NCBI GenBank assembly: GCA_937862885.1
Contig: CALMEE010000008.1
Coordinates: 62,001 to 126,000, forward strand
Reading direction: 5' to 3'
Length of the DNA: 64,000 nucleotides
From: an uncultured Planctomycetaceae bacterium
GTDB taxonomy: Bacteria; Planctomycetota; Planctomycetia; Pirellulales; Pirellulaceae
Shown: positions 1 to 64,000 of the stretch, in pieces
How the letters are laid out: every line of letters starts with the position of its first letter
Position numbering within the stretch: the first letter of the stretch is position 1
Program-made: the position numbers and the translations under genes
Notes under the pieces: generated by a model
Seen by the model: only the letters and a program-made list of their open reading frames with translations
Database searches by the model: none
What the model was told of the DNA's origin: nothing

Positions 1-18
1 AAAATCAAGACTGGCTAA
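1..18 (+). CDS. Possible C-terminal end of the gene upstream of accC (accB?), partial
   Basis: Read from base 1, the frame gives K-I-K-T-G and then a TAA stop at 16-18, 96 bases before accC. In many bacteria accB, the biotin carboxyl carrier protein, lies directly upstream of accC and ends in a short beta strand of similar character. Only five residues are visible, so this rests on context alone and could be chance. Confidence 0.22.
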   Translation, partial: KIKTG

Positions 19-114
19 TCTCAACGCAAACTTCTGGATAGAATGCAGCGCGTCGCATCACGTAATTCAGCGGAAAAAACCGCGCGGACTCGCGCTAAAT
101 CGTAGGGACTTCTT

Positions 115-1452
115 ATGTATAACCGAATTCTAATCGCAAATCGCGGCGAAATCGCATTGCGGATTATCCGTGCTTGCAAAGACTTGGGCATTGGGACTGT
201 CGCCATTTTTAGCGAAGCCGATCGCGGCAGTGCGTATCTTGAATTGGCTGATGAAGCTTATTGCGTCGGCGGAGTTCGCAGCAGCGATAGCTATCTTAAA
301 ATTGATCAAATCATCAGTGCCGCAGAAGTCGGCAAGGTAGATGCAGTCCACCCTGGATACGGGTTCTTGGCGGAGAACGCATATTTCAACGAGGTATGTC
401 GGGATTGTAATATCGACTTCATTGGGCCGACCCCACAGGCGATGCAAAAGTTGGGGGACAAGAACGAAGCGCGGGCTATGGCCAAGGCGGCCGATGTGCC
501 CGTCGTCCCTGGGAGTGATGGGCTCATTGAAAATGAAGATGAAGCGGCACGCGTCGCCAAAACTATCGGTTTCCCGGTGCTCATCAAAGCCACGGCTGGC
601 GGCGGGGGCAAGGGCATGCGAATTGCCGAAAATGAACAGGTCCTCAAGACCGCGTTCAACCAAGCCACCACCGAGGCCAAGGCCGCGTTTGGCAATCCCG
701 GCGTGTACTTGGAAAAATTTGTCGAACGCCCCCGTCACGTTGAGGTACAGGTCCTGGCGGATTTGCATGGCAATGTGGTGCATCTGTGGGAACGAGACTG
801 CACCACACAACGACGCCATCAAAAACTCATCGAGGAAAGCCCGGCACCAAATCTGCCGACCAGCGTTCGCACAGCAATCTGTGATGCAGCCGTGCGACTC
901 GTCCGCACTGCCGAATATACGAATGCTGGGACCGTCGAGTTTATCGTCGATCGAAACAATAACTTCTTTTTTATCGAGGTGAATGCCAGAATCCAAGTTG
1001 AACATCCTGTCAGCGAAATGGTGACCGGGATCGACCTGATTCAGCAACAGATAATGGTGGCCGCGGGACAAAAACTTCCGTTCAAGCAGAAAGACATTCC
1101 CTGTAAAGGCGTTGCTATAGAATGTCGGATCAATGCGGAAGATCCAGAGAAAAACTTCATGCCTTCTCCGGGAAAGATTACTGACATTTATATTCCCGGA
1201 GGCCTGGGTGTTCGATTCGATACGCACGCCCACACCGGCTATGTCGTTCCACCTTATTATGATTCAATGATCGGTAAGTTGATTGTGCATCGTCCAACTC
1301 GTGACCAAGCGATCGCCACGATGGTTCGAAGCCTGCGCGAATTGCGAATTGGCGGGATTAAATCTTCAACCGACTTCCACGTTAAAGTCCTGCAACATCC
1401 TGAATTCGTGGACCACACCATTGATACGAAATGGGTTGAACGCACGTTTTAG
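115..1452 (+). CDS. accC: Acetyl-CoA carboxylase, biotin carboxylase subunit
   Basis: This subunit performs the ATP-dependent carboxylation of biotin on AccB with bicarbonate, the first half-reaction of acetyl-CoA carboxylase, which makes malonyl-CoA for fatty-acid synthesis in the cytoplasm. The 445 residues match the usual AccC length. The N-terminal fold begins [22 protein letters not shown] is at 79-88, the ATP-grasp loop GGGGKGM at 162-168, [11 protein letters not shown] near 228-237, and the catalytic stretch E[11 protein letters not shown] at 288-299. No catalytic residue appears to be missing. AGGGA at 103-107 is a ribosome-binding site for the ATG at 115. It is probably co-transcribed with a gene to its left that lies outside the window. 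Confidence 0.97.
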
Positions 1453-1662
1453 CGGCTCTCGAATTCAAATTCGGAAGATCATCGGGATTCCGCACATAAA
1501 TCGCCGCTCCTGATGCTCGCGGTAACTGCCAACTGAGCACAACATTTGAGGACGGTTAAGCGCAATGCACAAGATTAGCTGTATTGAAACATGCTGACGT
1601 TCATCGAAGCCAGCTGAGATTTGACAAACGCCACAATCCCAAACTAGATTTGCGTAAGCTCA

Positions 1663-2217
1663 TTAGCCTTCTATCGAGGCTAAATCAAAAGTCCCCGCCC
1701 GTGTAATTACGGTACCACAGGATGCACAGGTTCTGCCCGCTTCTGGACCATTCCAGAATTTGTCCATCACCTTGTGCAAATCTTGATCAATGTGCTTCAA
1801 ACGGAATGAAGCCTCATGCACCAACGAATCGCATTCGCTGCAATACCAGCGCAGACCATCGGTTGTTCCGACAGGTCTCGGAAACTCGACAATCAATCCA
1901 ATCGTGCCTTCCGGACGCTGTGGACGATGCGGAACATGTCGCGGACAGAGCCACATTTCGCCTTCGCGAATCACCACCTCATGTGGCTGCGATCCGTCCA
2001 GTGGCCGAATTCGAACGGAGATGTCACCCTTGAGTTGATAAAACAATTCTTCCGTTGGATTGACGTGATAATCATTGCGTGTGTTAGGTCCAAGCGATAC
2101 GAAGACGATAACGTCATCCGCTTCTTTATAAAACTGTTTGTTCATCACCGGTACTTTGAATTCGTGGCGATGTTCCTCGATCCATTGCATCAAATTAAAT
2201 GGTTTAGCGATACTCAT
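1663..2217 (-). CDS. nbaC: 3-hydroxyanthranilate 3,4-dioxygenase
   Basis: This Fe(II) cupin opens the ring of 3-hydroxyanthranilate, giving 2-amino-3-carboxymuconate semialdehyde, which cyclises to quinolinate, the NAD precursor. The protein has 184 residues, typical of the bacterial enzyme. The iron ligands fit H51, E57 and H97 (in CPRHVPHRPQR), and R47 in the NTRNDYH stretch matches a substrate-binding arginine of the family. A C-terminal rubredoxin-like metal site is complete: CSEC at 126-129 and CASC at 164-167. AGGAG about eight bases ahead of the ATG sets the start. The gene stands alone, but nadC, which uses quinolinate, is on the same strand 7 kb away. The same enzyme can also serve 2-nitrobenzoate or tryptophan breakdown. 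Confidence 0.95.
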   Translation of the reverse strand: MSIAKPFNLMQWIEEHRHEFKVPVMNKQFYKEADDVIVFVSLGPNTRNDYHVNPTEELFYQLKGDISVRIRPLDGSQPHEVVIREGEMWLCPRHVPHRPQRPEGTIGLIVEFPRPVGTTDGLRWYCSECDSLVHEASFRLKHIDQDLHKVMDKFWNGPEAGRTCASCGTVITRAGTFDLASIEG

Positions 2218-2743
2218 TATGGTACTCCTGACTTGATTGGAAACTCACGGGCCACTGCGAAATCCAGCCCCCATCGCAACACAATTTGATTATCCGAATT
2301 TGTTGTCACTCGTTATGCTTATTAAATCGTGCTCGACAACCTTTTTCAAGGAACCCTTGTCACTTTATTGCAGCCCGTGCGAATCCGCACGGGCAGGCAT
2401 CGATTACAATTTCCTATAATCTCCAAACAATTACTTCGAAGATTCCCTCGTGTCGTTTCAAAACAAAGGGGAAAAGTTATTACCAACACATGCCATTTCG
2501 AAAACCTGACACAGCATTTTTTATCGGCATCTCGCTATTCATTTTGATCGCAATGAATAATCGACAACAAACAAATTCAATGTCTTGCTTCACATAAATG
2601 TATCGTTGCCGTCTCGTTTGGATGACCATTGAACCGCAGAGAAAGTAAACGCCACAAGAGTATTCATAGATGCCACCTTGTATTTTGAAACGACTTCGAT
2701 ATTGTATTAATCCGTTATTCACCGCGAGTCTTCATCCAGAGCC
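2218..2743. other. Divergent intergenic region between the dioxygenase and the methyltransferase
   Basis: This AT-rich gap of 526 bases lies between two genes read outward, so it should hold both promoters. The only structure I see is the perfect GC-rich inverted repeat at 2373-2394. Short open frames here have no SD sequence and no recognisable protein. Confidence 0.6.
2373..2394. repeat. Perfect 9-bp inverted repeat, possible operator or hairpin
   Basis: GCCCGTGCG, four bases (AATC), then CGCACGGGC make a perfect 9-bp stem inside an AT-rich region. No T-run follows on either strand, so it does not look like an intrinsic terminator. It lies about 155 bases upstream of the dioxygenase start and could be a regulator site or an RNA hairpin in that gene's leader. 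Confidence 0.5.
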
Positions 2744-3562
2744 ATGAAATCAAAATTGACACAAGCCCAGCTGGCGGATAAATACGCTTGTTACCAAAAG
2801 TCTGTGCAAGATCCCGATCACGAAGTTGAGTTTTTTGTTCAAGCTTTCAAAGAAACATGTAAACGCACTCCTGTTGTGCTGCGCGAGGATTTTTGCGGAA
2901 CGTTTGCCGTCTGTTGTTCATGGGTCAAATCGAAACGCGATCGTTGGGCAATCGGCGTTGACTTAGATCCAGAACCAATTCAATGGGGTTTTGAGAACAA
3001 CTGCCGGGATCTTAAACAAAGTCAACTCGACCGTATTCGTATTCTGCAGCAAGATGTTCGCAAGCGAGATCGTCACAAAGCCGATATTGTTGCCGCACAG
3101 AATTTTTCATTCTGGATCTTTAAAACACGAAACGAACTTCGACAGTATTTCCGGTCAGCGTTAAGTCACTTGTCCCGTCCCGGGATTATGGTTTTGGACA
3201 TGAAGGGCGGAGGCGCGTGTTACGAAGAAGGAAATGTCGATGAGCGCGTGGTCGTGAAAGGCAAGAGAGGTTTCACCTACTACTGGACGCAAGAGAGTTT
3301 TAACCCAATCACGAGCGAGGCATCATTCAATATTAGCTTCGGTTTCCCGGATAAGAGTCGACTTGATCGGTTGTTCGAGTACCATTGGCGATTTTGGACG
3401 ATTCCTGAAGTGATCGAAGTGCTCAAAGAAGCCGGTTTTCGCGATGCCGTCGTCTATTGGGAACAGACTGACGAAGCCGGGGATGGCACCGGCAAATGGG
3501 AACAACGAAAAGTCGCTGCCAGCCAACCGACTTGGCTGGCCTATGTAATTGGCATTGCCTAA
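2744..3562 (+). CDS. Class I SAM-dependent methyltransferase, substrate unknown
   Basis: The protein of 272 residues has a Rossmann-type methyltransferase core. Motif I is replaced by R-E-D-F-C-G-T (near residues 47-53), a variant seen in a distinct group of class I methyltransferases in place of the usual glycine-rich loop. The acidic strand GVDLD follows about 20 residues later. A post-core strand, IMVLDMKGG, and a C-terminal WTIPEVIEVLKEAGF helix are also typical. No signal peptide is present, so it is cytoplasmic. I cannot name the substrate; it has no functional partner beside it. The SD sequence is weak (AGAG just ahead of the ATG). Confidence 0.8.
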   Translation: MKSKLTQAQLADKYACYQKSVQDPDHEVEFFVQAFKETCKRTPVVLREDFCGTFAVCCSWVKSKRDRWAIGVDLDPEPIQWGFENNCRDLKQSQLDRIRILQQDVRKRDRHKADIVAAQNFSFWIFKTRNELRQYFRSALSHLSRPGIMVLDMKGGGACYEEGNVDERVVVKGKRGFTYYWTQESFNPITSEASFNISFGFPDKSRLDRLFEYHWRFWTIPEVIEVLKEAGFRDAVVYWEQTDEAGDGTGKWEQRKVAASQPTWLAYVIGIA

Positions 3563-3682
3563 TCAAGGGCCTCGCACCGAGTCATGCGATGTTAGCGAAT
3601 CATCATTGCAAAAATTCTGGCAGCCGTGCGCTCGGCTATTGTGCAAATCGGAGTCCAGGTGCTGTGAATTTCTTGTCCCGAA

Positions 3683-4942
3683 TCACGCGACGGTCCCAGC
3701 CAAATATCCCGTGCTGAATGCAGCTTGAAAGTTATAACCGCCAATCGGACCGTCGACGTCCAAAATTTCTCCAACTAAGAACAACTTCGGCGCGATCTTG
3801 CTCTCCATAGTCTTCGCATCGACCTCAGATAGCTCGACACCCCCAGCCGTGACTTCTGCTTTGGCAAAACCTAACGTTCCATCAACATTTAGCTGACATG
3901 CCTTCAACTGATGCAAAAGTTGATTTTGACATTTGCGGCTCAGCTCCGCCATCCGCAACGTGGCATCACAATCACAGTTCATGCACAGGGCTTCGGCCAA
4001 TCGTCTGGGGACCTTGTTGCTCAACCACGTCAAAAGACTCTGTCCCCCCTGCGACGTGCGAGCAGTCTGCAAATCTTGTTCAAGTGCATTAACGGGCTGG
4101 GACGGCAACCAATCGCAAACCAGCACTTTATCATATGAATTTTGGGGATCCGTGAAAACGCGGCTGATGTTCATCGGTGCCGGTCCGGAAAAACCACGGT
4201 GCGTGAACAACAATGATCCGCGAAAGTCGGTTCGGTCGCCGACGAGCTTTTTCCCAGACGTGCTGACGACGGAAACTCCAGTATCAGGAATCGTGATCCC
4301 GCTCAAATGGTGGGTCCATGTCTCGAGAATACGTAGAGGCACCAAAGCAGGGCGAGGTTCAATGATCGAATGGCCAAGTTGCCTGACCCAAGCATATCCA
4401 TCCCCGCTGGTGCCACAACCGGGGTAGGATTGCCCACCGCAGGCGATAACAACGGATGCGGCAAGAAACTCTTGATCGCCACAACGCACTGAGAAACCGT
4501 TGGCAGTCTTCAGAACGTGATTGACGGCGGCGGGGTAGATTATTTCTGCTCCGGCTTGGCTGGCATAACGCACCAAGGCATCGCGCACGTCGATTGCGCG
4601 ATTACTCAACGGAAAAATCTTCCCCGTCTCCTCGATTTTAGTAAAGACGCCAAGATTATGAAAAAAAGATACTACTCGATTCGGCGGAAAATTTGCTAAT
4701 GCGAACTTTAAGAAACGTCCCTGCCTTTTGCCAAACGCGTCAGCGATCCCCTGCCAATCGGTATTGTGAGTAAGATTGCATCTCGTGCCGCCGGACATGA
4801 GAATTTTCACACCCAACTTTGTATTCTTTTCTAACAATAAGGTTCGGCGATTGCGAGCCGCGGCTGTACCGGCAGCGAACAGTCCTGCGGCACCGGCACC
4901 GATTACAATCACGTCCCATTCGTTGTTCAGGTTCTTGCTCAC
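3683..4942 (-). CDS. FAD-dependent oxidoreductase of the BaiN/YhiN (HI0933-like) family
   Basis: A flavoprotein of 419 residues, the usual family length. The dinucleotide-binding motif GAGAAG is at 16-21, followed by LLLEKNTKLGVKILMSGGTRCNLT, the family signature, which varies from the usual SGGGRCN. The C-terminal FAD contact VGEILDVDGPIGGYNF is complete. Members are cytoplasmic flavoproteins; BaiN of gut clostridia was linked to bile-acid reduction, but most members have no known substrate, so no reaction is claimed here. It converges with the upstream methyltransferase gene. The start is the ATG at 4942, ten residues before the first beta strand (WDVIVIGAG). Confidence 0.92.
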   Translation of the reverse strand: MSKNLNNEWDVIVIGAGAAGLFAAGTAAARNRRTLLLEKNTKLGVKILMSGGTRCNLTHNTDWQGIADAFGKRQGRFLKFALANFPPNRVVSFFHNLGVFTKIEETGKIFPLSNRAIDVRDALVRYASQAGAEIIYPAAVNHVLKTANGFSVRCGDQEFLAASVVIACGGQSYPGCGTSGDGYAWVRQLGHSIIEPRPALVPLRILETWTHHLSGITIPDTGVSVVSTSGKKLVGDRTDFRGSLLFTHRGFSGPAPMNISRVFTDPQNSYDKVLVCDWLPSQPVNALEQDLQTARTSQGGQSLLTWLSNKVPRRLAEALCMNCDCDATLRMAELSRKCQNQLLHQLKACQLNVDGTLGFAKAEVTAGGVELSEVDAKTMESKIAPKLFLVGEILDVDGPIGGYNFQAAFSTGYLAGTVA

Positions 4943-5219
4943 GCTTCCTAATTTTGACTATTGGGTTTCGCTGCAATAATGTTCGACTTCAGCTGAATTG
5001 TATTCACGTTAATCATCATTGACTTGCATTTTCGATTGACTTGCCAGACAATAAATTAGTCGTGCCAGCGACTTCACGCAATGCGTTAAGACGATTCGGT
5101 CAGCACACGACGATCCAGATTAGGATTGATTCCCGTCACCTCGGAACCCAGACAATTGAAAATTACAAAGTTCCCTGGGAATTTGCAAATAAGAAAACTT
5201 TTAGTCGAAGAAATCTCCC

Positions 5220-6545
5220 ATGACAATTGCAAGACTTTTCGCGCTTGGAACAGTTACCTTTTTCGTCGCAGCGGTCGACACCACGGCCGTCAGTCAAGAT
5301 TGGAATCAGTGGCAAGGTCCACAGCGCAATGGCGTCTGGTCAGAATCGAACGTGATTGACAAATTTCCTGAGGGTGGTCCAAGGGTGTTATGGCGTCAGG
5401 CGATTGCTGGGGGTTATGCGGGTCCCGCGGTTGCTCAAGGAAAGGTCGTTGTCATGGATTACGTTAGAACCAGCGGGGACCCGACACCAAGTCCAGGCAA
5501 AGCGAGTGAATTGACGGGTCGCGAGCGCGTTCTATGTCTTAATGCGAAAACTGGTGAAATTTTGTGGACCCACGAATACGATTGCCCTTACAAGATTTCT
5601 TACCCGGCGGGACCACGTGCCACACCTGTAATCGACGAAGGCTTGGTATTCACGTTGGGTGCTGAAGGCAATTTGCACTGCGTGAATCTAAGCGACGGTA
5701 AGCCGGTTTGGTCGAAAGAGTTAAAACGCGACTATGGCTTGGGGTTGGCTCCGCACTGGGGATTTGCAGCACATCCGTTAGTTGATGGAGAGACGTTATA
5801 TTGTGTCGTTGGTGGTGAAGGAAGCATTGCCGTTGCCTTCGACAAGCGGACAGGTGTCGAGAAATGGCGTGCTTTGAGTTCCGAAAGCACTGGCTATTGC
5901 CCTCCCACCATGGTTGAAATTGGAGGTCGAAAGCAGTTAGTGATTTGGCACCCGCGCTCAATTAATGGCCTGAATCCAGAAACCGGCGAAGTCTTCTGGT
6001 CGTTTGAAATCAAGCCGGCTTACGACATGTCGATTATCGCGCCAATTCAATATGAGAGTTACTTGCTGGCGACAGCCCTTCAAGGAACGTCCATCTTGCT
6101 CGAACTTGATCCAGATAACTCGACCGCTCGCGAGGTTTGGCGAAACCGCGGAATCCATTCCGACCACAATCCCCCCTTAGTTGTCGACGGTTATTTGTAT
6201 GGGGTCAGCGAGCGCGGGCCTTTGTTCTGTTGCAAGCTTGATACGGGGGAAAAGATCTGGGAGTCCATGGCAACCACCACAAATGGTCGCCCACAGAATT
6301 CAACGACCGGATTCATCGTCCGCAATGGCCATCATTTCTACATTGCGAATGAAGTGGGAGAGCTGATCATTGCAACGATGTCGCCGCAAGGTTACGAAGA
6401 ATTGGATCGTGCAAAAATATTAGAGCCCACGGGACAAACCGGTAACCGCGACGTGGTTTGGTCCCATCCGGCATTCGCGAATCAATGTGTCTATTGGCGA
6501 AACGACAAAGAGATCGTGTGCGTTTCGTTAGCCGCCGAAAAATGA
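5220..6545 (+). CDS. Secreted PQQ-like beta-propeller (outer-membrane assembly BamB-like) protein
   Basis: A 441-residue protein with a signal peptide (about residues 1-24, ending near A-V-S-Q) followed by W-Q-G-P-Q-R-N-G-V-W, the opening found in many planctomycete PQQ-repeat proteins. Repeats of the type LNAKTGEILW, NLSDGKPVW, LNPETGEVFW and LDTGEKIW are spaced along the chain, giving an eight-bladed-type propeller. These proteins share a fold with PQQ dehydrogenases and BamB, but most lack PQQ-ligand residues, and I cannot show enzyme activity. It is likely periplasmic. A second, distantly similar propeller lies at 37444. It stands alone, converging with the M61 peptidase gene. Confidence 0.9.
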   Translation: MTIARLFALGTVTFFVAAVDTTAVSQDWNQWQGPQRNGVWSESNVIDKFPEGGPRVLWRQAIAGGYAGPAVAQGKVVVMDYVRTSGDPTPSPGKASELTGRERVLCLNAKTGEILWTHEYDCPYKISYPAGPRATPVIDEGLVFTLGAEGNLHCVNLSDGKPVWSKELKRDYGLGLAPHWGFAAHPLVDGETLYCVVGGEGSIAVAFDKRTGVEKWRALSSESTGYCPPTMVEIGGRKQLVIWHPRSINGLNPETGEVFWSFEIKPAYDMSIIAPIQYESYLLATALQGTSILLELDPDNSTAREVWRNRGIHSDHNPPLVVDGYLYGVSERGPLFCCKLDTGEKIWESMATTTNGRPQNSTTGFIVRNGHHFYIANEVGELIIATMSPQGYEELDRAKILEPTGQTGNRDVVWSHPAFANQCVYWRNDKEIVCVSLAAEK

Positions 6546-6609
6546 TTTGGTTTTAACGTTTGACGATGAATAGGCTGGTCATTCTCGCAATGAATGATTC
6601 ACTCTTGGC

Positions 6610-8619
6610 TTAACGCTTGCCGTCTTCGTTACCCTGTTGGCCATTTTCGACATCGACTGGCGGCCAATCATTGTTGTTCGCGGATTCTTTGTCGTCGTCT
6701 GTAACTTCACCCGCCGTTTCTTCGTTCGTGTCGGAATTGTCGTCGTCAACAGCGTTCGCATCATCTATTGACTCCGTTGTTTGAACGGTCAGCCAATGAT
6801 CGAGGTTTAATCGCTGTTGTTCTGTCGCTCGAGAGTACTTTGCAATCGTCCAAGTTTCATCTGGCGAACGACTTCCAAGGACCACAAGCACTTCTTCGAT
6901 CTTGTTATCACGCGAAATCAACACGCGTATGACGTCGCCGATTTCCAGATCGCGCAGGTGTCGATCGATTTCACCTGAATAACGAACGCCGTCGATCGCC
7001 AGAATTTCGTCACTGGCGGCTAACCCAGCTTTACTGGCAGGTGACCCGCTCACGCCAATTCCAATCCATGGACGCGTCCGCCGCGTGGATGAACTACCCG
7101 ATCGGTCAATCCGGCTCTGGCGCTCTCCCGCCGCAGGATTGATGGGTCCGATCCGCAGTCCGTACCAATTCGCAGCGATCTGATAATCTAACTCTTCTGT
7201 TGAATTCACGGCTAGCTCAAACCAATCGCTCAAGTCTTCGCCGGCGACTTCACTGCAGATTCTTTGAAAATCTTCCGGTGAATAACCGATATCGCCCGAG
7301 TGTTCTCGATACAGTTTTCGCATTGCATCATCAAGCGATTTCAGTCCATTCGTCGATGAGCGAATTTGAGCATCCAGCAAAAAACCGACAATCTCTCCTT
7401 TTTCGTAGTAACTTACGGTCGTGTCCGAGGAATTATCTTCGGGCCGGTAGAACTTAATCCAAGTGTCATGCGATGAATCTCGCAATGATTGTACCGATCG
7501 TCCGTCACTGCGTTGATAACGGCTAATTGTGTTTCCTAATCCATTCAGATATGTGGATTCTTCAACCAAACCAGCCCGCACCAACAGGAGCATTTGATAA
7601 TACGACGTGATTCCTTCAGCGATCCACAAGCTCGGGGTGTAAACCTCGGACTCATAGTCGTAGGTTACCAGGGCCTTAGGACGTAAACGCCTTACGTTCC
7701 ATGCATGGAAGAACTCGTGGCTCGCCAAGCTGAGCCAACGACGATAGGAAGCTTCGTTGCGGTACGCAAGTTGATTGGCCATGATCAAACAACTGTTATC
7801 ATGCTCCAATCCACCACCGCCACCGCCGATGACGTTAATAAAATAGTAGCGATCGTACGGGACAATTCCCCAGAACTGGTGTTGCACCTCAACCATCCTG
7901 GCCAAATCTTGAGTACTCGCCGGCCCGTCCCATATACCGAGTTCGTTAACATTCACCAGATAGTGCTTTACGCCAGCAACCGAAAACGGATAAGTCTCAA
8001 TGTTCCCCGCCACAATTGGACTGTCCACAAGCTCGTCATAATTTTCAGCGCGAAAATGATGGGGTGCCTCGCTTTCCATCACTAGGCTCGTGGCTGAACG
8101 GGACCAGCGTTTGGGCAGATCTAATTTCACCAGATGCGGCCGACTCATTTGACCTACAACCGTCAAGAACGTCGGTGCTCCATTCAGTATGACGTAGCTT
8201 TGGCTGGCCCAATTCGTGCGCACCGAACGCTGGTTGCAAAAGACTCGATATTGAACCACAAAACTCTGGCCAGGAATGGTTGCGACACGCCAGCGATTCT
8301 TGCTGATCTTTTCGACGGCCAAAACAGTGCCATTAAAGTTTTTCGCCTCTAAACGATCGATGTGCTTGGCGTATTCACGCACGAGGTACGATCCAGGCGT
8401 CCAAACTGGCATCATTAAAATCGTCTCTTCACTGTCGGCTCGCACCTCCATGCGAACTTCGATGTAGTGATTGATGACGTCATCGAATGTCAATTGGTAG
8501 CTAGGACCTAACTTATCTTCCGTGATGAAATCGCTGGCCGGCGAACTACCACTATGCAACAGCGTCGAAGACACGATGACAAGAACAAAGACGAACCATC
8601 GACTATACTGAATCAACAT
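6610..8619 (-). CDS. M61-family metallopeptidase with PDZ domain
   Basis: This 669-residue exported zinc peptidase belongs to the glycyl-aminopeptidase family. A signal peptide or anchor covers residues 8-29. An N-terminal beta domain (40-240) is followed by GGGGGLEH at 266-273 and the zinc site HEFFH at 301-305, with the third ligand E335 in IAEGITSYY. A PDZ domain spans roughly 515-585 (GIGVSGSPASKAGL, DEILAIDG). The tail from about 618 is very rich in Asp, Glu and Asn and is probably disordered. Family members cleave N-terminal glycine or small residues; the PDZ domain may bind protein C-termini. Neighbouring genes give no hint of the target. Confidence 0.93.
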   Translation of the reverse strand: MLIQYSRWFVFVLVIVSSTLLHSGSSPASDFITEDKLGPSYQLTFDDVINHYIEVRMEVRADSEETILMMPVWTPGSYLVREYAKHIDRLEAKNFNGTVLAVEKISKNRWRVATIPGQSFVVQYRVFCNQRSVRTNWASQSYVILNGAPTFLTVVGQMSRPHLVKLDLPKRWSRSATSLVMESEAPHHFRAENYDELVDSPIVAGNIETYPFSVAGVKHYLVNVNELGIWDGPASTQDLARMVEVQHQFWGIVPYDRYYFINVIGGGGGGLEHDNSCLIMANQLAYRNEASYRRWLSLASHEFFHAWNVRRLRPKALVTYDYESEVYTPSLWIAEGITSYYQMLLLVRAGLVEESTYLNGLGNTISRYQRSDGRSVQSLRDSSHDTWIKFYRPEDNSSDTTVSYYEKGEIVGFLLDAQIRSSTNGLKSLDDAMRKLYREHSGDIGYSPEDFQRICSEVAGEDLSDWFELAVNSTEELDYQIAANWYGLRIGPINPAAGERQSRIDRSGSSSTRRTRPWIGIGVSGSPASKAGLAASDEILAIDGVRYSGEIDRHLRDLEIGDVIRVLISRDNKIEEVLVVLGSRSPDETWTIAKYSRATEQQRLNLDHWLTVQTTESIDDANAVDDDNSDTNEETAGEVTDDDKESANNNDWPPVDVENGQQGNEDGKR

Positions 8620-9331
8620 CGCACGGATACTCGAAAAAGAACTGATTGTGGAGCAAACGAATTTGGAAAGTCTGCATCATTGAAACTTCAGACATTCTAT
8701 TTAACTTTTGGAAATATCATCATAATGCAAATTCTGATGATTTTCACGGGACGGATTGGGGTAAGGAATCCGCACGCTGGCAATGTGCAATCCCTCGCAT
8801 ATTATGAAAAAGGTCGGATTCGATCGGTTTGGAATCGTGCGTTTGGCTCACATCCATCGGCAACTCCTGTTGTGTGGTCGTTCATCGCGTCCAATCTTGC
8901 CGCCGAGTTCTCTATACCGCACCTGTTGCTTCATTCTTGCCGTTGGATTGGTATCTTTCCGCATAAATCGACGATTGACCTGATGGAACATACCTTCGAA
9001 GGCGGAATCGGGACCGATACGTGGAAGCCCATGGCAAAAAAAAAGACGGGGTCCCCTCTGGCTAATGCCACCCCGTCAAACGCGATCACCCGCACTTGCT
9101 CCCCAACACTGCGTGCGACCAAAACAAGGTTAGGTTGAGGACAAAAAACGTCAAAAGAATTTCTGAATTGGCGGTCACAGAACCTGACCGTTTCTGCCGA
9201 GTTTGCTGCAGATTCAATCCGCTATCGTGACAAACTTGCTTATTTTCGGCATTGGCTCAGCTGAACAGAATCGTTGTAACAGGAACATCAGGAATTATTG
9301 ATTCAAATACGAATTGGTTCGAATCGCTAAG
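8620..9331. other. Intergenic region between nadC and the M61 peptidase gene
   Basis: Seven hundred bases without a convincing gene. The part near 9036-9077 holds a clear terminator for the minus strand. The rest, up to the peptidase start at 8619, should contain that gene's promoter, but I see no strong -35/-10 pair. A 194-codon open frame on the plus strand overlaps the peptidase gene and runs through the terminator, so I reject it. Confidence 0.6.
9036..9077 (-). terminator. Rho-independent terminator downstream of nadC
   Basis: On the minus strand GACGGGGT (9077-9070) pairs with ACCCCGTC (9052-9045) around a 17-base loop that can pair further, and nine T residues follow (9044-9036). It lies about 255 bases beyond the nadC stop and in the right orientation to end that transcript before the M61 gene. 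Confidence 0.85.
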
Positions 9332-10246
9332 TTACTGGACTTCCCAGTCCAACCCGATATCGAAATTGATTGCCGAGTGCGTGATCGCACCTACGCTGAT
9401 TCTTTCGACGCCAGTGCTGGCGAAGTCGCGCACGGAATCCAAATTCACGCCGCCTGAAATCTCAAGCTCAATGCTCGGTTGGATGGTGTTCCGCAGCTTG
9501 ACCGCTTGCACAATATCCGCAACGGACATGTTGTCGAGCAGTACGATATCGATCGGTAGAACTAGGGCACGTTCTAATTGCTGCAAATCATCAACCTCGA
9601 TTTGAACGATTGTCTGCAATCCCATAGGCAACTCTTGCTGATGATCGGCTATCCATTCGCGTGCCTTGGACACAGCCCATTCAATCGATTGCTCTGCGGT
9701 TACAGATGCAGCAGCAAATGCCAAATGGTTATCTTTGATTAATATTGCGTCAAACAATCCGAAACGATGATTTTGACCGCCACCGCACCGCACCGCATAT
9801 TTCTCCAAATGCCGAAATGCTGGTGTCGTTTTACGCGTATCAAAGATCTTGGCGTTTGTTCCAGCAACACGCGTTACAAATTCTGAAGTCAAACTCGCAA
9901 TGCCAGAAAGACGTCCCAAAAAATTCAAGCAAGTCCGTTCCACAACGAGGATCGCGGACGCTGATCCCTTGATGACGGCGATCGTCTCGTCAGTTTTCAC
10001 GCGTTGGCCATCAGCGACCAGCGTTTGAATCGAGAGTTGGTCCGAGTATTTACGGCACACAACTTTTGCCACCTCGACACCACAAACCACTCCATTCTTC
10101 CGCGCCACAAAAGCGGCACTGCCTTGCACGCGTGGATCAACGAGTGCAGATGTTGTGCAATCGACCCTTCCGCCCAAGTCTTCACGTAAAGCGAGTTCCA
10201 CCAAAATATGGCATTCGCGTTCAACAGCCTCGTTCCAATTCGTCAT
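9332..10246 (-). CDS. nadC: Nicotinate-nucleotide pyrophosphorylase (quinolinate phosphoribosyltransferase)
   Basis: NadC joins quinolinate to PRPP and decarboxylates it to nicotinate mononucleotide, the entry to NAD in de novo synthesis. The protein has 304 residues, slightly longer than the common 280-300. The family signature is complete: D-x-R-K-T-T-P, then LEKYAVRCGGGQNHR and LIKDNH in the middle, and the C-terminal strands EISGGV and ISVGAITHS. The usual glycine of TTPG is alanine here (TTPAFR). No other nad gene is adjacent. Quinolinate could come from the 3-hydroxyanthranilate dioxygenase at 1663-2217 or from aspartate via NadA/NadB elsewhere. Confidence 0.96.
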   Translation of the reverse strand: MTNWNEAVERECHILVELALREDLGGRVDCTTSALVDPRVQGSAAFVARKNGVVCGVEVAKVVCRKYSDQLSIQTLVADGQRVKTDETIAVIKGSASAILVVERTCLNFLGRLSGIASLTSEFVTRVAGTNAKIFDTRKTTPAFRHLEKYAVRCGGGQNHRFGLFDAILIKDNHLAFAAASVTAEQSIEWAVSKAREWIADHQQELPMGLQTIVQIEVDDLQQLERALVLPIDIVLLDNMSVADIVQAVKLRNTIQPSIELEISGGVNLDSVRDFASTGVERISVGAITHSAINFDIGLDWEVQ

Positions 10247-10738
10247 AGATGATCTTTCGGGTCCTAAAAGTGTGTTGATGGCGGTTCATCCATCAAAAGC
10301 GAATGCGCAGATTCCGGAAACTGCCAATAGCTCAACAATTGATCAAACACGCTTGGTCAAATAAATTTCAGGCGGAAGCTGAACATTTCCGCTTGGCATG
10401 GAACATCGTCAAATAGACGTATTCGACACTTGGCCGTGCTAACCTTCTCCCCGCACAATTCGCCAACCGTTAGGTTCAAATCCACGTACAACAATGATAG
10501 TCGCAACATTCTAAACTTCGATTTAAGAAAAAATTTTAAACATGATCATAGCAGGATTCGCTTACCAGCACCGATAATTTCATGCCATAAGCAATCGAAA
10601 ACAAGCCCAATTGACGTGGTTACTCTCGATTCAAAATCTAGCCAGAGACAAGCACTAATTTGTCGGTGCAGTTCTTTCGGTGTTTCCCTGCAGCCGTTTC
10701 CCAACAACGACACGAAAGCCACGTGAAGCGTTGCCGAG
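10247..10738. other. Intergenic region upstream of nadC
   Basis: An AT-rich stretch of about 490 bases between the stop of the fusion gene and the nadC start, both on the minus strand. It should hold the nadC promoter. I found no terminator hairpin with a T-run for the fusion gene and no credible small gene. Confidence 0.5.
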
Positions 10739-13700
10739 TTAGGGTAGTTCATCAAGGGTCACGGATAAGGCGTCGAGCAATTGCGTTGCGTTTCGCTCGG
10801 AAAACACCAGCGGCGGACGAATTTTTAGCACGTTGTGCAACGGCCCATCGGTTCCGATCAAAATACCTCGATCTTTCATGCGGTTCACTATGAAACTGGC
10901 TTCGGCGGTTGCCGGCTCCAGACTTGTTGGCTCCTTCACGAGTTCAATGCCCAAAAACAGACCGCTTCCGCGCACGTCGCCAATCACTGCGTGCCGGTTC
11001 TTCAAGTCGTTGAAACCGAGCAATAATTGTTTGCCGATCATAAGGGCGTGCTGCTGCAAATTATCGCGCTGCACAATTTCAAGTACTTTTGATCCTACTG
11101 CACAGGAGACGGTGTTTCCGCCAAACGTACTGAAAAACTCCATGCCGTCGTCAAAGGCATCGGCAATTACTCGCCGCGTGACAACAGCGGCTAAGGGGTG
11201 GCCGTTCCCCATCGGTTTGCCCAACACGACGATGTCGGGGATAACTCCTTGCAACTCGAAACCGTAGAAGGCGGTACCCAATCGCCCATAGCCAGTTTGA
11301 ACATCATCGGCAATGCAAATTCCCCCCGCTTTTCGCACGATTTCATACACACTTTTCAAATAGTTTTCAGGAAAGATAATCTGACCGCCGACGCTGGGGC
11401 ATGACTCGGCAATAAATCCGCAAAGTTGCCGCCCGCTTCGATTGAGTTCATCCACGGTTACTGCCACATGCTCGGCGTACTGCACACCAGCGTGCAATGG
11501 ATCTCGATGAGGGCCGCGATAGATATCCGCTTGCGGAACCGCATGAACCCAATTTGCGGGCCCGTGGCCGCCTGGACCGTTGTGTTTGTAGGGACTGATG
11601 TCGATCAGAGTGGTGGTATGCCCATGGTAGGCTCCATCTAACACGATCAAATCCTTACCGCACGTAAAATTTCGTGCAAGCCGCAAGGCCAATTCATTGG
11701 CTTCGCTGGCCGAGTTCAAGAAATAACAAACATCAAGCGAGGGGTCGAATGTCTGCAATAACTGTTCAGCAAAAGCAAGTGGCACCTCATGCAAATATCG
11801 CGAATTAGTGTTGAGGACTCGCATATGACGAACTGCCGTCTCAACGACCTCCGGATGGCAATGACCAACATGCGGAACATTGTTGTATGCATCGATATAC
11901 GCACGTCCGTCGTGCGAAAACAAGTGGCTGCCTCGACCCCGACAAATCATTAACGGCTCACGATAGCTGAGTCGAACATTGCCGCCAAATAACTGTGACC
12001 TTCGTTTTGATGTCGCATCCCAGCGCTCAGCAGGTAAACGATGCTGGTTCGAGATTGCCAAGGAACGGCGTTGCAACGAATTCGACGGCGCGTCTACATG
12101 TTGGCTCGTCTTTTCATCGGTCGCTTTCAGGCCAAGCATCAAGTCGGCGTCTGGACAGATGCTGGACCAAACATCTGCCAAAAATACTTGTCCCACACCG
12201 GGGAAGTCATGTTCGTAGTCCAAGAGATCCAAGATAATTTGGAAGTGCAAATGGGAAGTCCAGCCACCGTTTTCGCTGGGGTCCCCCAACCAGCCGATCG
12301 TTTCACCACGTGCCATTTTTTGTTTCGACCTCACACAATCCAGCGTGTTTCTCGCAAGATGGCCGTACAACGTATAAAACACAGCGTCCGCATCGGTGCG
12401 ATGTTCCAAAATCACCAGTGTGCCGTAGTCCAGTGCCCGGTCGATGGTACCGGCGTAGACCACGTTACCTGCCAAAGGCGCGACGACTTCGCTTCCTGAC
12501 TTAGCAAACAAATCGATGCCTAAATGGAGGGTCCTAGCCTGTTTCTCATCGTCTGAGGCGAGAAATTGATCGGAAGTGTAAACACACCTCGGCTCCAAAT
12601 ACCCGCCGTAGCCAAAGGTTGCATCATGCTCCTCAAGCGTGGTGAAAATCAGATCGGTCGACTGAGGTTCTGTAATTGGCCAAGAGAGTTGCGCTACCAG
12701 CGGACTTGATACACTTAGATCGAGGGCAATGCCTGAACTGCGATCGTGACCGCTTAGAGGAAAGGCAAACTCGTTCCGTTTGCCCCTCAACCAATCGATG
12801 ACCACTGAACTTCTGGGCATCGGATCATACCCACAGGCAGCGCGAAATGCGGCGGTCGCCAGTCCGTAAGATATTGCTTGGATCTGCGGCAGAATTTCGC
12901 GAATCGAATTCTGGCTTACTGCTAGATACGGATCGTCCGGACGCTGTTGCATATTTTCAGCGGCCATGACCACACTCGTACATAATCGCATACCAACCAG
13001 CCCAAATAGTGCCTGTAACTCCTGTTCGCTAAGAGGTCTTTCTGCATGGTATGAGGCAACCATCAGTTGAGCCGTTCGCAACGGATCCGGTTTCTTCAAA
13101 ATCAAATAGGCAATCGCCGTTGCCAAGTCAGCCACGGTCCACGTGTGAACGACATCGCCAAAATCGATAATTCCGACAACGTGATCGCCTGTCGTTTCCG
13201 GACCCGTGCAAATCAAGACATTATGATCATTGGCATCGTTGTGGATGATCGACTTAGGGCACTCAGCCAAAACCGGCATCGCATGGCGGTCGAACCGACG
13301 TACCAAGTTGTCGACGTTAGACCTTAACCCAGGTTCTGAAACGAGGTGAATTTTCTGATGAATCACACTTGCAGAATCATTTGGGCTCCAGCAGAACTTA
13401 CGATGAAAGGCTGGGTGATCAAATGTTTCGAGAATTCGATCCAAACTCCCCATTGTTCGACCGAAGTCCTGAATTAATTGAGGAGAATGATAACGAACAT
13501 TCGCGAGTGGCTTACCAGGAAGGTACGTCACCATATATGCGTAATGTGCATTCTGGTGGCTGTCTTCGATACGCTCATAATCCAAATTGGACAACGACTT
13601 GATTGGGGTCGGAGACAGCGCTTTGTATTGCCCTATGTGGTGCAAAATCGCAATTTGGCCTTCAATGATCACGCGATCGTCTTCACCAGAAACAACCTTG

Positions 13701-13858
13701 AAGACACTTCTCTCGCCGGAGCACGAAGTAACCAAAAAGTTTTGGTCGCGTTCACTAGGCAAAGGACGCAATTCCTCCACTTGCCAACCGTATTTCTGCG
13801 CTAAAAACGTGCGGATTAACGTCGGTTCGATTTGAGGAGTTGATGCTAACAAACCCAT
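10739..13858 (-). CDS. Three-domain fusion: APH-type kinase, M23 zinc peptidase domain, class-III PLP aminotransferase/phospho-lyase
   Basis: A protein of 1039 residues from the ATG at 13858 (MGLLAST). The frame stays open to 13966, but the region upstream reads into the neighbouring gene's 3' end, so I prefer the shorter form. Residues 1-350 are an aminoglycoside-phosphotransferase-like kinase: HNDANDHN at 206-213 and IDFGD at 231-235. Residues about 400-570 form an M23/LytM domain with all zinc ligands: HLGID (H445, D449), YGH (H500) and HLH (536-538). Residues 615-1039 are a class-III PLP enzyme: DDVQTGYGR at 851-859 and the Schiff-base lysine K881 in GKPMGNGHP. There is no signal peptide. 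Animal hydroxylysine kinase and the phospho-lyases for phosphohydroxylysine and phosphoethanolamine belong to these same two families. With the ALDH7 gene 62 bases upstream, 5-hydroxylysine breakdown is the best guess; ethanolamine or another amino alcohol is the alternative. Confidence 0.9.
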   Translation of the reverse strand: MGLLASTPQIEPTLIRTFLAQKYGWQVEELRPLPSERDQNFLVTSCSGERSVFKVVSGEDDRVIIEGQIAILHHIGQYKALSPTPIKSLSNLDYERIEDSHQNAHYAYMVTYLPGKPLANVRYHSPQLIQDFGRTMGSLDRILETFDHPAFHRKFCWSPNDSASVIHQKIHLVSEPGLRSNVDNLVRRFDRHAMPVLAECPKSIIHNDANDHNVLICTGPETTGDHVVGIIDFGDVVHTWTVADLATAIAYLILKKPDPLRTAQLMVASYHAERPLSEQELQALFGLVGMRLCTSVVMAAENMQQRPDDPYLAVSQNSIREILPQIQAISYGLATAAFRAACGYDPMPRSSVVIDWLRGKRNEFAFPLSGHDRSSGIALDLSVSSPLVAQLSWPITEPQSTDLIFTTLEEHDATFGYGGYLEPRCVYTSDQFLASDDEKQARTLHLGIDLFAKSGSEVVAPLAGNVVYAGTIDRALDYGTLVILEHRTDADAVFYTLYGHLARNTLDCVRSKQKMARGETIGWLGDPSENGGWTSHLHFQIILDLLDYEHDFPGVGQVFLADVWSSICPDADLMLGLKATDEKTSQHVDAPSNSLQRRSLAISNQHRLPAERWDATSKRRSQLFGGNVRLSYREPLMICRGRGSHLFSHDGRAYIDAYNNVPHVGHCHPEVVETAVRHMRVLNTNSRYLHEVPLAFAEQLLQTFDPSLDVCYFLNSASEANELALRLARNFTCGKDLIVLDGAYHGHTTTLIDISPYKHNGPGGHGPANWVHAVPQADIYRGPHRDPLHAGVQYAEHVAVTVDELNRSGRQLCGFIAESCPSVGGQIIFPENYLKSVYEIVRKAGGICIADDVQTGYGRLGTAFYGFELQGVIPDIVVLGKPMGNGHPLAAVVTRRVIADAFDDGMEFFSTFGGNTVSCAVGSKVLEIVQRDNLQQHALMIGKQLLLGFNDLKNRHAVIGDVRGSGLFLGIELVKEPTSLEPATAEASFIVNRMKDRGILIGTDGPLHNVLKIRPPLVFSERNATQLLDALSVTLDELP

Positions 13859-13920
13859 GGCGACTCGATTCGCATGTTTCAAAAATGAACGTAGCCGGAG
13901 ACTCGGATAACGAGTCCGTG

Positions 13921-15444
13921 TTATCCGAAGTTGATGCCTTGCGCCAGCGGCAGCTTGTCCGACCAATTGATCGTGTTAGTTTGGCGGCGCATGTAGATCT
14001 TCCAGGCATCCGAACCCGATTCACGTCCCCCGCCGGTGTCTTTTTCACCACCGAACGCACCACCGATCTCAGCACCGCTCGTGCCAATATTAACGTTGGC
14101 AATTCCACAATCTGAACCGGATGCTGACAAGAATTTTTCCGCAGCGATTAGGTTTGTAGTGAAAATCGAACTGCTTAAGCCTTGCGGTACCGAGTTCTGC
14201 ATGGCCATCGCCTCATCCAGACTCCGGTAGCTCAACAAAAAGAGAATGGGCACAAACGATTCCTGATGCATCAGGTCCGAATGTTCATGCATGCGGACGA
14301 TGGTCGGCTCGACGTAGTAACCTGGGCCATCGAGAATTCGACCGCCGACTAGGATTTCGCCACCCTCAATCTGCGCTTGCTTTAGCGTCTTTTCAAATAA
14401 CTCGATCGCAGTCGCAGAAACCACCGGGCCCATGATGACCCCTTTATCGAGGGGGTTTCCGATCTTCACTTGGCGATAAGCGGCGATTAGCTGATTGGAT
14501 AGGGAGTCGATAATTGACTCATGCACCAATAATCGACGTGTTGTTGTACAGCGTTGCCCGGAGGTACCAATAGCACCAAAGAGTATGGCACGCACTGCCA
14601 AATCGAGATTGGCATCCGGCTCGATGATCATGGCATTGTTCCCACCCAATTCCAATAGACACCGCCCCAATCTTTCTCCTACGACTTGTGATACCCGTCG
14701 CCCTACGCTGCATGAACCTGTGAAGCTGATTAGCGGCAAGCGGCGATCCGCGACCATGGGACCGGCGATTTCTTCGTTGCCGCCAATCACGAGATTGAAA
14801 ATCCCGCCGACGCCATGATCAGCGGTAATTCGATTGCAGATGTGCTGTACTGCAATGCTAACCAACGGCGTCAGCAGCGATGGTTTCCAAATCATGGTGT
14901 CTCCACAGACGGCAGCCAACGCCGCATTCCAGGACCATACGGCGACGGGGAAATTAAACGCGCTGATGATGCCGATTGCCCCAAGAGGATGCCATTGCTC
15001 ATACATACGATGCTTCGGTCGTTCTGAATGCATCGTCGAACCGCATAATTGTCTAGAAAGCCCTACTGCGAAGTCGCAAATATCGATCATCTCTTGGACC
15101 TCACCGATGCCTTCAGCACGGATTTTCCCCATCTCCAATGAGATCAATTCGCCCAGCGGTTCCAAGTCATCACGTAAGGCGTTTCCCAAATCGCGCACAA
15201 GTTGACCTCGCGCTGGCGCTGGCACTTCACGCCATTGATTGAAAGCCGATATAGCATGATCCACGACCTGGTCGTAACTGGGGCGAGTGGCCATGATTAC
15301 GTCGCCGATTGGCGCAGCATTGATGGGTGAGTACGAAACCAAGCGTTCGCCAGCAGCGTCAGTAATCCAAGCACCCGCGCCGATACAGGCCCCCGGATTG
15401 GATGGCTGAATTTCTAAACGTTGCAATAGGTTTTTAATATTCAT
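13921..15444 (-). CDS. ALDH7-type (antiquitin) aldehyde dehydrogenase, probable aminoadipate-semialdehyde / piperideine-6-carboxylate dehydrogenase
   Basis: This 507-residue NAD-dependent dehydrogenase has the hallmarks of the ALDH7 family: FNFPVAV (N164), SFTGS (240-244), E265 in ELGGNN, and catalytic C299 in GTSGQRCTTTRR. The C-terminal signature E-I-G-G-A-F-G-G-E-K-D-T-G-G-G-R-E-S-G-S-D and LPLAQGI is nearly identical to antiquitin. Antiquitin oxidises 2-aminoadipate 6-semialdehyde (in equilibrium with piperideine-6-carboxylate) to 2-aminoadipate in lysine and hydroxylysine catabolism. The gene is first of a pair: the kinase/phospho-lyase fusion follows 62 bases later on the same strand, so the two are probably one transcript. 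Cytoplasmic; no odd features. Confidence 0.94.
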   Translation of the reverse strand: MNIKNLLQRLEIQPSNPGACIGAGAWITDAAGERLVSYSPINAAPIGDVIMATRPSYDQVVDHAISAFNQWREVPAPARGQLVRDLGNALRDDLEPLGELISLEMGKIRAEGIGEVQEMIDICDFAVGLSRQLCGSTMHSERPKHRMYEQWHPLGAIGIISAFNFPVAVWSWNAALAAVCGDTMIWKPSLLTPLVSIAVQHICNRITADHGVGGIFNLVIGGNEEIAGPMVADRRLPLISFTGSCSVGRRVSQVVGERLGRCLLELGGNNAMIIEPDANLDLAVRAILFGAIGTSGQRCTTTRRLLVHESIIDSLSNQLIAAYRQVKIGNPLDKGVIMGPVVSATAIELFEKTLKQAQIEGGEILVGGRILDGPGYYVEPTIVRMHEHSDLMHQESFVPILFLLSYRSLDEAMAMQNSVPQGLSSSIFTTNLIAAEKFLSASGSDCGIANVNIGTSGAEIGGAFGGEKDTGGGRESGSDAWKIYMRRQTNTINWSDKLPLAQGINFG

Positions 15445-16166
15445 GCCAAGCGTATGTTAGGTCATCAACTGGTTTCAAACATGTGAATTAGACTGATTTT
15501 ATCATGCTTAGCGAAATTTATTTAGTGGTGCTACTTTATTGGTGTTTGGCGAATGAACGCGTGAATGTTCTGGATGGAACCTTTGATTATTTCGGTATGT
15601 GAGGTCAACTCGGGGACTGTGGATGAGAGGATTTCAAAACTGGACAAGCAAGGAGCTTAGCGAAACAAAACGACTCCTTTGGCTTTCCGTTTGATAGTCA
15701 GGTCAAAGCGCGTTGATTCGCACTGTAGACGTTTGCGATGCGCACGGCCAACGATTACGGCAAGATCTTGAATCACTTATATCGACTGAGCACGCACCGC
15801 ACCCGTTTTTCGAGCAAATCAGGATTCAACGTCTGTTTGCGATGCTCTTTAGTTACCGAGAGAGTTGACCAGCTGACATAACCACCATTCTCTCACATTT
15901 CGTGCAAAATCCCCAACTATTGTCACCGAAAACCGTGTACCCATAGAAAGGAGGGGTGATTCCACTGGTGGACGAGACCATTGCATAACACCTACTGAAT
16001 TTCAATCGATAAAGTTATTGAGCGGGAAAATTGAAAAAAATTAAATTTTAGTTGATGAACTGGGTTCCATGACTAGCCAATTTAACTAAGCTGAAGGGGT
16101 TAAACTGTTGACAGTTTCTAGCGTGTTAACACCGTTTTTGGATTTACCACAGCATAGGAGGTAAAC
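15445..16166. other. Long leader/promoter region between the ALDH7 gene and the PEP-CTERM gene
   Basis: About 720 AT-rich bases between divergent genes. An inverted repeat AAACTG-TTGA-CAGTTT lies at 16102-16117, 50 bases ahead of the PEP-CTERM gene, and overlaps a TTGACA that could be a -35 element, although no good -10 follows at 17 bases. A purine stretch resembling an SD sequence at 15947-15955 leads into no real gene. No other coding signal is seen. Confidence 0.5.
16156..16162 (+). promoter_or_regulatory. Near-perfect Shine-Dalgarno sequence of the PEP-CTERM gene
   Basis: AGGAGGT sits four bases ahead of the ATG at 16167. It is the strongest SD sequence in the window, where most genes have weak ones, and suggests high translation of this secreted protein. 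Confidence 0.8.
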
Positions 16167-16904
16167 ATGCGAGTTAAAATTGGACGAGTTTTGAGTTTAT
16201 GCTTATTTCTCAGTTTAGGATCTACGGCGGCAAAGGCCGATGTCGTCGTACCAAATTACGCCGCAGGCAGTGAAGCAACGGGTGCGTTTTTCTTGTTTTC
16301 AACGCTTGCCGCTGGTCGCACTTATCAGATGACCATCGCTGCAAACCAACTGACGAATATTGTTGGTCAACAGATTACAGGCATGCAAATTCGACTGAAT
16401 GGTGGCTTTGCGAATAATTGGCCACCCGAGGATGTCGGTTTCGACTTCTTCAATGTCGTAATCGGGCCAGGTGTAGCTCCATCCGCGATGAGCAATACGT
16501 TTGCAGACAATTTTACGGGCGTTGGATCGACGGTCCGTACTGGTCCGCTCACGATCGCTGCAGGATCATTTCTGACGGGTCCCGGCCCCAACGACTTTGG
16601 TCCAGCGATTACGTTCGACTCTGGCTATTTGTATAACGGGGGTGACTTGGCGATCGAGTTTCGATTCGGTCCCCAGATCAGTGGTACGATTGTCAACCCG
16701 AGCTTCGATGCAGTTCCAACAGCGGGCGATGGTTGGGGATCAGATTTCGCCGCTCGCTGGACGGGCAACGCCGCTGGCACGTCTGGAGCAAACGGCAATT
16801 TCATTGTCTCCAATCTGATTGCGATTCCCGAGCCAACCTCGGGCACGTTACTACTGTTCGCGATGGCTGGAATGTTGCTTCGCCGACGATCTGTTGGGCG
16901 CTAA
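16167..16904 (+). CDS. Secreted protein with PEP-CTERM sorting signal
   Basis: A 245-residue exported protein. A signal peptide covers residues 1-24 (ending A-A-K-A-D). The mature part is a beta-rich, Gly/Asn-rich region of no named family. The C-terminus carries a PEP-CTERM tripartite signal: PEP at 221-223, a hydrophobic helix (about 226-237) and the basic end LLRRRSVGR. Such proteins are cut and anchored or released by an exosortase at the cell envelope; no exosortase gene lies in the window. The strong SD sequence and the clean terminator directly after the gene indicate a single-gene, well-expressed transcript. The function of the mature domain is unknown. Confidence 0.88.
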   Translation: MRVKIGRVLSLCLFLSLGSTAAKADVVVPNYAAGSEATGAFFLFSTLAAGRTYQMTIAANQLTNIVGQQITGMQIRLNGGFANNWPPEDVGFDFFNVVIGPGVAPSAMSNTFADNFTGVGSTVRTGPLTIAAGSFLTGPGPNDFGPAITFDSGYLYNGGDLAIEFRFGPQISGTIVNPSFDAVPTAGDGWGSDFAARWTGNAAGTSGANGNFIVSNLIAIPEPTSGTLLLFAMAGMLLRRRSVGR

Positions 16905-16939
16905 CTGAGCATTGACACAAAAATTTACCGATTGAACAC

Positions 16940-16976
16940 AATGGCCTGATTCCAAATGGATCAGGCCATTTCTTTT
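16940..16976 (+). terminator. Rho-independent terminator of the PEP-CTERM gene
   Basis: AATGGCCTGA (16940-16949) pairs with TCAGGCCATT (16961-16970) around an 11-base loop, followed by T-C-T-T-T-T-T. It starts 36 bases after the stop codon. Confidence 0.88.
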
Positions 16977-17167
16977 TCAACACACGCGGATTCGTATTTG
17001 CATCCTTCAGTTCTGCGGCAAGCCAGCTACCATGACCAACCATCCAAGCTTCCCAGTAATCGTTCATCGACAACGAGACCGTCGATTAACGTGAACTTAA
17101 ACTGCCTAGGGAGCCAACCTATGCACGCAATCGGAGATCTGTTAGCTCACAACATCGAAACGATGGA

Positions 17168-19534
17168 TTATCGGTTCAAAGCGCGAATCGCTGCGGCTTT
17201 GTTTCTCAGTTCATCGGCTTGCGTTTTCTTTCCGGTCTCCGTATACAAATTCGCCAGAAACTCTAGCTGTCCGGCAACATCCGGGTGATTCGAACCAAAC
17301 GCTTTCTCGATGATTGCTAGCGATCGCTGGTAGAGTGGTTCGGCGTCACGAAATTTCGATTGATTGTAATAAACATGAGCTAAGAGGTTTAAACCAAATG
17401 CTATTTCTGGATCATCGGCCTTAAAGTTTCGCTCCAGAATTGCCAACCCACGCTTGGCCAGTGTTTCGGCGGTTGAAAAATCCCCCTGCTCAAAACATAG
17501 TCTTGCGACATAGCTTAAGCAGTTTGCCACATCGACATGTTCAGTTCCATGGGCTGATTCCAGTATGCTCAATGCATTCTTCAAGAGTGGTTCCGCCCGA
17601 GCCACATCACTCTGATCCAAATAGAAAACGCCGAGGTTTTGTAAGCTTCTAGCGAAGGAAGGGTGGTTTCGGCCCAACGCCTCTTCGTTGATCTTCAGCG
17701 AACGTTTGAAGAGTGACTCAGCCTTGGCATAATCCTGCTGATAATTTTGATAATACGCGGCTAATAGGTCCAAGGGATCGGGCAAAATTGGGTGTTGCGT
17801 GCCGAGGGTTTTCTCATAGATTGCAATGGAACGTCGCAAAAGCGATTCCACATCCGTGGAATTACCCTGGTACATGCGATTCTCCGCCATCGATATCATG
17901 ACCGTTGCCGTATACGGATGCTCGTCACCGAGGCTTTCTATCATGATTGCGTAGGATTTTTCGTAAAGGGATTCGGCGTCTGCAAAGTCACCTCTGGCGT
18001 ATCTTAGCCCACCCAGATGTGACAAGTATTGGCCAATAAGTGAATGATTTGGTCCATATGCCGACTCAGCTATCGAAACGGCGCGGTTAAGCAGCAGCTC
18101 TGCATTAGCTAAGTCTCGTTGATCTCTGTAGAACAAACCAAGATCAACAAGACTCTCAGCAACATCAGGATGGTCTGGGCCCCAAACCTTTTCTCTGATC
18201 GCGAGCGATTGTTTATAAAATGATCCCGCAGACGCCAAATCGTTTTTGAGAAAATGGTGCAGTTGTCCTAAACCGCTCATGCTGGTAGCAACTTCTGGAT
18301 GGTCTTCTCCAAATGCCTGCTTGAGGACCTCTAATGCTCGGCGGTAACAAGATTCGGACTGCGATATTTGAGCTTTGTCCAAGTATACTGTACCCAATCC
18401 AATCAAGCTCGCGCCTAAGTCTGCGTGGTCGGAACCCTTGGCCATTTCGAGGATTTTCAAGGCATGTTGGTAATGACTCTCCGATTTGTCGTATTCCCCA
18501 TGTTCAAAGTGGAGCTTCGCTAGAGCATTTAGGGTGGCTGCCGTGTCTGGGTGGTCGGGACCTGCATCACGCTCTGCGACGATTAGTGCCTGTCGCGCGA
18601 TAGCCAAAGCATCCGAATGCTTTGAAGCCTTGTGAAGCTCAGAAACCTCGTCCAAAAGTGTAAATAACTCCAAGCGACTCAACTTACCCAGAGACCAATT
18701 TGCGCTTGTCCCGTGTAGGACCGGTAATTGTCCGGTAGTACTCAGGTAGTTATTGACAACGTATTCGTTAGTCCGTTTACTCACAAAATTCATCAATCCG
18801 TTCAAATCCAAATCGTCTGCATCGTAGGCTCGAAATCCAGCTGAACCACGAAGATATTGAATAACATGATAAGTGAAGACGCTATGACCCAACTTGTCAT
18901 GCTCCCAACTAAATTGTCCTGGGCTGCAACTAAAGAGCACTGCCATACCCATGGGGACTTGCGGAGGATGTTCGTGCACGCTGCCTAGATTGAGCCTAGT
19001 CGACCCACTTTTCCGCTCTCCTTCCAATGACAATATCTGTTCCTGACAGGCATCGACCAGAAGCAACTTGCGTCCCGCCTTGGATGAATTTAACAACTCC
19101 ATCAGCTCGCTGATTTTGAGCAAGCTCGTTTTGTCAGCTAAGTTGGCATCGCTAGGGCAAAACCAAGATTCACGAATCTCACCGGGCAATAATTCCTCAT
19201 CCAAAAACTGAACACCGTGTCCGGAAAGGCCAATTACCAGAATGTCCTTGTCAATACAACTGGCAGCGACGCCTCGGACGGCTTCGATGATTCTGCGGGG
19301 AGTTGTTGGCCGGTGTTGAGCTGCTTCGGCGGCACTTGTCATCAGCGTTGTTTTGAAGCCCAAGTGTTTGAGCGTCTGGTCCAGTTGTTCCGCATCTTTC
19401 TCAGCGTACCGGAGGTTCTTAAACATGCTGGTGTCATACGTATTGACGCCGATGACGACAGCATATTTGTCCTGGGCAGTACCGACAGCCGCGATTAAAT
19501 TGAGAAGAAGTACCAGAATGGGAACCGATTTCAT
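17168..19534 (-). CDS. Caspase-like (C14 family) peptidase with a long TPR array, exported
   Basis: A protein of 788 residues from the ATG at 19534, chosen because GGAGG lies five bases ahead; an in-frame GTG four codons upstream is less likely. A signal peptide (VPILVLLLNLIAAVGTAQ) leads into a caspase fold: the catalytic His is in GLSGHG and the Cys in LLVDACQ (about 106 and 163), preceded by KYAVVIGVNTYD. From about residue 315 to the end there are some eleven kinesin-light-chain-type TPR repeats of 42 residues (pattern SLAI-x-EK-x-GxxHPDVA-x-x-L-x-x-L-A-x-L). The peptidase dyad is intact, so activity is plausible, cleaving after Arg/Lys or Asp by family precedent. The TPR region probably binds a partner. 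Neighbours give no clue to the target. Confidence 0.92.
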   Translation of the reverse strand: MKSVPILVLLLNLIAAVGTAQDKYAVVIGVNTYDTSMFKNLRYAEKDAEQLDQTLKHLGFKTTLMTSAAEAAQHRPTTPRRIIEAVRGVAASCIDKDILVIGLSGHGVQFLDEELLPGEIRESWFCPSDANLADKTSLLKISELMELLNSSKAGRKLLLVDACQEQILSLEGERKSGSTRLNLGSVHEHPPQVPMGMAVLFSCSPGQFSWEHDKLGHSVFTYHVIQYLRGSAGFRAYDADDLDLNGLMNFVSKRTNEYVVNNYLSTTGQLPVLHGTSANWSLGKLSRLELFTLLDEVSELHKASKHSDALAIARQALIVAERDAGPDHPDTAATLNALAKLHFEHGEYDKSESHYQHALKILEMAKGSDHADLGASLIGLGTVYLDKAQISQSESCYRRALEVLKQAFGEDHPEVATSMSGLGQLHHFLKNDLASAGSFYKQSLAIREKVWGPDHPDVAESLVDLGLFYRDQRDLANAELLLNRAVSIAESAYGPNHSLIGQYLSHLGGLRYARGDFADAESLYEKSYAIMIESLGDEHPYTATVMISMAENRMYQGNSTDVESLLRRSIAIYEKTLGTQHPILPDPLDLLAAYYQNYQQDYAKAESLFKRSLKINEEALGRNHPSFARSLQNLGVFYLDQSDVARAEPLLKNALSILESAHGTEHVDVANCLSYVARLCFEQGDFSTAETLAKRGLAILERNFKADDPEIAFGLNLLAHVYYNQSKFRDAEPLYQRSLAIIEKAFGSNHPDVAGQLEFLANLYTETGKKTQADELRNKAAAIRALNR

Positions 19535-19982
19535 ACTAGCCTCCACCTTGGCAACTCAATGCCTCTTTCGATGCATGTTTCGAATGCACGACAATTTTAG
19601 TTGTGTTTGCAATTTTTTCCTCTGTCTAGTCTACCAAATTTTTTGAGGAAAATTTGGCAATTCTCGGAATCAACTCTGTTCTCAAGTTTTGATCCGTTCA
19701 ATGCTCGTGTTTACATCACTTGGCTTGCAATCGATGGCTTGATCTTGATTTGGCCTCAAAATTAATCGATGAACTGTGTAGACAACTCATTCGGCGTTAC
19801 CCATTGATCCAAATTCGGCGGAAAACCATAATTGACCACGTTCGATGTTGTTTATGTCACATTGTGTGAGCGAACAGACTTTGCTGCGCGTTTTGTGAAC
19901 GCCGGGCGTAAAGAACTTTTTCAACAACTTAAACATTTAAACAAACCTAAAGAGCATTTGACTCTTGTAAACCATCTCAACC
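19535..19982. other. Divergent intergenic region, caspase gene and trpS
   Basis: An AT-rich region of about 450 bases that should hold both promoters. I see no clear -35/-10 pair, no T-box and no attenuator-like tryptophan codons. A short plus-strand frame overlapping the trpS start has no SD sequence. Confidence 0.5.
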
Positions 19983-20948
19983 ATGCGTGTACTATCAGGG
20001 ATTCAGCCGACTGGGCGATTTCATTGGGGCAATTATTTCGGAGCCATTCGGCAATATATTGACCTGCAAACTGAGGATGAAGCTTACTATTTTATTGCCA
20101 ATCTGCATGCCTTGACGACGGTGCGAGATAAAGCGGAGTTGGTCGCGAATACTTTGGACGCGGCAATAGACCTGCTGGCGTTGGGCTTGAATCCTGATCA
20201 CGCGATCTTGTTCGTACAGAGCGACGTTCCCGAGGTCAGCGAGTTGAACTGGTTGCTCATGTCGGGAGCACCGTTCGGCTTACTTGAACGCTGTGTTTCA
20301 TACAAAGACAAAGTCGCACGAGGGCTGGCCAGCAACGTCGGTCTATTTACGTACCCGATCTTACAAGCAGCGGACATCTTGGCTTACGACTCGGAAATCG
20401 TCCCAGTCGGGGAAGATCAGGTACAGCACATCGAAGTTTGTCGCGATCTAGCCGGAAAATTTAACCACCAATACGGCGAGGTTTTCGTGTTACCCAAAGC
20501 GAAGATCTTGGAGAAGTCAGCCAAGGTACCTGGCACCGATGGAGAAAAAATGTCGAAGAGTTACGACAACACCATCGAGATCTTCGAAGAACCAAAGTCA
20601 GTGCGCAAGAAGATTATGCGTATCACTACCGACACGCGTCCAATGGAAGAGCCAAAAGATCCTGAGCCCGATCATTTGTTTCAACTCTATTCACTCTTTG
20701 CCGATGATGTCTCCGTGCAGGAACTGGCGAATTTGTATCGGAGGGGGGGATTTGGTTACGGCGAAGTAAAAAAAACGTTGGCCGATGCGGCGGAAAACTA
20801 TTTCTCGGAAGCACGGGAACGGCGGCGTGAATACGAAGCGAAGCCCGACGAAGTGCGGCAAATACTCGCCGCTGGAGCAACCGCCGCGCGCAAGAAGGCT
20901 GGCTCAGTCTTGCTGCGGGCGCAGGAAGCATGCGGCGTAAAATTCTAA
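19983..20948 (+). CDS. trpS: Tryptophanyl-tRNA synthetase
   Basis: Class Ic synthetase that charges tRNA-Trp with tryptophan and ATP in the cytoplasm. The length of 321 residues is typical for the bacterial enzyme. The HIGH-like motif appears as P-T-G-R-F-H-W-G-N near residues 9-17, where W replaces the usual I/L, and the KMSKS loop is complete in [11 protein letters not shown] near 190-200. The SD sequence is weak, but the start is set by VLSGIQPTG, the conserved first strand. It is followed 102 bases later by acpS on the same strand, possibly as one transcript. Confidence 0.97.
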
Positions 20949-21050
20949 TTGCATTCGGCATGGGAATCGCAATGCCGTTGACAAACAGCCGAAAATTCCG
21001 GCAGCTAACTATCGATACCAACTGACGGCTCAAAGTAGCCAGCGAAACAG

Positions 21051-21452
21051 ATGATGAATGTAGTGAGGATCGGCACTGACTTGATTGAAATTGCTCGAAT
21101 CGAGCTAATGCTTGAAAAACATGGAAATACGTTTATTAATCGCGTCTACACTAAGCAGGAAATTGAATACTGTTCCAACCGCGCAGCGGCGAGTCAACAT
21201 TTCGCCGGCCGCTGGGCAGCAAAAGAAGCGGTGCTCAAGGTATTGGGTACCGGATGGGCGCGCGGCATTCAATGGACTGAGATTCAGGTCGTGTTACTCG
21301 CCAGCGGTGAACCTCTGGTTGAACTAAGTGGCAAAGCCCTCGAAGTCGCCCGCGAAAGTAATATTGACCAAATTCTGCTAAGCATTTCTCATACAAAACA
21401 GTTCGCGATCGCCTATGCCATGGGGCTCAGTGGTCCAACCAGTTCAAATTGA
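21051..21452 (+). CDS. acpS: Holo-[acyl-carrier-protein] synthase
   Basis: AcpS transfers 4'-phosphopantetheine from CoA to apo-ACP, activating it for fatty-acid synthesis. The protein has 133 residues. Mg/CoA-binding residues are in GTDLIEIARIE (D10) and in the second signature FAGRWAAKEAVLKVLGTG near 50-67. Two ATG codons in tandem (21051 and 21054) could start it. It lies 25 bases ahead of uppP on the same strand, so the two are likely co-transcribed. Confidence 0.95.
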   Translation: MMNVVRIGTDLIEIARIELMLEKHGNTFINRVYTKQEIEYCSNRAAASQHFAGRWAAKEAVLKVLGTGWARGIQWTEIQVVLLASGEPLVELSGKALEVARESNIDQILLSISHTKQFAIAYAMGLSGPTSSN

Positions 21453-21477
21453 GGGCTATTTCAAAGAGAATCCACGA

Positions 21478-22401
21478 ATGCCATTTGAATCATTGCCGCT
21501 TCCGCATTTTTCCGAAACCACTAGGCTCATTCTTCTGGCGATTTTACAGGGGGTCGCGGAATTTCTTCCCATTAGCTCCTCTGGCCATCTCAATGTGTTT
21601 GCCGTCTTCTTGGGGGGACAACCGAGCACTTTTGTCAACATCGCATTACACTTTGGCACGCTCTTATCAATTTTGGTTTACTATCGTAAGCGGATATTGG
21701 CGATGCTTGGCGCGGATCGAAAAGTCATTTTGCTTTTGATCGTCGGCACGATTCCTGCGGCGGTTGTCGGGGTGGTTTTTAAAAAAACATTTTCGGGATT
21801 TTTTGGAAAATTTATTCTGACTGGGGGCATGTTGTTCATCACCGGACTCGCTCTATGCACGTTTCAGCCCAAGAAGCAGGTCAAGAGGAAGAATCTTGAT
21901 CCAACAAATGATCAATCTACGGAGTCAAAAAAACGGGCAGACCACGGGTCGGAGACTAATGGCGCGAGCGATCCTGCACCCGATTTCAGTCGGGGCTATC
22001 TGGATTTGACTTGGAAAGGAGCCCTCTTCATAGGCCTGTTTCAAGCCTTTGCATTGATGCCAGGAATTTCACGCAGCGGATTTACCATCTTGGCCGGGTT
22101 AATTCTTGGGATGCGACGTGATTCGGCTGCTGCCTTTTCATTCCTCTTGGCGATTCCCGCGATTTTGGGAGCGACGTGCCTGGAAATTTTGGAAGTTATA
22201 GGGACTCAGCCAAACGAGCCGATTTCGATGGTACTGGTGGCTGCATTAGTGGCTTTTGTCGTCGGTCTTGCTGCGCTGGCATTGCTGGTGAAACTGTTAA
22301 ACCAAGGCATGCTTCATTGGTTTGCCCTATGGGTTCTACCACTCGGGCTGGTAGTGATCATGTGGCAAATCGGTGTCATGATTGCACAACGCGCAGCCTA
22401 A
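21478..22401 (+). CDS. uppP: Undecaprenyl-diphosphatase (BacA/UppP)
   Basis: An integral membrane phosphatase that recycles undecaprenyl diphosphate to the monophosphate for peptidoglycan and glycan export. From the ATG at 21478 (AAAGAGAA ahead) it has 307 residues; an in-frame ATG at 21415 lies inside acpS and is unlikely. The active-site motifs are complete: QGVAEFLPISSSGH at 24-37 and PGISRSG at 195-201. Between the membrane helices, residues 131-175 form a charged, Lys/Asp/Ser-rich segment longer than in the Escherichia coli protein. This is probably a soluble loop. Confidence 0.95.
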   Translation: MPFESLPLPHFSETTRLILLAILQGVAEFLPISSSGHLNVFAVFLGGQPSTFVNIALHFGTLLSILVYYRKRILAMLGADRKVILLLIVGTIPAAVVGVVFKKTFSGFFGKFILTGGMLFITGLALCTFQPKKQVKRKNLDPTNDQSTESKKRADHGSETNGASDPAPDFSRGYLDLTWKGALFIGLFQAFALMPGISRSGFTILAGLILGMRRDSAAAFSFLLAIPAILGATCLEILEVIGTQPNEPISMVLVAALVAFVVGLAALALLVKLLNQGMLHWFALWVLPLGLVVIMWQIGVMIAQRAA

Positions 22402-22518
22402 AGAAGTTGCTATTTACCAAAACGTGGCAAAATGGCTAATATGGTCAGCAAGGTAAATGATGTTGGGTGATGAGCTGGTCACCCTGCAATGGATTGTGCT
22501 ATCTAAAGGAAGCCGAAA

Positions 22519-23832
22519 GTGAATCAAATCCGCTTCGTGTCAACACTGGCCTCAATTATTTGGCTGCATGGGATCTTGCTAACCGGTTCTAATTTTTTTG
22601 TGTCGAGCGTTTGGTCGCAAGAACAAAAAGCCGAGAACATTTTTCGACTTCAACTTAATGAAGACGATATTCGTGACCTGCTAAATGGTGAAAGTCTTTA
22701 CAGCAAGGTCCCAGAGCATGTGAAAGAAGTCAGATTCGATGTCGTCAAAATCGAGTTTGTGCCGCGGACGGGAACCTCGCCACTTTCTTTGCAGACGCTC
22801 CAAAATTCCCAGAACGCAAATTCGAGACTTGGCGAGCCCAATCTAATCCCACAATCTCCCGCGCCGACAAATTCAAATTCTGGAAACGGCGGCCAGTTCA
22901 ACGATCAGGGAACTCCACAAATTAATCCGAATCAGGGATGGAATACCAACAATTTCAACAACCAAACTGACACCAATCGTTTCGATGACAACTTTCGCGG
23001 CAACGGAAGAGTGGATGACCAGATGTCGCGTTTCAACCAGCCGACAAACAATCAGAATGAACGACCGCGACAGCCTTTCTCGACGCCCGATGAGCAGCGA
23101 TTCGGGGGCACGAATTCAGGATTTTCCAACACGAACACAGGCAATCAACAACCAGGTTTTCAAGATCAATTTCGGTCGAATCAACCTAGCGGAGGTTTTC
23201 AGGCTGATCAGAACGACATCGACTTTAGAAATCAACGAGGCTTCGGTGGTGGTAACTCAGACAATTCATCGAATATGCAAGATCGCCAGCAACCGCAGGG
23301 AGACCGCTATTCACCCAACTCTGGTGACACGCGAAACTCGTGGCCAAACGGGAATACGAATCAAATAACGGGTTTGCAACCGCCACAAAACAGTTCATTT
23401 CAAGGTAACCAAGGTCCGCCGGAGTTATTCCCAAGCAACCTAAGCCAGAATCAACTGAACCAGAATCAACCACAGAATTTTGACCGTGACACGACGTGGC
23501 CCGTTCGCCAAAACGTGAATTTAGGTCACGACCAACCCTATATCCCACAACAAATTGAGACGGCCCAGAAAGCGCCTACGTTAGGCGTCAATCTGCCACT
23601 CACTGACGTAAGTAATCAAGTTCCACCGGCATCCATCAACGCAAATACAGCACGGCAAAGCGAACTTGCTGGCCAAATCGATGCGAATCACAAACACTTG
23701 TACTTTCTCTGGTTCATGTTGTTATTTTCCGTCGGGCTTAACTTCTATCTGGGTTGGATATCACGCAGTTTTTACGTGCGATATGCAGAGCTGGCCGACG
23801 AATTGAGGGAGACGTTTTCTTCTTCATTGTAG
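22519..23832 (+). CDS. Exported Gln/Asn/Gly-rich protein with C-terminal membrane anchor, function unknown
   Basis: A 437-residue protein starting with GTG at 22519 after a good SD sequence (AAAGGAAG). Residues 1-34 form a signal peptide or anchor. Residues 38-90 make a small folded part (RLQLNEDDIRDLL, VRFDVVKIEFVP). Residues 95-360 are low complexity, dominated by N, Q, G, P, F and S, without a strict repeat unit. Near the end a transmembrane helix (FLWFMLLFSVGLNFYLGWI) is followed by a short cytoplasmic helix, ADELRETFSSSL. I do not recognise the family. The layout, a disordered linker of some 260 residues between two membrane-related ends, suggests an envelope-spanning or scaffolding protein, but this is inference. 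It lies 117 bases after uppP. Confidence 0.8.
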   Translation: MNQIRFVSTLASIIWLHGILLTGSNFFVSSVWSQEQKAENIFRLQLNEDDIRDLLNGESLYSKVPEHVKEVRFDVVKIEFVPRTGTSPLSLQTLQNSQNANSRLGEPNLIPQSPAPTNSNSGNGGQFNDQGTPQINPNQGWNTNNFNNQTDTNRFDDNFRGNGRVDDQMSRFNQPTNNQNERPRQPFSTPDEQRFGGTNSGFSNTNTGNQQPGFQDQFRSNQPSGGFQADQNDIDFRNQRGFGGGNSDNSSNMQDRQQPQGDRYSPNSGDTRNSWPNGNTNQITGLQPPQNSSFQGNQGPPELFPSNLSQNQLNQNQPQNFDRDTTWPVRQNVNLGHDQPYIPQQIETAQKAPTLGVNLPLTDVSNQVPPASINANTARQSELAGQIDANHKHLYFLWFMLLFSVGLNFYLGWISRSFYVRYAELADELRETFSSSL

Positions 23833-24981
23833 TTCAAGCCTTAACTTCCATTGCCAAAACGGTGCGCCTGGACAACTTAGCAAACGGATAGGGGCGTCCG
23901 TTGTTTGGCATCGTTCCCACAACACCATAAATGCACGTCCCCATCCGGCATTCCAACGAAGGGGATCACCCGAGTCCCCGAAAGTCGCGTTGCTCACTAC
24001 GGACTCTCGGAAATTGCTCAAGGTCGACTGTGCGGTACGCACCACGTCGGTCGAAACCGGTTGCGATAATGAACCTGCGGTCCGTTATCCAACTCCGTCG
24101 AACAAATTCTGATCCGCTGGTTCGTAGAGGTTCACTCGTCGCGAGTTCTCCGACGACTGCTCATTGTTCTGCAAGGCATGAGCCTGCCTGTCTCGGTTGG
24201 ACTTCGAGTTGCAGTATTAAGAACTCTGTCCTATCGTTCGTAACCCAAGTTGCAGATGCCCGCGTTCGAACTTTGACACATGAACTTGTGCCGGTAGCGT
24301 TAATGACTCAAGTTTGTTGAATTCGTACCGGGGGCCGGATCCTGTGGGAAGGGCTCCCAATGACAGCATGCCAATGAGGTGTTTACAAAAAAAGTGAGGC
24401 CGATGGAACAGTCGTCCAATCGGCCTACACTCACAAAGGAAACTTCGTTATTCTCGATCACCCAGACAATCAAGTTCGCTGCACTGTGAACTCGTTTTCC
24501 CCGCCTACGATTGGCGATTGAGGCGAGCATCAGAACCAGACTCTTTCGCGCGATCGAGTACTTTTCGAGGGATTCGTTCGCGACAAATTTTATCTTGTTA
24601 CCTTTTTAATGTACTTGGCCGCTCATTGACTTCAACGAAAACATGGATAATTCACGCAAGAAACTGGTAGTATTTTGCGTCAAATTGATCGCAGAGACTT
24701 TCAAACAATCGTTCGCCATGCGTACGTGTTCCTCCATCAACTCGGCTAAACCACCATCATTCTTGCATGGGTAGCCAAAAACTTGTTAGATTGTGTGACA
24801 TTGAATCAGGTGTTTTGGACTGTGGGGCAACCAAATCCCTAATGTGATAACTGCATTTGCTGTACTTCTCTGGACCCCGGTCTCTCTGCCCCTCGTGAAT
24901 TCGAAAAATGGCCATGGACGCGATGGTCGCGTTTGCCACTAAATTACGTTTTGAACCGAATTTTTATGGATTCGTTTGAGT
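23833..24981. other. 1.15-kb region with no convincing protein gene; holds an orphan minus-strand terminator
   Basis: The longest gene-free stretch in the window. Open frames of up to 129 codons on either strand lack SD sequences and recognisable proteins. The one firm signal is a minus-strand terminator at 24387-24430 with no known gene upstream of it. The stretch 24441-24720 is therefore a candidate small RNA. The right end should hold the desaturase promoter. Confidence 0.5.
24387..24430 (-). terminator. Intrinsic terminator on the minus strand with no annotated gene upstream
   Basis: On the plus strand AAAAAAA (24387-24393) precedes GTGAGGCCGAT (24394-24404), and ATCGGCCT-A-CAC (24419-24430) pairs back over 11 bases with a single bulged A. 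Read on the minus strand this is a strong GC-rich hairpin followed by seven T residues. The nearest minus-strand gene upstream is PPK2 at 26368, with the plus-strand desaturase in between. Confidence 0.75.
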
Positions 24982-26250
24982 ATGGCACAAACACAAGATA
25001 TACCCGGCGGGTTTACTCCTAAGTTTCATTGGCGGGTTCTCGGGACTCCGGCACCTGTCTTTCCCGGATTCGAAATTGATATCTGCGATCGCATCAGCGA
25101 CGATGAACAACCCGATGCGGTCTGGCACCGTGAAAGAGCGCGGGCCATCCTGAAAGCGCATCCAGACGTGAAAGACCTATTCGGTCGATCTTGGACGACA
25201 GCGATTTTTTGCGTGGGGCTTGCTGCGTTACAAATTAGCTTAGCAATTTCTATGGCGTGGTTGCCATGGTGGGCGCTGTTGCTCACTGCATATTTTTTGG
25301 GAGCCATTATCAACATGGCGTTATTCAATCTTGCGCACGAATGTAACCATTCACTTATTTTCAAAAGTAAAGCAGCGAATCGTTGGTTGTTCACGCTTAC
25401 TTCTCTGCCCATGTTCTATCCCGGGCATCACACTTGGTGGATTGAACATCACGTACACCATAACCATCTCGGCTCGAAGAAGGATTTCGTAAAGCGTCGC
25501 CGATCCATTCTTCTCGCGTTCAAAGATCGGATTTTCGGGTACTATCCAGGGCCAAAAGTCCGCCGCATGACAACGTGGCTAACGACGCCCCTCTTTTGGC
25601 CGATTGCGGCGTTCATGCTGTTCACCCAATTGATGCGTGCCATCGTCGGGTTGATCGCCTATTTCGTGTCGCTCCCCTTCACGCGCAGTTTTAAACCGAA
25701 TGAAACCGTGCTGGCAATTTTGGCGGACGAGCATTTGGTTTCGGGATACCACCGATATAAGCTGGAGACTTGGGCAGTGACCTATCCGTTAGCCAGTCTG
25801 TCGATGTTCATATTGCTTTACGCCTTTTTTGGATGGGCTCCGTTGATTTACTTGTTTGTGACGGCACTATTCACGACTGGATTTTTGCACCCGCTGGTAT
25901 TCGGTTTGATTCTGAGCAATTCACATTTTCATGGACATAACTGTTACCAGCCAAGTTCCTCGAACTATGGCCCCATCAATTGGATCACGTTCAATTTTGG
26001 GCTGCATACCGAACATCACGATTTTCACTATATCCCTTGGTTCCGCCTACCTAAATTGCGAAAACTGGCACCGGAGTTCTACGACAACTTGCTACAAACA
26101 AACTCGTATGCTGGGCTGGCGTTGAAATTTGCTTTTGGTACGCGTGAGGCTTTCAACAATGAGGAGTACCGCAACTTGGAAATGCTGAACGCTAATGGCA
26201 ATATTGCGCGTAACGGCGAACCACAAGTTGAGAGCCATTCAGCTGCCTAG
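24982..26250 (+). CDS. Membrane fatty-acyl / sphingolipid desaturase-like di-iron enzyme
   Basis: A 422-residue integral membrane desaturase. The three histidine boxes are HECNH (119-123), HHVHH (156-160) and HTEHH (342-346), with further His at 302, 315, 317 and 319. Four or more hydrophobic helices lie between them. The N-terminal VWHRERARAILKAHPDVKDL and the C-terminal EHHDFHYIPWFRLPKLRKLAPEFYDNL region (345-370) resemble the eukaryotic sphingolipid delta-4 desaturase (DEGS) family more than ordinary bacterial acyl desaturases. Substrate is not proven: ceramide, another amide-linked acyl chain or a plain acyl lipid are all possible. I chose the ATG at 24982; TTG at 24976 is an alternative. 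No sphingolipid synthesis genes are adjacent. Confidence 0.88.
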   Translation: MAQTQDIPGGFTPKFHWRVLGTPAPVFPGFEIDICDRISDDEQPDAVWHRERARAILKAHPDVKDLFGRSWTTAIFCVGLAALQISLAISMAWLPWWALLLTAYFLGAIINMALFNLAHECNHSLIFKSKAANRWLFTLTSLPMFYPGHHTWWIEHHVHHNHLGSKKDFVKRRRSILLAFKDRIFGYYPGPKVRRMTTWLTTPLFWPIAAFMLFTQLMRAIVGLIAYFVSLPFTRSFKPNETVLAILADEHLVSGYHRYKLETWAVTYPLASLSMFILLYAFFGWAPLIYLFVTALFTTGFLHPLVFGLILSNSHFHGHNCYQPSSSNYGPINWITFNFGLHTEHHDFHYIPWFRLPKLRKLAPEFYDNLLQTNSYAGLALKFAFGTREAFNNEEYRNLEMLNANGNIARNGEPQVESHSAA

Positions 26251-26367
26251 CTTTGGCTTCGAACTGGTTGAGGTCGGATGGCTATCGCGTTGACGAATTG
26301 GACATCGACCAATCTTCCGTTCTCTCCCTGCCGCAAGTGTTGCTCGCTGTAATTTCTTTGACACCCT

Positions 26368-27171
26368 TTATTCGACAATAATATTCGAATAGTCGGTAAT
26401 CGGCGCTGGTTTTTGCGGATCAATTTCCATCAATGTATGAAGCAACAGTTCGCTGATCAGCAGGTTGCGATACCACTTTCTGTCAGCGGGTATGATGTAC
26501 CAAGGTGCCCAGTTTGTGTTGCATAGCGTGATCGCCTCATTGTAGGCCGTTCGATACTCGGGCCAGCGTTTTCGCTCTTCCAAGTCTTGCGGATTGAATT
26601 TCCAATGGTCGTGAGGATTGTCAACTCGCGCCTGCAATCGTTTGCGTTGTTCTTCATAACTTATATGCAAATAGCACTTAAGTATCCTGGTGCCATTCTC
26701 CGCCAGCATTTTTTCAAACTGATTGATGTGATCAAACCGTTTTCTCCAATCCGCTTCAGGAACAAGTTCATGGACGCGAACCACCAATACGTCTTCGTAA
26801 TGTGAACGATTGAAAATTCCAATATTGCCTCGGCGCGGAACAACATTGTGGATGCGCCATAGGAAATCGTGATCGAGTTCGAGTTCACTCGGTTTCTTGA
26901 ACGAAACGACTTGGCAACTTCTGGGGTTCACTCCTTGCATGACTGAGCGAATTGTGCCGTCCTTGCCTGATCCGTCCATGCCTTGCAAGACGAGCAGCAG
27001 GGCTTGCTTATCCTCAGCGTACAATACCTGGGCAAGTTCCGCCATCTTGGCGGCATTTTTCTGGATGAGCTTTTCGCCCTCTTCTTTTTTGATGCCTGGT
27101 TTACTGATCAACGTGGGGAAATCTTCTAAATCGCAGACGTCCCCAGGAGGCAATTTAAAGGGTTGAAACAT
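26368..27171 (-). CDS. ppk2: Polyphosphate kinase 2 family protein (polyphosphate:nucleotide phosphotransferase)
   Basis: PPK2 enzymes transfer phosphate from polyphosphate to ADP, GDP or AMP. This single-domain protein has 267 residues. Walker A is GMDGSGKDGT at 64-73, the Walker B region is NRSHYEDVLVVRVH near 121-134, and a basic lid follows (QRKRLQARVDNPHDHWKF). A single domain fits the ADP/GDP- or AMP-using short forms; which nucleotide it prefers cannot be read from sequence with confidence. Cytoplasmic. It converges with the desaturase gene and has no obvious operon partner. Confidence 0.94.
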   Translation of the reverse strand: MFQPFKLPPGDVCDLEDFPTLISKPGIKKEEGEKLIQKNAAKMAELAQVLYAEDKQALLLVLQGMDGSGKDGTIRSVMQGVNPRSCQVVSFKKPSELELDHDFLWRIHNVVPRRGNIGIFNRSHYEDVLVVRVHELVPEADWRKRFDHINQFEKMLAENGTRILKCYLHISYEEQRKRLQARVDNPHDHWKFNPQDLEERKRWPEYRTAYNEAITLCNTNWAPWYIIPADRKWYRNLLISELLLHTLMEIDPQKPAPITDYSNIIVE

Positions 27172-27405
27172 TGACGATTTCCTTTGTTACTAAATTCTGC
27201 ATATGGTGATCACAATGAATGGGCGACGAAGCCAACGCGCCACTGTCGCCACGATCATTCTTTGGCAACTGGTCTTCTCTTACAATTGGATGGACTTCAT
27301 CGGCGAGTTGCGTTCATAACACCGCAAAAGACTAATCACTGGATAATCAATAGTCCAGCTGCGGCGACTTGCCGCGTGTTTATTTCCCCTATCGAGACCG
27401 ACAAT

Positions 27406-28539
27406 CTATTCATCAAACAGGCTGCGGAATTCCTGGTATGCTTGGTTTCCAATCTGGACATCGATGTTGGTGGCGAAAATTATCGCTTGATTCCCTTTGG
27501 GCCAGACTTCCGTGTAAACAAACCAAGTCGTGTTACTTCCTCCATGGCCAATAGTATAGTTGTCATTTGCGCGCGACTTGACCACCCAGCCTTTGGCGTA
27601 ATGATTTCCGCTTGCGGCATGATGCAATTCGAAAAATACATCTTGATTCAACAACTCCGGCCCTAGCTTCGTGATACTCGTGCGAAGCTCCATATGAATA
27701 CGCAAAAACTTGACCCAGTCGCGAATCGAACAATGTACTGTACCCGCTGGCCCTAAACTTGGAGCGTTGTCGATTTGCGATGCAACAATCAGCTCACCCA
27801 CTTTGCGGTGTCCCCAAGGCTGTTCTAATGAGCCGCCCGTCGAGGGGGGACCGAAACCTGCAGTGTTCATTTGCAAAGGTTCAAATAATCGGGTTCGAAT
27901 CAGCTCTTCCCACGACTTGCCGGTTACTTTCTCCATCATCAGGCCAGCCAACAGGTATCCGAAATTTGAATAAAGAAATTGACCAGGTTCCTTGGGCGAT
28001 TCGTTAAGACCGTCGATTGCGATTTGCAGTCGATTCTCATAGGTTGCCACGCCTTTGTTCATCCACCACTTGCCATTTGCCGGCACGCCACCTGTGTGCG
28101 TCAAGAGATGATTCAACGTGATCGCGTGAGATTCAAAAGGTATCTTGTCCTTAAGCTCAGGCAGCACATCGATCAAAAGGCTATCCCAAGTAAGCACTCC
28201 GTCAGAAACCAAAATCGCGGCAAGCGTTGAAGTCATTGCTTTGGTGCAGGAACCCAAATGCACGACATCTTGAATTGTGAAGGCTTCTTCGACATCAAAC
28301 TTGCGACGCCCACAGGCTACGAGCCTCTCGATTTCGCCATCACGCACCGTTGCAATTGCTAACCCAGGGAGCGAATATTTTTCACGTAGGTCTTCAGCAA
28401 CCTGTTGTAGTTCAGCATCATTAGAAAATCGGCCTGCAAACCCGCGAAATTCTTGAGCCTGCACGCTGGAGTTTGGAACAAACGCAATCAACCAACAAAC
28501 AACCGAAATTCCCGACATGCGAAGCAGCCCGTTCGTCAT
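27406..28539 (-). CDS. Secreted class-C beta-lactamase-like serine hydrolase
   Basis: A 377-residue protein starting at the ATG at 28539; the frame runs further to 28749, but that part lacks a signal peptide and AAGGA lies ahead of 28539. The signal peptide spans about residues 1-28 (ending V-Q-A-Q). The catalytic S97-C-T-K100 (SxxK) and the tyrosine motif Y-S-N in LYSNFGYLLAG are present. A final HGG-type motif appears as GHGGSNTTWF. The family includes class C beta-lactamases, DD-peptidases and esterases; chromosomal members in this phylum are mostly of unknown substrate. I call it a serine hydrolase and do not claim antibiotic resistance. Confidence 0.9.
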   Translation of the reverse strand: MTNGLLRMSGISVVCWLIAFVPNSSVQAQEFRGFAGRFSNDAELQQVAEDLREKYSLPGLAIATVRDGEIERLVACGRRKFDVEEAFTIQDVVHLGSCTKAMTSTLAAILVSDGVLTWDSLLIDVLPELKDKIPFESHAITLNHLLTHTGGVPANGKWWMNKGVATYENRLQIAIDGLNESPKEPGQFLYSNFGYLLAGLMMEKVTGKSWEELIRTRLFEPLQMNTAGFGPPSTGGSLEQPWGHRKVGELIVASQIDNAPSLGPAGTVHCSIRDWVKFLRIHMELRTSITKLGPELLNQDVFFELHHAASGNHYAKGWVVKSRANDNYTIGHGGSNTTWFVYTEVWPKGNQAIIFATNIDVQIGNQAYQEFRSLFDE

Positions 28540-29046
28540 TTTTCGAAGGTCCTTGAATGAATGGAGTAAAGTCTGTTGGAATTGATATTTTGTCGCGTAA
28601 CGAAACTGGACATTCTCACGTGATTTATGCGCGTTTCTCAGGTCTGCCAAGCATAAACTCGCTCGCCAGAAATTGGAACCCGCGAACTGAACGCTTTGCT
28701 CGAGCATGGTAATTCGCAGGCCACACCTACACGAATTCGGCATGTCCAATTTCCGTCACCCCGGCGGATTGGTACATTGCATTTGGTTCAAAGTGCTCGT
28801 TTTACTGGGTTTCTACCAACAATTAACCCTTGTGGGCGATTCTCGTTTTAGGTAAAATTTTCGGTTCATCCTGCGGGCTTGTCGGCTTTCGCGGTGTATC
28901 TCATGAGCGAAATAACACGGATTGTTATTGCTTTCTTTGCAGTCGATTTCTCATGCGAACTCCATATTTTGGGATTAATTGGCCGACGGTACGCAGACAA
29001 GTGATTATTCAAGACAAACGCAAGCAATATAATTTGGAGTTTGATT
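28540..29046. other. Divergent region upstream of rplM
   Basis: About 500 bases between the serine hydrolase and rplM, read outward. It should hold the ribosomal protein promoter and leader. I looked for a structured L13-type leader but could not identify one by eye. Confidence 0.45.
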
Positions 29047-29496
29047 GTGGCTGGAACGAAGACCTACGTGGCCAAGAACGGTGAAGTGGAACAACATTGG
29101 TGGCACGTCGATGCTGAAGGCAAAATACTCGGCAGGCTGGCGAGCGATATCGCCGTTGTATTGATGGGCAAACATCGTCCAAACTACACACCGCACGTTG
29201 ATACCGGAGACTTTGTTGTCGTGACCAATGCGGACAAAGTTGTTTTGACGGGCCGCAAAGCTGAACAAAAAGAATACACCTGGTATACGGGTTACCCTGG
29301 CTTACGGAAGGAAAACGTAGCGAGGAGATTAAGCCGCCGCCCGGAGTTGATTTTACATGAAGCCGTGCGGAGAATGCTGCCCAAGAATAAATTGGGACGT
29401 GTCATGCTCAGCAAGCTTAAAGTTTATGCCGGTCCGGACCATCCACACGCGTCTCAATCTCCGGCTCCATTCGAGAAATTTTCTCAGATCGACTAG
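29047..29496 (+). CDS. rplM: 50S ribosomal protein L13
   Basis: Ribosomal protein L13, an early-binding protein of the large subunit. It has 149 residues. The conserved [16 protein letters not shown] start, [19 protein letters not shown], and the end [16 protein letters not shown] with [11 protein letters not shown] fit the family. I chose the GTG at 29047 because GGAG at 29036-29039 is at the right distance; TTG at 29041 is too close to it. rpsI follows 65 bases later, the classic L13-S9 operon. Confidence 0.97.
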
Positions 29497-29561
29497 ACCG
29501 ATTTGTAGTGGCGGTTATTTCAGCAATTTAACACATTTGTATCGAGTATTAGAAACGGCAT

Positions 29562-29975
29562 ATGGTTGCAACCAAAATTGATGCGAAAACAGGAGCGGCA
29601 CTTGGAACAGGACGACGAAAGTCTTCCGTTGCACGTGTTCGAATCAAAGCAGGCTCGGGAAAAGTAACGGTCAACGGGCGCGATTTGCAAGATTATTTTC
29701 CGAACATCCGAGATCAGAACGCGATTCTTGACACGTTAGCCGCGTCGCGTAATGCTGGCTCGGTCGACGTTCAAATTCACGTCGAGGGGGGCGGAATGAC
29801 GGGACAGTCAGGTGCTTGTCGTATGGGCGTTGCTAGAGCTCTAATTAGCTACAACGGAGAAAACTTCGAACCGATGCGCGACGGAAGTTTTCTGACACGC
29901 GACGCGCGGATGAAGGAACGCAAGAAGCCTGGCTTACACGGCGCGCGTCGGGGAACCCAGTTTTCGAAGCGTTAG
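29562..29975 (+). CDS. rpsI: 30S ribosomal protein S9
   Basis: Ribosomal protein S9, whose basic C-terminal tail reaches the P-site tRNA. The protein has 137 residues. It shows GTGRRKSSVARVRIKAGSGK near the start and ends in KKPGLHGARRGTQFSKR, the conserved tail with terminal K-R. It follows rplM and ends at a strong terminator 70 bases beyond the stop. Confidence 0.98.
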   Translation: MVATKIDAKTGAALGTGRRKSSVARVRIKAGSGKVTVNGRDLQDYFPNIRDQNAILDTLAASRNAGSVDVQIHVEGGGMTGQSGACRMGVARALISYNGENFEPMRDGSFLTRDARMKERKKPGLHGARRGTQFSKR

Positions 29976-30045
29976 TTGTCGATCGCGTCGTTCCGTCAAT
30001 CCAAATCCGGTCAGCGCGAATGCATCCTTGAGCACAATCCGCAGT

Positions 30046-30081
30046 AAAAAAAAGCTTCGCAAATATCTGCGAAGCTTTTTT
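30046..30081. terminator. Bidirectional intrinsic terminator between rpsI and the outer-membrane barrel gene
   Basis: Eight A (30046-30053) overlap AAAGCTTCGCA (30051-30061), which pairs perfectly over 11 bases with TGCGAAGCTTT (30068-30078) across a 6-base loop; T residues continue to 30081. With an A-run on one side and a T-run on the other, it can end rpsI on the plus strand and the convergent barrel gene on the minus strand. Confidence 0.93.
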
Positions 30082-30133
30082 CGTCTCATATTCGATTTTC
30101 ACAACGCCCATTCTAAGGCGATGCGATTTTGCT

Positions 30134-31186
30134 CTAGCGTCGCCAGTCGAATCCGAAAGCGATACCAGCCGCAATGTTGCTCTCTACATGTGCGCTCGCG
30201 GGAGCCGCGAAACCGGACAAGTTTGAGTATGGGTTGGCTAGAATTCCCAGGTTGTTGGCGCGAACTAGGCCGTCCCAATGATAGATGATGGTTCCACTTA
30301 GCCGCAGCGAAATGTCACGCGTGACTCGATATTGTACGCCACCCTCGAGATCGAAGAATGGTACAAAGTCGCTGCCACGATTACTGCGAATCCCGGTAAC
30401 ATTGAAGTCGACACCATTGAATACTTCATTGATTCCACTGTAACGCTGTGTGTTGTAAAGTCCGCCCAGCGTGCCGTCGAATGAGAATACCCACCGCGAC
30501 CCAAAGTCTCGCACATACCGAGAGCCAATTTGAGCACCAAATGCGCTATTATCAACTTGTTGGCGGAATCGAGCAGGATCTAAATCGTTGAACGTGCGGT
30601 CACTAATTCCAGTGTAGCGAGCACCGAGGTACGGTTCGATATATCCACCGCTCGATACACTTTGCCGGAACACTCGGTTGATCTCCACGATGTTGTAATA
30701 AACTGTGTCGATATGCTCAGCATTATTTCCGGGGAAGAAACTACCAATCGTATTGAGCCAGCTAACCGAGAAACCGCGATCTGACTCACCCATGTATCCA
30801 AGGTTATAGCGACGCCCCCAATGGAAATCATTTCCACCCGTAACTCCCGGCAATCCGAACTGCGGTTCCGGTCGGCCGATGCTCAGATGCAAAAAGTCGT
30901 ACGCGAAGAAAAATCCAGTCGGTGCATGTACGTGACCATCGACGCCAGTGACATCGAATGGGGACCACATTTGTGCATCGTAATCATACCAATTTTCTTC
31001 TGTGATCGGATTGTCCTGACCAAACGGCCGCGCCGAAGGACCAAGACGAAGACCATTTTGTCCAAATCCACCACCACCCAATGTTGGACCATCCGAGTGG
31101 GTATGGCTCTGATATTGTGCCACGCCGAGCGTTGCGAAAACTGTGGCCAACAATATGCTGTTGCACGCTATGAAAAGTTTATTCAT
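30134..31186 (-). CDS. BBP7-like outer-membrane beta-barrel protein
   Basis: A 350-residue protein from MNKLFIACN at 31186 (ATG codons at 31192 and 31216 are alternatives). The signal peptide ends near G-V-A-Q. The rest has many alternating hydrophobic strands rich in G, Y, R and N, and ends in a strand closing with F-G-F-D-W-R-R, as expected of an outer-membrane barrel. It resembles the BBP7 family common in planctomycetes, whose role is unknown; a structural or porin-like role is possible. It ends at the shared terminator with rpsI. Confidence 0.75.
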   Translation of the reverse strand: MNKLFIACNSILLATVFATLGVAQYQSHTHSDGPTLGGGGFGQNGLRLGPSARPFGQDNPITEENWYDYDAQMWSPFDVTGVDGHVHAPTGFFFAYDFLHLSIGRPEPQFGLPGVTGGNDFHWGRRYNLGYMGESDRGFSVSWLNTIGSFFPGNNAEHIDTVYYNIVEINRVFRQSVSSGGYIEPYLGARYTGISDRTFNDLDPARFRQQVDNSAFGAQIGSRYVRDFGSRWVFSFDGTLGGLYNTQRYSGINEVFNGVDFNVTGIRSNRGSDFVPFFDLEGGVQYRVTRDISLRLSGTIIYHWDGLVRANNLGILANPYSNLSGFAAPASAHVESNIAAGIAFGFDWRR

Positions 31187-31544
31187 CAACATTGGGCAAA
31201 CCCCGTTAAACCCCACCTAATTAACAACTATTGAATGCACTGTTGTGCGCAACGCCACAAACTGATTATGGCTACCGGTAGTATCGGGTACGACTATCGT
31301 AACGGTTGAATAAGAAAGTAAAAATTTGCCGAATATAATCCCACTGAAGCTAAAATGCTGTCACGAAAACGCGGGGAAATCTTGAATTTTGGAGAGGTTG
31401 GCGAGGAGAAGGCAGCCAGCAAGAACATTCCAGTTGCCTCGCAATTAGCGGCAACAGTCCGCCGCCCTAATCAACCCAAATTAACTTGGATGGTCAATCA
31501 AAGGCGCGAGACCCTGAGGCTGCAGTCTGCCACGGACGGCAGGT
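31187..31544. other. Intergenic region between the barrel gene and the dehydratase gene
   Basis: Both flanking genes are on the minus strand, so this region of about 360 bases should hold the barrel gene's promoter. I see no hairpin with a T-run and no small gene with an SD sequence. Confidence 0.45.
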
Positions 31545-32525
31545 TCACCATGGCAACCTGCTCAAATCCACGTTTCCGCCCGAAATAATAACACCAATAC
31601 GTAGATTTCGGTCATTACTTCTCTTGCCGATTTCGATGGCCGCGGCGATAGCTACGGCGGAGCTGGCCTCAATCACCTGCTTTGTTCTTTGCCAAAAGAA
31701 CTTCATCGACCATGCGATTTGCGCATCGTCAATCGTGACGATTTCTTCGACACAATTGCGAATGAATGGCCAAGTGAAGGTTCCCAAGCTTGTCAATAAT
31801 CCATCGGCAATCGTGTTTGGGTTAACCTGAGGAATCAAGGCTCCTGACTGTTTCGAGCGAAATGCATCGTCCGCACCAGCGGGCTCAGCCCCAATAACGC
31901 GGATCGGCGTCGGTTGGCTTCCACACGTCAAACACGTCCCTGAAATCAAGCCTCCGCCGCCGATTGGTGCGACTACGATGTCCAACGCCTCGACTTGCTC
32001 AATCAGTTCCAACGCTGCAGTCGCTTGCCCAGCGATGACTCGCACATCATTGTAAGGATGAATAAATTCCGCGCCAGTGCGGTTCTGGACCTGGGCTGCG
32101 GTCTCTTCTCTCGCTCTTAATGTCGGTTCGCATTCAATCACGTGAGCACCGTACCCAATAACGGCTTCGCGCTTCACCAAAGGGGCATTCGCAGGCATTA
32201 CAATATGCGCTTCGATACCATGGTCGCGGGCAGCCAATGCCAATGCCTGGGCGTGGTTGCCTGAGCTATGCGTGACTACCCCCCGCGCGCGAAGGTTAGG
32301 CGCAATCTCCGCGACCGCATTGCTGGCACCGCGGTATTTGAACGCACCTACGCGTTGCAAATGCTCGCACTTAAAGAACAGGCGTACGTTCGCCAGCGAA
32401 TCCAAGGACTCGGAAGTCAGCACCGGAGTGCGGTGAACCCTAGCCTTTATTCGGGACGCGGCTCGTAGCACATCGTAAAAGCAAAGATCCACCTCCTGCA
32501 CAAGCGGACGCGAGCTAATTTCCAT
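31545..32525 (-). CDS. PLP-dependent threonine/serine dehydratase (serine racemase-like)
   Basis: A fold-type II PLP enzyme of 326 residues, the length of single-domain catabolic threonine dehydratases and serine racemases. The PLP lysine is in GAFKYRGASNAV (about residue 63), the substrate loop is SSGNHAQ (about 90), and the phosphate-binding loop is GGGGLISGT. There is no C-terminal regulatory ACT-like domain, so it is unlikely to be the feedback-regulated biosynthetic IlvA. Likely reactions are deamination of threonine or serine to 2-oxobutyrate or pyruvate, or racemisation of serine. Its neighbour mgtE, 45 bases upstream on the same strand, is not related in function. Confidence 0.9.
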   Translation of the reverse strand: MEISSRPLVQEVDLCFYDVLRAASRIKARVHRTPVLTSESLDSLANVRLFFKCEHLQRVGAFKYRGASNAVAEIAPNLRARGVVTHSSGNHAQALALAARDHGIEAHIVMPANAPLVKREAVIGYGAHVIECEPTLRAREETAAQVQNRTGAEFIHPYNDVRVIAGQATAALELIEQVEALDIVVAPIGGGGLISGTCLTCGSQPTPIRVIGAEPAGADDAFRSKQSGALIPQVNPNTIADGLLTSLGTFTWPFIRNCVEEIVTIDDAQIAWSMKFFWQRTKQVIEASSAVAIAAAIEIGKRSNDRNLRIGVIISGGNVDLSRLPW

Positions 32526-32570
32526 AACTTTTTGACCTGATGACCTTTCTCTTCTCGATAGCGAAAGATT

Positions 32571-33938
32571 TCAAAGGGCTCGGCTAGACAGCATCACAAT
32601 GGCCACAATTAAATAGATCGAAAGCCCCACAAAGTCCATCAAGCTGGCAACTAACGGATTGCTCATCAAGGCGGGATCCCAACCAATTCGTTTGAAAATA
32701 AGTGGCAATGTCGAACCGATCATCGTACCAGCCAATACCACGAATATCAAAGTTATGGGCAATACGAGTGCCGAATAAATATCGGGAACGGAGCCGACAA
32801 TCGTCGCTAATCCGAAGCCCAATAATCCCAACATCAAACCGAGAATCAAACCCATCTTGAGTTCTCGCCACAAGACCCGAGCCCAATCGCCAAGCGACAC
32901 ATGCCCACTCGACAATGCCGTGATCACCAGTGTCGCCGACTGGTTGCCTGAATTGCCACCGCTACTGATCAGAATCGGAATGAAAGCAATCATCCAACTC
33001 CATGTTTTCAATTGGTCCTCGAACCGTTCCAAGAGGAATGTCGTGAATATCGCGCCGGCAAACAGAACTGACAACCACATTCCCCGCTTCCAACTTAACG
33101 TCAACAAATGCGTCCGCAAATAGCTTTCTTCTAGAGGCTGAATAGCCGCAGATCTGTGCGCATCCTTCACCGCTTCTTCGCGAACGGCATCGATCACGTC
33201 GTCGTGAGTAATGATGCCCAGCATGCGGCGCTCATCGTCGACGACCGGGATCGCCAGCAAGTCAAGGTCGGCGACCTGTTCCGCTACTGTCTCTTGATCA
33301 TCGCTGACCCGAACGGCGACAACATCGCGTTCCATCAAATCGGCGATTAGTTTTGAAGGCGTGCGCATAGCCGATAGCAATTGCCTAGCGGAAACAACCC
33401 CGCGAAGTCGGTTAGCATCATCGACGACGAAGAGGTAATAGATCGTCTCAAACGCGTCGGCGCGACTTGAGAGTTCATCCAAAGTTTGTTTAACTGTCCA
33501 CTGCTCTTGCACCAACGCGACTTCCGTCGTCATCATCGCGCCCGCTGTACCTTCAGGATACTGGCTCAAGCGTACCGTCGCACGACGATCAGACGCGGGG
33601 AAGTGACTCAGAATCTGAGTGGTCAGCCCTTCCTCAAGTTCGGACAACAAGTCCACGCGGTCGTCCGCCGGTAACTCATTGAGTAATTCAGCGACATCTG
33701 TATGATCTTGCGTCGTTAAGATATCGATTTGGTGATCGAGGTCAAAATATGAGAAGATTTCCGCCCGCAATTCCAACTCGGCATACTTCAATACTTCCCA
33801 GGCTTCATGCGCCGTCAATCCCTCCATAAACTCGGCAGTTCGCGAAGGGTGCAAGGCATGCACGAATTCGCGCAATTCCGTTTCGTTGCCTTCGGCCAGA
33901 GCCTCTCGAATTTCAGGTAAGTAAAGTGTGTTGATCAT
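32571..33938 (-). CDS. mgtE: Magnesium transporter MgtE
   Basis: A 455-residue Mg2+ channel of the inner membrane. The cytosolic N-domain (about residues 1-130) is followed by two CBS domains (about 135-260), which sense Mg2+ and gate the pore, then five membrane helices from about 285. The loop FIPILISSGGNSGNQSATLVI is the family's pore signature, and the C-terminal GWDPALMSNPLVASLMDFVG is complete. The start is ATG at 33938. The dehydratase gene follows 45 bases after the stop and may be read through from here. Confidence 0.96.
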   Translation of the reverse strand: MINTLYLPEIREALAEGNETELREFVHALHPSRTAEFMEGLTAHEAWEVLKYAELELRAEIFSYFDLDHQIDILTTQDHTDVAELLNELPADDRVDLLSELEEGLTTQILSHFPASDRRATVRLSQYPEGTAGAMMTTEVALVQEQWTVKQTLDELSSRADAFETIYYLFVVDDANRLRGVVSARQLLSAMRTPSKLIADLMERDVVAVRVSDDQETVAEQVADLDLLAIPVVDDERRMLGIITHDDVIDAVREEAVKDAHRSAAIQPLEESYLRTHLLTLSWKRGMWLSVLFAGAIFTTFLLERFEDQLKTWSWMIAFIPILISSGGNSGNQSATLVITALSSGHVSLGDWARVLWRELKMGLILGLMLGLLGFGLATIVGSVPDIYSALVLPITLIFVVLAGTMIGSTLPLIFKRIGWDPALMSNPLVASLMDFVGLSIYLIVAIVMLSSRAL

Positions 33939-34154
33939 GAAATTAAGTTTCTTACAGGCTCAAAGCCAAGTAGGCACCCGCGCGTCAAGTTGGAAAAATA
34001 ACAGGACCGATTTCCGGTAACAGGAATGCCCGGTGTCACCAAACGTCAGAGAATTTTGAATTGGTCTACGGTTCCATTGACACGCCGCAATTGAAAAATG
34101 CAGACGTATCCATGCCAAAAGCCCCTGAATCCAAACCCTCAACGTAACGTCACC

Positions 34155-35306
34155 TTAGGCGGTAACTTGAGTGCGGTTGGCGATGATGGCGTCAAGCTCA
34201 CACTTCAATCGATCTAACACTTCGTCGTACGAAAACGCGCCCAATGCCGCCGTCCCCTTTTTCAAGTTGACGAAGTTCGGTCCACACCACAATCCCAGAT
34301 CGGCGTCATCGGTTTCTCCAGGCCCATTAACACGGCACCCCATGACCGCGATCGTCACGGCATGTTCAGCAGCATAACGCGTCATTTCCTTCACTCGCTG
34401 GGCCAATTCAACGAACGCCTCGTTTTCTACACGCGAGCAACTTGGGCACGAAATGATATTCAACGTGTTCGTGTTGAAATCAACGACCGATCTCACGCGG
34501 CCGGCCTTGATATCTCCCAAAATTTGTCGGCCAGTTTCAATCTCCAACCCCTTTTCTCGATTCGGCACCGTCAATGACACGCGAATCGTATCGCCAATGC
34601 CGTACCCAATCAACTGCTCGAACGCAACGCGTGTCTTGATAATCCCATCTGGAGGCAAACCAGCTTCAGTCACACCCAAATGTAGGGGCACATCAGGGCG
34701 CTGCTCAGCAAATCGCCGATTGACGTCAACGACCTTTTTCGGATCTGAGTCCTTAAGTGAAACGCAATATCGAGAGAAGCCCAACGAATCCAAAAATTCA
34801 CAATGCTCCAGAGCGCTCTCCAGCATTGGCGTCAACGTGTCATGCGGATCGTATTTGCTCTTCTTGTCTGGATCCACGGAACCACAGTTGACGCCAATTC
34901 GAATTGCACAGTCATGTTCTAAAGCCTGCTCGACGATCCAACGCACTTTGTCCTGCCAAGGTTTTTCTCGTTCATGGTGATACAAGTGGCCGGGATTGTA
35001 CCGAATTTTATCGACGTGCGGTGCCACGTCTTTCACCAGCCGATAGTTTTCCTGTAAATCCACGGAGAGATTGGCAATCGTTTGGCGGCGAATTTCTGCC
35101 AAGGCTTCGGCATCCTTGCGACTATCGACAGCGATGCGCACGACGTCAGCACCCGCATCTTCCAGCAGTTTGACGAGCTTGACCGTTTCATCGATATCCG
35201 TCGTTCGCGTGGCCGTCATGGACTGAACGGCAATTGGGTGATGGCCACCAATGGCTAACGAGCCAATCTTGACAATGCGAGTCGGGTTGCGTTTTATTTC
35301 GACCAA
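34155..35306 (-). CDS. ispG: 4-hydroxy-3-methylbut-2-enyl diphosphate synthase (flavodoxin/ferredoxin)
   Basis: IspG (GcpE) reductively converts the cyclic diphosphate MEcPP to HMBPP in the MEP isoprenoid pathway, using a 4Fe-4S cluster. The protein has 383 residues, the compact form. The TIM-barrel part begins [18 protein letters not shown]; the cluster cysteines are in ISCPSCSR and [11 protein letters not shown], with the conserved glutamate in the latter. The N-terminal half has [11 protein letters not shown] and the substrate-binding R-Y-N-P-G-H. The gene stands alone and is divergent from trmL. Confidence 0.97.
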
Positions 35307-35432
35307 TTTTCTTTCTCCAAGTTACCGTAAACGCACATGGATTGAATAGCAATATCTGATGACATTCCATTGTCCATTGTTGACCAATCTCGTAAGATCG
35401 GCAATGACAATTATCGTAGCGTTCACACCTTT

Positions 35433-35438
35433 TATAAT
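35433..35438 (+). promoter_or_regulatory. Possible -10 element of trmL
   Basis: A perfect TATAAT sits 18 bases ahead of the TTG start. I see no good -35 hexamer at the standard distance. If used, the transcript would start almost at the SD sequence, giving a very short leader. Confidence 0.35.
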
Positions 35439-35455
35439 ACGAATTGAGGGATAAT

Positions 35456-35926
35456 TTGGCGAACTACGAACCGCGGTTTCATGTTGTGCTTCATCAGCCT
35501 GAAATACCCGGAAATACGGGGGCCATCGGACGGACCTGTGTTGCCTTGGAAGCAAAACTGTGGTTGGTACGCCCATTAGGATTCCAAGTGGATGAAAAGA
35601 CTTTGCGCAGGGCGGGACTGGACTATTGGCAGTACTTGGAATGGGAGGTCGTCGACAATTGGCAGATGTTGCTCGACAAGGTTGCTGGCCGAGTATGGAC
35701 CTTTTCTAAAACAGCAACTCAATCCTTCGATGAAGCGGATTTTTGCACCGGGGATTGGCTTGTCTTTGGCAGCGAGACGCGCGGGCTCCCCTCCAGCATT
35801 CTTCAAAATCCCGATTTTCGTTGTTTACGAATCCCGACGAGTTCGCTTGTCCGCAGCCTCAATCTTTCGTGTGCAGTCGCCGTCGCCGGCTATCAAGTAC
35901 ATCGCTCGATCACTTTGACCCGATGA
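35456..35926 (+). CDS. trmL: tRNA (cytidine/uridine-34 2'-O)-methyltransferase
   Basis: A SPOUT-fold methyltransferase that modifies the wobble base of certain leucine tRNAs. From the TTG at 35456 it has 156 residues, the usual length. GAGGG five bases ahead sets this start; the TTG at 35444 would destroy that spacing. Motifs: VVLHQPEIPGNTGAIGRTC near the start, VFGSETRGLP in the middle, and the knot-forming RSLNLSCAVAVAGYQ at the end. No ATG is available. Divergent from ispG. Confidence 0.93.
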   Translation: MANYEPRFHVVLHQPEIPGNTGAIGRTCVALEAKLWLVRPLGFQVDEKTLRRAGLDYWQYLEWEVVDNWQMLLDKVAGRVWTFSKTATQSFDEADFCTGDWLVFGSETRGLPSSILQNPDFRCLRIPTSSLVRSLNLSCAVAVAGYQVHRSITLTR

Positions 35927-36050
35927 ACGAGGTAGTTGTAAACGGCAATTTCAACGTGGCCATATCTCATTGGGATGTTGGCGAACCGGCCGTTTCACGG
36001 TACCATGAACAGCTGATTTTTTTCAGATATTCTAGTTTGAGTAGCCTGCA

Positions 36051-36590
36051 ATGGACCACGAATTGACAAGTGATACACTCGATTTGACTTCTTTGATTCG
36101 CGAAATTCCCGACTTCCCTAAACCCGGAATTGGCTTCAAAGATATTACGCCATTACTCGCCGACCCAACCGGTTTTCGCACCGCTATTCGCCGGTTTGCT
36201 GACCATTACCGTGATTCCGACATTGAAGTCATTGTTGCCGCCGAAGCACGCGGTTTTATTTTCGCTGCGCCTCTCGCGATTGAATTGGGAGTCGGCTTTG
36301 TGCCAATTCGCAAACCTGGCAAGTTGCCCTTTGATCGGCATTCCTACAGCTATGAGTTGGAATATGGCACGGATACCTTAGAAATGCACATCGACGGGAT
36401 CGAAAGAGACGAGCGTGTACTGATTGTCGATGATTTGTTGGCTACGGGAGGGACGGTAACGGCTTGCGTAAGAATGGTCGAACAGTGCCACGCAACGATC
36501 GTCGGTTGCGCCTTTTTGATCGAATTGTCGTTCCTTGGCGGCGCAAAACACCTTGAACCCTATCCCGTATTCAGTTTGATACAATATTAG
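36051..36590 (+). CDS. apt: Adenine phosphoribosyltransferase
   Basis: Apt salvages adenine with PRPP to AMP in the cytoplasm. The protein has 179 residues. Family landmarks are complete: [18 protein letters not shown] at the start, [12 protein letters not shown], and the PRPP-binding motif [13 protein letters not shown] near 123-135. It follows trmL by about 125 bases, on the same strand, and is followed 49 bases later by a haem-binding lipoprotein gene of unrelated function. Confidence 0.97.
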
Positions 36591-36639
36591 ATCGCTCGAC
36601 CACGTACTGATTAAAAACCTCCAGCCAAAAAGACGTAAC

Positions 36640-37269
36640 ATGCCTGCGCTTGTCGATCGCACGTTGAGTTGTCTTTTCATCCTGTTGGTCTCTGCGTGCT
36701 CCTTTGCTGGCTGTTATTCTCAGTCGGATTCTGCATCAATGTCGAGTGCAAATCATGGTGGCGGCAACGCAAATTTCAAGGTTTTGTCGGAGGCCGAGTT
36801 TCCCCCGGAAGTCAAAGCGAAGGTACTGGCCGCTCGGGACGCACTTTTCGGAAAGCTCATTAGTCGCTTAACGGAAGTTCTAATGAAAGCTGGGCCGGCA
36901 GATGCAATCACCGTTTGCAGTCAAGAAGCACCTGAGTTTGCCAGAGCCGTCAGCGTGGAACATGGCCTACAGATCGGCCGAACATCTTTAAAGCTTCGAA
37001 ATCCGCAAAACAAGCCGCCCGCTTGGGTTGAGTCGATTGTCGATGCCTCGCTCGTCCAACCAACTTTCGGCAGAGTAGGTGAACAGCAATTTGGGGCGCT
37101 ATTGCCAATTCGATTGCAAGAGGTTTGTTTGCTTTGTCACGGTACGCCGACAAACCTCGCTCCAGGCGTGCCCGAAAAATTGGCCGAACTATATCCCGAT
37201 GACAAAGCGGTTGGTTATCGAGATGGCGAATTACGCGGTTGGTTCTGGATCGAAATTGGCCCGCAGTAG
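36640..37269 (+). CDS. DUF3365-type haem-binding lipoprotein with one CxxCH site
   Basis: A 209-residue exported lipoprotein. Residues 1-24 form a signal peptide with lipobox F-A-G-C25. The mature part belongs to the DUF3365 (Tll0287-like) group: ITVCSQEAPEFARAV, a GRTSLKLRNPQNKPPAWV stretch, and one c-type haem motif C-L-L-C-H. The family adopts a PAS-like fold with a covalently bound haem, and its members are thought to be redox or gas sensors or electron carriers. The end is short, without a kinase or other output domain, so it must act through partners. The PQQ-propeller lipoprotein gene follows 174 bases later. Confidence 0.85.
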   Translation: MPALVDRTLSCLFILLVSACSFAGCYSQSDSASMSSANHGGGNANFKVLSEAEFPPEVKAKVLAARDALFGKLISRLTEVLMKAGPADAITVCSQEAPEFARAVSVEHGLQIGRTSLKLRNPQNKPPAWVESIVDASLVQPTFGRVGEQQFGALLPIRLQEVCLLCHGTPTNLAPGVPEKLAELYPDDKAVGYRDGELRGWFWIEIGPQ

Positions 37270-37443
37270 GTCGTCGTGTCGATCGTGTCCCCTGGGCTTT
37301 GGTATTCAAGCTTTCATTACAGCACAATTTTAATAGCGTCGACGTATAGTCTATTGCTGGCTTCACTTTTCACAAGCAAATTGCGGTACACTATGTCGAT
37401 TTGATTTTGCATTCCACAATCTTCATTTTTCGACAAGATATCT

Positions 37444-38772
37444 ATGCTGGTCCGACGACACGTCTCAGGTGTGCTTCACGTAACATTGGCGGCATCGCTC
37501 ATGATCCATAGCGGGTGCCGAGGCTCTTCGGAAAGTGCAACGCAAATCAACCCTACCAATTACACGCAAAGCAGTTCCTCTCAAACGAACACAGAATCCA
37601 ATGACTGGGCGTATTGGCGCGGTCCGAACCGGAACGGCATCGCGCCCAGTCCTCAGTCGCCAGTTACCGAATGGGGCGAGGAAAAGAATGTGATTTGGAG
37701 GACGAAGTTGCCGGGCCGCGGACATGGTTCGCCAACGATTTTTGGCGACCACATCTATCTAGCAGCTGGCGATGCCGGGACGGAGTCGCTAAGGCTACTT
37801 TGCTTACACCGCTTGAATGGCCAGATGATCTGGGAAAAAGAAATTCATCGTGGTGGATTCCGTAGGAACCTTCATGCGAATAATTCCCATGCCTCCGGAA
37901 CCGTATCTTGCGATGGCGAACGCTTGTACGCGGCCTTCGAACACGACGGTTCGATCCACGTATATGTGTTCAACCTAGCGGGCGAATTGATTTGGAAACG
38001 AACGGTCGGTCAATATAAAGCCCACTATCCGTTTGGCTTCGGTGGATCACCACTTGTTTGTCAAGCAATGGTTTGCGTAGCTGGAGAAACTGATCACGGT
38101 TGCTTAGTGGCATACCGCGCCGCTGATGGTCGCGAGATGTGGCGTGTCAAGCAGGACTTCACGTATGGCTACGCCTCGCCAATTGTTACAACCATCGAAG
38201 GGCGAGAACTCCTGTTAATGAGCGGCGGCAATCGCGTTACAGCTTACGATCCATTAGGTGGAAGAGAAATTTGGAGCGTACCCACGAAGTGGCGGGTTGC
38301 CTGCGGCACAATGGTGTGGGACGGGAATATGGTTTTTGCTAGTGGTGGATTTCCGGATCAACAAACATTGGGGATCGATGCCGTAAATGGCAAACTGATT
38401 TGGGAGAATGGCGTCAAATGCTATGAACAATCGTTGCTTGCCCACAACGGATATGTGTACGGCATTAGTGATCGCAAAATCGCCTATTGTTGGCGAGCTG
38501 CGGACGGTCAGGAGATGTGGAAAGAACGACTAATCAGCGGCAGCAATCGTGGCGGTGTGAGTGCTTCACCGATTTTGGCGAACGGTATGATTTATGCTTC
38601 AGTCGAAGACGGTACGACGTTCGTGTTCAAAGCTGATCCAACTCGTTTTGAACTAATAGCCCAAAACCAACTTGGCGACTCGGCGTTTGCCACTCCCACG
38701 ATTGTCGATAGCAAGATTTATTTACGCATCGGTGAAAAGCAACAGGAGTGGATGTACTGTATCGGGCAATGA
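37444..38772 (+). CDS. PQQ-like beta-propeller lipoprotein
   Basis: A 442-residue protein with a lipoprotein signal (residues 1-24, lipobox I-H-S-G-C25), a Ser/Thr/Asn/Gln-rich linker, then W-R-G-P-N-R-N-G-I at about 60 and a beta-propeller with repeats such as LHRLNGQMIWEKEI, YRAADGREMW, YDPLGGREIW and WRAADGQEMW. It resembles the propeller at 5220-6545 in layout, but is a lipoprotein where that one is soluble. Many planctomycete genomes carry dozens of such proteins of unknown role. It may form an envelope redox pair with the preceding haem lipoprotein, but only adjacency supports this. Confidence 0.9.
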   Translation: MLVRRHVSGVLHVTLAASLMIHSGCRGSSESATQINPTNYTQSSSSQTNTESNDWAYWRGPNRNGIAPSPQSPVTEWGEEKNVIWRTKLPGRGHGSPTIFGDHIYLAAGDAGTESLRLLCLHRLNGQMIWEKEIHRGGFRRNLHANNSHASGTVSCDGERLYAAFEHDGSIHVYVFNLAGELIWKRTVGQYKAHYPFGFGGSPLVCQAMVCVAGETDHGCLVAYRAADGREMWRVKQDFTYGYASPIVTTIEGRELLLMSGGNRVTAYDPLGGREIWSVPTKWRVACGTMVWDGNMVFASGGFPDQQTLGIDAVNGKLIWENGVKCYEQSLLAHNGYVYGISDRKIAYCWRAADGQEMWKERLISGSNRGGVSASPILANGMIYASVEDGTTFVFKADPTRFELIAQNQLGDSAFATPTIVDSKIYLRIGEKQQEWMYCIGQ

Positions 38773-39441
38773 GAACTTGCTAATCGTATAGCACGAAGAA
38801 ACTCCCAACCTTCTAGAAATTCGTGTCCAATTGGCAGACCCGTTAATTTCTTACGCCGCGATTTAGGAGGTTTATGTTCCTCAAGCAGAACCTAACCAGA
38901 ATTTACAAGAATTTAACCAATTTGCCAGAACGCTTCTGAACTGAGGACTCGCCGAATTGTAAGCTACGCGCCGGTCACCTTGCGTGCGGTCGACGTCGCA
39001 TAAAGAATACGCAAATCTGTGAAAAGAGTTCCTTGCTGCGGCGCGATGGAATTCGCCGGATGGTATTTCTGTGTACGCATGGCATGCCGTTTTTCGGTCA
39101 CGATAGCCAGAACCGATACGCTAAAATGCCGTTTTTCCCGTTTGCTATGTACGGCAAAATTGCGATTTGACTAAAATCAAAGAGGTACGCAAAATTTCGT
39201 GCAAACAAGCTTACACCATTAGACCGTTGCAAGCGGATCGAAACAATTTATCCAGAACTTGGACAAGACGAGTACGCGTTAATGGCGCTGCTGAGCGGGT
39301 CGAAAATCAGCGACGAACTTTTTCGAATCGGCCTTCGCAGGAAACAAACGGCAACCGCGACAAGAATTCGTAAATGGCTGCCGCGGAATGAAGCCCGTTT
39401 CGCAGCAATATAACGGGAATAGGCAAAAAGCCAAATTTTTT
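38773..39441. other. Long region upstream of the ECF sigma factor
   Basis: About 670 bases ahead of the sigma gene with no gene of its own. It contains a 12-bp direct repeat (39084-39137) and AT-rich tracts. The sigma/kinase promoter should lie here. The 68-codon frame at 39167 has no SD sequence and odd composition, so I reject it. Confidence 0.5.
39084..39137 (+). repeat. 12-bp direct repeat, 42 bases apart, upstream of the ECF sigma gene
   Basis: ATGCCGTTTTTC occurs at 39084-39095 and again at 39126-39137. A period of 42 bases is four helical turns, so both copies face the same side of the DNA. It could be a pair of regulator sites or tandem promoter elements, or chance. Confidence 0.4.
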
Positions 39442-39984
39442 ATGAACCTTTCAGAGTCTCGTTTTCGCCTAAATGAAATATTGGCGCTGGTGTACGACCA
39501 GTTACGGGCCTATGCATCAAAGACATTGGATCGCGAACCTGATGGATTGACGATTCAAACAACGGATCTGGTCCATGAGGTCTACTTGCGCCTAAGTCAA
39601 CTGCGCGAAATCAAATGGGAAGACGACCAACAGGTTATGCGTGCCTCCGTTGGAGTCATGCGGCGGATTCTCGTCGACCATGCGCGGGCGAAGAGGAGTT
39701 TAAAACGATCAGCCGGTGGGCGACGCCTTTTGCTTGACGAAAACGTCGTATCGTCAAACGAAAAGGCGACAAGCGCCTTTGATTTACTGGCCGTTGACGA
39801 AGCATTGGCTAAGTTGGAAACCGTCGATGAGCGAAAGGCCGAGATCGTTGAACTCAAGTATTTCGGTGGGTTTACTGAACAACAAATCGCGGATGCACTT
39901 GATGTCTCGTTAGCAACTGTCAAGCGTGATTGGAAGATGGCAAAAGCATGGCTATACCGTGAGTTGATGGGCGAAGCTGAATAG
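39442..39984 (+). CDS. ECF-type RNA polymerase sigma factor
   Basis: A 180-residue sigma factor from the ATG at 39442 (the frame opens at 39388). Region 2 runs through ALVYDQLRAYASKTL and TTDLVHEVYLRL (residues 12-53), and a helix-turn-helix region 4 through YFGGFTEQQIADALDVSLATVKRDWKMAKAWL (about 140-172). It belongs to the planctomycete-type group whose genes lie next to Ser/Thr kinase genes. The kinase ORF starts two bases after its stop codon, so expression is coupled. No anti-sigma gene is near; the kinase may control it by phosphorylation. Confidence 0.92.
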   Translation: MNLSESRFRLNEILALVYDQLRAYASKTLDREPDGLTIQTTDLVHEVYLRLSQLREIKWEDDQQVMRASVGVMRRILVDHARAKRSLKRSAGGRRLLLDENVVSSNEKATSAFDLLAVDEALAKLETVDERKAEIVELKYFGGFTEQQIADALDVSLATVKRDWKMAKAWLYRELMGEAE

Positions 39985-39986
39985 GA

Positions 39987-42900
39987 ATGAGTGAGTTTGA
40001 GCATCGAGAACGGTGGAAGTTAATCGAAGACCTTTTCCATCGCGCTCTGGAAATCCCAACGCTGCAACGCAATGACTTCATCAAGGCAGCCTCGGCCGAT
40101 GATGAACGTATTGAGCACGAAGTCCGTTCCTTGCTTGAGGCATTCGAATGTTCTACCGAGTTTCTTGAAGACCTGGAAAACTCGGAAAGAGCTTTGTTGG
40201 ATGAGCTGTGTGATGAATTGCAACCCGCAGGCGAGCGGCAGCGCCTAAAATTCATGGCGCGCGGATCCCACAAAGACGAAGTAGGCTCCGAGCGTTCGGC
40301 AACGTTGCCAGAAAAAACGTCGCCACGCGCTGGACGTTACCGCTCTAGCTTGTCGCCACTCGAGCCTGGGTTGCCGTTTGATGTAATCAAACAGGCGATC
40401 GAATCTGAGCGCCCAGATTACGAACTCCGCGAGGAGATTGGACGTGGTGGAACTGGAATTGTCTTCAGAGCTCGTGATCACAGACTTGACCGAGACTTAG
40501 CCATTAAGGTTTTGCACCGGGGAGGGTCGCTCGGTTTCGATGAAACTACGCAAGCGGGCTTGGGCATGCTCGAACAAGAAGGGCGTGCTGCGGCGTCGTT
40601 GGCGAGTGACCACATTGTTCGCGTCTTGGAAATCGTAGACAGCAGCTATCCGTTCTTGGTCTTGGAATGGATTTCCGGCCCTTCGTTGCGGCAACTTCTG
40701 GCGAAGCACGAAACGCTTGCACCGATTGTTGCCGCAGACATTGGTCGCCAGATCGCGCGCGGAATTGGCGCTGCCCATCTACGCGGCTTGACTCATGGTG
40801 ATATCAAGCCTGCAAACGTTTTGCTTGAAGCCCAATGGGATTCAACCACGCATTCACCAGAGCTCACGTGGGAGACTGAGTTCAATTTGGAAAATTGGCG
40901 GGTAAAAGTTGCCGATTTCGGAATGGCAACGACAACGGACGTTGAAAATGAAGAAGGGCCTGCATACGCCGTCGGCAAAAAGGCATTCGATTCAAAACGA
41001 TTTGTCGGTACACCCGCCTATGCGAGTCCGGACACGTTGCTCTTGAGAAGTCCATGTGATGCGCGAAGTGATGTCTGGTCGGCTGGAGCGACATTGTATC
41101 GAATGTTGGCTGGCGTTACTCCCTATCGAGGGGCTCCACATACTATCGTTCGGCAAATGGAGAATTCAGAACCGATTCGAGCGAGAATATTGAATCCGCA
41201 GATCCCGTTGGATTTGGAGAGCATTTGCATGAAGGCGCTGGCACGCGATCCTCAGCAGCGGTACGCAAATGGCATCGAATTGGCGGAAGACTTGGATCGC
41301 TTTCTGTCCGGTTATCCTGTACTGGCGCGGCCTATTTCGAATTGGCAAAAGTTCGCGAGTTGGTCCAAACGAAATCCCAAATTGGCATGGATGTCCGCAG
41401 GATTGGTTGCCATGATCTTCGTCAGTTTTGTCGGAGCGTTGGTATTCGCCGCAGTCATGGCCAGCATGAACCGGAGGATTGTCGCGCAGACGCGAGAATC
41501 TGACTTGGCACGACTGCAACGAATCATCGAAGCTGACCCGGCCTTGCTCCCTTTGGGCCTTGATGCGTTGCCTGTCAGCGGCGAATTGGCATTCCCTCTC
41601 CTGAATAATGTCATCAACGATCCACACAGCGAATATCAAGCCAAGGTGAATGCGGCAATTGCTCTTGCGGAGTTGGGCGAGGTTAGAGCCGAAATATTAG
41701 TGGAGGCCGTCCAACGCGCAACATTGTCGCCGAACCAATGCCAAAATTTGATACGCGGGCTCCGTCATGCAAACGAGGAGTCCGTGCAACGGCTGGCGCT
41801 CGCTTTTTCCACATCCGATTCTGATGACGACAAGATCCGCTTAGCGATCGTCGCATGGAGCTTGCATGCCCCACAATTGTTTGAGCAAATCGCCGAACAG
41901 GATTTAAACCCGACTTTGCGGACTCGCTTGATCCATACGCTGCCTGATTTCCATCCGTCAATCGACGAAGTCGACACGTGGCTCTCCACGACACACAGGT
42001 CAGACGTACAGTATCTAATCTGCATGGCGTTGGCGCTGATGGCCAATAACAATGAAACGCAAAGTGTGGCGCAAAAGCAAAAAGTACTTTCCCAATTAGA
42101 GACCATTCTCAGCGTCACAAATGACCCGGGCGTCTTCTCGGCAGCAAGTACAGCCTTGTCCCGCTGGCAAGAGAGTAATGTGGTCGCTCTGTCGACGGTG
42201 ACAAATACGTCTCACTCCGCTTCGAGTCCCATGCTGACGCGAATTGAACCAGCGACCGATCAGCCGTGGCTTGAATTAGAACCGGATTTGCGGCTGATGC
42301 GTATTCCAGCGGGTTCGGCAGACCTTGGTCGAACAAGTGAGATTCTCTACAGTGATTACCCCAGGCATCGCGTCAATATTCCCAAGCCGTATTATTTGGC
42401 TGATCGGGAAACAACCATTGGCATGTTTCAGCAATTCTTGAATGATCCAGGTTATCCGCCGGCAGCGAAGCCAGATCCGTCGCAACGCATTGATCCTGAG
42501 GCTTGGGTAAGCCCTACACCTCGGCATCCGGTGCAACGCGTCTCCTGGTACGAGGCGACGATGTTCTGCAATTGGCTGAGCCATCGCTATGGCAGGCAAC
42601 CAAGGTATGAGTTTTCGGACGATCGAACGTTGGTGAAAATCAACTACGATGCCGACGGATTTCACTTACCTACGGAAGCGCAATGGGAGATGGCCTGCCG
42701 CGCGGGAAGCGAGACGATGTTTTCTTTCGGCGATGATTTCGATTTATTCCATCATTATGGCGCGTTCTCCAGCGCACGGAAAATGTCGGCAGTAATCTGC
42801 GGTTCCTTGCTCCCCAATCGATTTGGTCTGTTCGAAATGCATGGGAATGTTTGGGAATGGTGCGAAGATTGGTATTCTCCCGGCGGCGAAGTCGAGTTGA

Positions 42901-43085
42901 CAGATCCGTACGGCCCCGAGAATTCTCACACCGAAGAGCAATCGCGGATCTACCGCGGTGGCGGCATCGCAACCTCGTCCGGTGAACCAATTTCCTCGGC
43001 CCGTGGTCGCGGGTCGCCTGAGTCGCAATTCTTGAACTTGGGTTTTCGCGTGGCCTTACCGGTCTCCCCTTCCGGCAACGATTAA
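39987..43085 (+). CDS. Membrane Ser/Thr protein kinase with C-terminal SUMF1-like domain
   Basis: A 1032-residue protein. Residues 1-145 are a poorly conserved N-terminal region. The kinase domain covers about 147-430: GRGGTGIVF (152-160), K174 in AIKVL, HGDIKPAN (270-277, with HGD in place of HRD) and DFG at 310-312; all catalytic residues are present. One transmembrane helix lies near 475-500. Then comes an alpha-helical region with HEAT-like character and, from about 785, a formylglycine-generating-enzyme-like (SUMF1) domain with LPTEAQWEMACRAG and NVWEWCEDWY. The cysteine pair that copper-dependent FGEs use is missing: the stretch after RGGG has no Cys. So this domain is likely a binding module outside the membrane, not an FGE. 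Directly coupled to the ECF sigma gene. Confidence 0.93.
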   Translation: MSEFEHRERWKLIEDLFHRALEIPTLQRNDFIKAASADDERIEHEVRSLLEAFECSTEFLEDLENSERALLDELCDELQPAGERQRLKFMARGSHKDEVGSERSATLPEKTSPRAGRYRSSLSPLEPGLPFDVIKQAIESERPDYELREEIGRGGTGIVFRARDHRLDRDLAIKVLHRGGSLGFDETTQAGLGMLEQEGRAAASLASDHIVRVLEIVDSSYPFLVLEWISGPSLRQLLAKHETLAPIVAADIGRQIARGIGAAHLRGLTHGDIKPANVLLEAQWDSTTHSPELTWETEFNLENWRVKVADFGMATTTDVENEEGPAYAVGKKAFDSKRFVGTPAYASPDTLLLRSPCDARSDVWSAGATLYRMLAGVTPYRGAPHTIVRQMENSEPIRARILNPQIPLDLESICMKALARDPQQRYANGIELAEDLDRFLSGYPVLARPISNWQKFASWSKRNPKLAWMSAGLVAMIFVSFVGALVFAAVMASMNRRIVAQTRESDLARLQRIIEADPALLPLGLDALPVSGELAFPLLNNVINDPHSEYQAKVNAAIALAELGEVRAEILVEAVQRATLSPNQCQNLIRGLRHANEESVQRLALAFSTSDSDDDKIRLAIVAWSLHAPQLFEQIAEQDLNPTLRTRLIHTLPDFHPSIDEVDTWLSTTHRSDVQYLICMALALMANNNETQSVAQKQKVLSQLETILSVTNDPGVFSAASTALSRWQESNVVALSTVTNTSHSASSPMLTRIEPATDQPWLELEPDLRLMRIPAGSADLGRTSEILYSDYPRHRVNIPKPYYLADRETTIGMFQQFLNDPGYPPAAKPDPSQRIDPEAWVSPTPRHPVQRVSWYEATMFCNWLSHRYGRQPRYEFSDDRTLVKINYDADGFHLPTEAQWEMACRAGSETMFSFGDDFDLFHHYGAFSSARKMSAVICGSLLPNRFGLFEMHGNVWEWCEDWYSPGGEVELTDPYGPENSHTEEQSRIYRGGGIATSSGEPISSARGRGSPESQFLNLGFRVALPVSPSGND

Positions 43086-43692
43086 ACGGAAAAGTATTGA
43101 CCAGGATTCGTCGGCTGTTTTCGCTTAATATTTAGCCTGATAGATGGAGAGTTTTCTAATTCTGGGTGAACCACCGAGCCTACTCATTTGAATTGTCGCA
43201 ATTGAAAATTCACCACAAAGTAGATGCGTTGTCGTCCGTCAAAGTCCCGGGACGCGTTTTCAAATCCACGGCAAAAACTATCCATTCGGCATGAACTGCC
43301 AAACTTCCTTCGCTCGATGCGCGCTGATCCGGCAAAATAGTCAACATAGGTCAGCTGTATTGGTTTAAACAGTCTTGCTAAATCGATGGGTTATGAGTTG
43401 TCGAACTAAAGGACAGCGCTTCCCTAGCCCAACTTCGGCGCGCGATGTGTCGCGCTATTTGGTTAGACAGCGTTTTTCGTCCCCCCGACAAAGCATTTGG
43501 GAAATTTCGCGTTGGACTCCTTGCTAGGTGTCTAGCCGACGGGTTCGCAAGTTCTGTGTCTTTGCAATTTTTGAATCGGTTATTTGTACTGGTCCCCGAC
43601 AAGTACGCATAGCGGCAATCCATGCAGATACATTTCGTTTAAAAAAACTAAGACAAGCATTAGACAAGAATCGTGTAATGTCAGGGGACAAG
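43086..43692. other. Intergenic region between the kinase and the FadL-type gene
   Basis: About 600 bases on the same strand as both neighbours. A perfect 6-bp hairpin, GCGCGA-TGTG-TCGCGC, lies at 43440-43455 without a T-run. No terminator with a T-run and no gene with an SD sequence are seen. The upstream part of the next frame (43528-43692) is open but lacks an SD sequence and a signal peptide, so I leave it out of that gene. Confidence 0.45.
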
Positions 43693-45003
43693 ATGAGAAT
43701 GAAGCGAAACAAAATCAGGGTAGAGATCTTTTTTTTATGCAGGGTTCGCACGTTGAAGCTTCTCTGCTTTATGGGTCTCGGACTATCGTTCGCCTCATCG
43801 GTTGTCGCTCAAGGCATTGCGTTGCGCGGCGTGGGAGCCGTCAATGATGGCATGGCTGGAGCGGGTGTTGCGGCACCCCTCGATGCAGCCGGCGCTATTC
43901 ATTGGAATCCAGCGTCGATCGCTTCCTTTGATTACAATCAGGCTTCATTCGGGATGATGCTCGTTGTGCCAGACTTGGAGGTCTCTTCCAGTATTTTCGG
44001 CATCGATGGAGTTTCTCGAAGTGAATCTGGTGTCGCACCAATTCCTGTAATGGGAATTGTTCACCGCACAGCAGACCCTAGAATCAACCTTGGATTAGGT
44101 ATCTATGGGATTGCTGGATTTAAAGTCAACTACGATGTTTCTCAAACCAACCCCATCTTGTTACCGCAAGCTTCCATGGGTCTTATCCCCTCCTTGGGAC
44201 GCGTCAATATGGAAGCCGAGTTTTTCCAAATTGCGCCGACAATCTCTTACGCAATGACCGAAAGACTGTCTCTTGGCTTTGCCCCCACAATGACGCTTGG
44301 CAGACTTGCAATTAATCCGTTCATCGGTGCCCCACCTGAAGCTGGAATCTATCCAGAGTCGTCCGGTTCCAGATATCATTTTGGCGGTGGGTTTCAGGTG
44401 GGAATGCGATATTTGTTGAACGAAGATTGGGCAATTGGAGCTTCATTCAAGTCACCACAATGGTTTGAGAATTTTCGCTTCAAATCGCAGTATCCATCGG
44501 GAGCACCGTATCGTGGTGATTTGAAGTTTGATTATCCAATGATCGTCTCGCTCGGATCAGCCTATTATGGGCTGCCAGGAATCGTGTGGGCCACCGATTT
44601 CCGCTACTTCAATTATGAAGCGGCCGATGGATTTGGAGACGCTGGTATGAACCCAGATGGCTCAATAATGGGCACCGGATGGAAAGATGTATTTTCCGTG
44701 GCAACGGGTCTGCAACGCGAACTGACGGAACGATTTGCGGTGCGGTGCGGCTATGTCTTCAATACGAGTCCAATTCGCGACGACAACTTGCTGATCAATG
44801 TGGCCGCCCCAGTCATTACGCGTCATATAGCAACTGTGGGGTTCTCGTACCGCTTAACGGAGCAGCTAACGTTCTCTGCGGCGTATTTGCATGCATTTCG
44901 CAGCCGACAAACAGGCCCGTACCTGGATCTCGTTCCTGGATCAACGCTTGAATTGTCAACAGCCGCGTATGCGCTTTCGACGGGCCTAACTGTTTCCTGG
45001 TAG
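43693..45003 (+). CDS. OmpP1/FadL-family outer-membrane transport protein
   Basis: A 436-residue outer-membrane barrel. From the ATG at 43693 (AGGGGA five bases ahead) a signal peptide follows (LLCFMGLGLSFASSVVAQ). The mature N-terminus reads GIALRGVGAVNDGMAGAGVAAPLDAAGAIHWNPAS, the hatch-domain signature of FadL-type proteins, which carry long-chain fatty acids or other hydrophobic compounds into the cell. The chain ends in a strand closing in SWstop, with aromatic ending residues as in barrels. The substrate is unknown. It converges with copA. Confidence 0.93.
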   Translation: MRMKRNKIRVEIFFLCRVRTLKLLCFMGLGLSFASSVVAQGIALRGVGAVNDGMAGAGVAAPLDAAGAIHWNPASIASFDYNQASFGMMLVVPDLEVSSSIFGIDGVSRSESGVAPIPVMGIVHRTADPRINLGLGIYGIAGFKVNYDVSQTNPILLPQASMGLIPSLGRVNMEAEFFQIAPTISYAMTERLSLGFAPTMTLGRLAINPFIGAPPEAGIYPESSGSRYHFGGGFQVGMRYLLNEDWAIGASFKSPQWFENFRFKSQYPSGAPYRGDLKFDYPMIVSLGSAYYGLPGIVWATDFRYFNYEAADGFGDAGMNPDGSIMGTGWKDVFSVATGLQRELTERFAVRCGYVFNTSPIRDDNLLINVAAPVITRHIATVGFSYRLTEQLTFSAAYLHAFRSRQTGPYLDLVPGSTLELSTAAYALSTGLTVSW

Positions 45004-45020
45004 ACCACTTCAAGGTGGTC
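45003..45020. terminator. Hairpin between the convergent FadL-type gene and copA
   Basis: GACCAC (45003-45008) pairs with GTGGTC (45015-45020) over a 6-base loop that can extend by one wobble and one A-T pair. It lies in the 29-base gap between two convergent stop codons. There is no T-run, so termination is a guess from position. Confidence 0.35.
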
Positions 45021-45032
45021 AGTTGGTAGGGA

Positions 45033-47378
45033 TCAAGGCAATTCAGAACGTGCGTCGGATCTCATCGCACGATTTGCGCCGAAATACTTCAAGCGAAGTG
45101 AGTTGCCGATAACGCTAACGTCTGAAAGCGCCATTGCCGCAGCGGCAATTAACGGACCATATGTGCCGAGTAAGCCGAAGGCGGCTGCAGGGATAGCGGC
45201 CACATTGTAAACGAACGACATCCAGAGATTTTGCTTGATCGTGCGAAGGGTTGCGCGGCTCAATTGAATCGTCTCTGGGATAGCGGCCAGACGTTGTGCA
45301 GGTATCACGACGTCTGCGGATTCCATCGCAATATTTGTGCCCGTTCCTAAAGCGATTCCGACTCCACCTGAGGCTCCAGCTGCGGCTAACGCCGCGGCAT
45401 CGTTGATGCCGTCTCCGACCATGGCTACCGGTGCACCACTCAATGCAGCTTGCCGCACATACGACAACTTATCGAGGGGAGAAAGCTCGGCATGCACATT
45501 TTCTGAGGACAAGCCAATGGTTTCAGCTACCCGATTGGCGGTCTCCCATCGGTCACCAGTAAGTAGTCGCAACTGAATTCCATCGCGCTTCAATTCGGAA
45601 ATGACCGATCGCGCGTCCGGACGTATTTCATCGGTAAACTCCACGACTCCGATCACCTGATCATTTCGCAACACTACGCTCTGTGTGCCAAGCGATTCTG
45701 TGGAACCGATGGGGAGAGGTACTCCAGCCTTTTCTGCCGCAGACCGGGAAGTCAATTGAACGCGGTCGCCGTTAATTACTCCCTCTAGGCCGTGTCCAGC
45801 AACTTCCCGCGCGTCCGTAACCAATAGCGGCCTTGCCCCAGATCCCCCAGATTCGGCAGCCTTCTGAACGATGGCCTGCGAGAGGGGATGCTGCGATGCA
45901 CCAGCTAAGGCAGCTGCTAACTCTAAGACCTGTCGCGCATCAGCTTCGACCGCCACAATCCGAGTAACCGTAGGTCTGCCCATGGTCAACGTTCCAGTTT
46001 TGTCCATAAACACCCGTTTGACTTTTGCGGCTCGCTCGATAGCACCAGCGCTTTTTACCAACACACCTCTTCGCCTCGCAGCACCCACACCAACCATGAC
46101 TGCCGTGGGTGTCGCCAAGCCGAGCGCACAGGGGCAGGAAATTACTAATACCGTGGTGGCATTGATTAGCGCCCGTGCCCAAGCACCCCAATTGCTGCTG
46201 CTCGCCACCGCCATTCCGTACCACAACCAACCAGCAAAGGTCACGGCCGCTACCACTAAAACTGCGGGCACGAAGACCGCACATACACGGTCAGCTAGGC
46301 GGGCGATCTGAGCTTTGGATGCCTGTGCGTCGCGGACCACCTCGGCGATTCGTGCCACCGTTGTCTGACGACCGTCGCTAGTCGATTGGACAACCAAGCG
46401 CCCGGTTGTATTCAGCGCACCAGCGACAACCTGCGCATTGACTGTCTTTTCAACCGGAAGCGGTTCACCTGTTACCAGGGACTCATCAATCGCGCTCGAT
46501 CCCGCGACAATTAAGCCATCCACTGCGAGCCGATCACCCGGCCGCACCAGCACCAAATCGCCGGGTCGAATGGCAGACGAGGGAACCCTTTGGCCATCGT
46601 TGTCAGCGATGTTGGCGAGACGTACGACCTGATCAGGTTGCAACGCCAATAGCTCGCGTAACGCCGAATTGGCAAACGACATTGTGCGAGCCTCAAGCCA
46701 ATGACCAAGACTGACCAGAGCCAATAGCCCCGCCGCCGCTTCCCAGTACATGGGTTGCCCCGTCTTAATACCAAAATTCTCGGCGACAAAAATCGTCATC
46801 GAAAACGCCCAAGCGACTGACGAGCCAATGGCGATTAGCGTATCCATATTCGTCGTCCATTTGCGGGCTGCCTCAAGGGCCGAGCGATAGAAGGCCCAAC
46901 CTACCAGGACTTGGGCAATCGTTGCCAACATGGCTGATCCGCCCATGACGAACCAATGGAAGCCATGCGAATAGCGAACCCAACCGAAGTCCATCGGCAT
47001 GTGAAACAATGCGAGTGGCAGCCATAATGCCATTCCCAACAGGGACCGCCAACGCCACGAGCGCTCGCGATCGACCTGTCGTTGTTCAAGGTCACTCCGC
47101 CACTGGTCAATCGTCCTGGTTTCTGCAACCGCTTCGGCCTGATATCCCAGGCCATCGATGGCATTGATTAAGGTTGCGGAATCAATACGCTGCCCGAAAA
47201 CCTTGGCAGAGTGACTGGCTAAATCCACGGTCACCCGCTCCACGCCAGCTATGGCTTGCAATGTAGTTTCTACTCGCTGCACGCAACCCGCGCAATGCAT
47301 CCCACGAATGTTCAACTCTTGGATCACATCACCAAGGCCATCCGCAGTTTCACTTGGATAGGATTTTAGTTCATTCAT
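45033..47378 (-). CDS. copA: Copper-exporting P1B-type ATPase
   Basis: A 781-residue membrane pump driving Cu+ out of the cytoplasm. One N-terminal metal-binding domain with CAGC at 29-32; membrane helices; the ion-path motif C415-P416-C417 in VISCPCALGLATP; the phosphorylated aspartate D459 in MDKTGTLT; SQHPLS, the nucleotide-binding HP motif; the hinge GDGINDAAALAAA. The last helices hold YN and MALSDVSV, the residues that mark the Cu+ subgroup. The start is ATG at 47378. It converges with the FadL-type gene. An ArsC/low-molecular-weight phosphatase-like gene lies just upstream on the same strand. Confidence 0.95.
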   Translation of the reverse strand: MNELKSYPSETADGLGDVIQELNIRGMHCAGCVQRVETTLQAIAGVERVTVDLASHSAKVFGQRIDSATLINAIDGLGYQAEAVAETRTIDQWRSDLEQRQVDRERSWRWRSLLGMALWLPLALFHMPMDFGWVRYSHGFHWFVMGGSAMLATIAQVLVGWAFYRSALEAARKWTTNMDTLIAIGSSVAWAFSMTIFVAENFGIKTGQPMYWEAAAGLLALVSLGHWLEARTMSFANSALRELLALQPDQVVRLANIADNDGQRVPSSAIRPGDLVLVRPGDRLAVDGLIVAGSSAIDESLVTGEPLPVEKTVNAQVVAGALNTTGRLVVQSTSDGRQTTVARIAEVVRDAQASKAQIARLADRVCAVFVPAVLVVAAVTFAGWLWYGMAVASSSNWGAWARALINATTVLVISCPCALGLATPTAVMVGVGAARRRGVLVKSAGAIERAAKVKRVFMDKTGTLTMGRPTVTRIVAVEADARQVLELAAALAGASQHPLSQAIVQKAAESGGSGARPLLVTDAREVAGHGLEGVINGDRVQLTSRSAAEKAGVPLPIGSTESLGTQSVVLRNDQVIGVVEFTDEIRPDARSVISELKRDGIQLRLLTGDRWETANRVAETIGLSSENVHAELSPLDKLSYVRQAALSGAPVAMVGDGINDAAALAAAGASGGVGIALGTGTNIAMESADVVIPAQRLAAIPETIQLSRATLRTIKQNLWMSFVYNVAAIPAAAFGLLGTYGPLIAAAAMALSDVSVIGNSLRLKYFGANRAMRSDARSELP

Positions 47379-47698
47379 CGACCATCTTTATTCATCCTAA
47401 GCGAAAATACTTCACTGGCCGATTGAAAAGATTTTGAGCCAAGCAAGTTCTAGCCGCCGATTCATGTTCATTATACGTAGTCAAGGAAAATGAGGCTTGC
47501 GAAGGCAGCTATTGTCCAATGCCTGGCACTTTTATTCGGGGACGCTCCCAGTATCAACAATTAGAATCCAAAATTTTTCTTTAGCATCTGCCGCATATGC
47601 CGCATATGCCGCATATTCTTGAACATGTACATATTTCACCTACCAGTCAAAAAGGTAGTGTTTTGAGCAGGTGCCCGACATGAAAATTTCCCTTGATT
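47379..47698. other. Intergenic region upstream of copA with 9-bp tandem repeat
   Basis: About 320 bases between the stop of the upstream phosphatase gene and the copA start, both on the minus strand. It contains a 3-copy tandem repeat (47589-47615) and otherwise AT-rich sequence. It should hold the copA promoter; I see no clear CueR-type dyad. Confidence 0.45.
47589..47615. repeat. Three tandem copies of TGCCGCATA
   Basis: Nine bases repeated exactly three times, adjacent to each other. Read as one stretch it contains GCATATGC dyads at the repeat joints. It lies about 210-235 bases upstream of copA and could be a regulator site or a simple slippage tract. Confidence 0.7.
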
Positions 47699-48349
47699 TT
47701 AGCGATTCTTCAATGCAAGTATTTGATCAACGTGAGCAAAAGCAAACAACATTTCGCGTGCGATTTGGCGACAGCGTTCATCATACACCTCGCTCTCAAA
47801 GTCAGTGTTGTCGCTGAGTTTCGGGTCGTCATAGGCTATGGTGACTCGCGCCTCGCATCCGGCCACGATGGGGCACATTTCGTCTGCTTGGGAACAAGTC
47901 ATTACGGCACAAAAGCCCTGAGTCGGATTCGGTGGCTGTCCAACTAATTTTGAGAAGCAGCACACATCACCCGCGCCTGCGTGCGTCATGGAAATGCGAT
48001 AAATGGGGTTCGGCACGTGCGGGTCGACAACCTCAATCACCATGCCTGCTCGACGTAAGGCTGCCACGGTTCGCAGATCGCAGGCGGTCACTTCGGTTCC
48101 ACCAGAGAACACGCGAACTTGGTCAATTGAGTAATGGATCGATGCGGCTCGTGCCCATACTTGGGCGAATTGGCTGCGTCGCGAATTATGGGTGCAGACA
48201 AAAACAATGTCGACCGCGCGGGCTGCCGCTAGACACTCAGCGACGAATTGAGCAAGTTGCATCAGTTCGGCGCGGCGTTGAGTTGGAATGATTCCAAATT
48301 CCTTAATCCGTAGATCGATGTATTGTTGTAATTGATAAAGCAAGCTCAT
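47699..48349 (-). CDS. Low-molecular-weight protein-tyrosine phosphatase / arsenate reductase-like protein
   Basis: A 216-residue protein from the ATG at 48349 (GGGGAAG ahead; an upstream TTG at 48364 is less likely). The P-loop C52-T-H-N-S-R-R58 is the C-x5-R catalytic motif shared by LMW phosphatases and thioredoxin-linked arsenate reductases; a later region, ADEMCPIVAGCEARVTIAYDDPKL, resembles the arsenate-reductase C-terminal loop with two cysteines. An N-terminal helical extension of about 45 residues is longer than usual. Either tyrosine-phosphatase or arsenate-reductase activity is possible; I do not choose. Position beside copA suggests metal stress but does not prove it. Confidence 0.8.
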   Translation of the reverse strand: MSLLYQLQQYIDLRIKEFGIIPTQRRAELMQLAQFVAECLAAARAVDIVFVCTHNSRRSQFAQVWARAASIHYSIDQVRVFSGGTEVTACDLRTVAALRRAGMVIEVVDPHVPNPIYRISMTHAGAGDVCCFSKLVGQPPNPTQGFCAVMTCSQADEMCPIVAGCEARVTIAYDDPKLSDNTDFESEVYDERCRQIAREMLFAFAHVDQILALKNR

Positions 48350-48596
48350 TTCTTCCCCCGCCAAGTCCTGAAATCCTACAGTTCAAAACTTGCGCATATC
48401 GTCAAGAAACAAGAACATTTTAAGCTAACATTTTCGAAAGCGAAACCGTTATTCGGCGATGCAAGCAGCCGCGTTTAAACTTGAATCACGCAGAGCATGC
48501 TTCTCGGTCCATCACTGGCGAACTTCAAATTACAACTCGTGCCACCAGATTGTGTGTCTATGGTCTGATTCAAGAACTCAAACATCGGCGAAAACT

Positions 48597-49784
48597 CTAG
48601 TTGATTTGGACTAAAGCGGCCTGATGTCGACCATTTGCTTGCTCCACTCGACGGAGATTTGTCCAATTCTTGTTGGCTTCAATTGCATGCTGCTCGTGAG
48701 ACTCATCCAGCAGCTGGTAGTGCACGTTGCGTTGTCTGGGAATGAAACCGAGTTCGGATATGGCCGTGCGAATTTCTTCCAGAGTCAAATAATGGACAGT
48801 GCCCGCTTCCGCCACCACGTTCTCTTCAATCATAAGACTTCCCATATCATTCGCACCGAACACCAATGCCATTTGACCGATTTTTAATCCTTGGGTTACC
48901 CAGCTTGATTGCATATTATTGAAATTATCGAGGTAGAGCCGAGAGACGGCCAGCATTTTCAAATACTCATGCGATCCGGCTGGGGGAATATGAGACATAT
49001 CCGTATTCTCCGGTTGGAACGTCCAGCAGATAAAAGCTGTAAACCCTCCCGTTTCATCCTGCAATTCGCGCAATCGCGAAAGATGCTCAATGCGATCGGC
49101 GGGCGTTTCGACGTGGCCAAACATCATGGTCGCGCTGCTTCGCCCCCCCAAATTATGCCACTTGCGCATCACGTTAAGCCAATCATCGCTAGATACCTTG
49201 CCTCGCGTTATCTGGTCCCGAACCCGATCAACCAAAATTTCTGCACCTCCCCCCGGCAGACTTCCCATGCCAGCGTCTTTCAACCGTGCGAGCACCTGTT
49301 CCAAAGACAATTTATTGACCTTCGTGAAGTGATGGATTTCCGGCGGACTGAATCCATGAATATTGACTTGCGGAAAATGTGACTTGATGTCTCGCAGCAT
49401 CTCCTCATACCAATCCAGTTTGTACTTTGGATGTAGACCACCCTGCAACAAAATCTGGTCAGCGCCCAACTCAACAGCTTCAGCAATCTTGGCAAGCAAT
49501 TCGGCGCGTGGCAGGACGTATCCTTCCCCGCTCTTGGGAGATCGATAGAATGCACAGAAATCACAAACGGCCGTGCAGATGTTCGTGTAATTTATGTTGC
49601 GGTCGATATTGTACGTACGGTAGTTTTCCGGATGAAGGCGTTGCGTTACCCGATTGGCTGCGCTTCCTAGGAGAGACAAATTGTTGCACACAAGCAACCG
49701 CAGCGCATCGTCATCACTTAAACGCTCGCCGTCAATGGCTTTCTCAAGTAGATTGACAATCGTGGAATCGGTTGGTTCTTTCAT
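48597..49784 (-). CDS. mqnC: Cyclic dehypoxanthine futalosine synthase
   Basis: A radical-SAM enzyme that cyclises dehypoxanthine futalosine in the futalosine route to menaquinone. The protein has 395 residues. The 4Fe-4S cluster cysteines are C70, C74 and C77 in NICTAVCDFCAF; a G-G-G-A-E-I-L motif follows near 185, and the C-terminal barrel is complete. Its start overlaps the end of mqnA by 41 bases, so the two are co-translated or co-transcribed. Start is ATG at 49784. Confidence 0.96.
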   Translation of the reverse strand: MKEPTDSTIVNLLEKAIDGERLSDDDALRLLVCNNLSLLGSAANRVTQRLHPENYRTYNIDRNINYTNICTAVCDFCAFYRSPKSGEGYVLPRAELLAKIAEAVELGADQILLQGGLHPKYKLDWYEEMLRDIKSHFPQVNIHGFSPPEIHHFTKVNKLSLEQVLARLKDAGMGSLPGGGAEILVDRVRDQITRGKVSSDDWLNVMRKWHNLGGRSSATMMFGHVETPADRIEHLSRLRELQDETGGFTAFICWTFQPENTDMSHIPPAGSHEYLKMLAVSRLYLDNFNNMQSSWVTQGLKIGQMALVFGANDMGSLMIEENVVAEAGTVHYLTLEEIRTAISELGFIPRQRNVHYQLLDESHEQHAIEANKNWTNLRRVEQANGRHQAALVQIN

Positions 49785-50697
49785 AATTTACTAGTCCCGC
49801 TTGTTTTGCTTTCGAGAAGAAATGTTCCAAACCCAGCTTTTCTTCTCTTCCCAAGAAAAAGTGTAAGTTTGATCGGAAATAATCGAGGCAACGCGCAGTC
49901 GAGAGCCCATAATCCTGGCAATACTTGGCGGCCAGTTGCTCCAGAGCTTGGATACCGGCATCCCGACTCGTTCCCAACACGGTGGCCGCGCGGTCCAACT
50001 CTGCTTGCGTTAATCGGGGTCCAGCGACCCAAACTGCAAACACGAACGGCAGCCCAGTTTGCTGTTGCCACCATTCTCCTAAATCGTAAATGATCGGAAA
50101 CTCTTGTCTAACCGACAGTGCCGATTGCAATTTCGTGTTGTTCTGCAACGCCTCTTGGTCAACCAGGTTCTCCTGCTCAATTCCCATCGCCCGGTCACCG
50201 ATGATCAGGATTGCATCGGCATCACACGCGCGCCAATCCGCATGGATTGCTAAAGGTCGATAGGATGGCGTCAAGCCCAACTCGTCCAGCATGACCTTGA
50301 TCAACGTCGCGCTAGTTCGACTCCCTTCATCCAGGGCCACCGATCTCACTTCCGTCAATGGTTTTCGGCTCAGAAATTTTACGCTCCAAACCGGCCCATG
50401 GCAGGCAATGCACGCATCGGAGACGACCACATATTGTGGATTGTCGAGTAATTCAATCGTTGGAATCAATGCAACGTCAAACTCGCTGGTCCTAAGCCGG
50501 TCCGCCAAACGACTCGGCAAATCGTATACTAAACGCATGCCGGCCGCCACTTTTCCGTTCGCTACGTCTACGCCTGAATCGCGTCTCGATGCAGACTCTG
50601 GATCTTGCTCACATTCAACTCGATCAAAACTCAATGCGGACTCGAGTCCGAACACCAGCGGCTTCGTGTTGAGATAGGAAACGGCCCCAATTTTCAT
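49744..50697 (-). CDS. mqnA: Chorismate dehydratase
   Basis: MqnA dehydrates chorismate to 3-enolpyruvylbenzoate, the first step of the futalosine menaquinone route. I place the start at 50697 (MKIGAVSYLNTKPL), the conserved first strand of the family; ATG at 50706 and the open frame to 50781 are alternatives. Length 317 residues, with the two-lobe periplasmic-binding-protein fold. The VALDEGSRTSATL stretch (about 107) is a further family landmark. A C-terminal extension of about 40 residues overlaps mqnC. No mqnE or mqnD is in the window. Confidence 0.93.
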   Translation of the reverse strand: MKIGAVSYLNTKPLVFGLESALSFDRVECEQDPESASRRDSGVDVANGKVAAGMRLVYDLPSRLADRLRTSEFDVALIPTIELLDNPQYVVVSDACIACHGPVWSVKFLSRKPLTEVRSVALDEGSRTSATLIKVMLDELGLTPSYRPLAIHADWRACDADAILIIGDRAMGIEQENLVDQEALQNNTKLQSALSVRQEFPIIYDLGEWWQQQTGLPFVFAVWVAGPRLTQAELDRAATVLGTSRDAGIQALEQLAAKYCQDYGLSTARCLDYFRSNLHFFLGREEKLGLEHFFSKAKQAGLVNYERTNRFHDCQST

Positions 50698-50706
50698 TTC
50701 ACGCAT

Positions 50707-51236
50707 CTTAATTTTTTTGCTCAAACGTTGAAAAAAGCGAAATGGGAAGTGCTGTGCAAGCGGACCTGACACGACCGACAATCACGAAGTTATCTCCCGC
50801 CAGCGAATATCTTGTGCATAGTCAGGCCGTCGCGACTCGGCTCTCGCGATTCCTTCACCTGTTTCGTGTTTGTTAGAAATAAGACCGTATTTACACTCGC
50901 AGATATAACGTATGAGCATACGATTTATTCCCAATTGATACAACTGGCAAGGTTTATCATAAAGCTTACCGCCTTTCCTGTTTAGCGATCGCTGGAAAAC
51001 TGCGACAGTTTTGCCAATAGATCGTCGCAAACCGAAAATATCATGCATACCGATTGGTTTGATCCGATGAAGTTGTTTAGACATTCCGATCGCAAGCGGC
51101 CTCCCTTGCTCAGAACAATGCGAAACGAGCTTGGCAGGATAGATTGAGTCACAAGATGAATTATATTGTCGACCCAAATTCGTAACTCACGCGAGCTGAG
51201 AAACAACTCTGGAACATTGGTGAAAGGATTCTTTTC
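50707..51236. other. Divergent region between mqnA and a small secreted protein gene
   Basis: About 530 AT-rich bases that should hold both promoters. A 131-codon minus-strand frame (50782-51177) has no SD sequence and no recognisable fold, so I reject it. No hairpin with a T-run was seen. Confidence 0.45.
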
Positions 51237-51677
51237 ATGAAATTAATTCTGTGCCTTGCTTTAGCTGCAGCTGCTCTTTCGCCAAGCTCCCTGTTTGCGC
51301 AGAATCTCCGCTGGGATTATTTCTCTGGCCCGGTTCATTATCAGCCGACGGATCCCTGGGTGCGCGGAGAAATTTTCCGTTGGCATACTGGTCACAACGG
51401 CTGGTTTTACAATTGCGACCATGAAGAAAGCAAGCGATTTTCGCCGGTTATCGAATGGAAACGCCAACCATGGGTATGTAGATCACGCTGCGAATGTCTC
51501 TGTGATTGGATCGATCAACTGGAGCGAGTTAAACAACGCGTGCGTTGGGGTAGCGAAGGATGTTATGGAAAACATGATCGCAAGCCTCCCCTGGTCGAAC
51601 AAGGATGCAGCCAATGTGCCGACGCGAATCTGAACTCGCCATATCTAGTTGAGAAACCGACTTCAGCAATCCGGTAG
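51237..51677 (+). CDS. Small cysteine-rich secreted protein, function unknown
   Basis: A 146-residue protein after a clear SD sequence (AAAGGA). The signal peptide covers residues 1-22 (ends S-L-F-A-Q). The mature part of 124 residues has eight cysteines at 60, 81, 85, 87, 89, 109, 124 and 127, four of them packed in CRSRCECLC. It also has many Trp and His residues (about seven Trp). I do not recognise the family. The even number of cysteines and export suggest disulfides or metal binding. The gene lies just before the signal peptidase gene on the same strand, without evident functional link. Confidence 0.75.
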   Translation: MKLILCLALAAAALSPSSLFAQNLRWDYFSGPVHYQPTDPWVRGEIFRWHTGHNGWFYNCDHEESKRFSPVIEWKRQPWVCRSRCECLCDWIDQLERVKQRVRWGSEGCYGKHDRKPPLVEQGCSQCADANLNSPYLVEKPTSAIR

Positions 51678-51747
51678 TGCTTGCTGAACCCAGATCCACG
51701 ACAAGGTTGCTTCTATTCAGTGAACGCGCCAACTGGTAAGATTGGGT

Positions 51748-53160
51748 ATGTTCACGCTACCTCAACTCGCCCCATGTGTGCGTTCCTTCAGAAATACCAA
51801 ATTGTCGTGGTCAGATATTTGCATTAATCGACGGTTCCGGGCATTGCGCGAACTTCCGGCATCTGCGATATGGATGCTGGTTTATTGCAATCTTTGCTTG
51901 TTTGCGCAGGGTTGCTCTTCACGCGAGCCGGAGAGAATTCCGCTTGTCGGAGCCTCCATGTTCCCTGCTCTCAAGTGTGCTCGTCACGTCGTCGATTGCC
52001 CACGATGCAATTTCGCAGTCGAATTTTTAGGCGAACAGATTCCACGATTAGATCAATTCATTTGCCCTAATTGCGGAACCCCGTGCAGTCCTTCGTCGAT
52101 GGAGCTAAGGCCGCCTGATAAATTCCCAATACAAACGATTGATGGGGGATCGAAGGTTGACCGCTGGGAGGTGATCGCTTTCGCGGACCCGCGATCCGAT
52201 GGCTACTTAGTAAAACGCGTGATCGGGTTACCGGGGGAACAGATCAGTTTCGACGCCGGCAATTTGATGGTAGATCAAAGACTCGTGCGTAAGCCGTACC
52301 ATTCGAATTGGATGGCGGTGTTGCCAACCGTTTTCCAATTTGACGAACGAATAAGATTGCAACCAGAACGCTTTGCCGCATTGAACGATGACACAAACTG
52401 GGTATTGTGCGAACATGACTTGAAGTTCGTCGGAGGAAGCGTCCCACCTGACGTTCGAAAAGGGAAGAGGCCGTCTCGGTACGATGCAGCTCATCCCGCG
52501 TTCATTGCTGGCGATGAAGTGAACGATGAAATCGATTGGCTCCTCTATCGTCACCGGAAATGTTACTTCCGTAACGCCGCAAGTACCCCGCATACCATTG
52601 ATGACTTTTATGGCATTAATCATCATTTGACTCGGGAAACTAATTCCGTTTGCGAAATCGCAATACGCTTGAGTCTTGAATGTGTCGAACGCGGCATCTT
52701 GGTCCTGCGAATACACGACGGGTTCGAGTACCACACATTCGACATTGACTTCGATGACATTTGCTTGAGGTACCGGGATAAATCATTTGCGATTCCTTTT
52801 CAAGTCGGCGCCAAAAAACCGCTTGATCTAACGGTCTGGTTGATTGATCAACAATTGGATTTCATTATCGATGAAATACCGATTGTGCATGTCGAGTTCG
52901 AGCGGCAAGGTGGGGGGGAGGCAGTGGCAGACGTCGCAGCGCTGGGTGGTGTGAGCGGCGAGTTTATAATTCGCGACTTTTCACTGCATCGAGACTGGTT
53001 CTTGTTCGATCCTCGGTCCGAACCGACCCATACATGGTCGCTCGCTCAGGGGGAGTATTTTGTTGTTGGTGATAATTTGCCAATTTCTCGCGACAGTCGG
53101 GAATGGCAAGGTCGACATTTGACGCGTGCACAAATCTTAGGTCGCATCAAGCATCGGTAA
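51748..53160 (+). CDS. lepB: Signal peptidase I with zinc-ribbon insertion and large beta-rich insertion
   Basis: A 470-residue S26-family peptidase, about twice the usual length. One hydrophobic segment lies near 37-55. The catalytic serine S70 is in GASMFP and the catalytic lysine K156 in LVKRVIGLPGE; box E appears as GDNLPISRDSREW near the end. Between Ser and Lys lie two Cys pairs, CPRC (84-87) and CPNC (106-109), spaced like a zinc ribbon. Between Lys and box E there are about 280 extra residues, including a beta-rich part (LSLECVERGILVLRIHDG, FEYHTFDIDF, LTVWLIDQQLDFIIDEI) that resembles a LamG/concanavalin-type fold. It likely cleaves signal peptides at the membrane. The ATG at 51748 was chosen; TTG at 51742 is possible. 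Confidence 0.88.
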   Translation: MFTLPQLAPCVRSFRNTKLSWSDICINRRFRALRELPASAIWMLVYCNLCLFAQGCSSREPERIPLVGASMFPALKCARHVVDCPRCNFAVEFLGEQIPRLDQFICPNCGTPCSPSSMELRPPDKFPIQTIDGGSKVDRWEVIAFADPRSDGYLVKRVIGLPGEQISFDAGNLMVDQRLVRKPYHSNWMAVLPTVFQFDERIRLQPERFAALNDDTNWVLCEHDLKFVGGSVPPDVRKGKRPSRYDAAHPAFIAGDEVNDEIDWLLYRHRKCYFRNAASTPHTIDDFYGINHHLTRETNSVCEIAIRLSLECVERGILVLRIHDGFEYHTFDIDFDDICLRYRDKSFAIPFQVGAKKPLDLTVWLIDQQLDFIIDEIPIVHVEFERQGGGEAVADVAALGGVSGEFIIRDFSLHRDWFLFDPRSEPTHTWSLAQGEYFVVGDNLPISRDSREWQGRHLTRAQILGRIKHR

Positions 53161-53187
53161 TGTCACAAGCGACACGGCTGTTTCAGG

Positions 53188-54414
53188 TCACTTCGTGTGT
53201 GATTGATGCCACCTGAGAACCGATTCGAACGAATCGACTCTTGGTAATTGAATTCCTTGAACTGGCAGATACTTCTGCGCGGCGCCGGTGTTGAAGATCA
53301 CAACCTTCTCGTGTGGTTGAATCCAACCATCCTTTGCAAGCTCTTCAAGCGCTCCAACACAAGCCGCCGTTTCAGGACAAATTGAAATTCCTTCGCAGCC
53401 TACCGCCATCCTCTGCCAGTCGAGCAGTCGATCCTCAGCCACAGCAATTGCCTTTCCATGACTCTCACGCAAGGCATCGAGAATCAAGAAGTCGCCTACG
53501 GCTTCAGGCACGCGAATGCCGCTGGCTATCGTTCGTGCGTTGGGAAATGGTTTAGCAAATCGCATACCTTGATCCCATGCGACAGCAATCGGCGCACATC
53601 CAATAGATTGTACAGCGACCATGCGGGGTAAAGTATCTGATTCCAACCAGCCGATATCCTTCAATTCGTTAAATGCCTTCCACATCCCAATTAAACCGGT
53701 ACCGCCTCCGGTAGGATAAAGAATTACATTGGGGAGACGCCATTGCAACTGCTCAGCAAGCTCCAATCCCATCGTCTTCTTCCCCTCGATTCGATACGGC
53801 TCCTTCAGCGTCGACAGATCGAACCAAAATTCATTTGCTTTCCCCTCTTTCACAATTTTTCCGCAGTCATTGATGAGTCCATCCACCAGAAAAACATGAG
53901 CGCCAGCCAATTGCGCTTCGAACTGGTTGACTATCGGAGTATCCGTCGGCATAAAGACGTACGCTTCAATGCCCGCTCGAGCGGCGTAGAGCGCGGCTGC
54001 ACCTCCCGCGTTGCCCGCGGTCGGAATCGCCACGCGTCGCACACCAAAGTGCTGTGCCATGGAAATCGCCATGCTTAGTCCACGACTCTTGAAACTGCCT
54101 GTAGGCAATTGTGACTCATCTTTGATCAACAGATCTGGTACGCCAAACTTCCTGCCCAATTTGGCAGCGGGTATTAACGGGCTGATTGTTTCACCCAATG
54201 AGACGGTGGGGATTTCATCACCGACGGGGAGCAGTTCACGATACCGATACATACCTTGTACGCGCTGCAACAAGCTTGCTTTGGAAATGGAGTCGCAAAT
54301 CGCTCGCAGATCGTACCGAACCCAAAATGGCCGCCCTTCATGTAGTGTTTGCAGCGCGTGATGGCTGTGAATCGATCCATCAATTGCAGATTCAAGGTGA
54401 GTTACAAATCGCAT
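53188..54414 (-). CDS. thrC: Threonine synthase
   Basis: ThrC converts O-phosphohomoserine to threonine with PLP. From the ATG at 54414 (an AAAGAAG ahead) it has 408 residues; the frame continues to 54519 but lacks an SD sequence there. PLP lysine in PTGSFKSRGL; NAGGAAALYAARAG and YPTGGGTGLIGMWKAF form the phosphate- and cofactor-binding loops. The group is the plant-like class with an N-terminal extension, where S-adenosylmethionine can act as an activator in plants. Cytoplasmic; no thrA or thrB adjacent. Confidence 0.92.
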   Translation of the reverse strand: MRFVTHLESAIDGSIHSHHALQTLHEGRPFWVRYDLRAICDSISKASLLQRVQGMYRYRELLPVGDEIPTVSLGETISPLIPAAKLGRKFGVPDLLIKDESQLPTGSFKSRGLSMAISMAQHFGVRRVAIPTAGNAGGAAALYAARAGIEAYVFMPTDTPIVNQFEAQLAGAHVFLVDGLINDCGKIVKEGKANEFWFDLSTLKEPYRIEGKKTMGLELAEQLQWRLPNVILYPTGGGTGLIGMWKAFNELKDIGWLESDTLPRMVAVQSIGCAPIAVAWDQGMRFAKPFPNARTIASGIRVPEAVGDFLILDALRESHGKAIAVAEDRLLDWQRMAVGCEGISICPETAACVGALEELAKDGWIQPHEKVVIFNTGAAQKYLPVQGIQLPRVDSFESVLRWHQSHTK

Positions 54415-54554
54415 AGTCTTCTTTCGGGTAGTTACTGAGAAGCGAACTGTTTCTTTCGTGCTTTTAACTCTCGAATCGAGCAAATTCTGAAGCAGCCATG
54501 GGTTGCCATCAAATACCACGGAAGGTTTGGAGTCGGTCGTACACTTTCTTTGGC

Positions 54555-55037
54555 TTAGTCATTCGTCAACCAATCGTGTCGCCAATTTTGAAATGGGTTC
54601 TTAACCAAGTTAGAATTGTGAAATCGTGGGTCATCTGTTACATCGGCGCCGATCCATGGAGGCATTTCAAAATGCTCATCGGCGGCCGTCAATTCTATTT
54701 CGGCAACCACTAAGCCGAGGTTTTCCCCCAAAAATTCGTCGATCTCCCAGGCATGCTTTCCAAACTTCACAACACGACGTTTTTTTTCAATCAATGGCCG
54801 GTGACAGATATCTAGCAGCGTTTGAGCGTCGGCGACAGGTATGCCGTACTCAAACTCATGACGAACTGAATTGACGGGCGCACTCTTGATTGTCAAATTG
54901 GCTTGGGATCCAGCCAAGCGAACGCGCACCGTGCGTGCTTGATCGATACAGAGATAGCCTTGGCACATGAACACGGCAGGCAACGACTTCCAGAAATCAT
55001 CGGTAACTAGGTACTTTCGCTCAATTTCAAGACTCAT
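54555..55037 (-). CDS. CYTH-domain protein (triphosphate tunnel metalloenzyme)
   Basis: A 160-residue single-domain protein from the ATG at 55037. It starts with the E-x-E-x-K signature (E4-I-E6-R-K8) and continues through eight antiparallel strands with alternating Arg/Lys and Glu (VRVRL, KKRRVVKF, WEIDEFLGENLGLVVAEIEL). Family members hydrolyse inorganic triphosphate or bind phosphorylated ligands; class IV adenylate cyclases are the alternative. The small size fits the bacterial triphosphatases. It is divergent from the methyltransferase at 55086. Confidence 0.9.
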   Translation of the reverse strand: MSLEIERKYLVTDDFWKSLPAVFMCQGYLCIDQARTVRVRLAGSQANLTIKSAPVNSVRHEFEYGIPVADAQTLLDICHRPLIEKKRRVVKFGKHAWEIDEFLGENLGLVVAEIELTAADEHFEMPPWIGADVTDDPRFHNSNLVKNPFQNWRHDWLTND

Positions 55038-55085
55038 AAAGAACGTCAACTTTCCGGCAAATCGGTTTTCTTGTATGGTTTGTAC

Positions 55086-55784
55086 ATGAGTAATTCAACA
55101 GAACAAGATGGCGAACGTCAACAACTGCTCAATCGATTGTCAAGATCGTACGAGATTCATGAGCGTACCTTGCGCTTTGGATCAACGGATTTTCATTTTT
55201 GGGCTCTGGTTGATCCAAATACGCTCTTGGACGAAGTCACACTGCAGGCCTCCCATGCCGAACTGCCTTGGCAACCGTACTGGGGCCAACTATGGGATGC
55301 AACGCATGGGTTGTGTGAGGAGTTAATGCATCTCGATTTGGAAGATCGTACGGTACTCGACCTCGGTTGTGGATTAGGGATCGCGGGAGCCGTGGCCGCA
55401 TCAAGAGGCGCGCGAGTTTTATTGGCCGACAATGCCATTCCCGCACTCGATTTTGCCAAACTCAACTGTTGGCTCTGGCGGGACCAAACAAAGGTCCAAT
55501 TCCTGGACTGGAACACAGATGACTTACAACAGAAATTCGACCTCATCGTGGGCGCCGATATCGTTTATGATTCGACGGCGATTCCAGGATTAAGTCGTTT
55601 CCTGCGCAAGCACGTTGCTTGCGACAGCAGAATTTTGCTATCAGAAACGTATCGTGTCATGACCGATGATCTGATCAAGTTGTTTCGACAAGATCGATGG
55701 AAAATCCGTGAACGAACGTGTCCACCTCAATTGGATCGTCGGAAAGTCAGGATTTTCGAGTTGTTCGATTGTTCCGTTCCTTAA
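55086..55784 (+). CDS. Class I SAM-dependent methyltransferase (protein-lysine methyltransferase-like)
   Basis: A 232-residue protein from ATG at 55086 (the frame opens at 55071). Motif I is VLDLGCGLGIAGAVAA (about 91-106) and the acidic strand is LLADNAIPALDFAKLN. VGADIVYDSTAIPGL fits the group that includes METTL21/ETFB-type lysine methyltransferases, which modify proteins. The substrate is not known. No partner gene is adjacent, and the gene is followed by 580 bases without a gene. Confidence 0.82.
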   Translation: MSNSTEQDGERQQLLNRLSRSYEIHERTLRFGSTDFHFWALVDPNTLLDEVTLQASHAELPWQPYWGQLWDATHGLCEELMHLDLEDRTVLDLGCGLGIAGAVAASRGARVLLADNAIPALDFAKLNCWLWRDQTKVQFLDWNTDDLQQKFDLIVGADIVYDSTAIPGLSRFLRKHVACDSRILLSETYRVMTDDLIKLFRQDRWKIRERTCPPQLDRRKVRIFELFDCSVP

Positions 55785-56365
55785 TCCGTTTTGTATTCTG
55801 TAACGCGCTTTACGATAGTTGAACATATTGATGTTCACGAATTTCTATTGAGCAGTTAGGATCTTCACGGCAGCAATCGTAAGTGCTGATGGGGCTTTGG
55901 CTTACTGAAGATATCTATGAGTTCATTCGTTGGCTTAAGCAGTGCCCAAATCCGTACGACGATGCAAGCCATTTTGCTGGTCCGCAATGACTCGCCTTCG
56001 AACCGTATAACATTGACGGATTCGATGAAATGCCAGCGTCCTATTTCGTTCAGATATGTGTTTCGGTGTTAGGAATTCTTTACGTATCGAAGCTGGCCGT
56101 TGCTCAAAAAGTGACATCATTTTACTGAGTTGGGGATTTTCGAAAGATGGATCTGACTAAATAAATGAAACGCCACGAGTCGATAGGTTTATTTGATGGT
56201 CCATTTGGCCGATTCACTGTTGGGAACGATGTTCCGTGGATTTGCGATGGCAAGTTCAACTTGGAAACTTGTTGATTGAAGAGTTCGAACTTGCTTTGGA
56301 TTTGGTTCGCAGCGAAAGAATGAGCGTTGCAATGCCACAATGTTTCATTTTGAAGAAGAATACCG
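55785..56365. other. Intergenic region ahead of the sulfotransferase
   Basis: About 580 bases, AT-rich, with only small open frames that lack SD sequences. It probably holds the promoter of the sulfotransferase gene. I see no hairpin with a T-run. Confidence 0.45.
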
Positions 56366-57334
56366 ATGCTCTCAGATAGTGACAACCTGCCAGAAAATGA
56401 ACACCCGATTGAACAAAGTCAGCCGGAAAATCAGGAAACGCATCCGGGATCGCTAACGACACCTATTAGTGAAATTGAACAAGTCAAAGAATTTGCTGTA
56501 AAACGTCCAAACGTATTTTTCGTTTGCATGCATAAGGCAGCTTCGACGTTCATCGCCGACGTGTTGTTTCAAGACATTGCCGCGCGGACGCGACTGTATG
56601 AGCCATATCTCGTTGGTTCATTTCTAATTGAGTTCATCAACGCAAAAAAGAAAGATGGCTTGATCCCTGCCAGAAATCCACAGGAGCGAATGGAGCAATT
56701 GGTGATGCTGTTTCAACATCGCAATATTCCAGCAAGCAACGGTTTGATCGGTCGACTTTATCCGGCTCACCTTCCTCCGATGATTGATCAATTAGAAAGT
56801 CCGTTTCCTGGCGACAAGAATCGTGTTTGCGTTATGGTCCGAGACCCGCGAGATGCTTTGGTCTCGTTATATTATTCGATGACATTCAGCCACAGTGTGA
56901 AAAGCGTGGAAGGCGACAACAGTCGTTTCGTCGCTAATCGCGAAGAGCTTCAACGAAACGGCTCGGTGACTGAAGGCTTGAAAATGATACTGACCAAGCG
57001 GGGCGTCGACTCCACGATTCCTGAATTTATTCGCAGCACTAATTTTATCCTCGACAACAACAACGTCTTGTCGCTCTCGTATGAATTGTTGGTAACGGAT
57101 CCCCATTTGTGGTTGGCCAAATTTGCGGAGCATGCCGGCATCGAAGAATTGTTGTCTGAATCTTGGATGGACAATTTGGCCGAAAATTTCAACCCTCCCG
57201 CTGAAGAAGATCCAATGTCGCACAAACGAAGAATCAAACCCGGAAATTGGGCTGACGTATTTGACCAAGAATTGGAAGCTATTTACAAACAACGTTGCGG
57301 AAGTCGATTAGAGCAATTTGGCTACAGTTGGTAA
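56366..57334 (+). CDS. PAPS-dependent sulfotransferase
   Basis: A 322-residue cytoplasmic sulfotransferase. The 5'-phosphosulfate-binding loop is HKAAST (56-61) after VFFVC, and the 3'-phosphate-binding motif is VMVRDPRDALVSLYYS, about 100 residues later. Together these bind PAPS. The C-terminal KRRIKPGNWADVFDQ is also typical. The N-terminal 45 residues are Glu/Asn/Gln-rich and probably flexible. The acceptor is unknown; the glycosyltransferase 149 bases downstream suggests a glycan, but adjacency is the only evidence. Confidence 0.9.
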   Translation: MLSDSDNLPENEHPIEQSQPENQETHPGSLTTPISEIEQVKEFAVKRPNVFFVCMHKAASTFIADVLFQDIAARTRLYEPYLVGSFLIEFINAKKKDGLIPARNPQERMEQLVMLFQHRNIPASNGLIGRLYPAHLPPMIDQLESPFPGDKNRVCVMVRDPRDALVSLYYSMTFSHSVKSVEGDNSRFVANREELQRNGSVTEGLKMILTKRGVDSTIPEFIRSTNFILDNNNVLSLSYELLVTDPHLWLAKFAEHAGIEELLSESWMDNLAENFNPPAEEDPMSHKRRIKPGNWADVFDQELEAIYKQRCGSRLEQFGYSW

Positions 57335-57483
57335 CGCGACTCTAAAGCATATGAATGCTACCAACCAGGGCCCGATTTGCTATGCAATCGATTGCACGGA
57401 ATTAGGCAAAGAAGTTTATTCGACAAAAGACACCGAACTCAGCAAATCAACTGTATATCGACATCAAAATCAAGGACGGTTTC

Positions 57484-58518
57484 GTGGCCAACTTCATTGC
57501 TAAAACAAAACAGTTTGCAAGTGCTGCGCGAGAACGCAGTCGGCAATGGAAGCGATATTTGATGTCACCTGCACCGCACAGCGAAGTGGCGCTTGCTTGT
57601 TTGCAGCACTTTCACGGGAATCTCGGGGTGCGATTCCCGTTAATGGGGTTGAAGCATCATCATCCAGTGGAATTGCCGCTTGACTTTGAAGAAGCGGTTC
57701 CCAAGCGGTACAACCTGAAGCGTTTGCCTACGATTTCCATCGTGACACCCAGCTACAACCAGGCTGAGATGCTAGAGCGGACGATCAAAAGTGTGCTATC
57801 CCAACGATACCCAAAACTGCAATACGTAATCCAGGACGGAGGATCGAAGGATGGTTCAGTCGATGTAATCAAAAAGTACGAGTCGCAACTCCACCATTGG
57901 GAGAGCCGATCTGATGAAGGGCAGGCGCATGCCATCGAGTTAGGGTTCAAACGCACCGATGGTGAAGTGATGGCGTGGCTCAACTCAGATGATATCCTCA
58001 TGCCGGGCGCATTGTGGAAGATGGCTCGTTTCTTCCAATCGGGCCGCCGGGTTGATGTGGCTTACGGGCATCGCATGATCATCGACCAACATGATCGCAA
58101 GGTGGGCCAGTGGCTCTTGCCGTCTAATACACACAACTATCTCAAGTACGCTGATTATCTACCACAGGAATCGGTATTCTGGCGTAGGAAAATCTGGGAT
58201 CGCGTCGGTGGTGTCGATCGCAAATTCCGATTTGCCATGGATTGGGATCTGTTTCTAAGATTCAAGGGCGCTTATGGCAAGTTCAAGCGCATTGGAAACT
58301 TCATCGGCGCCTTCCGCGTGCATGATGCCCAAAAAACATCGGCGCAAATTGCCGACGTTGGTGCCGAGGAGATGAACCTTTTGCGTAAACGGGAATTAGG
58401 CCGCATTCCCGAGTCACTTGAGCTTACCAAAAAACTGGTTTGGCTTTATTGGCGAAACTATTTCATCGAACGAGCCATGAATCGCGGTTTGTACCGTGTC
58501 GATACAGACCTCGCCTAA
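57484..58518 (+). CDS. Family 2 glycosyltransferase
   Basis: A 344-residue GT-A fold transferase starting with GTG at 57484 after AAGGACGG. The donor-binding start is ISIVTPSYNQAEMLERTI (84-101), the QDGGSKDGSVDVI stretch follows at 117-129, and the metal-binding D-x-D position is N-S-D169-D170 in LNSDDILMPG. The typical acceptor-side FAMDWDLFLRF motif is present. No transmembrane helix, so it works at the cytoplasmic face. It lies behind the sulfotransferase gene on the same strand and may work with it on a surface glycan. Confidence 0.92.
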   Translation: MANFIAKTKQFASAARERSRQWKRYLMSPAPHSEVALACLQHFHGNLGVRFPLMGLKHHHPVELPLDFEEAVPKRYNLKRLPTISIVTPSYNQAEMLERTIKSVLSQRYPKLQYVIQDGGSKDGSVDVIKKYESQLHHWESRSDEGQAHAIELGFKRTDGEVMAWLNSDDILMPGALWKMARFFQSGRRVDVAYGHRMIIDQHDRKVGQWLLPSNTHNYLKYADYLPQESVFWRRKIWDRVGGVDRKFRFAMDWDLFLRFKGAYGKFKRIGNFIGAFRVHDAQKTSAQIADVGAEEMNLLRKRELGRIPESLELTKKLVWLYWRNYFIERAMNRGLYRVDTDLA

Positions 58519-58796
58519 TCTTCGAGCACAATCTTTCGATGTGTCCCGCCACTCGGCATCATCAATGAGGTGATTCTACGGAGGCACCGCTTACCGGCGT
58601 CAAACTTCCCAATCGTGGCCTCTTTGCTGTGCGTCGTGTCATTTGCTGTGCAGCGACAAAAGGACATCCGCCCAATTTCCACCTCAAGGAAAGCGTTGAT
58701 TCCCAACCGGACGAGTGCTTTACTCCACCATAGTTCATTACAATAATCTCTTCAGATTAATGCAGTAGGCCACTGGATGTTGTTTCGAAAGCACTT

Positions 58797-59402
58797 ATGT
58801 TGGAAGGACGTATCACTAAAATTTTGTTTCAGGTGGGTTGGTTTGTCGCCGCAGTTTGGCTAGTTTTTATCGTCGATTTGGTAATTCCCTATCGCCTAAA
58901 CCAATGGGGCGTCATTCCGCGCAAGCTTGATGGTTTGGTAGGAATTCTCTGTTCACCGTTCCTGCATGCGAGTTTTACTCATCTGGTTGCGAATACGGTT
59001 CCACTCACCGTTTTGCTGGTCTTTTTTACCTCGTCACGACGCAGTGCATGGCTTCGCGTATTCGAAATTCTCGTGTTGTCCGGCGGTTTTTTGTGGCTAT
59101 TTGGCCGTCGCGGTTCAGAACAAGTAATTTACGTACACATTGGAGCGAGCGGACTAATCTATGGATTGGCGTCGTACTTGGTTGTGGTAGGGCTGCGTGA
59201 ACAACGACTTGTATCGCTGGCGGTTTCAATGGCCGTACTCTTGGTGTACGGAGCAACATTCTTTTTCGGATTGCTTCCAATGCAACCTGGAATATCGTGG
59301 GACGGCCATCTTTTTGGAGCGCTGGCGGGAGCAGCTTTGGCGATGCTGTTCCCCGTCGAGTTTCCAAATCGACAACTTCTGCACAATACTGATAGCGTAT
59401 AG
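58797..59402 (+). CDS. Rhomboid-family intramembrane serine protease
   Basis: A compact 201-residue membrane protein with about six helices. The oxyanion/His-Asn motif is HASFTHLVANT (H57, H62, N66), the catalytic serine S118 is in HIGASGLIYG, and the catalytic histidine H171 is in WDGHLFGALAG. The dyad is therefore complete. Rhomboids cleave within membrane helices of their substrates; here none is known. The gene lies alone between the glycosyltransferase and the convergent chemotaxis cluster. Start ATG at 58797. Confidence 0.92.
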   Translation: MLEGRITKILFQVGWFVAAVWLVFIVDLVIPYRLNQWGVIPRKLDGLVGILCSPFLHASFTHLVANTVPLTVLLVFFTSSRRSAWLRVFEILVLSGGFLWLFGRRGSEQVIYVHIGASGLIYGLASYLVVVGLREQRLVSLAVSMAVLLVYGATFFFGLLPMQPGISWDGHLFGALAGAALAMLFPVEFPNRQLLHNTDSV

Positions 59403-59422
59403 AATTCGCTACTTGTTTAGTC

Positions 59423-59442
59423 GCCTGACAAGGGCGTCAGGC
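59423..59442. repeat. Hairpin after the rhomboid gene, in the convergent gap
   Basis: GCCTGAC (59423-59429) and GTCAGGC (59436-59442) form a perfect 7-bp stem with a 6-base loop, 21 bases after the stop of the rhomboid gene. No T-run follows on either strand, so it may be a weak terminator or simply a palindrome. Confidence 0.45.
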
Positions 59443-59608
59443 AGAAGACATGGCACATTGGTCGTCTGTTCGCAAGGATTGCACCGCGCGCAGCACATCG
59501 GCGAACAAGTTAAACCACTTCTGTTTCCGGTCCGGTCCAAGAGCCGACCTTCGAAGGCCGACTTCGGGTACCTCGGGAACAGAATGTCTCACGTACTGGT
59601 ACGAACGG

Positions 59609-60073
59609 TTACGCGATGGCAACCGTAACAATGCCCTTGCCGTAACGCGGAAATTGAACTTCGAAAGAACTGCGGGAACTTTGGTCGACATCAGCGATAT
59701 CTGAAAAGTCGCCAGGCTTTTCCGCACGATCCAATCGCACATGGCGTTCCACTTTGGACTGGATCACCGATGAACAAATGTTCATAATTTCTCCAAAGTT
59801 TTCCAGTAACATTCCCTCTAGAGTTTGCTTCTGGTGAGCTTCTTTGACCACATCCGGAGGAATAAGCGTTAGTGCTCCACCCGCCGCCGCCGCAAACATC
59901 GGATCAGCCAGAATCCAACCGCAAACCGAGTCGTCATCGATAACGTAGCGGGCGGCCATCAGGGATTGATCGGCTGATACATGATTGGTTACGGGTTTAA
60001 TATTGATATTATCCCCAAACAGGATCTCAAAGATCTCCAGCATTTTATCTGAGGCAACGGCTTTTACGGACAT
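59609..60073 (-). CDS. CheC/CheX-like chemotaxis phosphatase family protein
   Basis: A 154-residue cytoplasmic protein from the ATG at 60073 (GGAG ten bases ahead). The stretch LLENFGEIMNICSSVI near 95-110 keeps the E-x2-N motif used by CheC and CheX phosphatases to remove phosphate from CheY, and AAAAGGALTLIPPDVV looks like the preceding strand-helix of that fold. The second half is less conserved. It is the last gene of the chemotaxis cluster, downstream of the CheY at 60138. It is likely a CheY-P phosphatase or an adaptor, but the assignment rests on the motif and context. Confidence 0.65.
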   Translation of the reverse strand: MSVKAVASDKMLEIFEILFGDNINIKPVTNHVSADQSLMAARYVIDDDSVCGWILADPMFAAAAGGALTLIPPDVVKEAHQKQTLEGMLLENFGEIMNICSSVIQSKVERHVRLDRAEKPGDFSDIADVDQSSRSSFEVQFPRYGKGIVTVAIA

Positions 60074-60137
60074 GGTAACGACTCCATTTGGCAACGAAAT
60101 GCAATAAGATGACAGACTATTGAATCGGACGTTTTGA

Positions 60138-60500
60138 TCAGGCCAGAACTGCGGTCAATTCATTGCGGAAACGTTCTGGTGTAAACGGTTTGGTAATTAG
60201 AAAAGAAGCTCCTGCGTCGAGTGCTTCACGCACAACTTCGGGGCTGCTTTCCGAAGTGATGAACCCAAATTTGATTGGATTGCCCTTGGACCGCAATTCG
60301 CGCAGCAACTCAATTCCTTTCATTTCAGGCATATTCCAATCACTGAGGACAAAGTCTGGCGTTTGCTGTTGGATAACTTCCAGCGCTTCTTTTCCATCGC
60401 CAGCTTCAATAAATGTGTGATCGGAAAATCCGGCCTGTTTCACAGTGCGAGTCACAATCATGCGCATTGCTTTGCTGTCGTCAACAACGAGAATTTTCAT
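60138..60500 (-). CDS. cheY: CheY-like single-domain response regulator
   Basis: A 120-residue receiver domain. The acidic pocket is D7-D8 in VVDDSK, the phosphorylated aspartate is D54 in LSDWNMP, the Thr switch is in FITSES, and the conserved lysine is in FLITKPF. No output domain, so it acts by binding, in chemotaxis normally to the flagellar motor switch. It lies between CheX and the CheC/CheX-like gene on the same strand. A second CheY is at 63095. Confidence 0.93.
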   Translation of the reverse strand: MKILVVDDSKAMRMIVTRTVKQAGFSDHTFIEAGDGKEALEVIQQQTPDFVLSDWNMPEMKGIELLRELRSKGNPIKFGFITSESSPEVVREALDAGASFLITKPFTPERFRNELTAVLA

Positions 60501-60570
60501 ATTTTTCTGACCGTTGGAAGTTAGAGTAAGGTTTGGTTAATGGAATATAGGCATTGAACGCAGTGTCGTA

Positions 60571-61002
60571 TTACCCGGGTATTAATGTCACCGCGAATGG
60601 TTCTCCAGCCAAGCGGAAAAATACTTGTCGCTTCTCGGGCGAGCTATTCTCCTGCGACTCATCAGCGTTCAAGCTAACGCATGGCAGTGACAGTTTCGTT
60701 TCACCTGGGATTGCTCCCTTAATATTGCCGCCGATGATGTTTACGATTTCGCCAATCGAGTCGGCAACGTCCGACTCTTGGACTTCGCCGGGCTCCAGTC
60801 CGCACATAGCAGTTGTTACCTCATTTGCAGCTTTCGGAGTCATCGCTACTTCAACCACTGCTCGGTAATCGCCGGAAATAGCGATGCACGCGACCATTGA
60901 AAGCATTCGAGTCCCGTCTGCCTCGCCAGACTCGAATTCGAGTCCCAGCATGTCTCGACAGACCGTATTGGATATCGTTTGGATGTCTTCAGTATTCAAC
61001 AT
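60571..61002 (-). CDS. cheX: CheX-family chemotaxis phosphatase
   Basis: A 143-residue protein from the ATG at 61002 (MLNTEDIQTI); the frame runs on to 61074. It has the phosphatase signature D-S-I-G-E-I-V-N-I-I-G-G-N-I-K, giving the E-x2-N pair near 86-89 that attacks CheY-P, followed by LPCV after the expected spacing. It probably resets CheY signalling. Flanked by CheR and CheY genes in the same orientation. Confidence 0.87.
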   Translation of the reverse strand: MLNTEDIQTISNTVCRDMLGLEFESGEADGTRMLSMVACIAISGDYRAVVEVAMTPKAANEVTTAMCGLEPGEVQESDVADSIGEIVNIIGGNIKGAIPGETKLSLPCVSLNADESQENSSPEKRQVFFRLAGEPFAVTLIPG

Positions 61003-61131
61003 AAGATTCTTTTCGGTTAGATTCGCGTGAACTGGAGCACTCTGCAATCTAGCTTGTAGATTGGGCGACGCCAAGAAAAAATTGATAGATGTCGGAAATT
61101 CTGTTTTGCGTTGTGTGACTCAATTGGTGCA

Positions 61132-61959
61132 TTATCTGGGACGGTACACGGAACAAGTCCCTGCATTCTCTCTCTCAAAAGGAACATTCAAATTGATTGT
61201 TGTTTCTGCTCCTCCGAGGAACAGATAACCATCAGGCTTCAAGGCCTTTCGAATCTTGACTAAAATCTCAGTCTTCGTTTCTGGCGAGAAATAGATCAAA
61301 ACGTTTCGCAGAAAGACGACATCAAACTTCGGGAGGTCCGGGAACGGCTCAATCAAGTTGACAAGGCGAAACTCCACAGACTTACGGACGTCATCTTTGA
61401 TACGCCAGTTTAGCCCTTCGCGCTGAAAATACTTGATCAGCATTTGCATCGGCAGGCCGCGGTTGGTCTCCGTTTGATTGAAGAGTCCTTCTTGAGCCTT
61501 CTTGATTACCTGCGTCGAGATATCGGTGGCAAGCAGGCGAACCTTCCAAGGTGCCAGTTCTGGAAAGCTTTCTTTAAGCATCATTGAGATGGAATATATC
61601 TCTTGGCCACTCGAGCAAGCGTTCGACCAAATAGAAATAGTTCGCTCAGTCTGGCGCTTTTTAAGCAACTCGGGCAGAATCGTCTTCCGCAGGGCATCAA
61701 ATGGATTTATGTCTCGGAAAAAGCTGGTTTCATGGGTTGTCATGGCTTCGACAACATCCTTCGCCAGCACTTGCGAATTCGGTTTTCGAAGTGCTTCCAC
61801 CAGATGATCAAGTCCTTGTAGACCATGCGCCTTGATCACTGGCGCTAGACGAGATTCCACGAGATACGATTTGGAGCTGTCAAGTTCGATTGCCGATTTG
61901 TTTCTTACAAAATCGCAAACAAACTTATACGAACTTATTTCTAGCGTGCCTGAACTCAT
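61132..61959 (-). CDS. cheR: Chemotaxis protein methyltransferase CheR
   Basis: CheR adds methyl groups from SAM to glutamates of chemoreceptors for adaptation. The protein has 275 residues. The N-terminal helical domain is followed by THETSFFRD, the SAM-binding IWSNACSSGQEIYSISM, LATDISTQVI and the FLRNVLIYF stretch. The usual A-x-C-S-T-G-E-E is changed to A-C-S-S-G-Q-E. The start ATG overlaps the stop of cheB by four bases (ATGA), so translation is coupled. Confidence 0.96.
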   Translation of the reverse strand: MSSGTLEISSYKFVCDFVRNKSAIELDSSKSYLVESRLAPVIKAHGLQGLDHLVEALRKPNSQVLAKDVVEAMTTHETSFFRDINPFDALRKTILPELLKKRQTERTISIWSNACSSGQEIYSISMMLKESFPELAPWKVRLLATDISTQVIKKAQEGLFNQTETNRGLPMQMLIKYFQREGLNWRIKDDVRKSVEFRLVNLIEPFPDLPKFDVVFLRNVLIYFSPETKTEILVKIRKALKPDGYLFLGGAETTINLNVPFERENAGTCSVYRPR

Positions 61960-63092
61960 CGTGCGATCCCCGTTCCGACCAATGGACGAAATGTGCGATG
62001 CCGAGCGACGCGATTAATGATCTCGGTCTGAATTCTATCGAGAGGGAGCACTGCATCAGCAATGCCGCTCTCGGCTACGGCGCGGGGCATTCCCCAAACC
62101 GTCGATGTTGATTTGTCTTGAGCTATAATTTGCGCACCCATAGAGTGAAGTTGGTCACATCCTTGTTTGCCATCATGCCCCATTCCGGTCAAGATAACGC
62201 CCAGCGTGTTGGCACCGTACAAGCCGGCGATTGATCGCAGCATCACGTCAACGGCCGGTCGACATGAATGTTCGTGGGGATCGCTGTTAAACTTCACGAA
62301 CACTTCATTTTTTTTGCGTTCCAATGTTAGATGGTAATTTCCCCTGGCAATAATTGCCTGGCCTGGAATCACGGGCATTCCCTCTTCCGCCTCCAATACG
62401 TGGATGTTGGATAATTGGTCGAGTCGGTTGGCAAGTTGTTGCGTAAAAATCGGCGGCATGTGCTGCGTGATGACAATAGGAACGGGAAAGTCTGCGGGTA
62501 ATCCAGCAAGCACCGTCTGTAGCGCATTCGGTCCCCCAGTCGAAGAGCCAATCGCGACAATATCGATTTTTCTCGTGAGTCTCGCCATGGGCCTTATCAG
62601 CGATGGCTCACTAGTTGCAGGCTTGCTAACTTCCGCCGAAGGTACAGGGCTGGTCAACGATGGAGTGGTCTGCTCCGACTCGTACCATGGACAAAGACAT
62701 TTGATCTTGGGAAGCAGGGATTCCCTGACGCTCTGAATGGATTCATTCACACTTCCAACGTTTGCTGGCTTGGCAACGTAGTCGCTGGCACCACGTGCGA
62801 GTGCGTCAAACGTGGCTTGAGCACCGCGTGAAGTAAGGGTGCTGAACATAATGATCGGCAGCTTCAGATCTAACTTTTTCAGCTCGGTCAAGGTTTCCAA
62901 ACCGTCCATCACGGGCATTTCCATGTCCAACGTAATCACATCCGGCTCGAGCTGAGGAATTTTGGCAATCGCAATTTTGCCATTGGGAGCCGTGCCAACC
63001 ACTTCAACCGCCGGATCAGCCGCCAGGGTTTCACCCAGAAGTTTGCGGATCACAGCTGAATCGTCGACGATCAAAACACGAATCTTTCTCAT
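61956..63092 (-). CDS. cheB: Chemotaxis protein-glutamate methylesterase/deamidase CheB
   Basis: CheB removes receptor methyl groups; activity is turned on by phosphorylation of its receiver. The protein has 378 residues. Receiver: D10-D11 and phosphorylated D56 in LDMEMPVMDG. Linker of about 60 residues. Catalytic domain: Ser in AIGSSTGGP, His in ITQHMPP and Asp in GMGHDG, the full triad. The stop overlaps the start of cheR. A CheY gene precedes it by two bases. Confidence 0.97.
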   Translation of the reverse strand: MRKIRVLIVDDSAVIRKLLGETLAADPAVEVVGTAPNGKIAIAKIPQLEPDVITLDMEMPVMDGLETLTELKKLDLKLPIIMFSTLTSRGAQATFDALARGASDYVAKPANVGSVNESIQSVRESLLPKIKCLCPWYESEQTTPSLTSPVPSAEVSKPATSEPSLIRPMARLTRKIDIVAIGSSTGGPNALQTVLAGLPADFPVPIVITQHMPPIFTQQLANRLDQLSNIHVLEAEEGMPVIPGQAIIARGNYHLTLERKKNEVFVKFNSDPHEHSCRPAVDVMLRSIAGLYGANTLGVILTGMGHDGKQGCDQLHSMGAQIIAQDKSTSTVWGMPRAVAESGIADAVLPLDRIQTEIINRVARHRTFRPLVGTGIAR

Positions 63093-63094
63093 GT

Positions 63095-63463
63095 TTATGC
63101 ACCAATCCCTAAGAACTTGAGCTTCTCTTCGATCATTGAGCGATCAAATGGTTTCATCAGATATTCGTTGACGCCTGCCGCAAAAGCCACAACCATTTTG
63201 CCCATTTCTGTTTCGGACGTGATCATCAACATCGGGACGTCACGGTAATTCGCATTCGCCCGAACTGAACGCACTAGTTCCAATCCATCCATATTTGGCA
63301 TATTCCAATCCGTCAGCACAACGTCCGGAACCCCTTGTCCATCGAGTTGCTGAAGGGCTTCGAGACCATCGCCGGCTTCCATGACATCATAACCCAGATC
63401 TCTCATAATATTGCAAACGATTCGGCGCATTGATCGTGAATCATCTACTACTAAAGCTCGCAT
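63095..63463 (-). CDS. cheY: CheY-like response regulator
   Basis: A 122-residue receiver domain from the ATG at 63463 (MRALVVDDS); the frame runs to 63616 but the upstream part is not part of a receiver. D7-D8, phosphorylated D52 in LTDWNMPNMDG, Thr in MITSETEM and Lys in YLMKPFD are all present. It resembles the CheY at 60138 and is followed by cheB after two bases, so the genes are coupled. Two CheY proteins in one cluster suggest that one is a phosphate sink or serves another target. Confidence 0.93.
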   Translation of the reverse strand: MRALVVDDSRSMRRIVCNIMRDLGYDVMEAGDGLEALQQLDGQGVPDVVLTDWNMPNMDGLELVRSVRANANYRDVPMLMITSETEMGKMVVAFAAGVNEYLMKPFDRSMIEEKLKFLGIGA

Positions 63464-63711
63464 GATCCTATGTCCTTTTCCTGAATATTTGTTCGAGCGG
63501 ACGATGATTCGTGCACTCGTTTTTGACATGACTCCGTCGAACCAGAAACAGGCCGAGGTGGCGACAAGATTCGCGCCAGTGAATTCGTTTTCACATCCGT
63601 AGCGCTGTCTCTGCAAACCGACAAGACTGAAAAGCAGCCAGCCCTTGAGCGAATCAATTCAACTGCAAGGGACTGGCGTCATTTTCAACCAATTATTGAG
63701 GTAACCGATGC

Positions 63712-64000
63712 TTAGTTGCTAGTTTGATAGCTGGCACCATTCATCGTGTTATGAGCATCAAAGGTTACGCCTTTGCCACGCGCCTTGCGATTGCTCTTGG
63801 TTTCCGACAATTGCTGCTGTTGGTACTTAAAGCGGGCCACGAGTCCACTTAGTTCGGCGGCCATGCGGCTAAGCTCATTGGCAGCTTGTTGTGAGTTATT
63901 GGCTCCCTCAGTCGTGCTTTGAGCAGCATTTGCCACTGATGCGATATTCTGCGCGATTTCAGACGATCCTTTAGAGGCTTCTGCCACATTTCGGCCCATC
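63712..64000 (-). CDS. Methyl-accepting chemotaxis protein, C-terminal part (runs off the window)
   Basis: Ninety-five codons of the C-terminal end. The visible stretch GRNVAEASKGSSEIAQNIASVANAAQSTTEGANNSQQAANELSRMAAEL has the alternating helical character and the Ala/Gln/Ser/Glu-rich segments of the receptor signalling coiled coil distal to the CheA tip. The protein ends in a basic, flexible tail without the pentapeptide that tethers CheR and CheB in enteric receptors. The start lies beyond 64000. It is first of the cluster that continues with CheY, CheB and CheR. Confidence 0.8.
   Translation of the reverse strand, partial: MGRNVAEASKGSSEIAQNIASVANAAQSTTEGANNSQQAANELSRMAAELSGLVARFKYQQQQLSETKSNRKARGKGVTFDAHNTMNGASYQTSN

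What the first reader, a model, noticed from the sequence alone, without database searches (positions are those of the whole stretch)
10739..15444. Possible hydroxylysine catabolic module: kinase and phospho-lyase in one chain beside an antiquitin-type dehydrogenase
Seen: a fusion protein with an APH-type kinase domain (HNDANDHN, IDFGD) and a class-III PLP domain (K881), 62 bases behind an ALDH7-type dehydrogenase on the same strand. Known: in animals hydroxylysine kinase (APH-type) and 5-phosphohydroxylysine phospho-lyase (class-III PLP enzyme) convert 5-hydroxylysine to aminoadipate semialdehyde, which antiquitin (ALDH7A1) oxidises. All three families are present here in pathway order. Inference: the organism degrades hydroxylysine, which occurs in collagen and some other material. 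The closest alternative for the fusion is ethanolamine (kinase plus phosphoethanolamine lyase), but ALDH7 would be an odd partner for that.
Basis: partly seen in the sequence, partly recalled or inferred. Interest (0 to 1): 0.8.

Follow-up and report, generated by a model that had tools for sequence, protein, structure and literature searches.

The report
Bacterial hydroxylysine-processing enzyme pair
Two neighbouring bacterial genes very probably turn hydroxylysine, an amino acid best known from collagen, into aminoadipate, with two of the steps joined in one protein that also carries an unexplained third domain.

Summary
In detail: a 1039-aa APH-kinase/class-III PLP fusion (10739-13858, -) lies 62 bases behind an ALDH7-type dehydrogenase (13921-15444, -). 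The fusion belongs to NCBIfam PRK06148, 'hypothetical protein'; the dehydrogenase passes the cut-off for L-piperidine-6-carboxylate dehydrogenase. The PLP domain is nearest to ethanolamine-phosphate phospho-lyase. New evidence for hydroxylysine: relatives keep partners for the predicted product, aminoadipate semialdehyde. G684, of another family, has the same ALDH7-fusion pair with sister ALDH7s. G402, without an ALDH7 hit, overlaps the fusion with two saccharopine dehydrogenase genes. G188 has a lysine-6-dehydrogenase-like gene beside a two-domain relative. A kinase plus phospho-lyase making this semialdehyde needs 5-hydroxylysine. Against: 54 of 58 loci show no such partner, so substrates in the wider family probably differ; no activity, PHYKPL or HYKK comparison was possible. 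Verdict: probably a hydroxylysine module; new variant of a known kind.

The parts
13921..15444 (-). ALDH7-type dehydrogenase, 507 aa (P0002), predicted L-piperidine-6-carboxylate / aminoadipate semialdehyde dehydrogenase
   Evidence: NF050084 754.9 bits, cut-off 730; best PDB hits 10fm, 6dbb, 6rtr (Pcd), 2jg7 (antiquitin)
10739..13858 (-). kinase - M23 - phospho-lyase fusion, 1039 aa (P0001), PRK06148 family
   Evidence: NF004799 1150.1 bits, cut-off 1128
13067..13771 (-). APH-type kinase domain (residues 30-264); HNDANDHN 206-213, IDFGD 231-235
   Evidence: PF01636 E 9.8e-20; motif places
12233..12529 (-). Peptidase_M23 domain (residues 444-542) with H445, D449, H536, H538
   Evidence: PF01551 E 2.6e-16; the four residues conserved in 22 of 22 aligned M23 domains
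10760..11956 (-). class-III PLP domain (residues 635-1033), PLP lysine K881
   Evidence: PF00202 E 2.4e-68; best PDB hit ethanolamine-phosphate phospho-lyase 6tor; tree
13859..13920 (-). 62-base gap between the two genes (35 bases in G684)

Best explanation
A two-gene unit for 5-hydroxylysine. The APH domain phosphorylates the 5-hydroxyl group; the PLP domain then eliminates phosphate and ammonia from 5-phosphohydroxylysine, giving 2-aminoadipate 6-semialdehyde (AASA, in equilibrium with piperideine-6-carboxylate); the ALDH7 enzyme oxidises this to 2-aminoadipate. Shown by computation: the domains, the family assignments, the gene pair in two families, and partner genes for the same intermediate in relatives. 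Inferred: the substrate, the lyase (not transaminase) reaction, and the direction of flow. The role of the M23 domain is open; my guess is a metal-bound structural or regulatory module, since two-domain relatives do without it.
For: (1) ALDH7 passes the curated P6C dehydrogenase cut-off and keeps the antiquitin stretches GQRC and GEVQE (alignment with 2jg7; that these bind aminoadipate is recalled). (2) PLP domain: ethanolamine-phosphate phospho-lyase 6tor 424 bits, phospholyase 5g4i 297, dialkylglycine decarboxylase 190; in the tree 6tor falls with the fusion domains, 96/95. (3) G684, another family: ALDH7 then fusion, 35-base gap; window and G684 ALDH7s are sisters, 100/99, away from the rows of their own families. 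(4) G402: no ALDH7 at E<=1e-130, but its fusion gene overlaps by 4 bases a gene best matched by lysine-forming saccharopine dehydrogenase (2q99, 300 bits), which overlaps by 4 bases a saccharopine reductase-like gene (1e5l, 140 bits; coordinates). (5) G188: a gene 134 bases upstream of a two-domain fusion has 3abi as best PDB hit, 208 bits, an L-lysine 6-dehydrogenase (PMC10413350, passages). These partners all use or make AASA, and a kinase plus phospho-lyase yielding AASA needs 5-hydroxylysine (chemical inference). (6) Own genome: no Sacchrp_dh_C hit; no L-lysine 6-transaminase over cut-off among the three other class-III ORFs scanned. (7) Phylum sample: 15 of 15 kinase-lyase genomes hold an over-cut-off ALDH7, against 95 of 279 others.
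Against: Only 4 of 58 loci carry such a partner within 4 kb, and the pair with ALDH7 was seen in two genomes. G402 is a carrier without an ALDH7 hit, so the 15 of 15 has an exception outside that sample. In the class of G030 the co-occurrence is weak: 50 of 54 carriers against 82 of 100 others, p 0.09. Alphaproteobacterial relatives sit beside amino-acid transporters and other genes (five loci), so family members probably differ in substrate. The kinase tree puts G402 elsewhere (93/83), although window and G684 stay together (93/93). The closest characterised PLP relative acts on phosphoethanolamine. No PHYKPL or HYKK sequence was compared.
Confidence: 0.74

Rival explanations
1. The fusion handles another amino alcohol (ethanolamine, isopropanolamine or a similar compound), and the ALDH7 next to it serves lysine breakdown or the aldehyde formed.
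For: The closest characterised PLP relative is ethanolamine-phosphate phospho-lyase; 54 of 58 loci lack an AASA-linked partner within 4 kb.
Against: The ALDH7 pair recurs in another family with sister ALDH7s; G402 has saccharopine enzymes in place of ALDH7; the ALDH passes the P6C dehydrogenase cut-off, and acetaldehyde dehydrogenase is not among the 25 of 40 models shown for it.
Confidence: 0.14
2. The PLP domain is a lysine 6-transaminase that makes AASA from lysine; the kinase domain does something else.
For: It would also feed ALDH7 and saccharopine enzymes; most characterised class-III PLP enzymes are transaminases (PMC8154272, passages).
Against: Nearest to phospho-lyases in the PDB and in the tree (no ordinary transaminases were in the tree); a kinase hit in or beside the lyase gene in 57 of 58 loci, with the HxD and DFG-like motifs kept in most of the 34 kinase domains aligned; L-lysine 6-transaminase is not among the 25 of 78 NCBIfam models shown for the fusion.
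Confidence: 0.07
3. Chance neighbours: two unrelated catabolic genes.
For: Adjacency seen in two genomes; relatives of the fusion mostly stand without an AASA-linked neighbour.
Against: Same order and close spacing in a second family; among the rows compared, the PLP domain and the ALDH7 of the window are both most similar to those of G684.
Confidence: 0.05

Closest known systems
Animal hydroxylysine pathway: HYKK, PHYKPL, then AASA dehydrogenase
   Same: The same kinds of enzyme (APH-type kinase, class-III PLP phospho-lyase, and ALDH7 for the product); the HYKK and PHYKPL steps are described in PMC5200902 (passages), the ALDH7A1 step is recalled
   Different: Here kinase and lyase are one chain with an M23 domain between them, in a bacterium, next to ALDH7; direct sequence comparison with HYKK and PHYKPL was not possible
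NCBIfam PRK06148 (NF004799) proteins
   Same: Match over nearly the full length and over the curated cut-off
   Different: The family is named 'hypothetical protein'; the AASA-linked neighbours now suggest a substrate for this clade
Ethanolamine-phosphate phospho-lyase 6tor (human by recall)
   Same: Nearest solved structure for the PLP domain, 49% identity over 402 residues
   Different: Acts on phosphoethanolamine; the PDB chain has 499 residues and no kinase part
Phospholyase 5g4i (Arthrobacter by recall)
   Same: Second PDB hit
   Different: 38% identity over 435 residues; a 446-residue chain without kinase part
Hydroxylysine breakdown in Pseudomonas fluorescens
   Same: Bacterial use of 5-hydroxylysine
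   Different: Goes through monooxygenase and racemase routes (Friede and Henderson 1976, as cited in PMC12930750, passages), not through a kinase and phospho-lyase

Membership tests
PRK06148 (NF004799) | score over curated cut-off over the whole length | tested here: met
   1150.1 bits against 1128, residues 7-1036
L-piperidine-6-carboxylate dehydrogenase / ALDH7 | score over curated cut-off | tested here: met
   754.9 bits against 730
L-piperidine-6-carboxylate dehydrogenase / ALDH7 | oxidation of AASA | not testable with these tools
   needs an assay
PHYKPL / ETNPPL phospho-lyases | PLP domain nearest to phospho-lyases rather than transaminases | tested here: met
   the two best PDB hits are phospho-lyases; in the tree 6tor groups with the fusions, 96/95, with DGD outside; 5g4i has a long, unsure branch and no ordinary transaminase rows were included
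PHYKPL | groups with PHYKPL rather than ETNPPL | not tested
HYKK | APH family with HxDxxxxN and DFG-like motifs | tested here: met
HYKK | groups with animal HYKK | not tested
   no HYKK sequence at hand; best PDB hit of the kinase part not significant (E 0.08)
Peptidase M23 | HxxxD and HxH metal ligands | tested here: met
   22 of 22 aligned M23 domains; peptidase activity not testable
L-lysine 6-transaminase (TIGR03251) | over curated cut-off | tested here: inconclusive
   for the fusion only 25 of 78 models were shown and it was not among them; the L001 ORF of the own genome scores 106.7 against 520.8

The most novel reading that the evidence does not exclude
The fusion is the entry point of interchangeable hydroxylysine routes: in the window AASA is oxidised to aminoadipate, while in G402, which has no ALDH7 hit, the adjoining Lys9- and Lys1-type enzymes turn AASA through saccharopine into lysine, a salvage line that in effect removes the hydroxyl group from hydroxylysine. 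A bolder extension is that the conserved M23 domain is a working cytoplasmic peptidase that frees hydroxylysine from peptides (probability about 0.1).
Probability: 0.4. Interest if true: 0.7.

Novelty: new variant of a known kind. Interest (0 to 1): 0.56.

Why it matters
It would give a family now named 'hypothetical protein', with members in bacteria and in an archaeal assembly, its first concrete substrate; show that the animal hydroxylysine route exists in bacteria as a compact gene unit; and point to a possible hydroxylysine-to-lysine salvage route. It also poses a clear question: why a peptidase-like domain with an intact metal site sits between a kinase and a lyase.

Tried and rejected
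Second fusion in the own genome: the 1068-aa ORF on contig C61 looked like a second kinase fusion from its length but has a class-III aminotransferase part and a GNAT-like stretch. LAT as AASA source: besides the fusion, three ORFs of the own genome with PF00202 hits were scanned (two on C61, one on C100), none over the LAT cut-off in what was shown; those on C83 and C114 were only looked at by eye. Ectoine catabolism (a recalled link to S. meliloti aminotransferases): no support in the listing and passages seen. Collagenase M9: no hit in three genomes, and no control genome rang. Structure: the AlphaFold model from 3 sequences is unusable, mean pLDDT 42.1, so no fold search was run. Promoter and terminator scan: no more than in shuffles. 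The ORF upstream of the fusion in L151 has only the saccharopine NADP-binding domain in Pfam and was not counted as a partner; an ALDH in L115 at 27% identity was not counted as ALDH7. Rows dropped before the count of 58: six loci (L049-L054) and four (L075-L078), which were fetched as class-III-only hits; nine of the 54 carriers were not fetched with flanks. Literature on the route; among the rows listed I saw no paper on a bacterial kinase/phospho-lyase route for hydroxylysine (one search returned none at all). I read listings only, apart from passages of the papers cited. The library lacks most subscription papers, including Veiga-da-Cunha 2012, which by recall may mention bacterial fusions.
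Full report
What is there. The window holds two genes on the minus strand: an ALDH7-type dehydrogenase (13921-15444, 507 aa) and, 62 bases downstream, a 1039-aa fusion (10739-13858). The fusion has three Pfam domains, not two: APH kinase (30-264), Peptidase_M23 (444-542) and class-III aminotransferase fold (635-1033). Downstream, a quinolinate phosphoribosyltransferase gene (9332-10246) follows after a gap of 492 bases; upstream, the next ORF of at least 120 aa outside the gene (16167-16904) is on the other strand. So the two genes look like a unit of two.

Family assignments. The fusion passes the NCBIfam cut-off of PRK06148, 'hypothetical protein' (1150.1 against 1128 bits), and the dehydrogenase passes that of L-piperidine-6-carboxylate dehydrogenase (754.9 against 730). 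In the PDB the best match of the PLP domain is ethanolamine-phosphate phospho-lyase 6tor (424 bits; human by recall), then phospholyase 5g4i (297; Arthrobacter by recall), then dialkylglycine decarboxylase (190). The kinase domain has no significant PDB relative (best E 0.08). The ALDH matches Pcd and antiquitin structures.

Relatives. Searches of whole genomes used NF004799 (fusion) and NF050084 (ALDH7): 294 genomes of the phylum, 196 of the order, 397 of the class (fusion only), 154 of the class of G030 and 170 of the family of G684 (fusion only). In the window's own class the fusion is rare: 4 of 397 genomes at E <= 1e-170 (G000, G402, G302, G684), and 1 of 170 in G684's family. In the class of G030 a match is common: 54 of 154 at E <= 1e-165, many of them without an M23 hit.

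Neighbours. In G684, of a different family, the ALDH7 gene (65% identical) precedes the fusion by 35 bases in the same order. In G402, of the window's own family but without an ALDH7 hit at E <= 1e-130, the fusion overlaps by four bases a 356-aa protein whose best PDB match, over nearly its whole length, is lysine-forming saccharopine dehydrogenase (yeast Lys1 by recall), and this overlaps by four bases a saccharopine-reductase-like gene (Pfam). In G188 a Sacchrp_dh_C protein lies 134 bases upstream of a two-domain fusion; its best PDB match is 3abi, described as an L-lysine 6-dehydrogenase in PMC10413350 (passages read). In G302, the fourth carrier in the class, ALDH7 lies on another contig and no such neighbour was seen. 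ALDH7 consumes AASA, Lys9-type enzymes join AASA with glutamate, and lysine 6-dehydrogenase makes AASA (pathway knowledge; for the animal route see PMC5200902, passages). A kinase and a phospho-lyase that yield AASA can only start from 5-hydroxylysine (chemical inference).

Trees. In the PLP-domain tree (43 rows) the window, G402, G684 and G888 form one group (95/92); three of these four have an AASA-linked neighbour. 6tor falls with the fusion domains (96/95), while DGD, one second S. meliloti fusion and six class-III-only rows lie outside. 5g4i has a long branch and an unsure place; no ordinary transaminases were included. In the ALDH7 tree (28 rows) the window and G684 are sisters (100/99), apart from seven ALDH7s of the window's family and four of G684's family (four of the six other over-cut-off ones of that family), which suggests that the pair was passed on, perhaps transferred, together. 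The rows from other classes in that tree all came from fusion carriers, so the wider grouping says little. In the kinase tree (34 rows) window and G684 are again together (93/93), but G402 is not with them.

Counts for and against. Of 58 loci with the phospho-lyase domain (57 with a kinase hit in or beside it), 4 have an AASA-linked gene within 4 kb: the window, G684, G402, G188. The saccharopine queries came from two of these loci, and seven loci have less than 500 bases on one side (L040, L092, L115, L129, L137, L144, L147). The 58 are the window, 14 loci from the phylum search, two from the order, one from the class and 40 from the class of G030; five of the 14 are also among the 54 carriers of that class, so 45 of 54 are covered. 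Co-occurrence: in the phylum sample 15 of 15 genomes that I counted as kinase plus lyase (seven with M23, eight without; G150, cut by a contig end, left out) have an over-cut-off ALDH7, against 95 of 279 others (Fisher p 2e-7, not corrected for kinship). Outside that sample G302 has both and G402 has the fusion without an ALDH7 hit. In the class of G030 it is 50 of 54 against 82 of 100 at E <= 1e-130 (p 0.09). Five alphaproteobacterial plasmid loci carry relatives beside amino-acid transporters, Lrp-type regulators, histidine-utilisation and other genes, without ALDH7 (one has an aldehyde dehydrogenase at 32% identity). The wider family therefore probably has several substrates; the claim here is for the window's clade.

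The M23 domain. H445, D449, H536 and H538 are conserved in 22 of 22 aligned M23 domains, so the metal site seems to be under selection, yet two-domain relatives lack the domain. It is unlikely to be needed for the kinase or lyase chemistry. Its role is open. A predicted model was too poor to use.

Own genome. One ALDH7; no Sacchrp_dh_C hit (where 2 of 14 control genomes rang); no lysine 6-transaminase over cut-off among the three other class-III ORFs scanned (two more were not scanned). At 94% completeness this leaves the fusion as the likeliest source of AASA that I found, but pipecolate routes were not tested.

Verdict. The hydroxylysine reading is the best supported (0.74). What is new against the animal pathway is the one-chain kinase-M23-lyase design in bacteria and the linked outlets, including a possible return to lysine. 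I saw no paper on such a bacterial route in the searches listed under Tried and rejected.

Noticed in passing
window 12233-12529 (-): M23 peptidase-like domain with all four metal ligands conserved inside a kinase-lyase fusion; no signal peptide is apparent to the eye.
   Followed up: partly
L073:5797-7035 (-): The saccharopine reductase-like protein of G402 contains a run of short tandem repeats (EDNSTA).
   Followed up: no
L001:9048-12122 (+), own genome contig C61: Large ORF with a class-III aminotransferase part, a GNAT-like part and a further, unassigned tail, followed by an AAT-family protein (L001:12521-13603) and another class-III aminotransferase (L001:13636-14850).
   Followed up: partly
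window 6610-8619 (-): M61 glycyl aminopeptidase, two genes downstream of the fusion; glycine-rich collagen peptides come to mind, but no link was shown.
   Followed up: no
window 17168-19546 (-): Caspase-domain protein followed by many TPR repeats.
   Followed up: no
L056 (S. meliloti pSymB), 11992-19174: Two kinase-PLP fusions flank an amino-acid ABC binding protein next to histidine-utilisation genes.
   Followed up: no
plasmids of Leisingera and relatives: ALDH7 genes whose match also touches a FAD-binding oxidoreductase gene, a different ALDH7 context.
   Followed up: no

Follow-up and report, generated by a model that had tools for sequence, protein, structure and literature searches.

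A gene for an ECF sigma factor is followed directly by a gene for a transmembrane Ser/Thr kinase in the window, which is the 64,000-nucleotide stretch of a draft genome of an uncultured Planctomycetaceae bacterium that we analyzed. Based on sequence comparisons, the two gene products probably constitute an ECF43-type signalling module of one kinase and one sigma factor, in which phosphorylation of T59 by the kinase would switch the sigma factor on. The first-pass annotation had suggested that the sigma factor receives its signal from an outer sensor via the kinase, an arrangement that would stand in for an anti-sigma factor. This wiring fits the comparative data, given the conserved pairing, the lack of an anti-sigma gene among the adjacent genes and the presence of a threonine at the position of the phosphosite in EcfP and EcfK, but it cannot be considered novel, since the use of a kinase instead of an anti-sigma factor is an established mechanism (EcfP/PknT and EcfK/PknS). 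Whereas the sigma-kinase mechanism has already been described, the N-terminal domain of the kinase is plausibly a new lead. The features are summarized in Table 1.

Table 1. Features of the sigma-kinase locus, with positions in the window.
Feature	Position	Strand	Basis
ECF sigma factor, TIGR02999 / Sigma70_ECF, ECF43-like	39388..39984	+	PF07638 and TIGR02999 matches
Q57-T58-T59-D60 replacing DAED, sigma region 2.2	39556..39567	+	Alignment with EcfP/EcfK
T59, aligned to the EcfP/EcfK phosphothreonine (EcfP STTA; EcfK T51)	39562-39564	+	Alignment
Transmembrane Ser/Thr kinase, 1032 aa	39987..43085	+	ATG 2 bp after sigma stop
N-terminal three-helix domain, candidate sigma-docking	40005..40205	+	Profile searches, structure prediction
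Protein kinase domain, residues 145-426	40419..41264	+	Pkinase match; Lys, HGD, DFG
Single transmembrane segment, residues about 473-491	41403..41459	+	
Predicted extracytoplasmic alpha-solenoid (armadillo/HEAT-like), residues about 497-726	41475..42164	+	Structure prediction
FGE-sulfatase (SUMF1-like, C-type-lectin-fold) domain	42297..43055	+	PF03781

In the proposed mechanism, binding of a ligand or protein outside the cell by the solenoid and the FGE-like part would activate the kinase, while the N-terminal three-helix domain would hold the sigma factor. The kinase would then phosphorylate T59, and possibly also the linker between sigma2 and sigma4, and the added charge of the phosphate would enable binding of the sigma factor to core RNA polymerase. 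Most of the acidic DAED, which is the beta-prime clamp-binding motif, is lost from the sigma factor, and the conserved T59 is found there. An anti-sigma factor would be unneeded, since the unphosphorylated sigma factor would be weak by itself.

The sigma factor of 198 amino acids, ending with a TAG stop codon at 39982-39984, matched PF07638 with 130 bits in a Pfam profile search and NCBIfam TIGR02999 with 176.5 bits (cut-off 126), and contains sigma2 and sigma4 only, as is characteristic of ECF43. The label ECF43-like is based on TIGR02999, the motif and the gene order. The start at 39442 in the first-pass annotation is a real in-frame ATG that would yield 180 amino acids, but the reading frame is open from 39388, and either start is possible. 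An open frame at 39173-39412 (+), located just 5' of the sigma gene and ending in ...RCKRIETIYPELGQDEYALMALLSGSKISDELFRIGLRRKQTATATRIRKWLPRNEARFAAI*, overlaps the 39388 start and has no ATG near its own start; if it is coding, the start at 39442 would be favoured. The coordinates confirmed the two-base gap noted previously between the sigma stop (39984) and the kinase ATG (39987), at 39985-39986; the kinase stop is at 43085. The neighbouring genes encode a PQQ propeller, a Tll0287-like protein, a FadL-type porin and a heavy-metal P-type ATPase, and a scan of these adjacent genes revealed no anti-sigma gene. Within these genes, the locus thus displays the ECF43 arrangement of an adjoining Hanks-type kinase gene and no anti-sigma gene. 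The FadL/OMPP1-type porin gene (43528-45003, +) is situated directly 3' of the kinase gene and is a possible target.

The QTTD motif fits the consensus QTTA of ECF43 at the DAED position (PMC8999054, PMC13147305, PMC8103513), and the replacement of DAED with a conserved threonine at the phosphosite is another hallmark of ECF43. The ECF43 pair EcfP/PknT of Vibrio parahaemolyticus resembles the window pair in that the sigma gene is located beside the kinase gene with no anti-sigma gene, and in that DAED is replaced, by STTA in EcfP, of which the second threonine is phosphorylated by PknT (PMC8999054). In contrast to EcfP, the window sigma factor has an aspartate at the fourth position, and T59 is a putative phosphosite, assigned by alignment. 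EcfK, the ECF43 sigma factor of Xanthomonas citri, has the motif QATE and is phosphorylated at T51 by PknS, but also uses linker sites (T104-S110) (PMC13147305). The T51A variant of EcfK is still functional because the linker sites serve as well. An acidic fourth residue is shared by the window sigma factor (D60), EcfK and about 16% of ECF43. Since D60 is kept, the window sigma factor may retain some activity when unphosphorylated, and an EcfK-like behaviour, being partly charged and having more than one phosphosite, is a real possibility. The window linker contains Ser/Thr residues but no clearly conserved equivalent of T106, and position 115, which is Ser/Thr in 59% of the relatives, is a leucine. 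Linker phosphosites like those of EcfK were set aside, since no single Ser/Thr column was clearly prominent.

We compared the sigma factor with 80 relatives from Planctomycetota, Acidobacteriota, Ignavibacteria, Calditrichota, Gemmatimonadota and Gammaproteobacteria. A kinase gene was located directly downstream of the sigma gene in 68 of these, and the threonine was kept in 80 of 80, including the 12 relatives with no kinase directly downstream, some of which are at contig ends; this conservation is partly built in, because the scan patterns included QTT[DE]LVHE. A comparison across 100 genomes of the family was free of this bias, and here the best sigma matches were of the QPTA/QATA type with the threonine kept (one exception, TSSS), nearly all of them with a kinase downstream. 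Sigma factors of the TIGR02999 clade had QxTA/QTTD-type motifs, almost always beside a kinase gene, whereas acidic D-x-x-D-like motifs prevailed among the other ECFs linked to a kinase. In the same family, ECFs outside the clade mostly had acidic motifs, whether linked to a kinase or not. An assignment of the window sigma factor to the D-x-x-D-type kinase-linked ECFs was ruled out, as the motif differs. An adjoining kinase gene is also shared with the other ECFs listed for phosphorylation by linked Ser/Thr kinases, namely ECF59, ECF61, ECF62, ECF217 (Planctomycetes) and ECF283 (Actinobacteria) (PMC8999054).

The first-pass annotation described the kinase architecture correctly, but missed a domain of about 60 amino acids at the N-terminus (residues about 5-70) that is predicted to form three helices. 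The domain had no match in Pfam, and a Foldseek search with its structure model gave no significant match. However, a profile of 71 such domains, including that of the window, matched residues 6-55 of PDB 9eed (E 4.5e-10), in which the 364-residue kinase chain corresponds to PknS 1-364, as judged by chain length. Thus, the window kinase shares with PknS/PknT-type kinases a helical domain at the N-terminus with homology to PknS 1-81, the catalytic Lys and Asp, the DFG motif and a single transmembrane segment. In PknS, the N-terminal region is predicted to have three to four helices and is given no function in the available text of PMC13147305.

The domain was present in 95 of the 100 kinases examined downstream of QxT sigma factors, as compared to none of the 33 that follow other ECFs and one of nine in divergent arrangement; three of the five QxT-partner kinases without it look truncated or frameshifted. 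Two Gemmatimonadota loci with QTTE sigma factors (L225 and L227) have downstream kinases without the domain and are natural test cases for docking. Across 21 genomes scanned, 102 of 118 domain matches were located at most 6.5 kb from a TIGR02999 sigma gene. In 11 genomes of the family this was the case for 41 of 45 copies; 32 of these were no more than 1 kb downstream, against a chance expectation of 0.01, and a copy was present near 40 of 43 TIGR02999 sigma genes. The corresponding numbers for 10 genomes outside Planctomycetota were 61 of 73 copies and 59 of 69 sigma genes; as these genomes were reached via sigma loci, the presence of at least one pair in each results from the selection. The domain remained linked to the sigma gene also in some reversed or divergent pairs (L004 on contig C7 of the genome that contains the window, and G011, G006 and G071).

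We tentatively suggest, at close to an even chance, that the domain is a dedicated docking domain, which would bind the unphosphorylated ECF43-type sigma factor, present region 2.2 to the kinase and confer specificity on each of the many sigma-kinase pairs that coexist in a cell. A further possibility is that it keeps the sigma factor membrane-bound and so takes the role of the absent anti-sigma factor. With regard to this docking step only, a serious contender, at somewhat below even chances, is that the domain is a dimerisation or autoinhibition module that was inherited along with the pairing. Such a module would be consistent with the existence of orphan copies (4 of 45 and 12 of 73) and with the PknS crystal, in which the region was flexible and unseen (PMC13147305). 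The domain counts are not independent, since the kinases are related, and the association clusters on the kinase-domain tree, where about four independent pairs were for and none against, which is not significant alone. However, the domain label changes 11 times on this tree, at least five of them on supported branches, the linkage persists when the gene order is reversed or divergent, and the domain is absent beside other ECFs although both sorts of kinases share genomes. Because of the kinship among the kinases and the few independent pairs, docking is put forward here as a hypothesis.

The draft genome of 5.36 Mb contains 31 PF07638 matches and about 57 kinases. In the stretches examined, 16 sigma genes, including that of the window, had a same-strand kinase gene directly downstream, and three more pairs were divergent. 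Here also, the kinase-linked ECFs outside the TIGR02999 clade mostly had acidic D-x-x-D-like motifs, and their kinases lacked the N-terminal domain. With about 57 kinases, cross-talk is possible, and 3 of 43 and 10 of 69 TIGR02999 sigma genes had no nearby partner. These numbers, and the acidity left by D60, would suit an explanation in which the kinase acts on other proteins too, control of the sigma factor is exerted chiefly via its expression or by an anti-sigma factor encoded elsewhere, and the adjacency reflects co-transcription only. We consider this improbable, since the pairing, together with a matched N-terminal domain in the kinase, is retained across phyla and the two characterised pairs use direct phosphorylation (PMC8999054, PMC13147305). 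The pairing is beyond chance, considering that both proteins score above curated cut-offs and that same-strand adjacency of sigma and kinase genes recurs across many phyla. Thus, direct control of the sigma factor by its adjacent kinase is the reading that we prefer.

The kinase domain contains the motifs AIK, HGDIKPAN (from residue 270), DFG and SDVWSxG. The first-pass annotation stressed the HGD in place of HRD and the missing cysteine pair of the SUMF1-like domain, and although both are real, they carry little weight. HGD was found in 10 of 100 kinases that partner QxT sigma factors (0 of 75 other kinases), while the orthologous kinases have HRD, for which reason unusual catalysis was rejected. 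The solenoid region had no match in Pfam, and the structure model of the ectodomain was usable for the solenoid half but not for the FGE half (3 sequences, pLDDT <50). PF03781 matched residues 771-1023 with 137 bits, above the cut-off. The segment GGSYMC(336)HRSYC(341) of the human FGE sequence, the Cys region of which agrees with PDB alignments, aligns with GGGIATSSGEP, so Cys336/Cys341 of formylglycine-generating enzymes are absent. The pair was also absent in all of the approximately 30 FGE-like domains examined, and its loss was therefore rejected as a special feature. The best PDB sequence match was a Treponema denticola variable protein, which is not an enzyme, and the likeliest role of this C-type-lectin-fold domain, judging from its sequence, is that of a ligand binder. 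That it is instead another type of enzyme, such as an EgtB/PvdO-like oxidase, is very unlikely: PF03781 includes such oxidases and there were NCBIfam matches to EgtB and PvdO, but all of these scored far under the cut-off, and both the fusion to a kinase and the non-enzymatic top PDB match speak against it.

A combination of kinase and FGE-like domain is also found in chlamydial Pkn1-type kinases, for which we know of no adjacent ECF43-like sigma factor. The solenoid-FGE ectodomain distinguishes the window kinase from PknT. Orthologous pairs with this ectodomain were found in Planctomycetota (L132/L230, L152 and L153), with sigma factors that are 51-53% identical to that of the window and have a QTTE motif. 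The L132 kinase gene, from another genus, contains an in-frame TAG (L132:5128-5130) between the solenoid and the FGE-like domain, representing a draft error or a real truncation. Sigma factors paired with FGE-kinases were also found in L203 and L214, and FGE-like kinases are located beside other ECF types in several genomes of the order (L136, L139, L141, L142, L144 and L147). In a paralogous pair of the genome that contains the window (L005, contig C121), the sigma factor is 54% identical with the same QTTD, and the kinase shows 40% identity as far as the membrane, but carries TPR-like repeats outside, as called by eye. The sensor part thus appears to be exchangeable.

Numerous parallel pairs of sigma factor and kinase, whose sensor ectodomains can be exchanged, are present in Planctomycetes and Acidobacteria, and the ECF43 papers cited here offer no explanation of how each kinase picks its own sigma factor. 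The N-terminal domain tracks the sigma class across phyla and is found also in PknS, for which structural and biochemical data have been published; this makes the question of partner choice directly testable, and it provides a sequence marker for finding sigma-kinase circuits.
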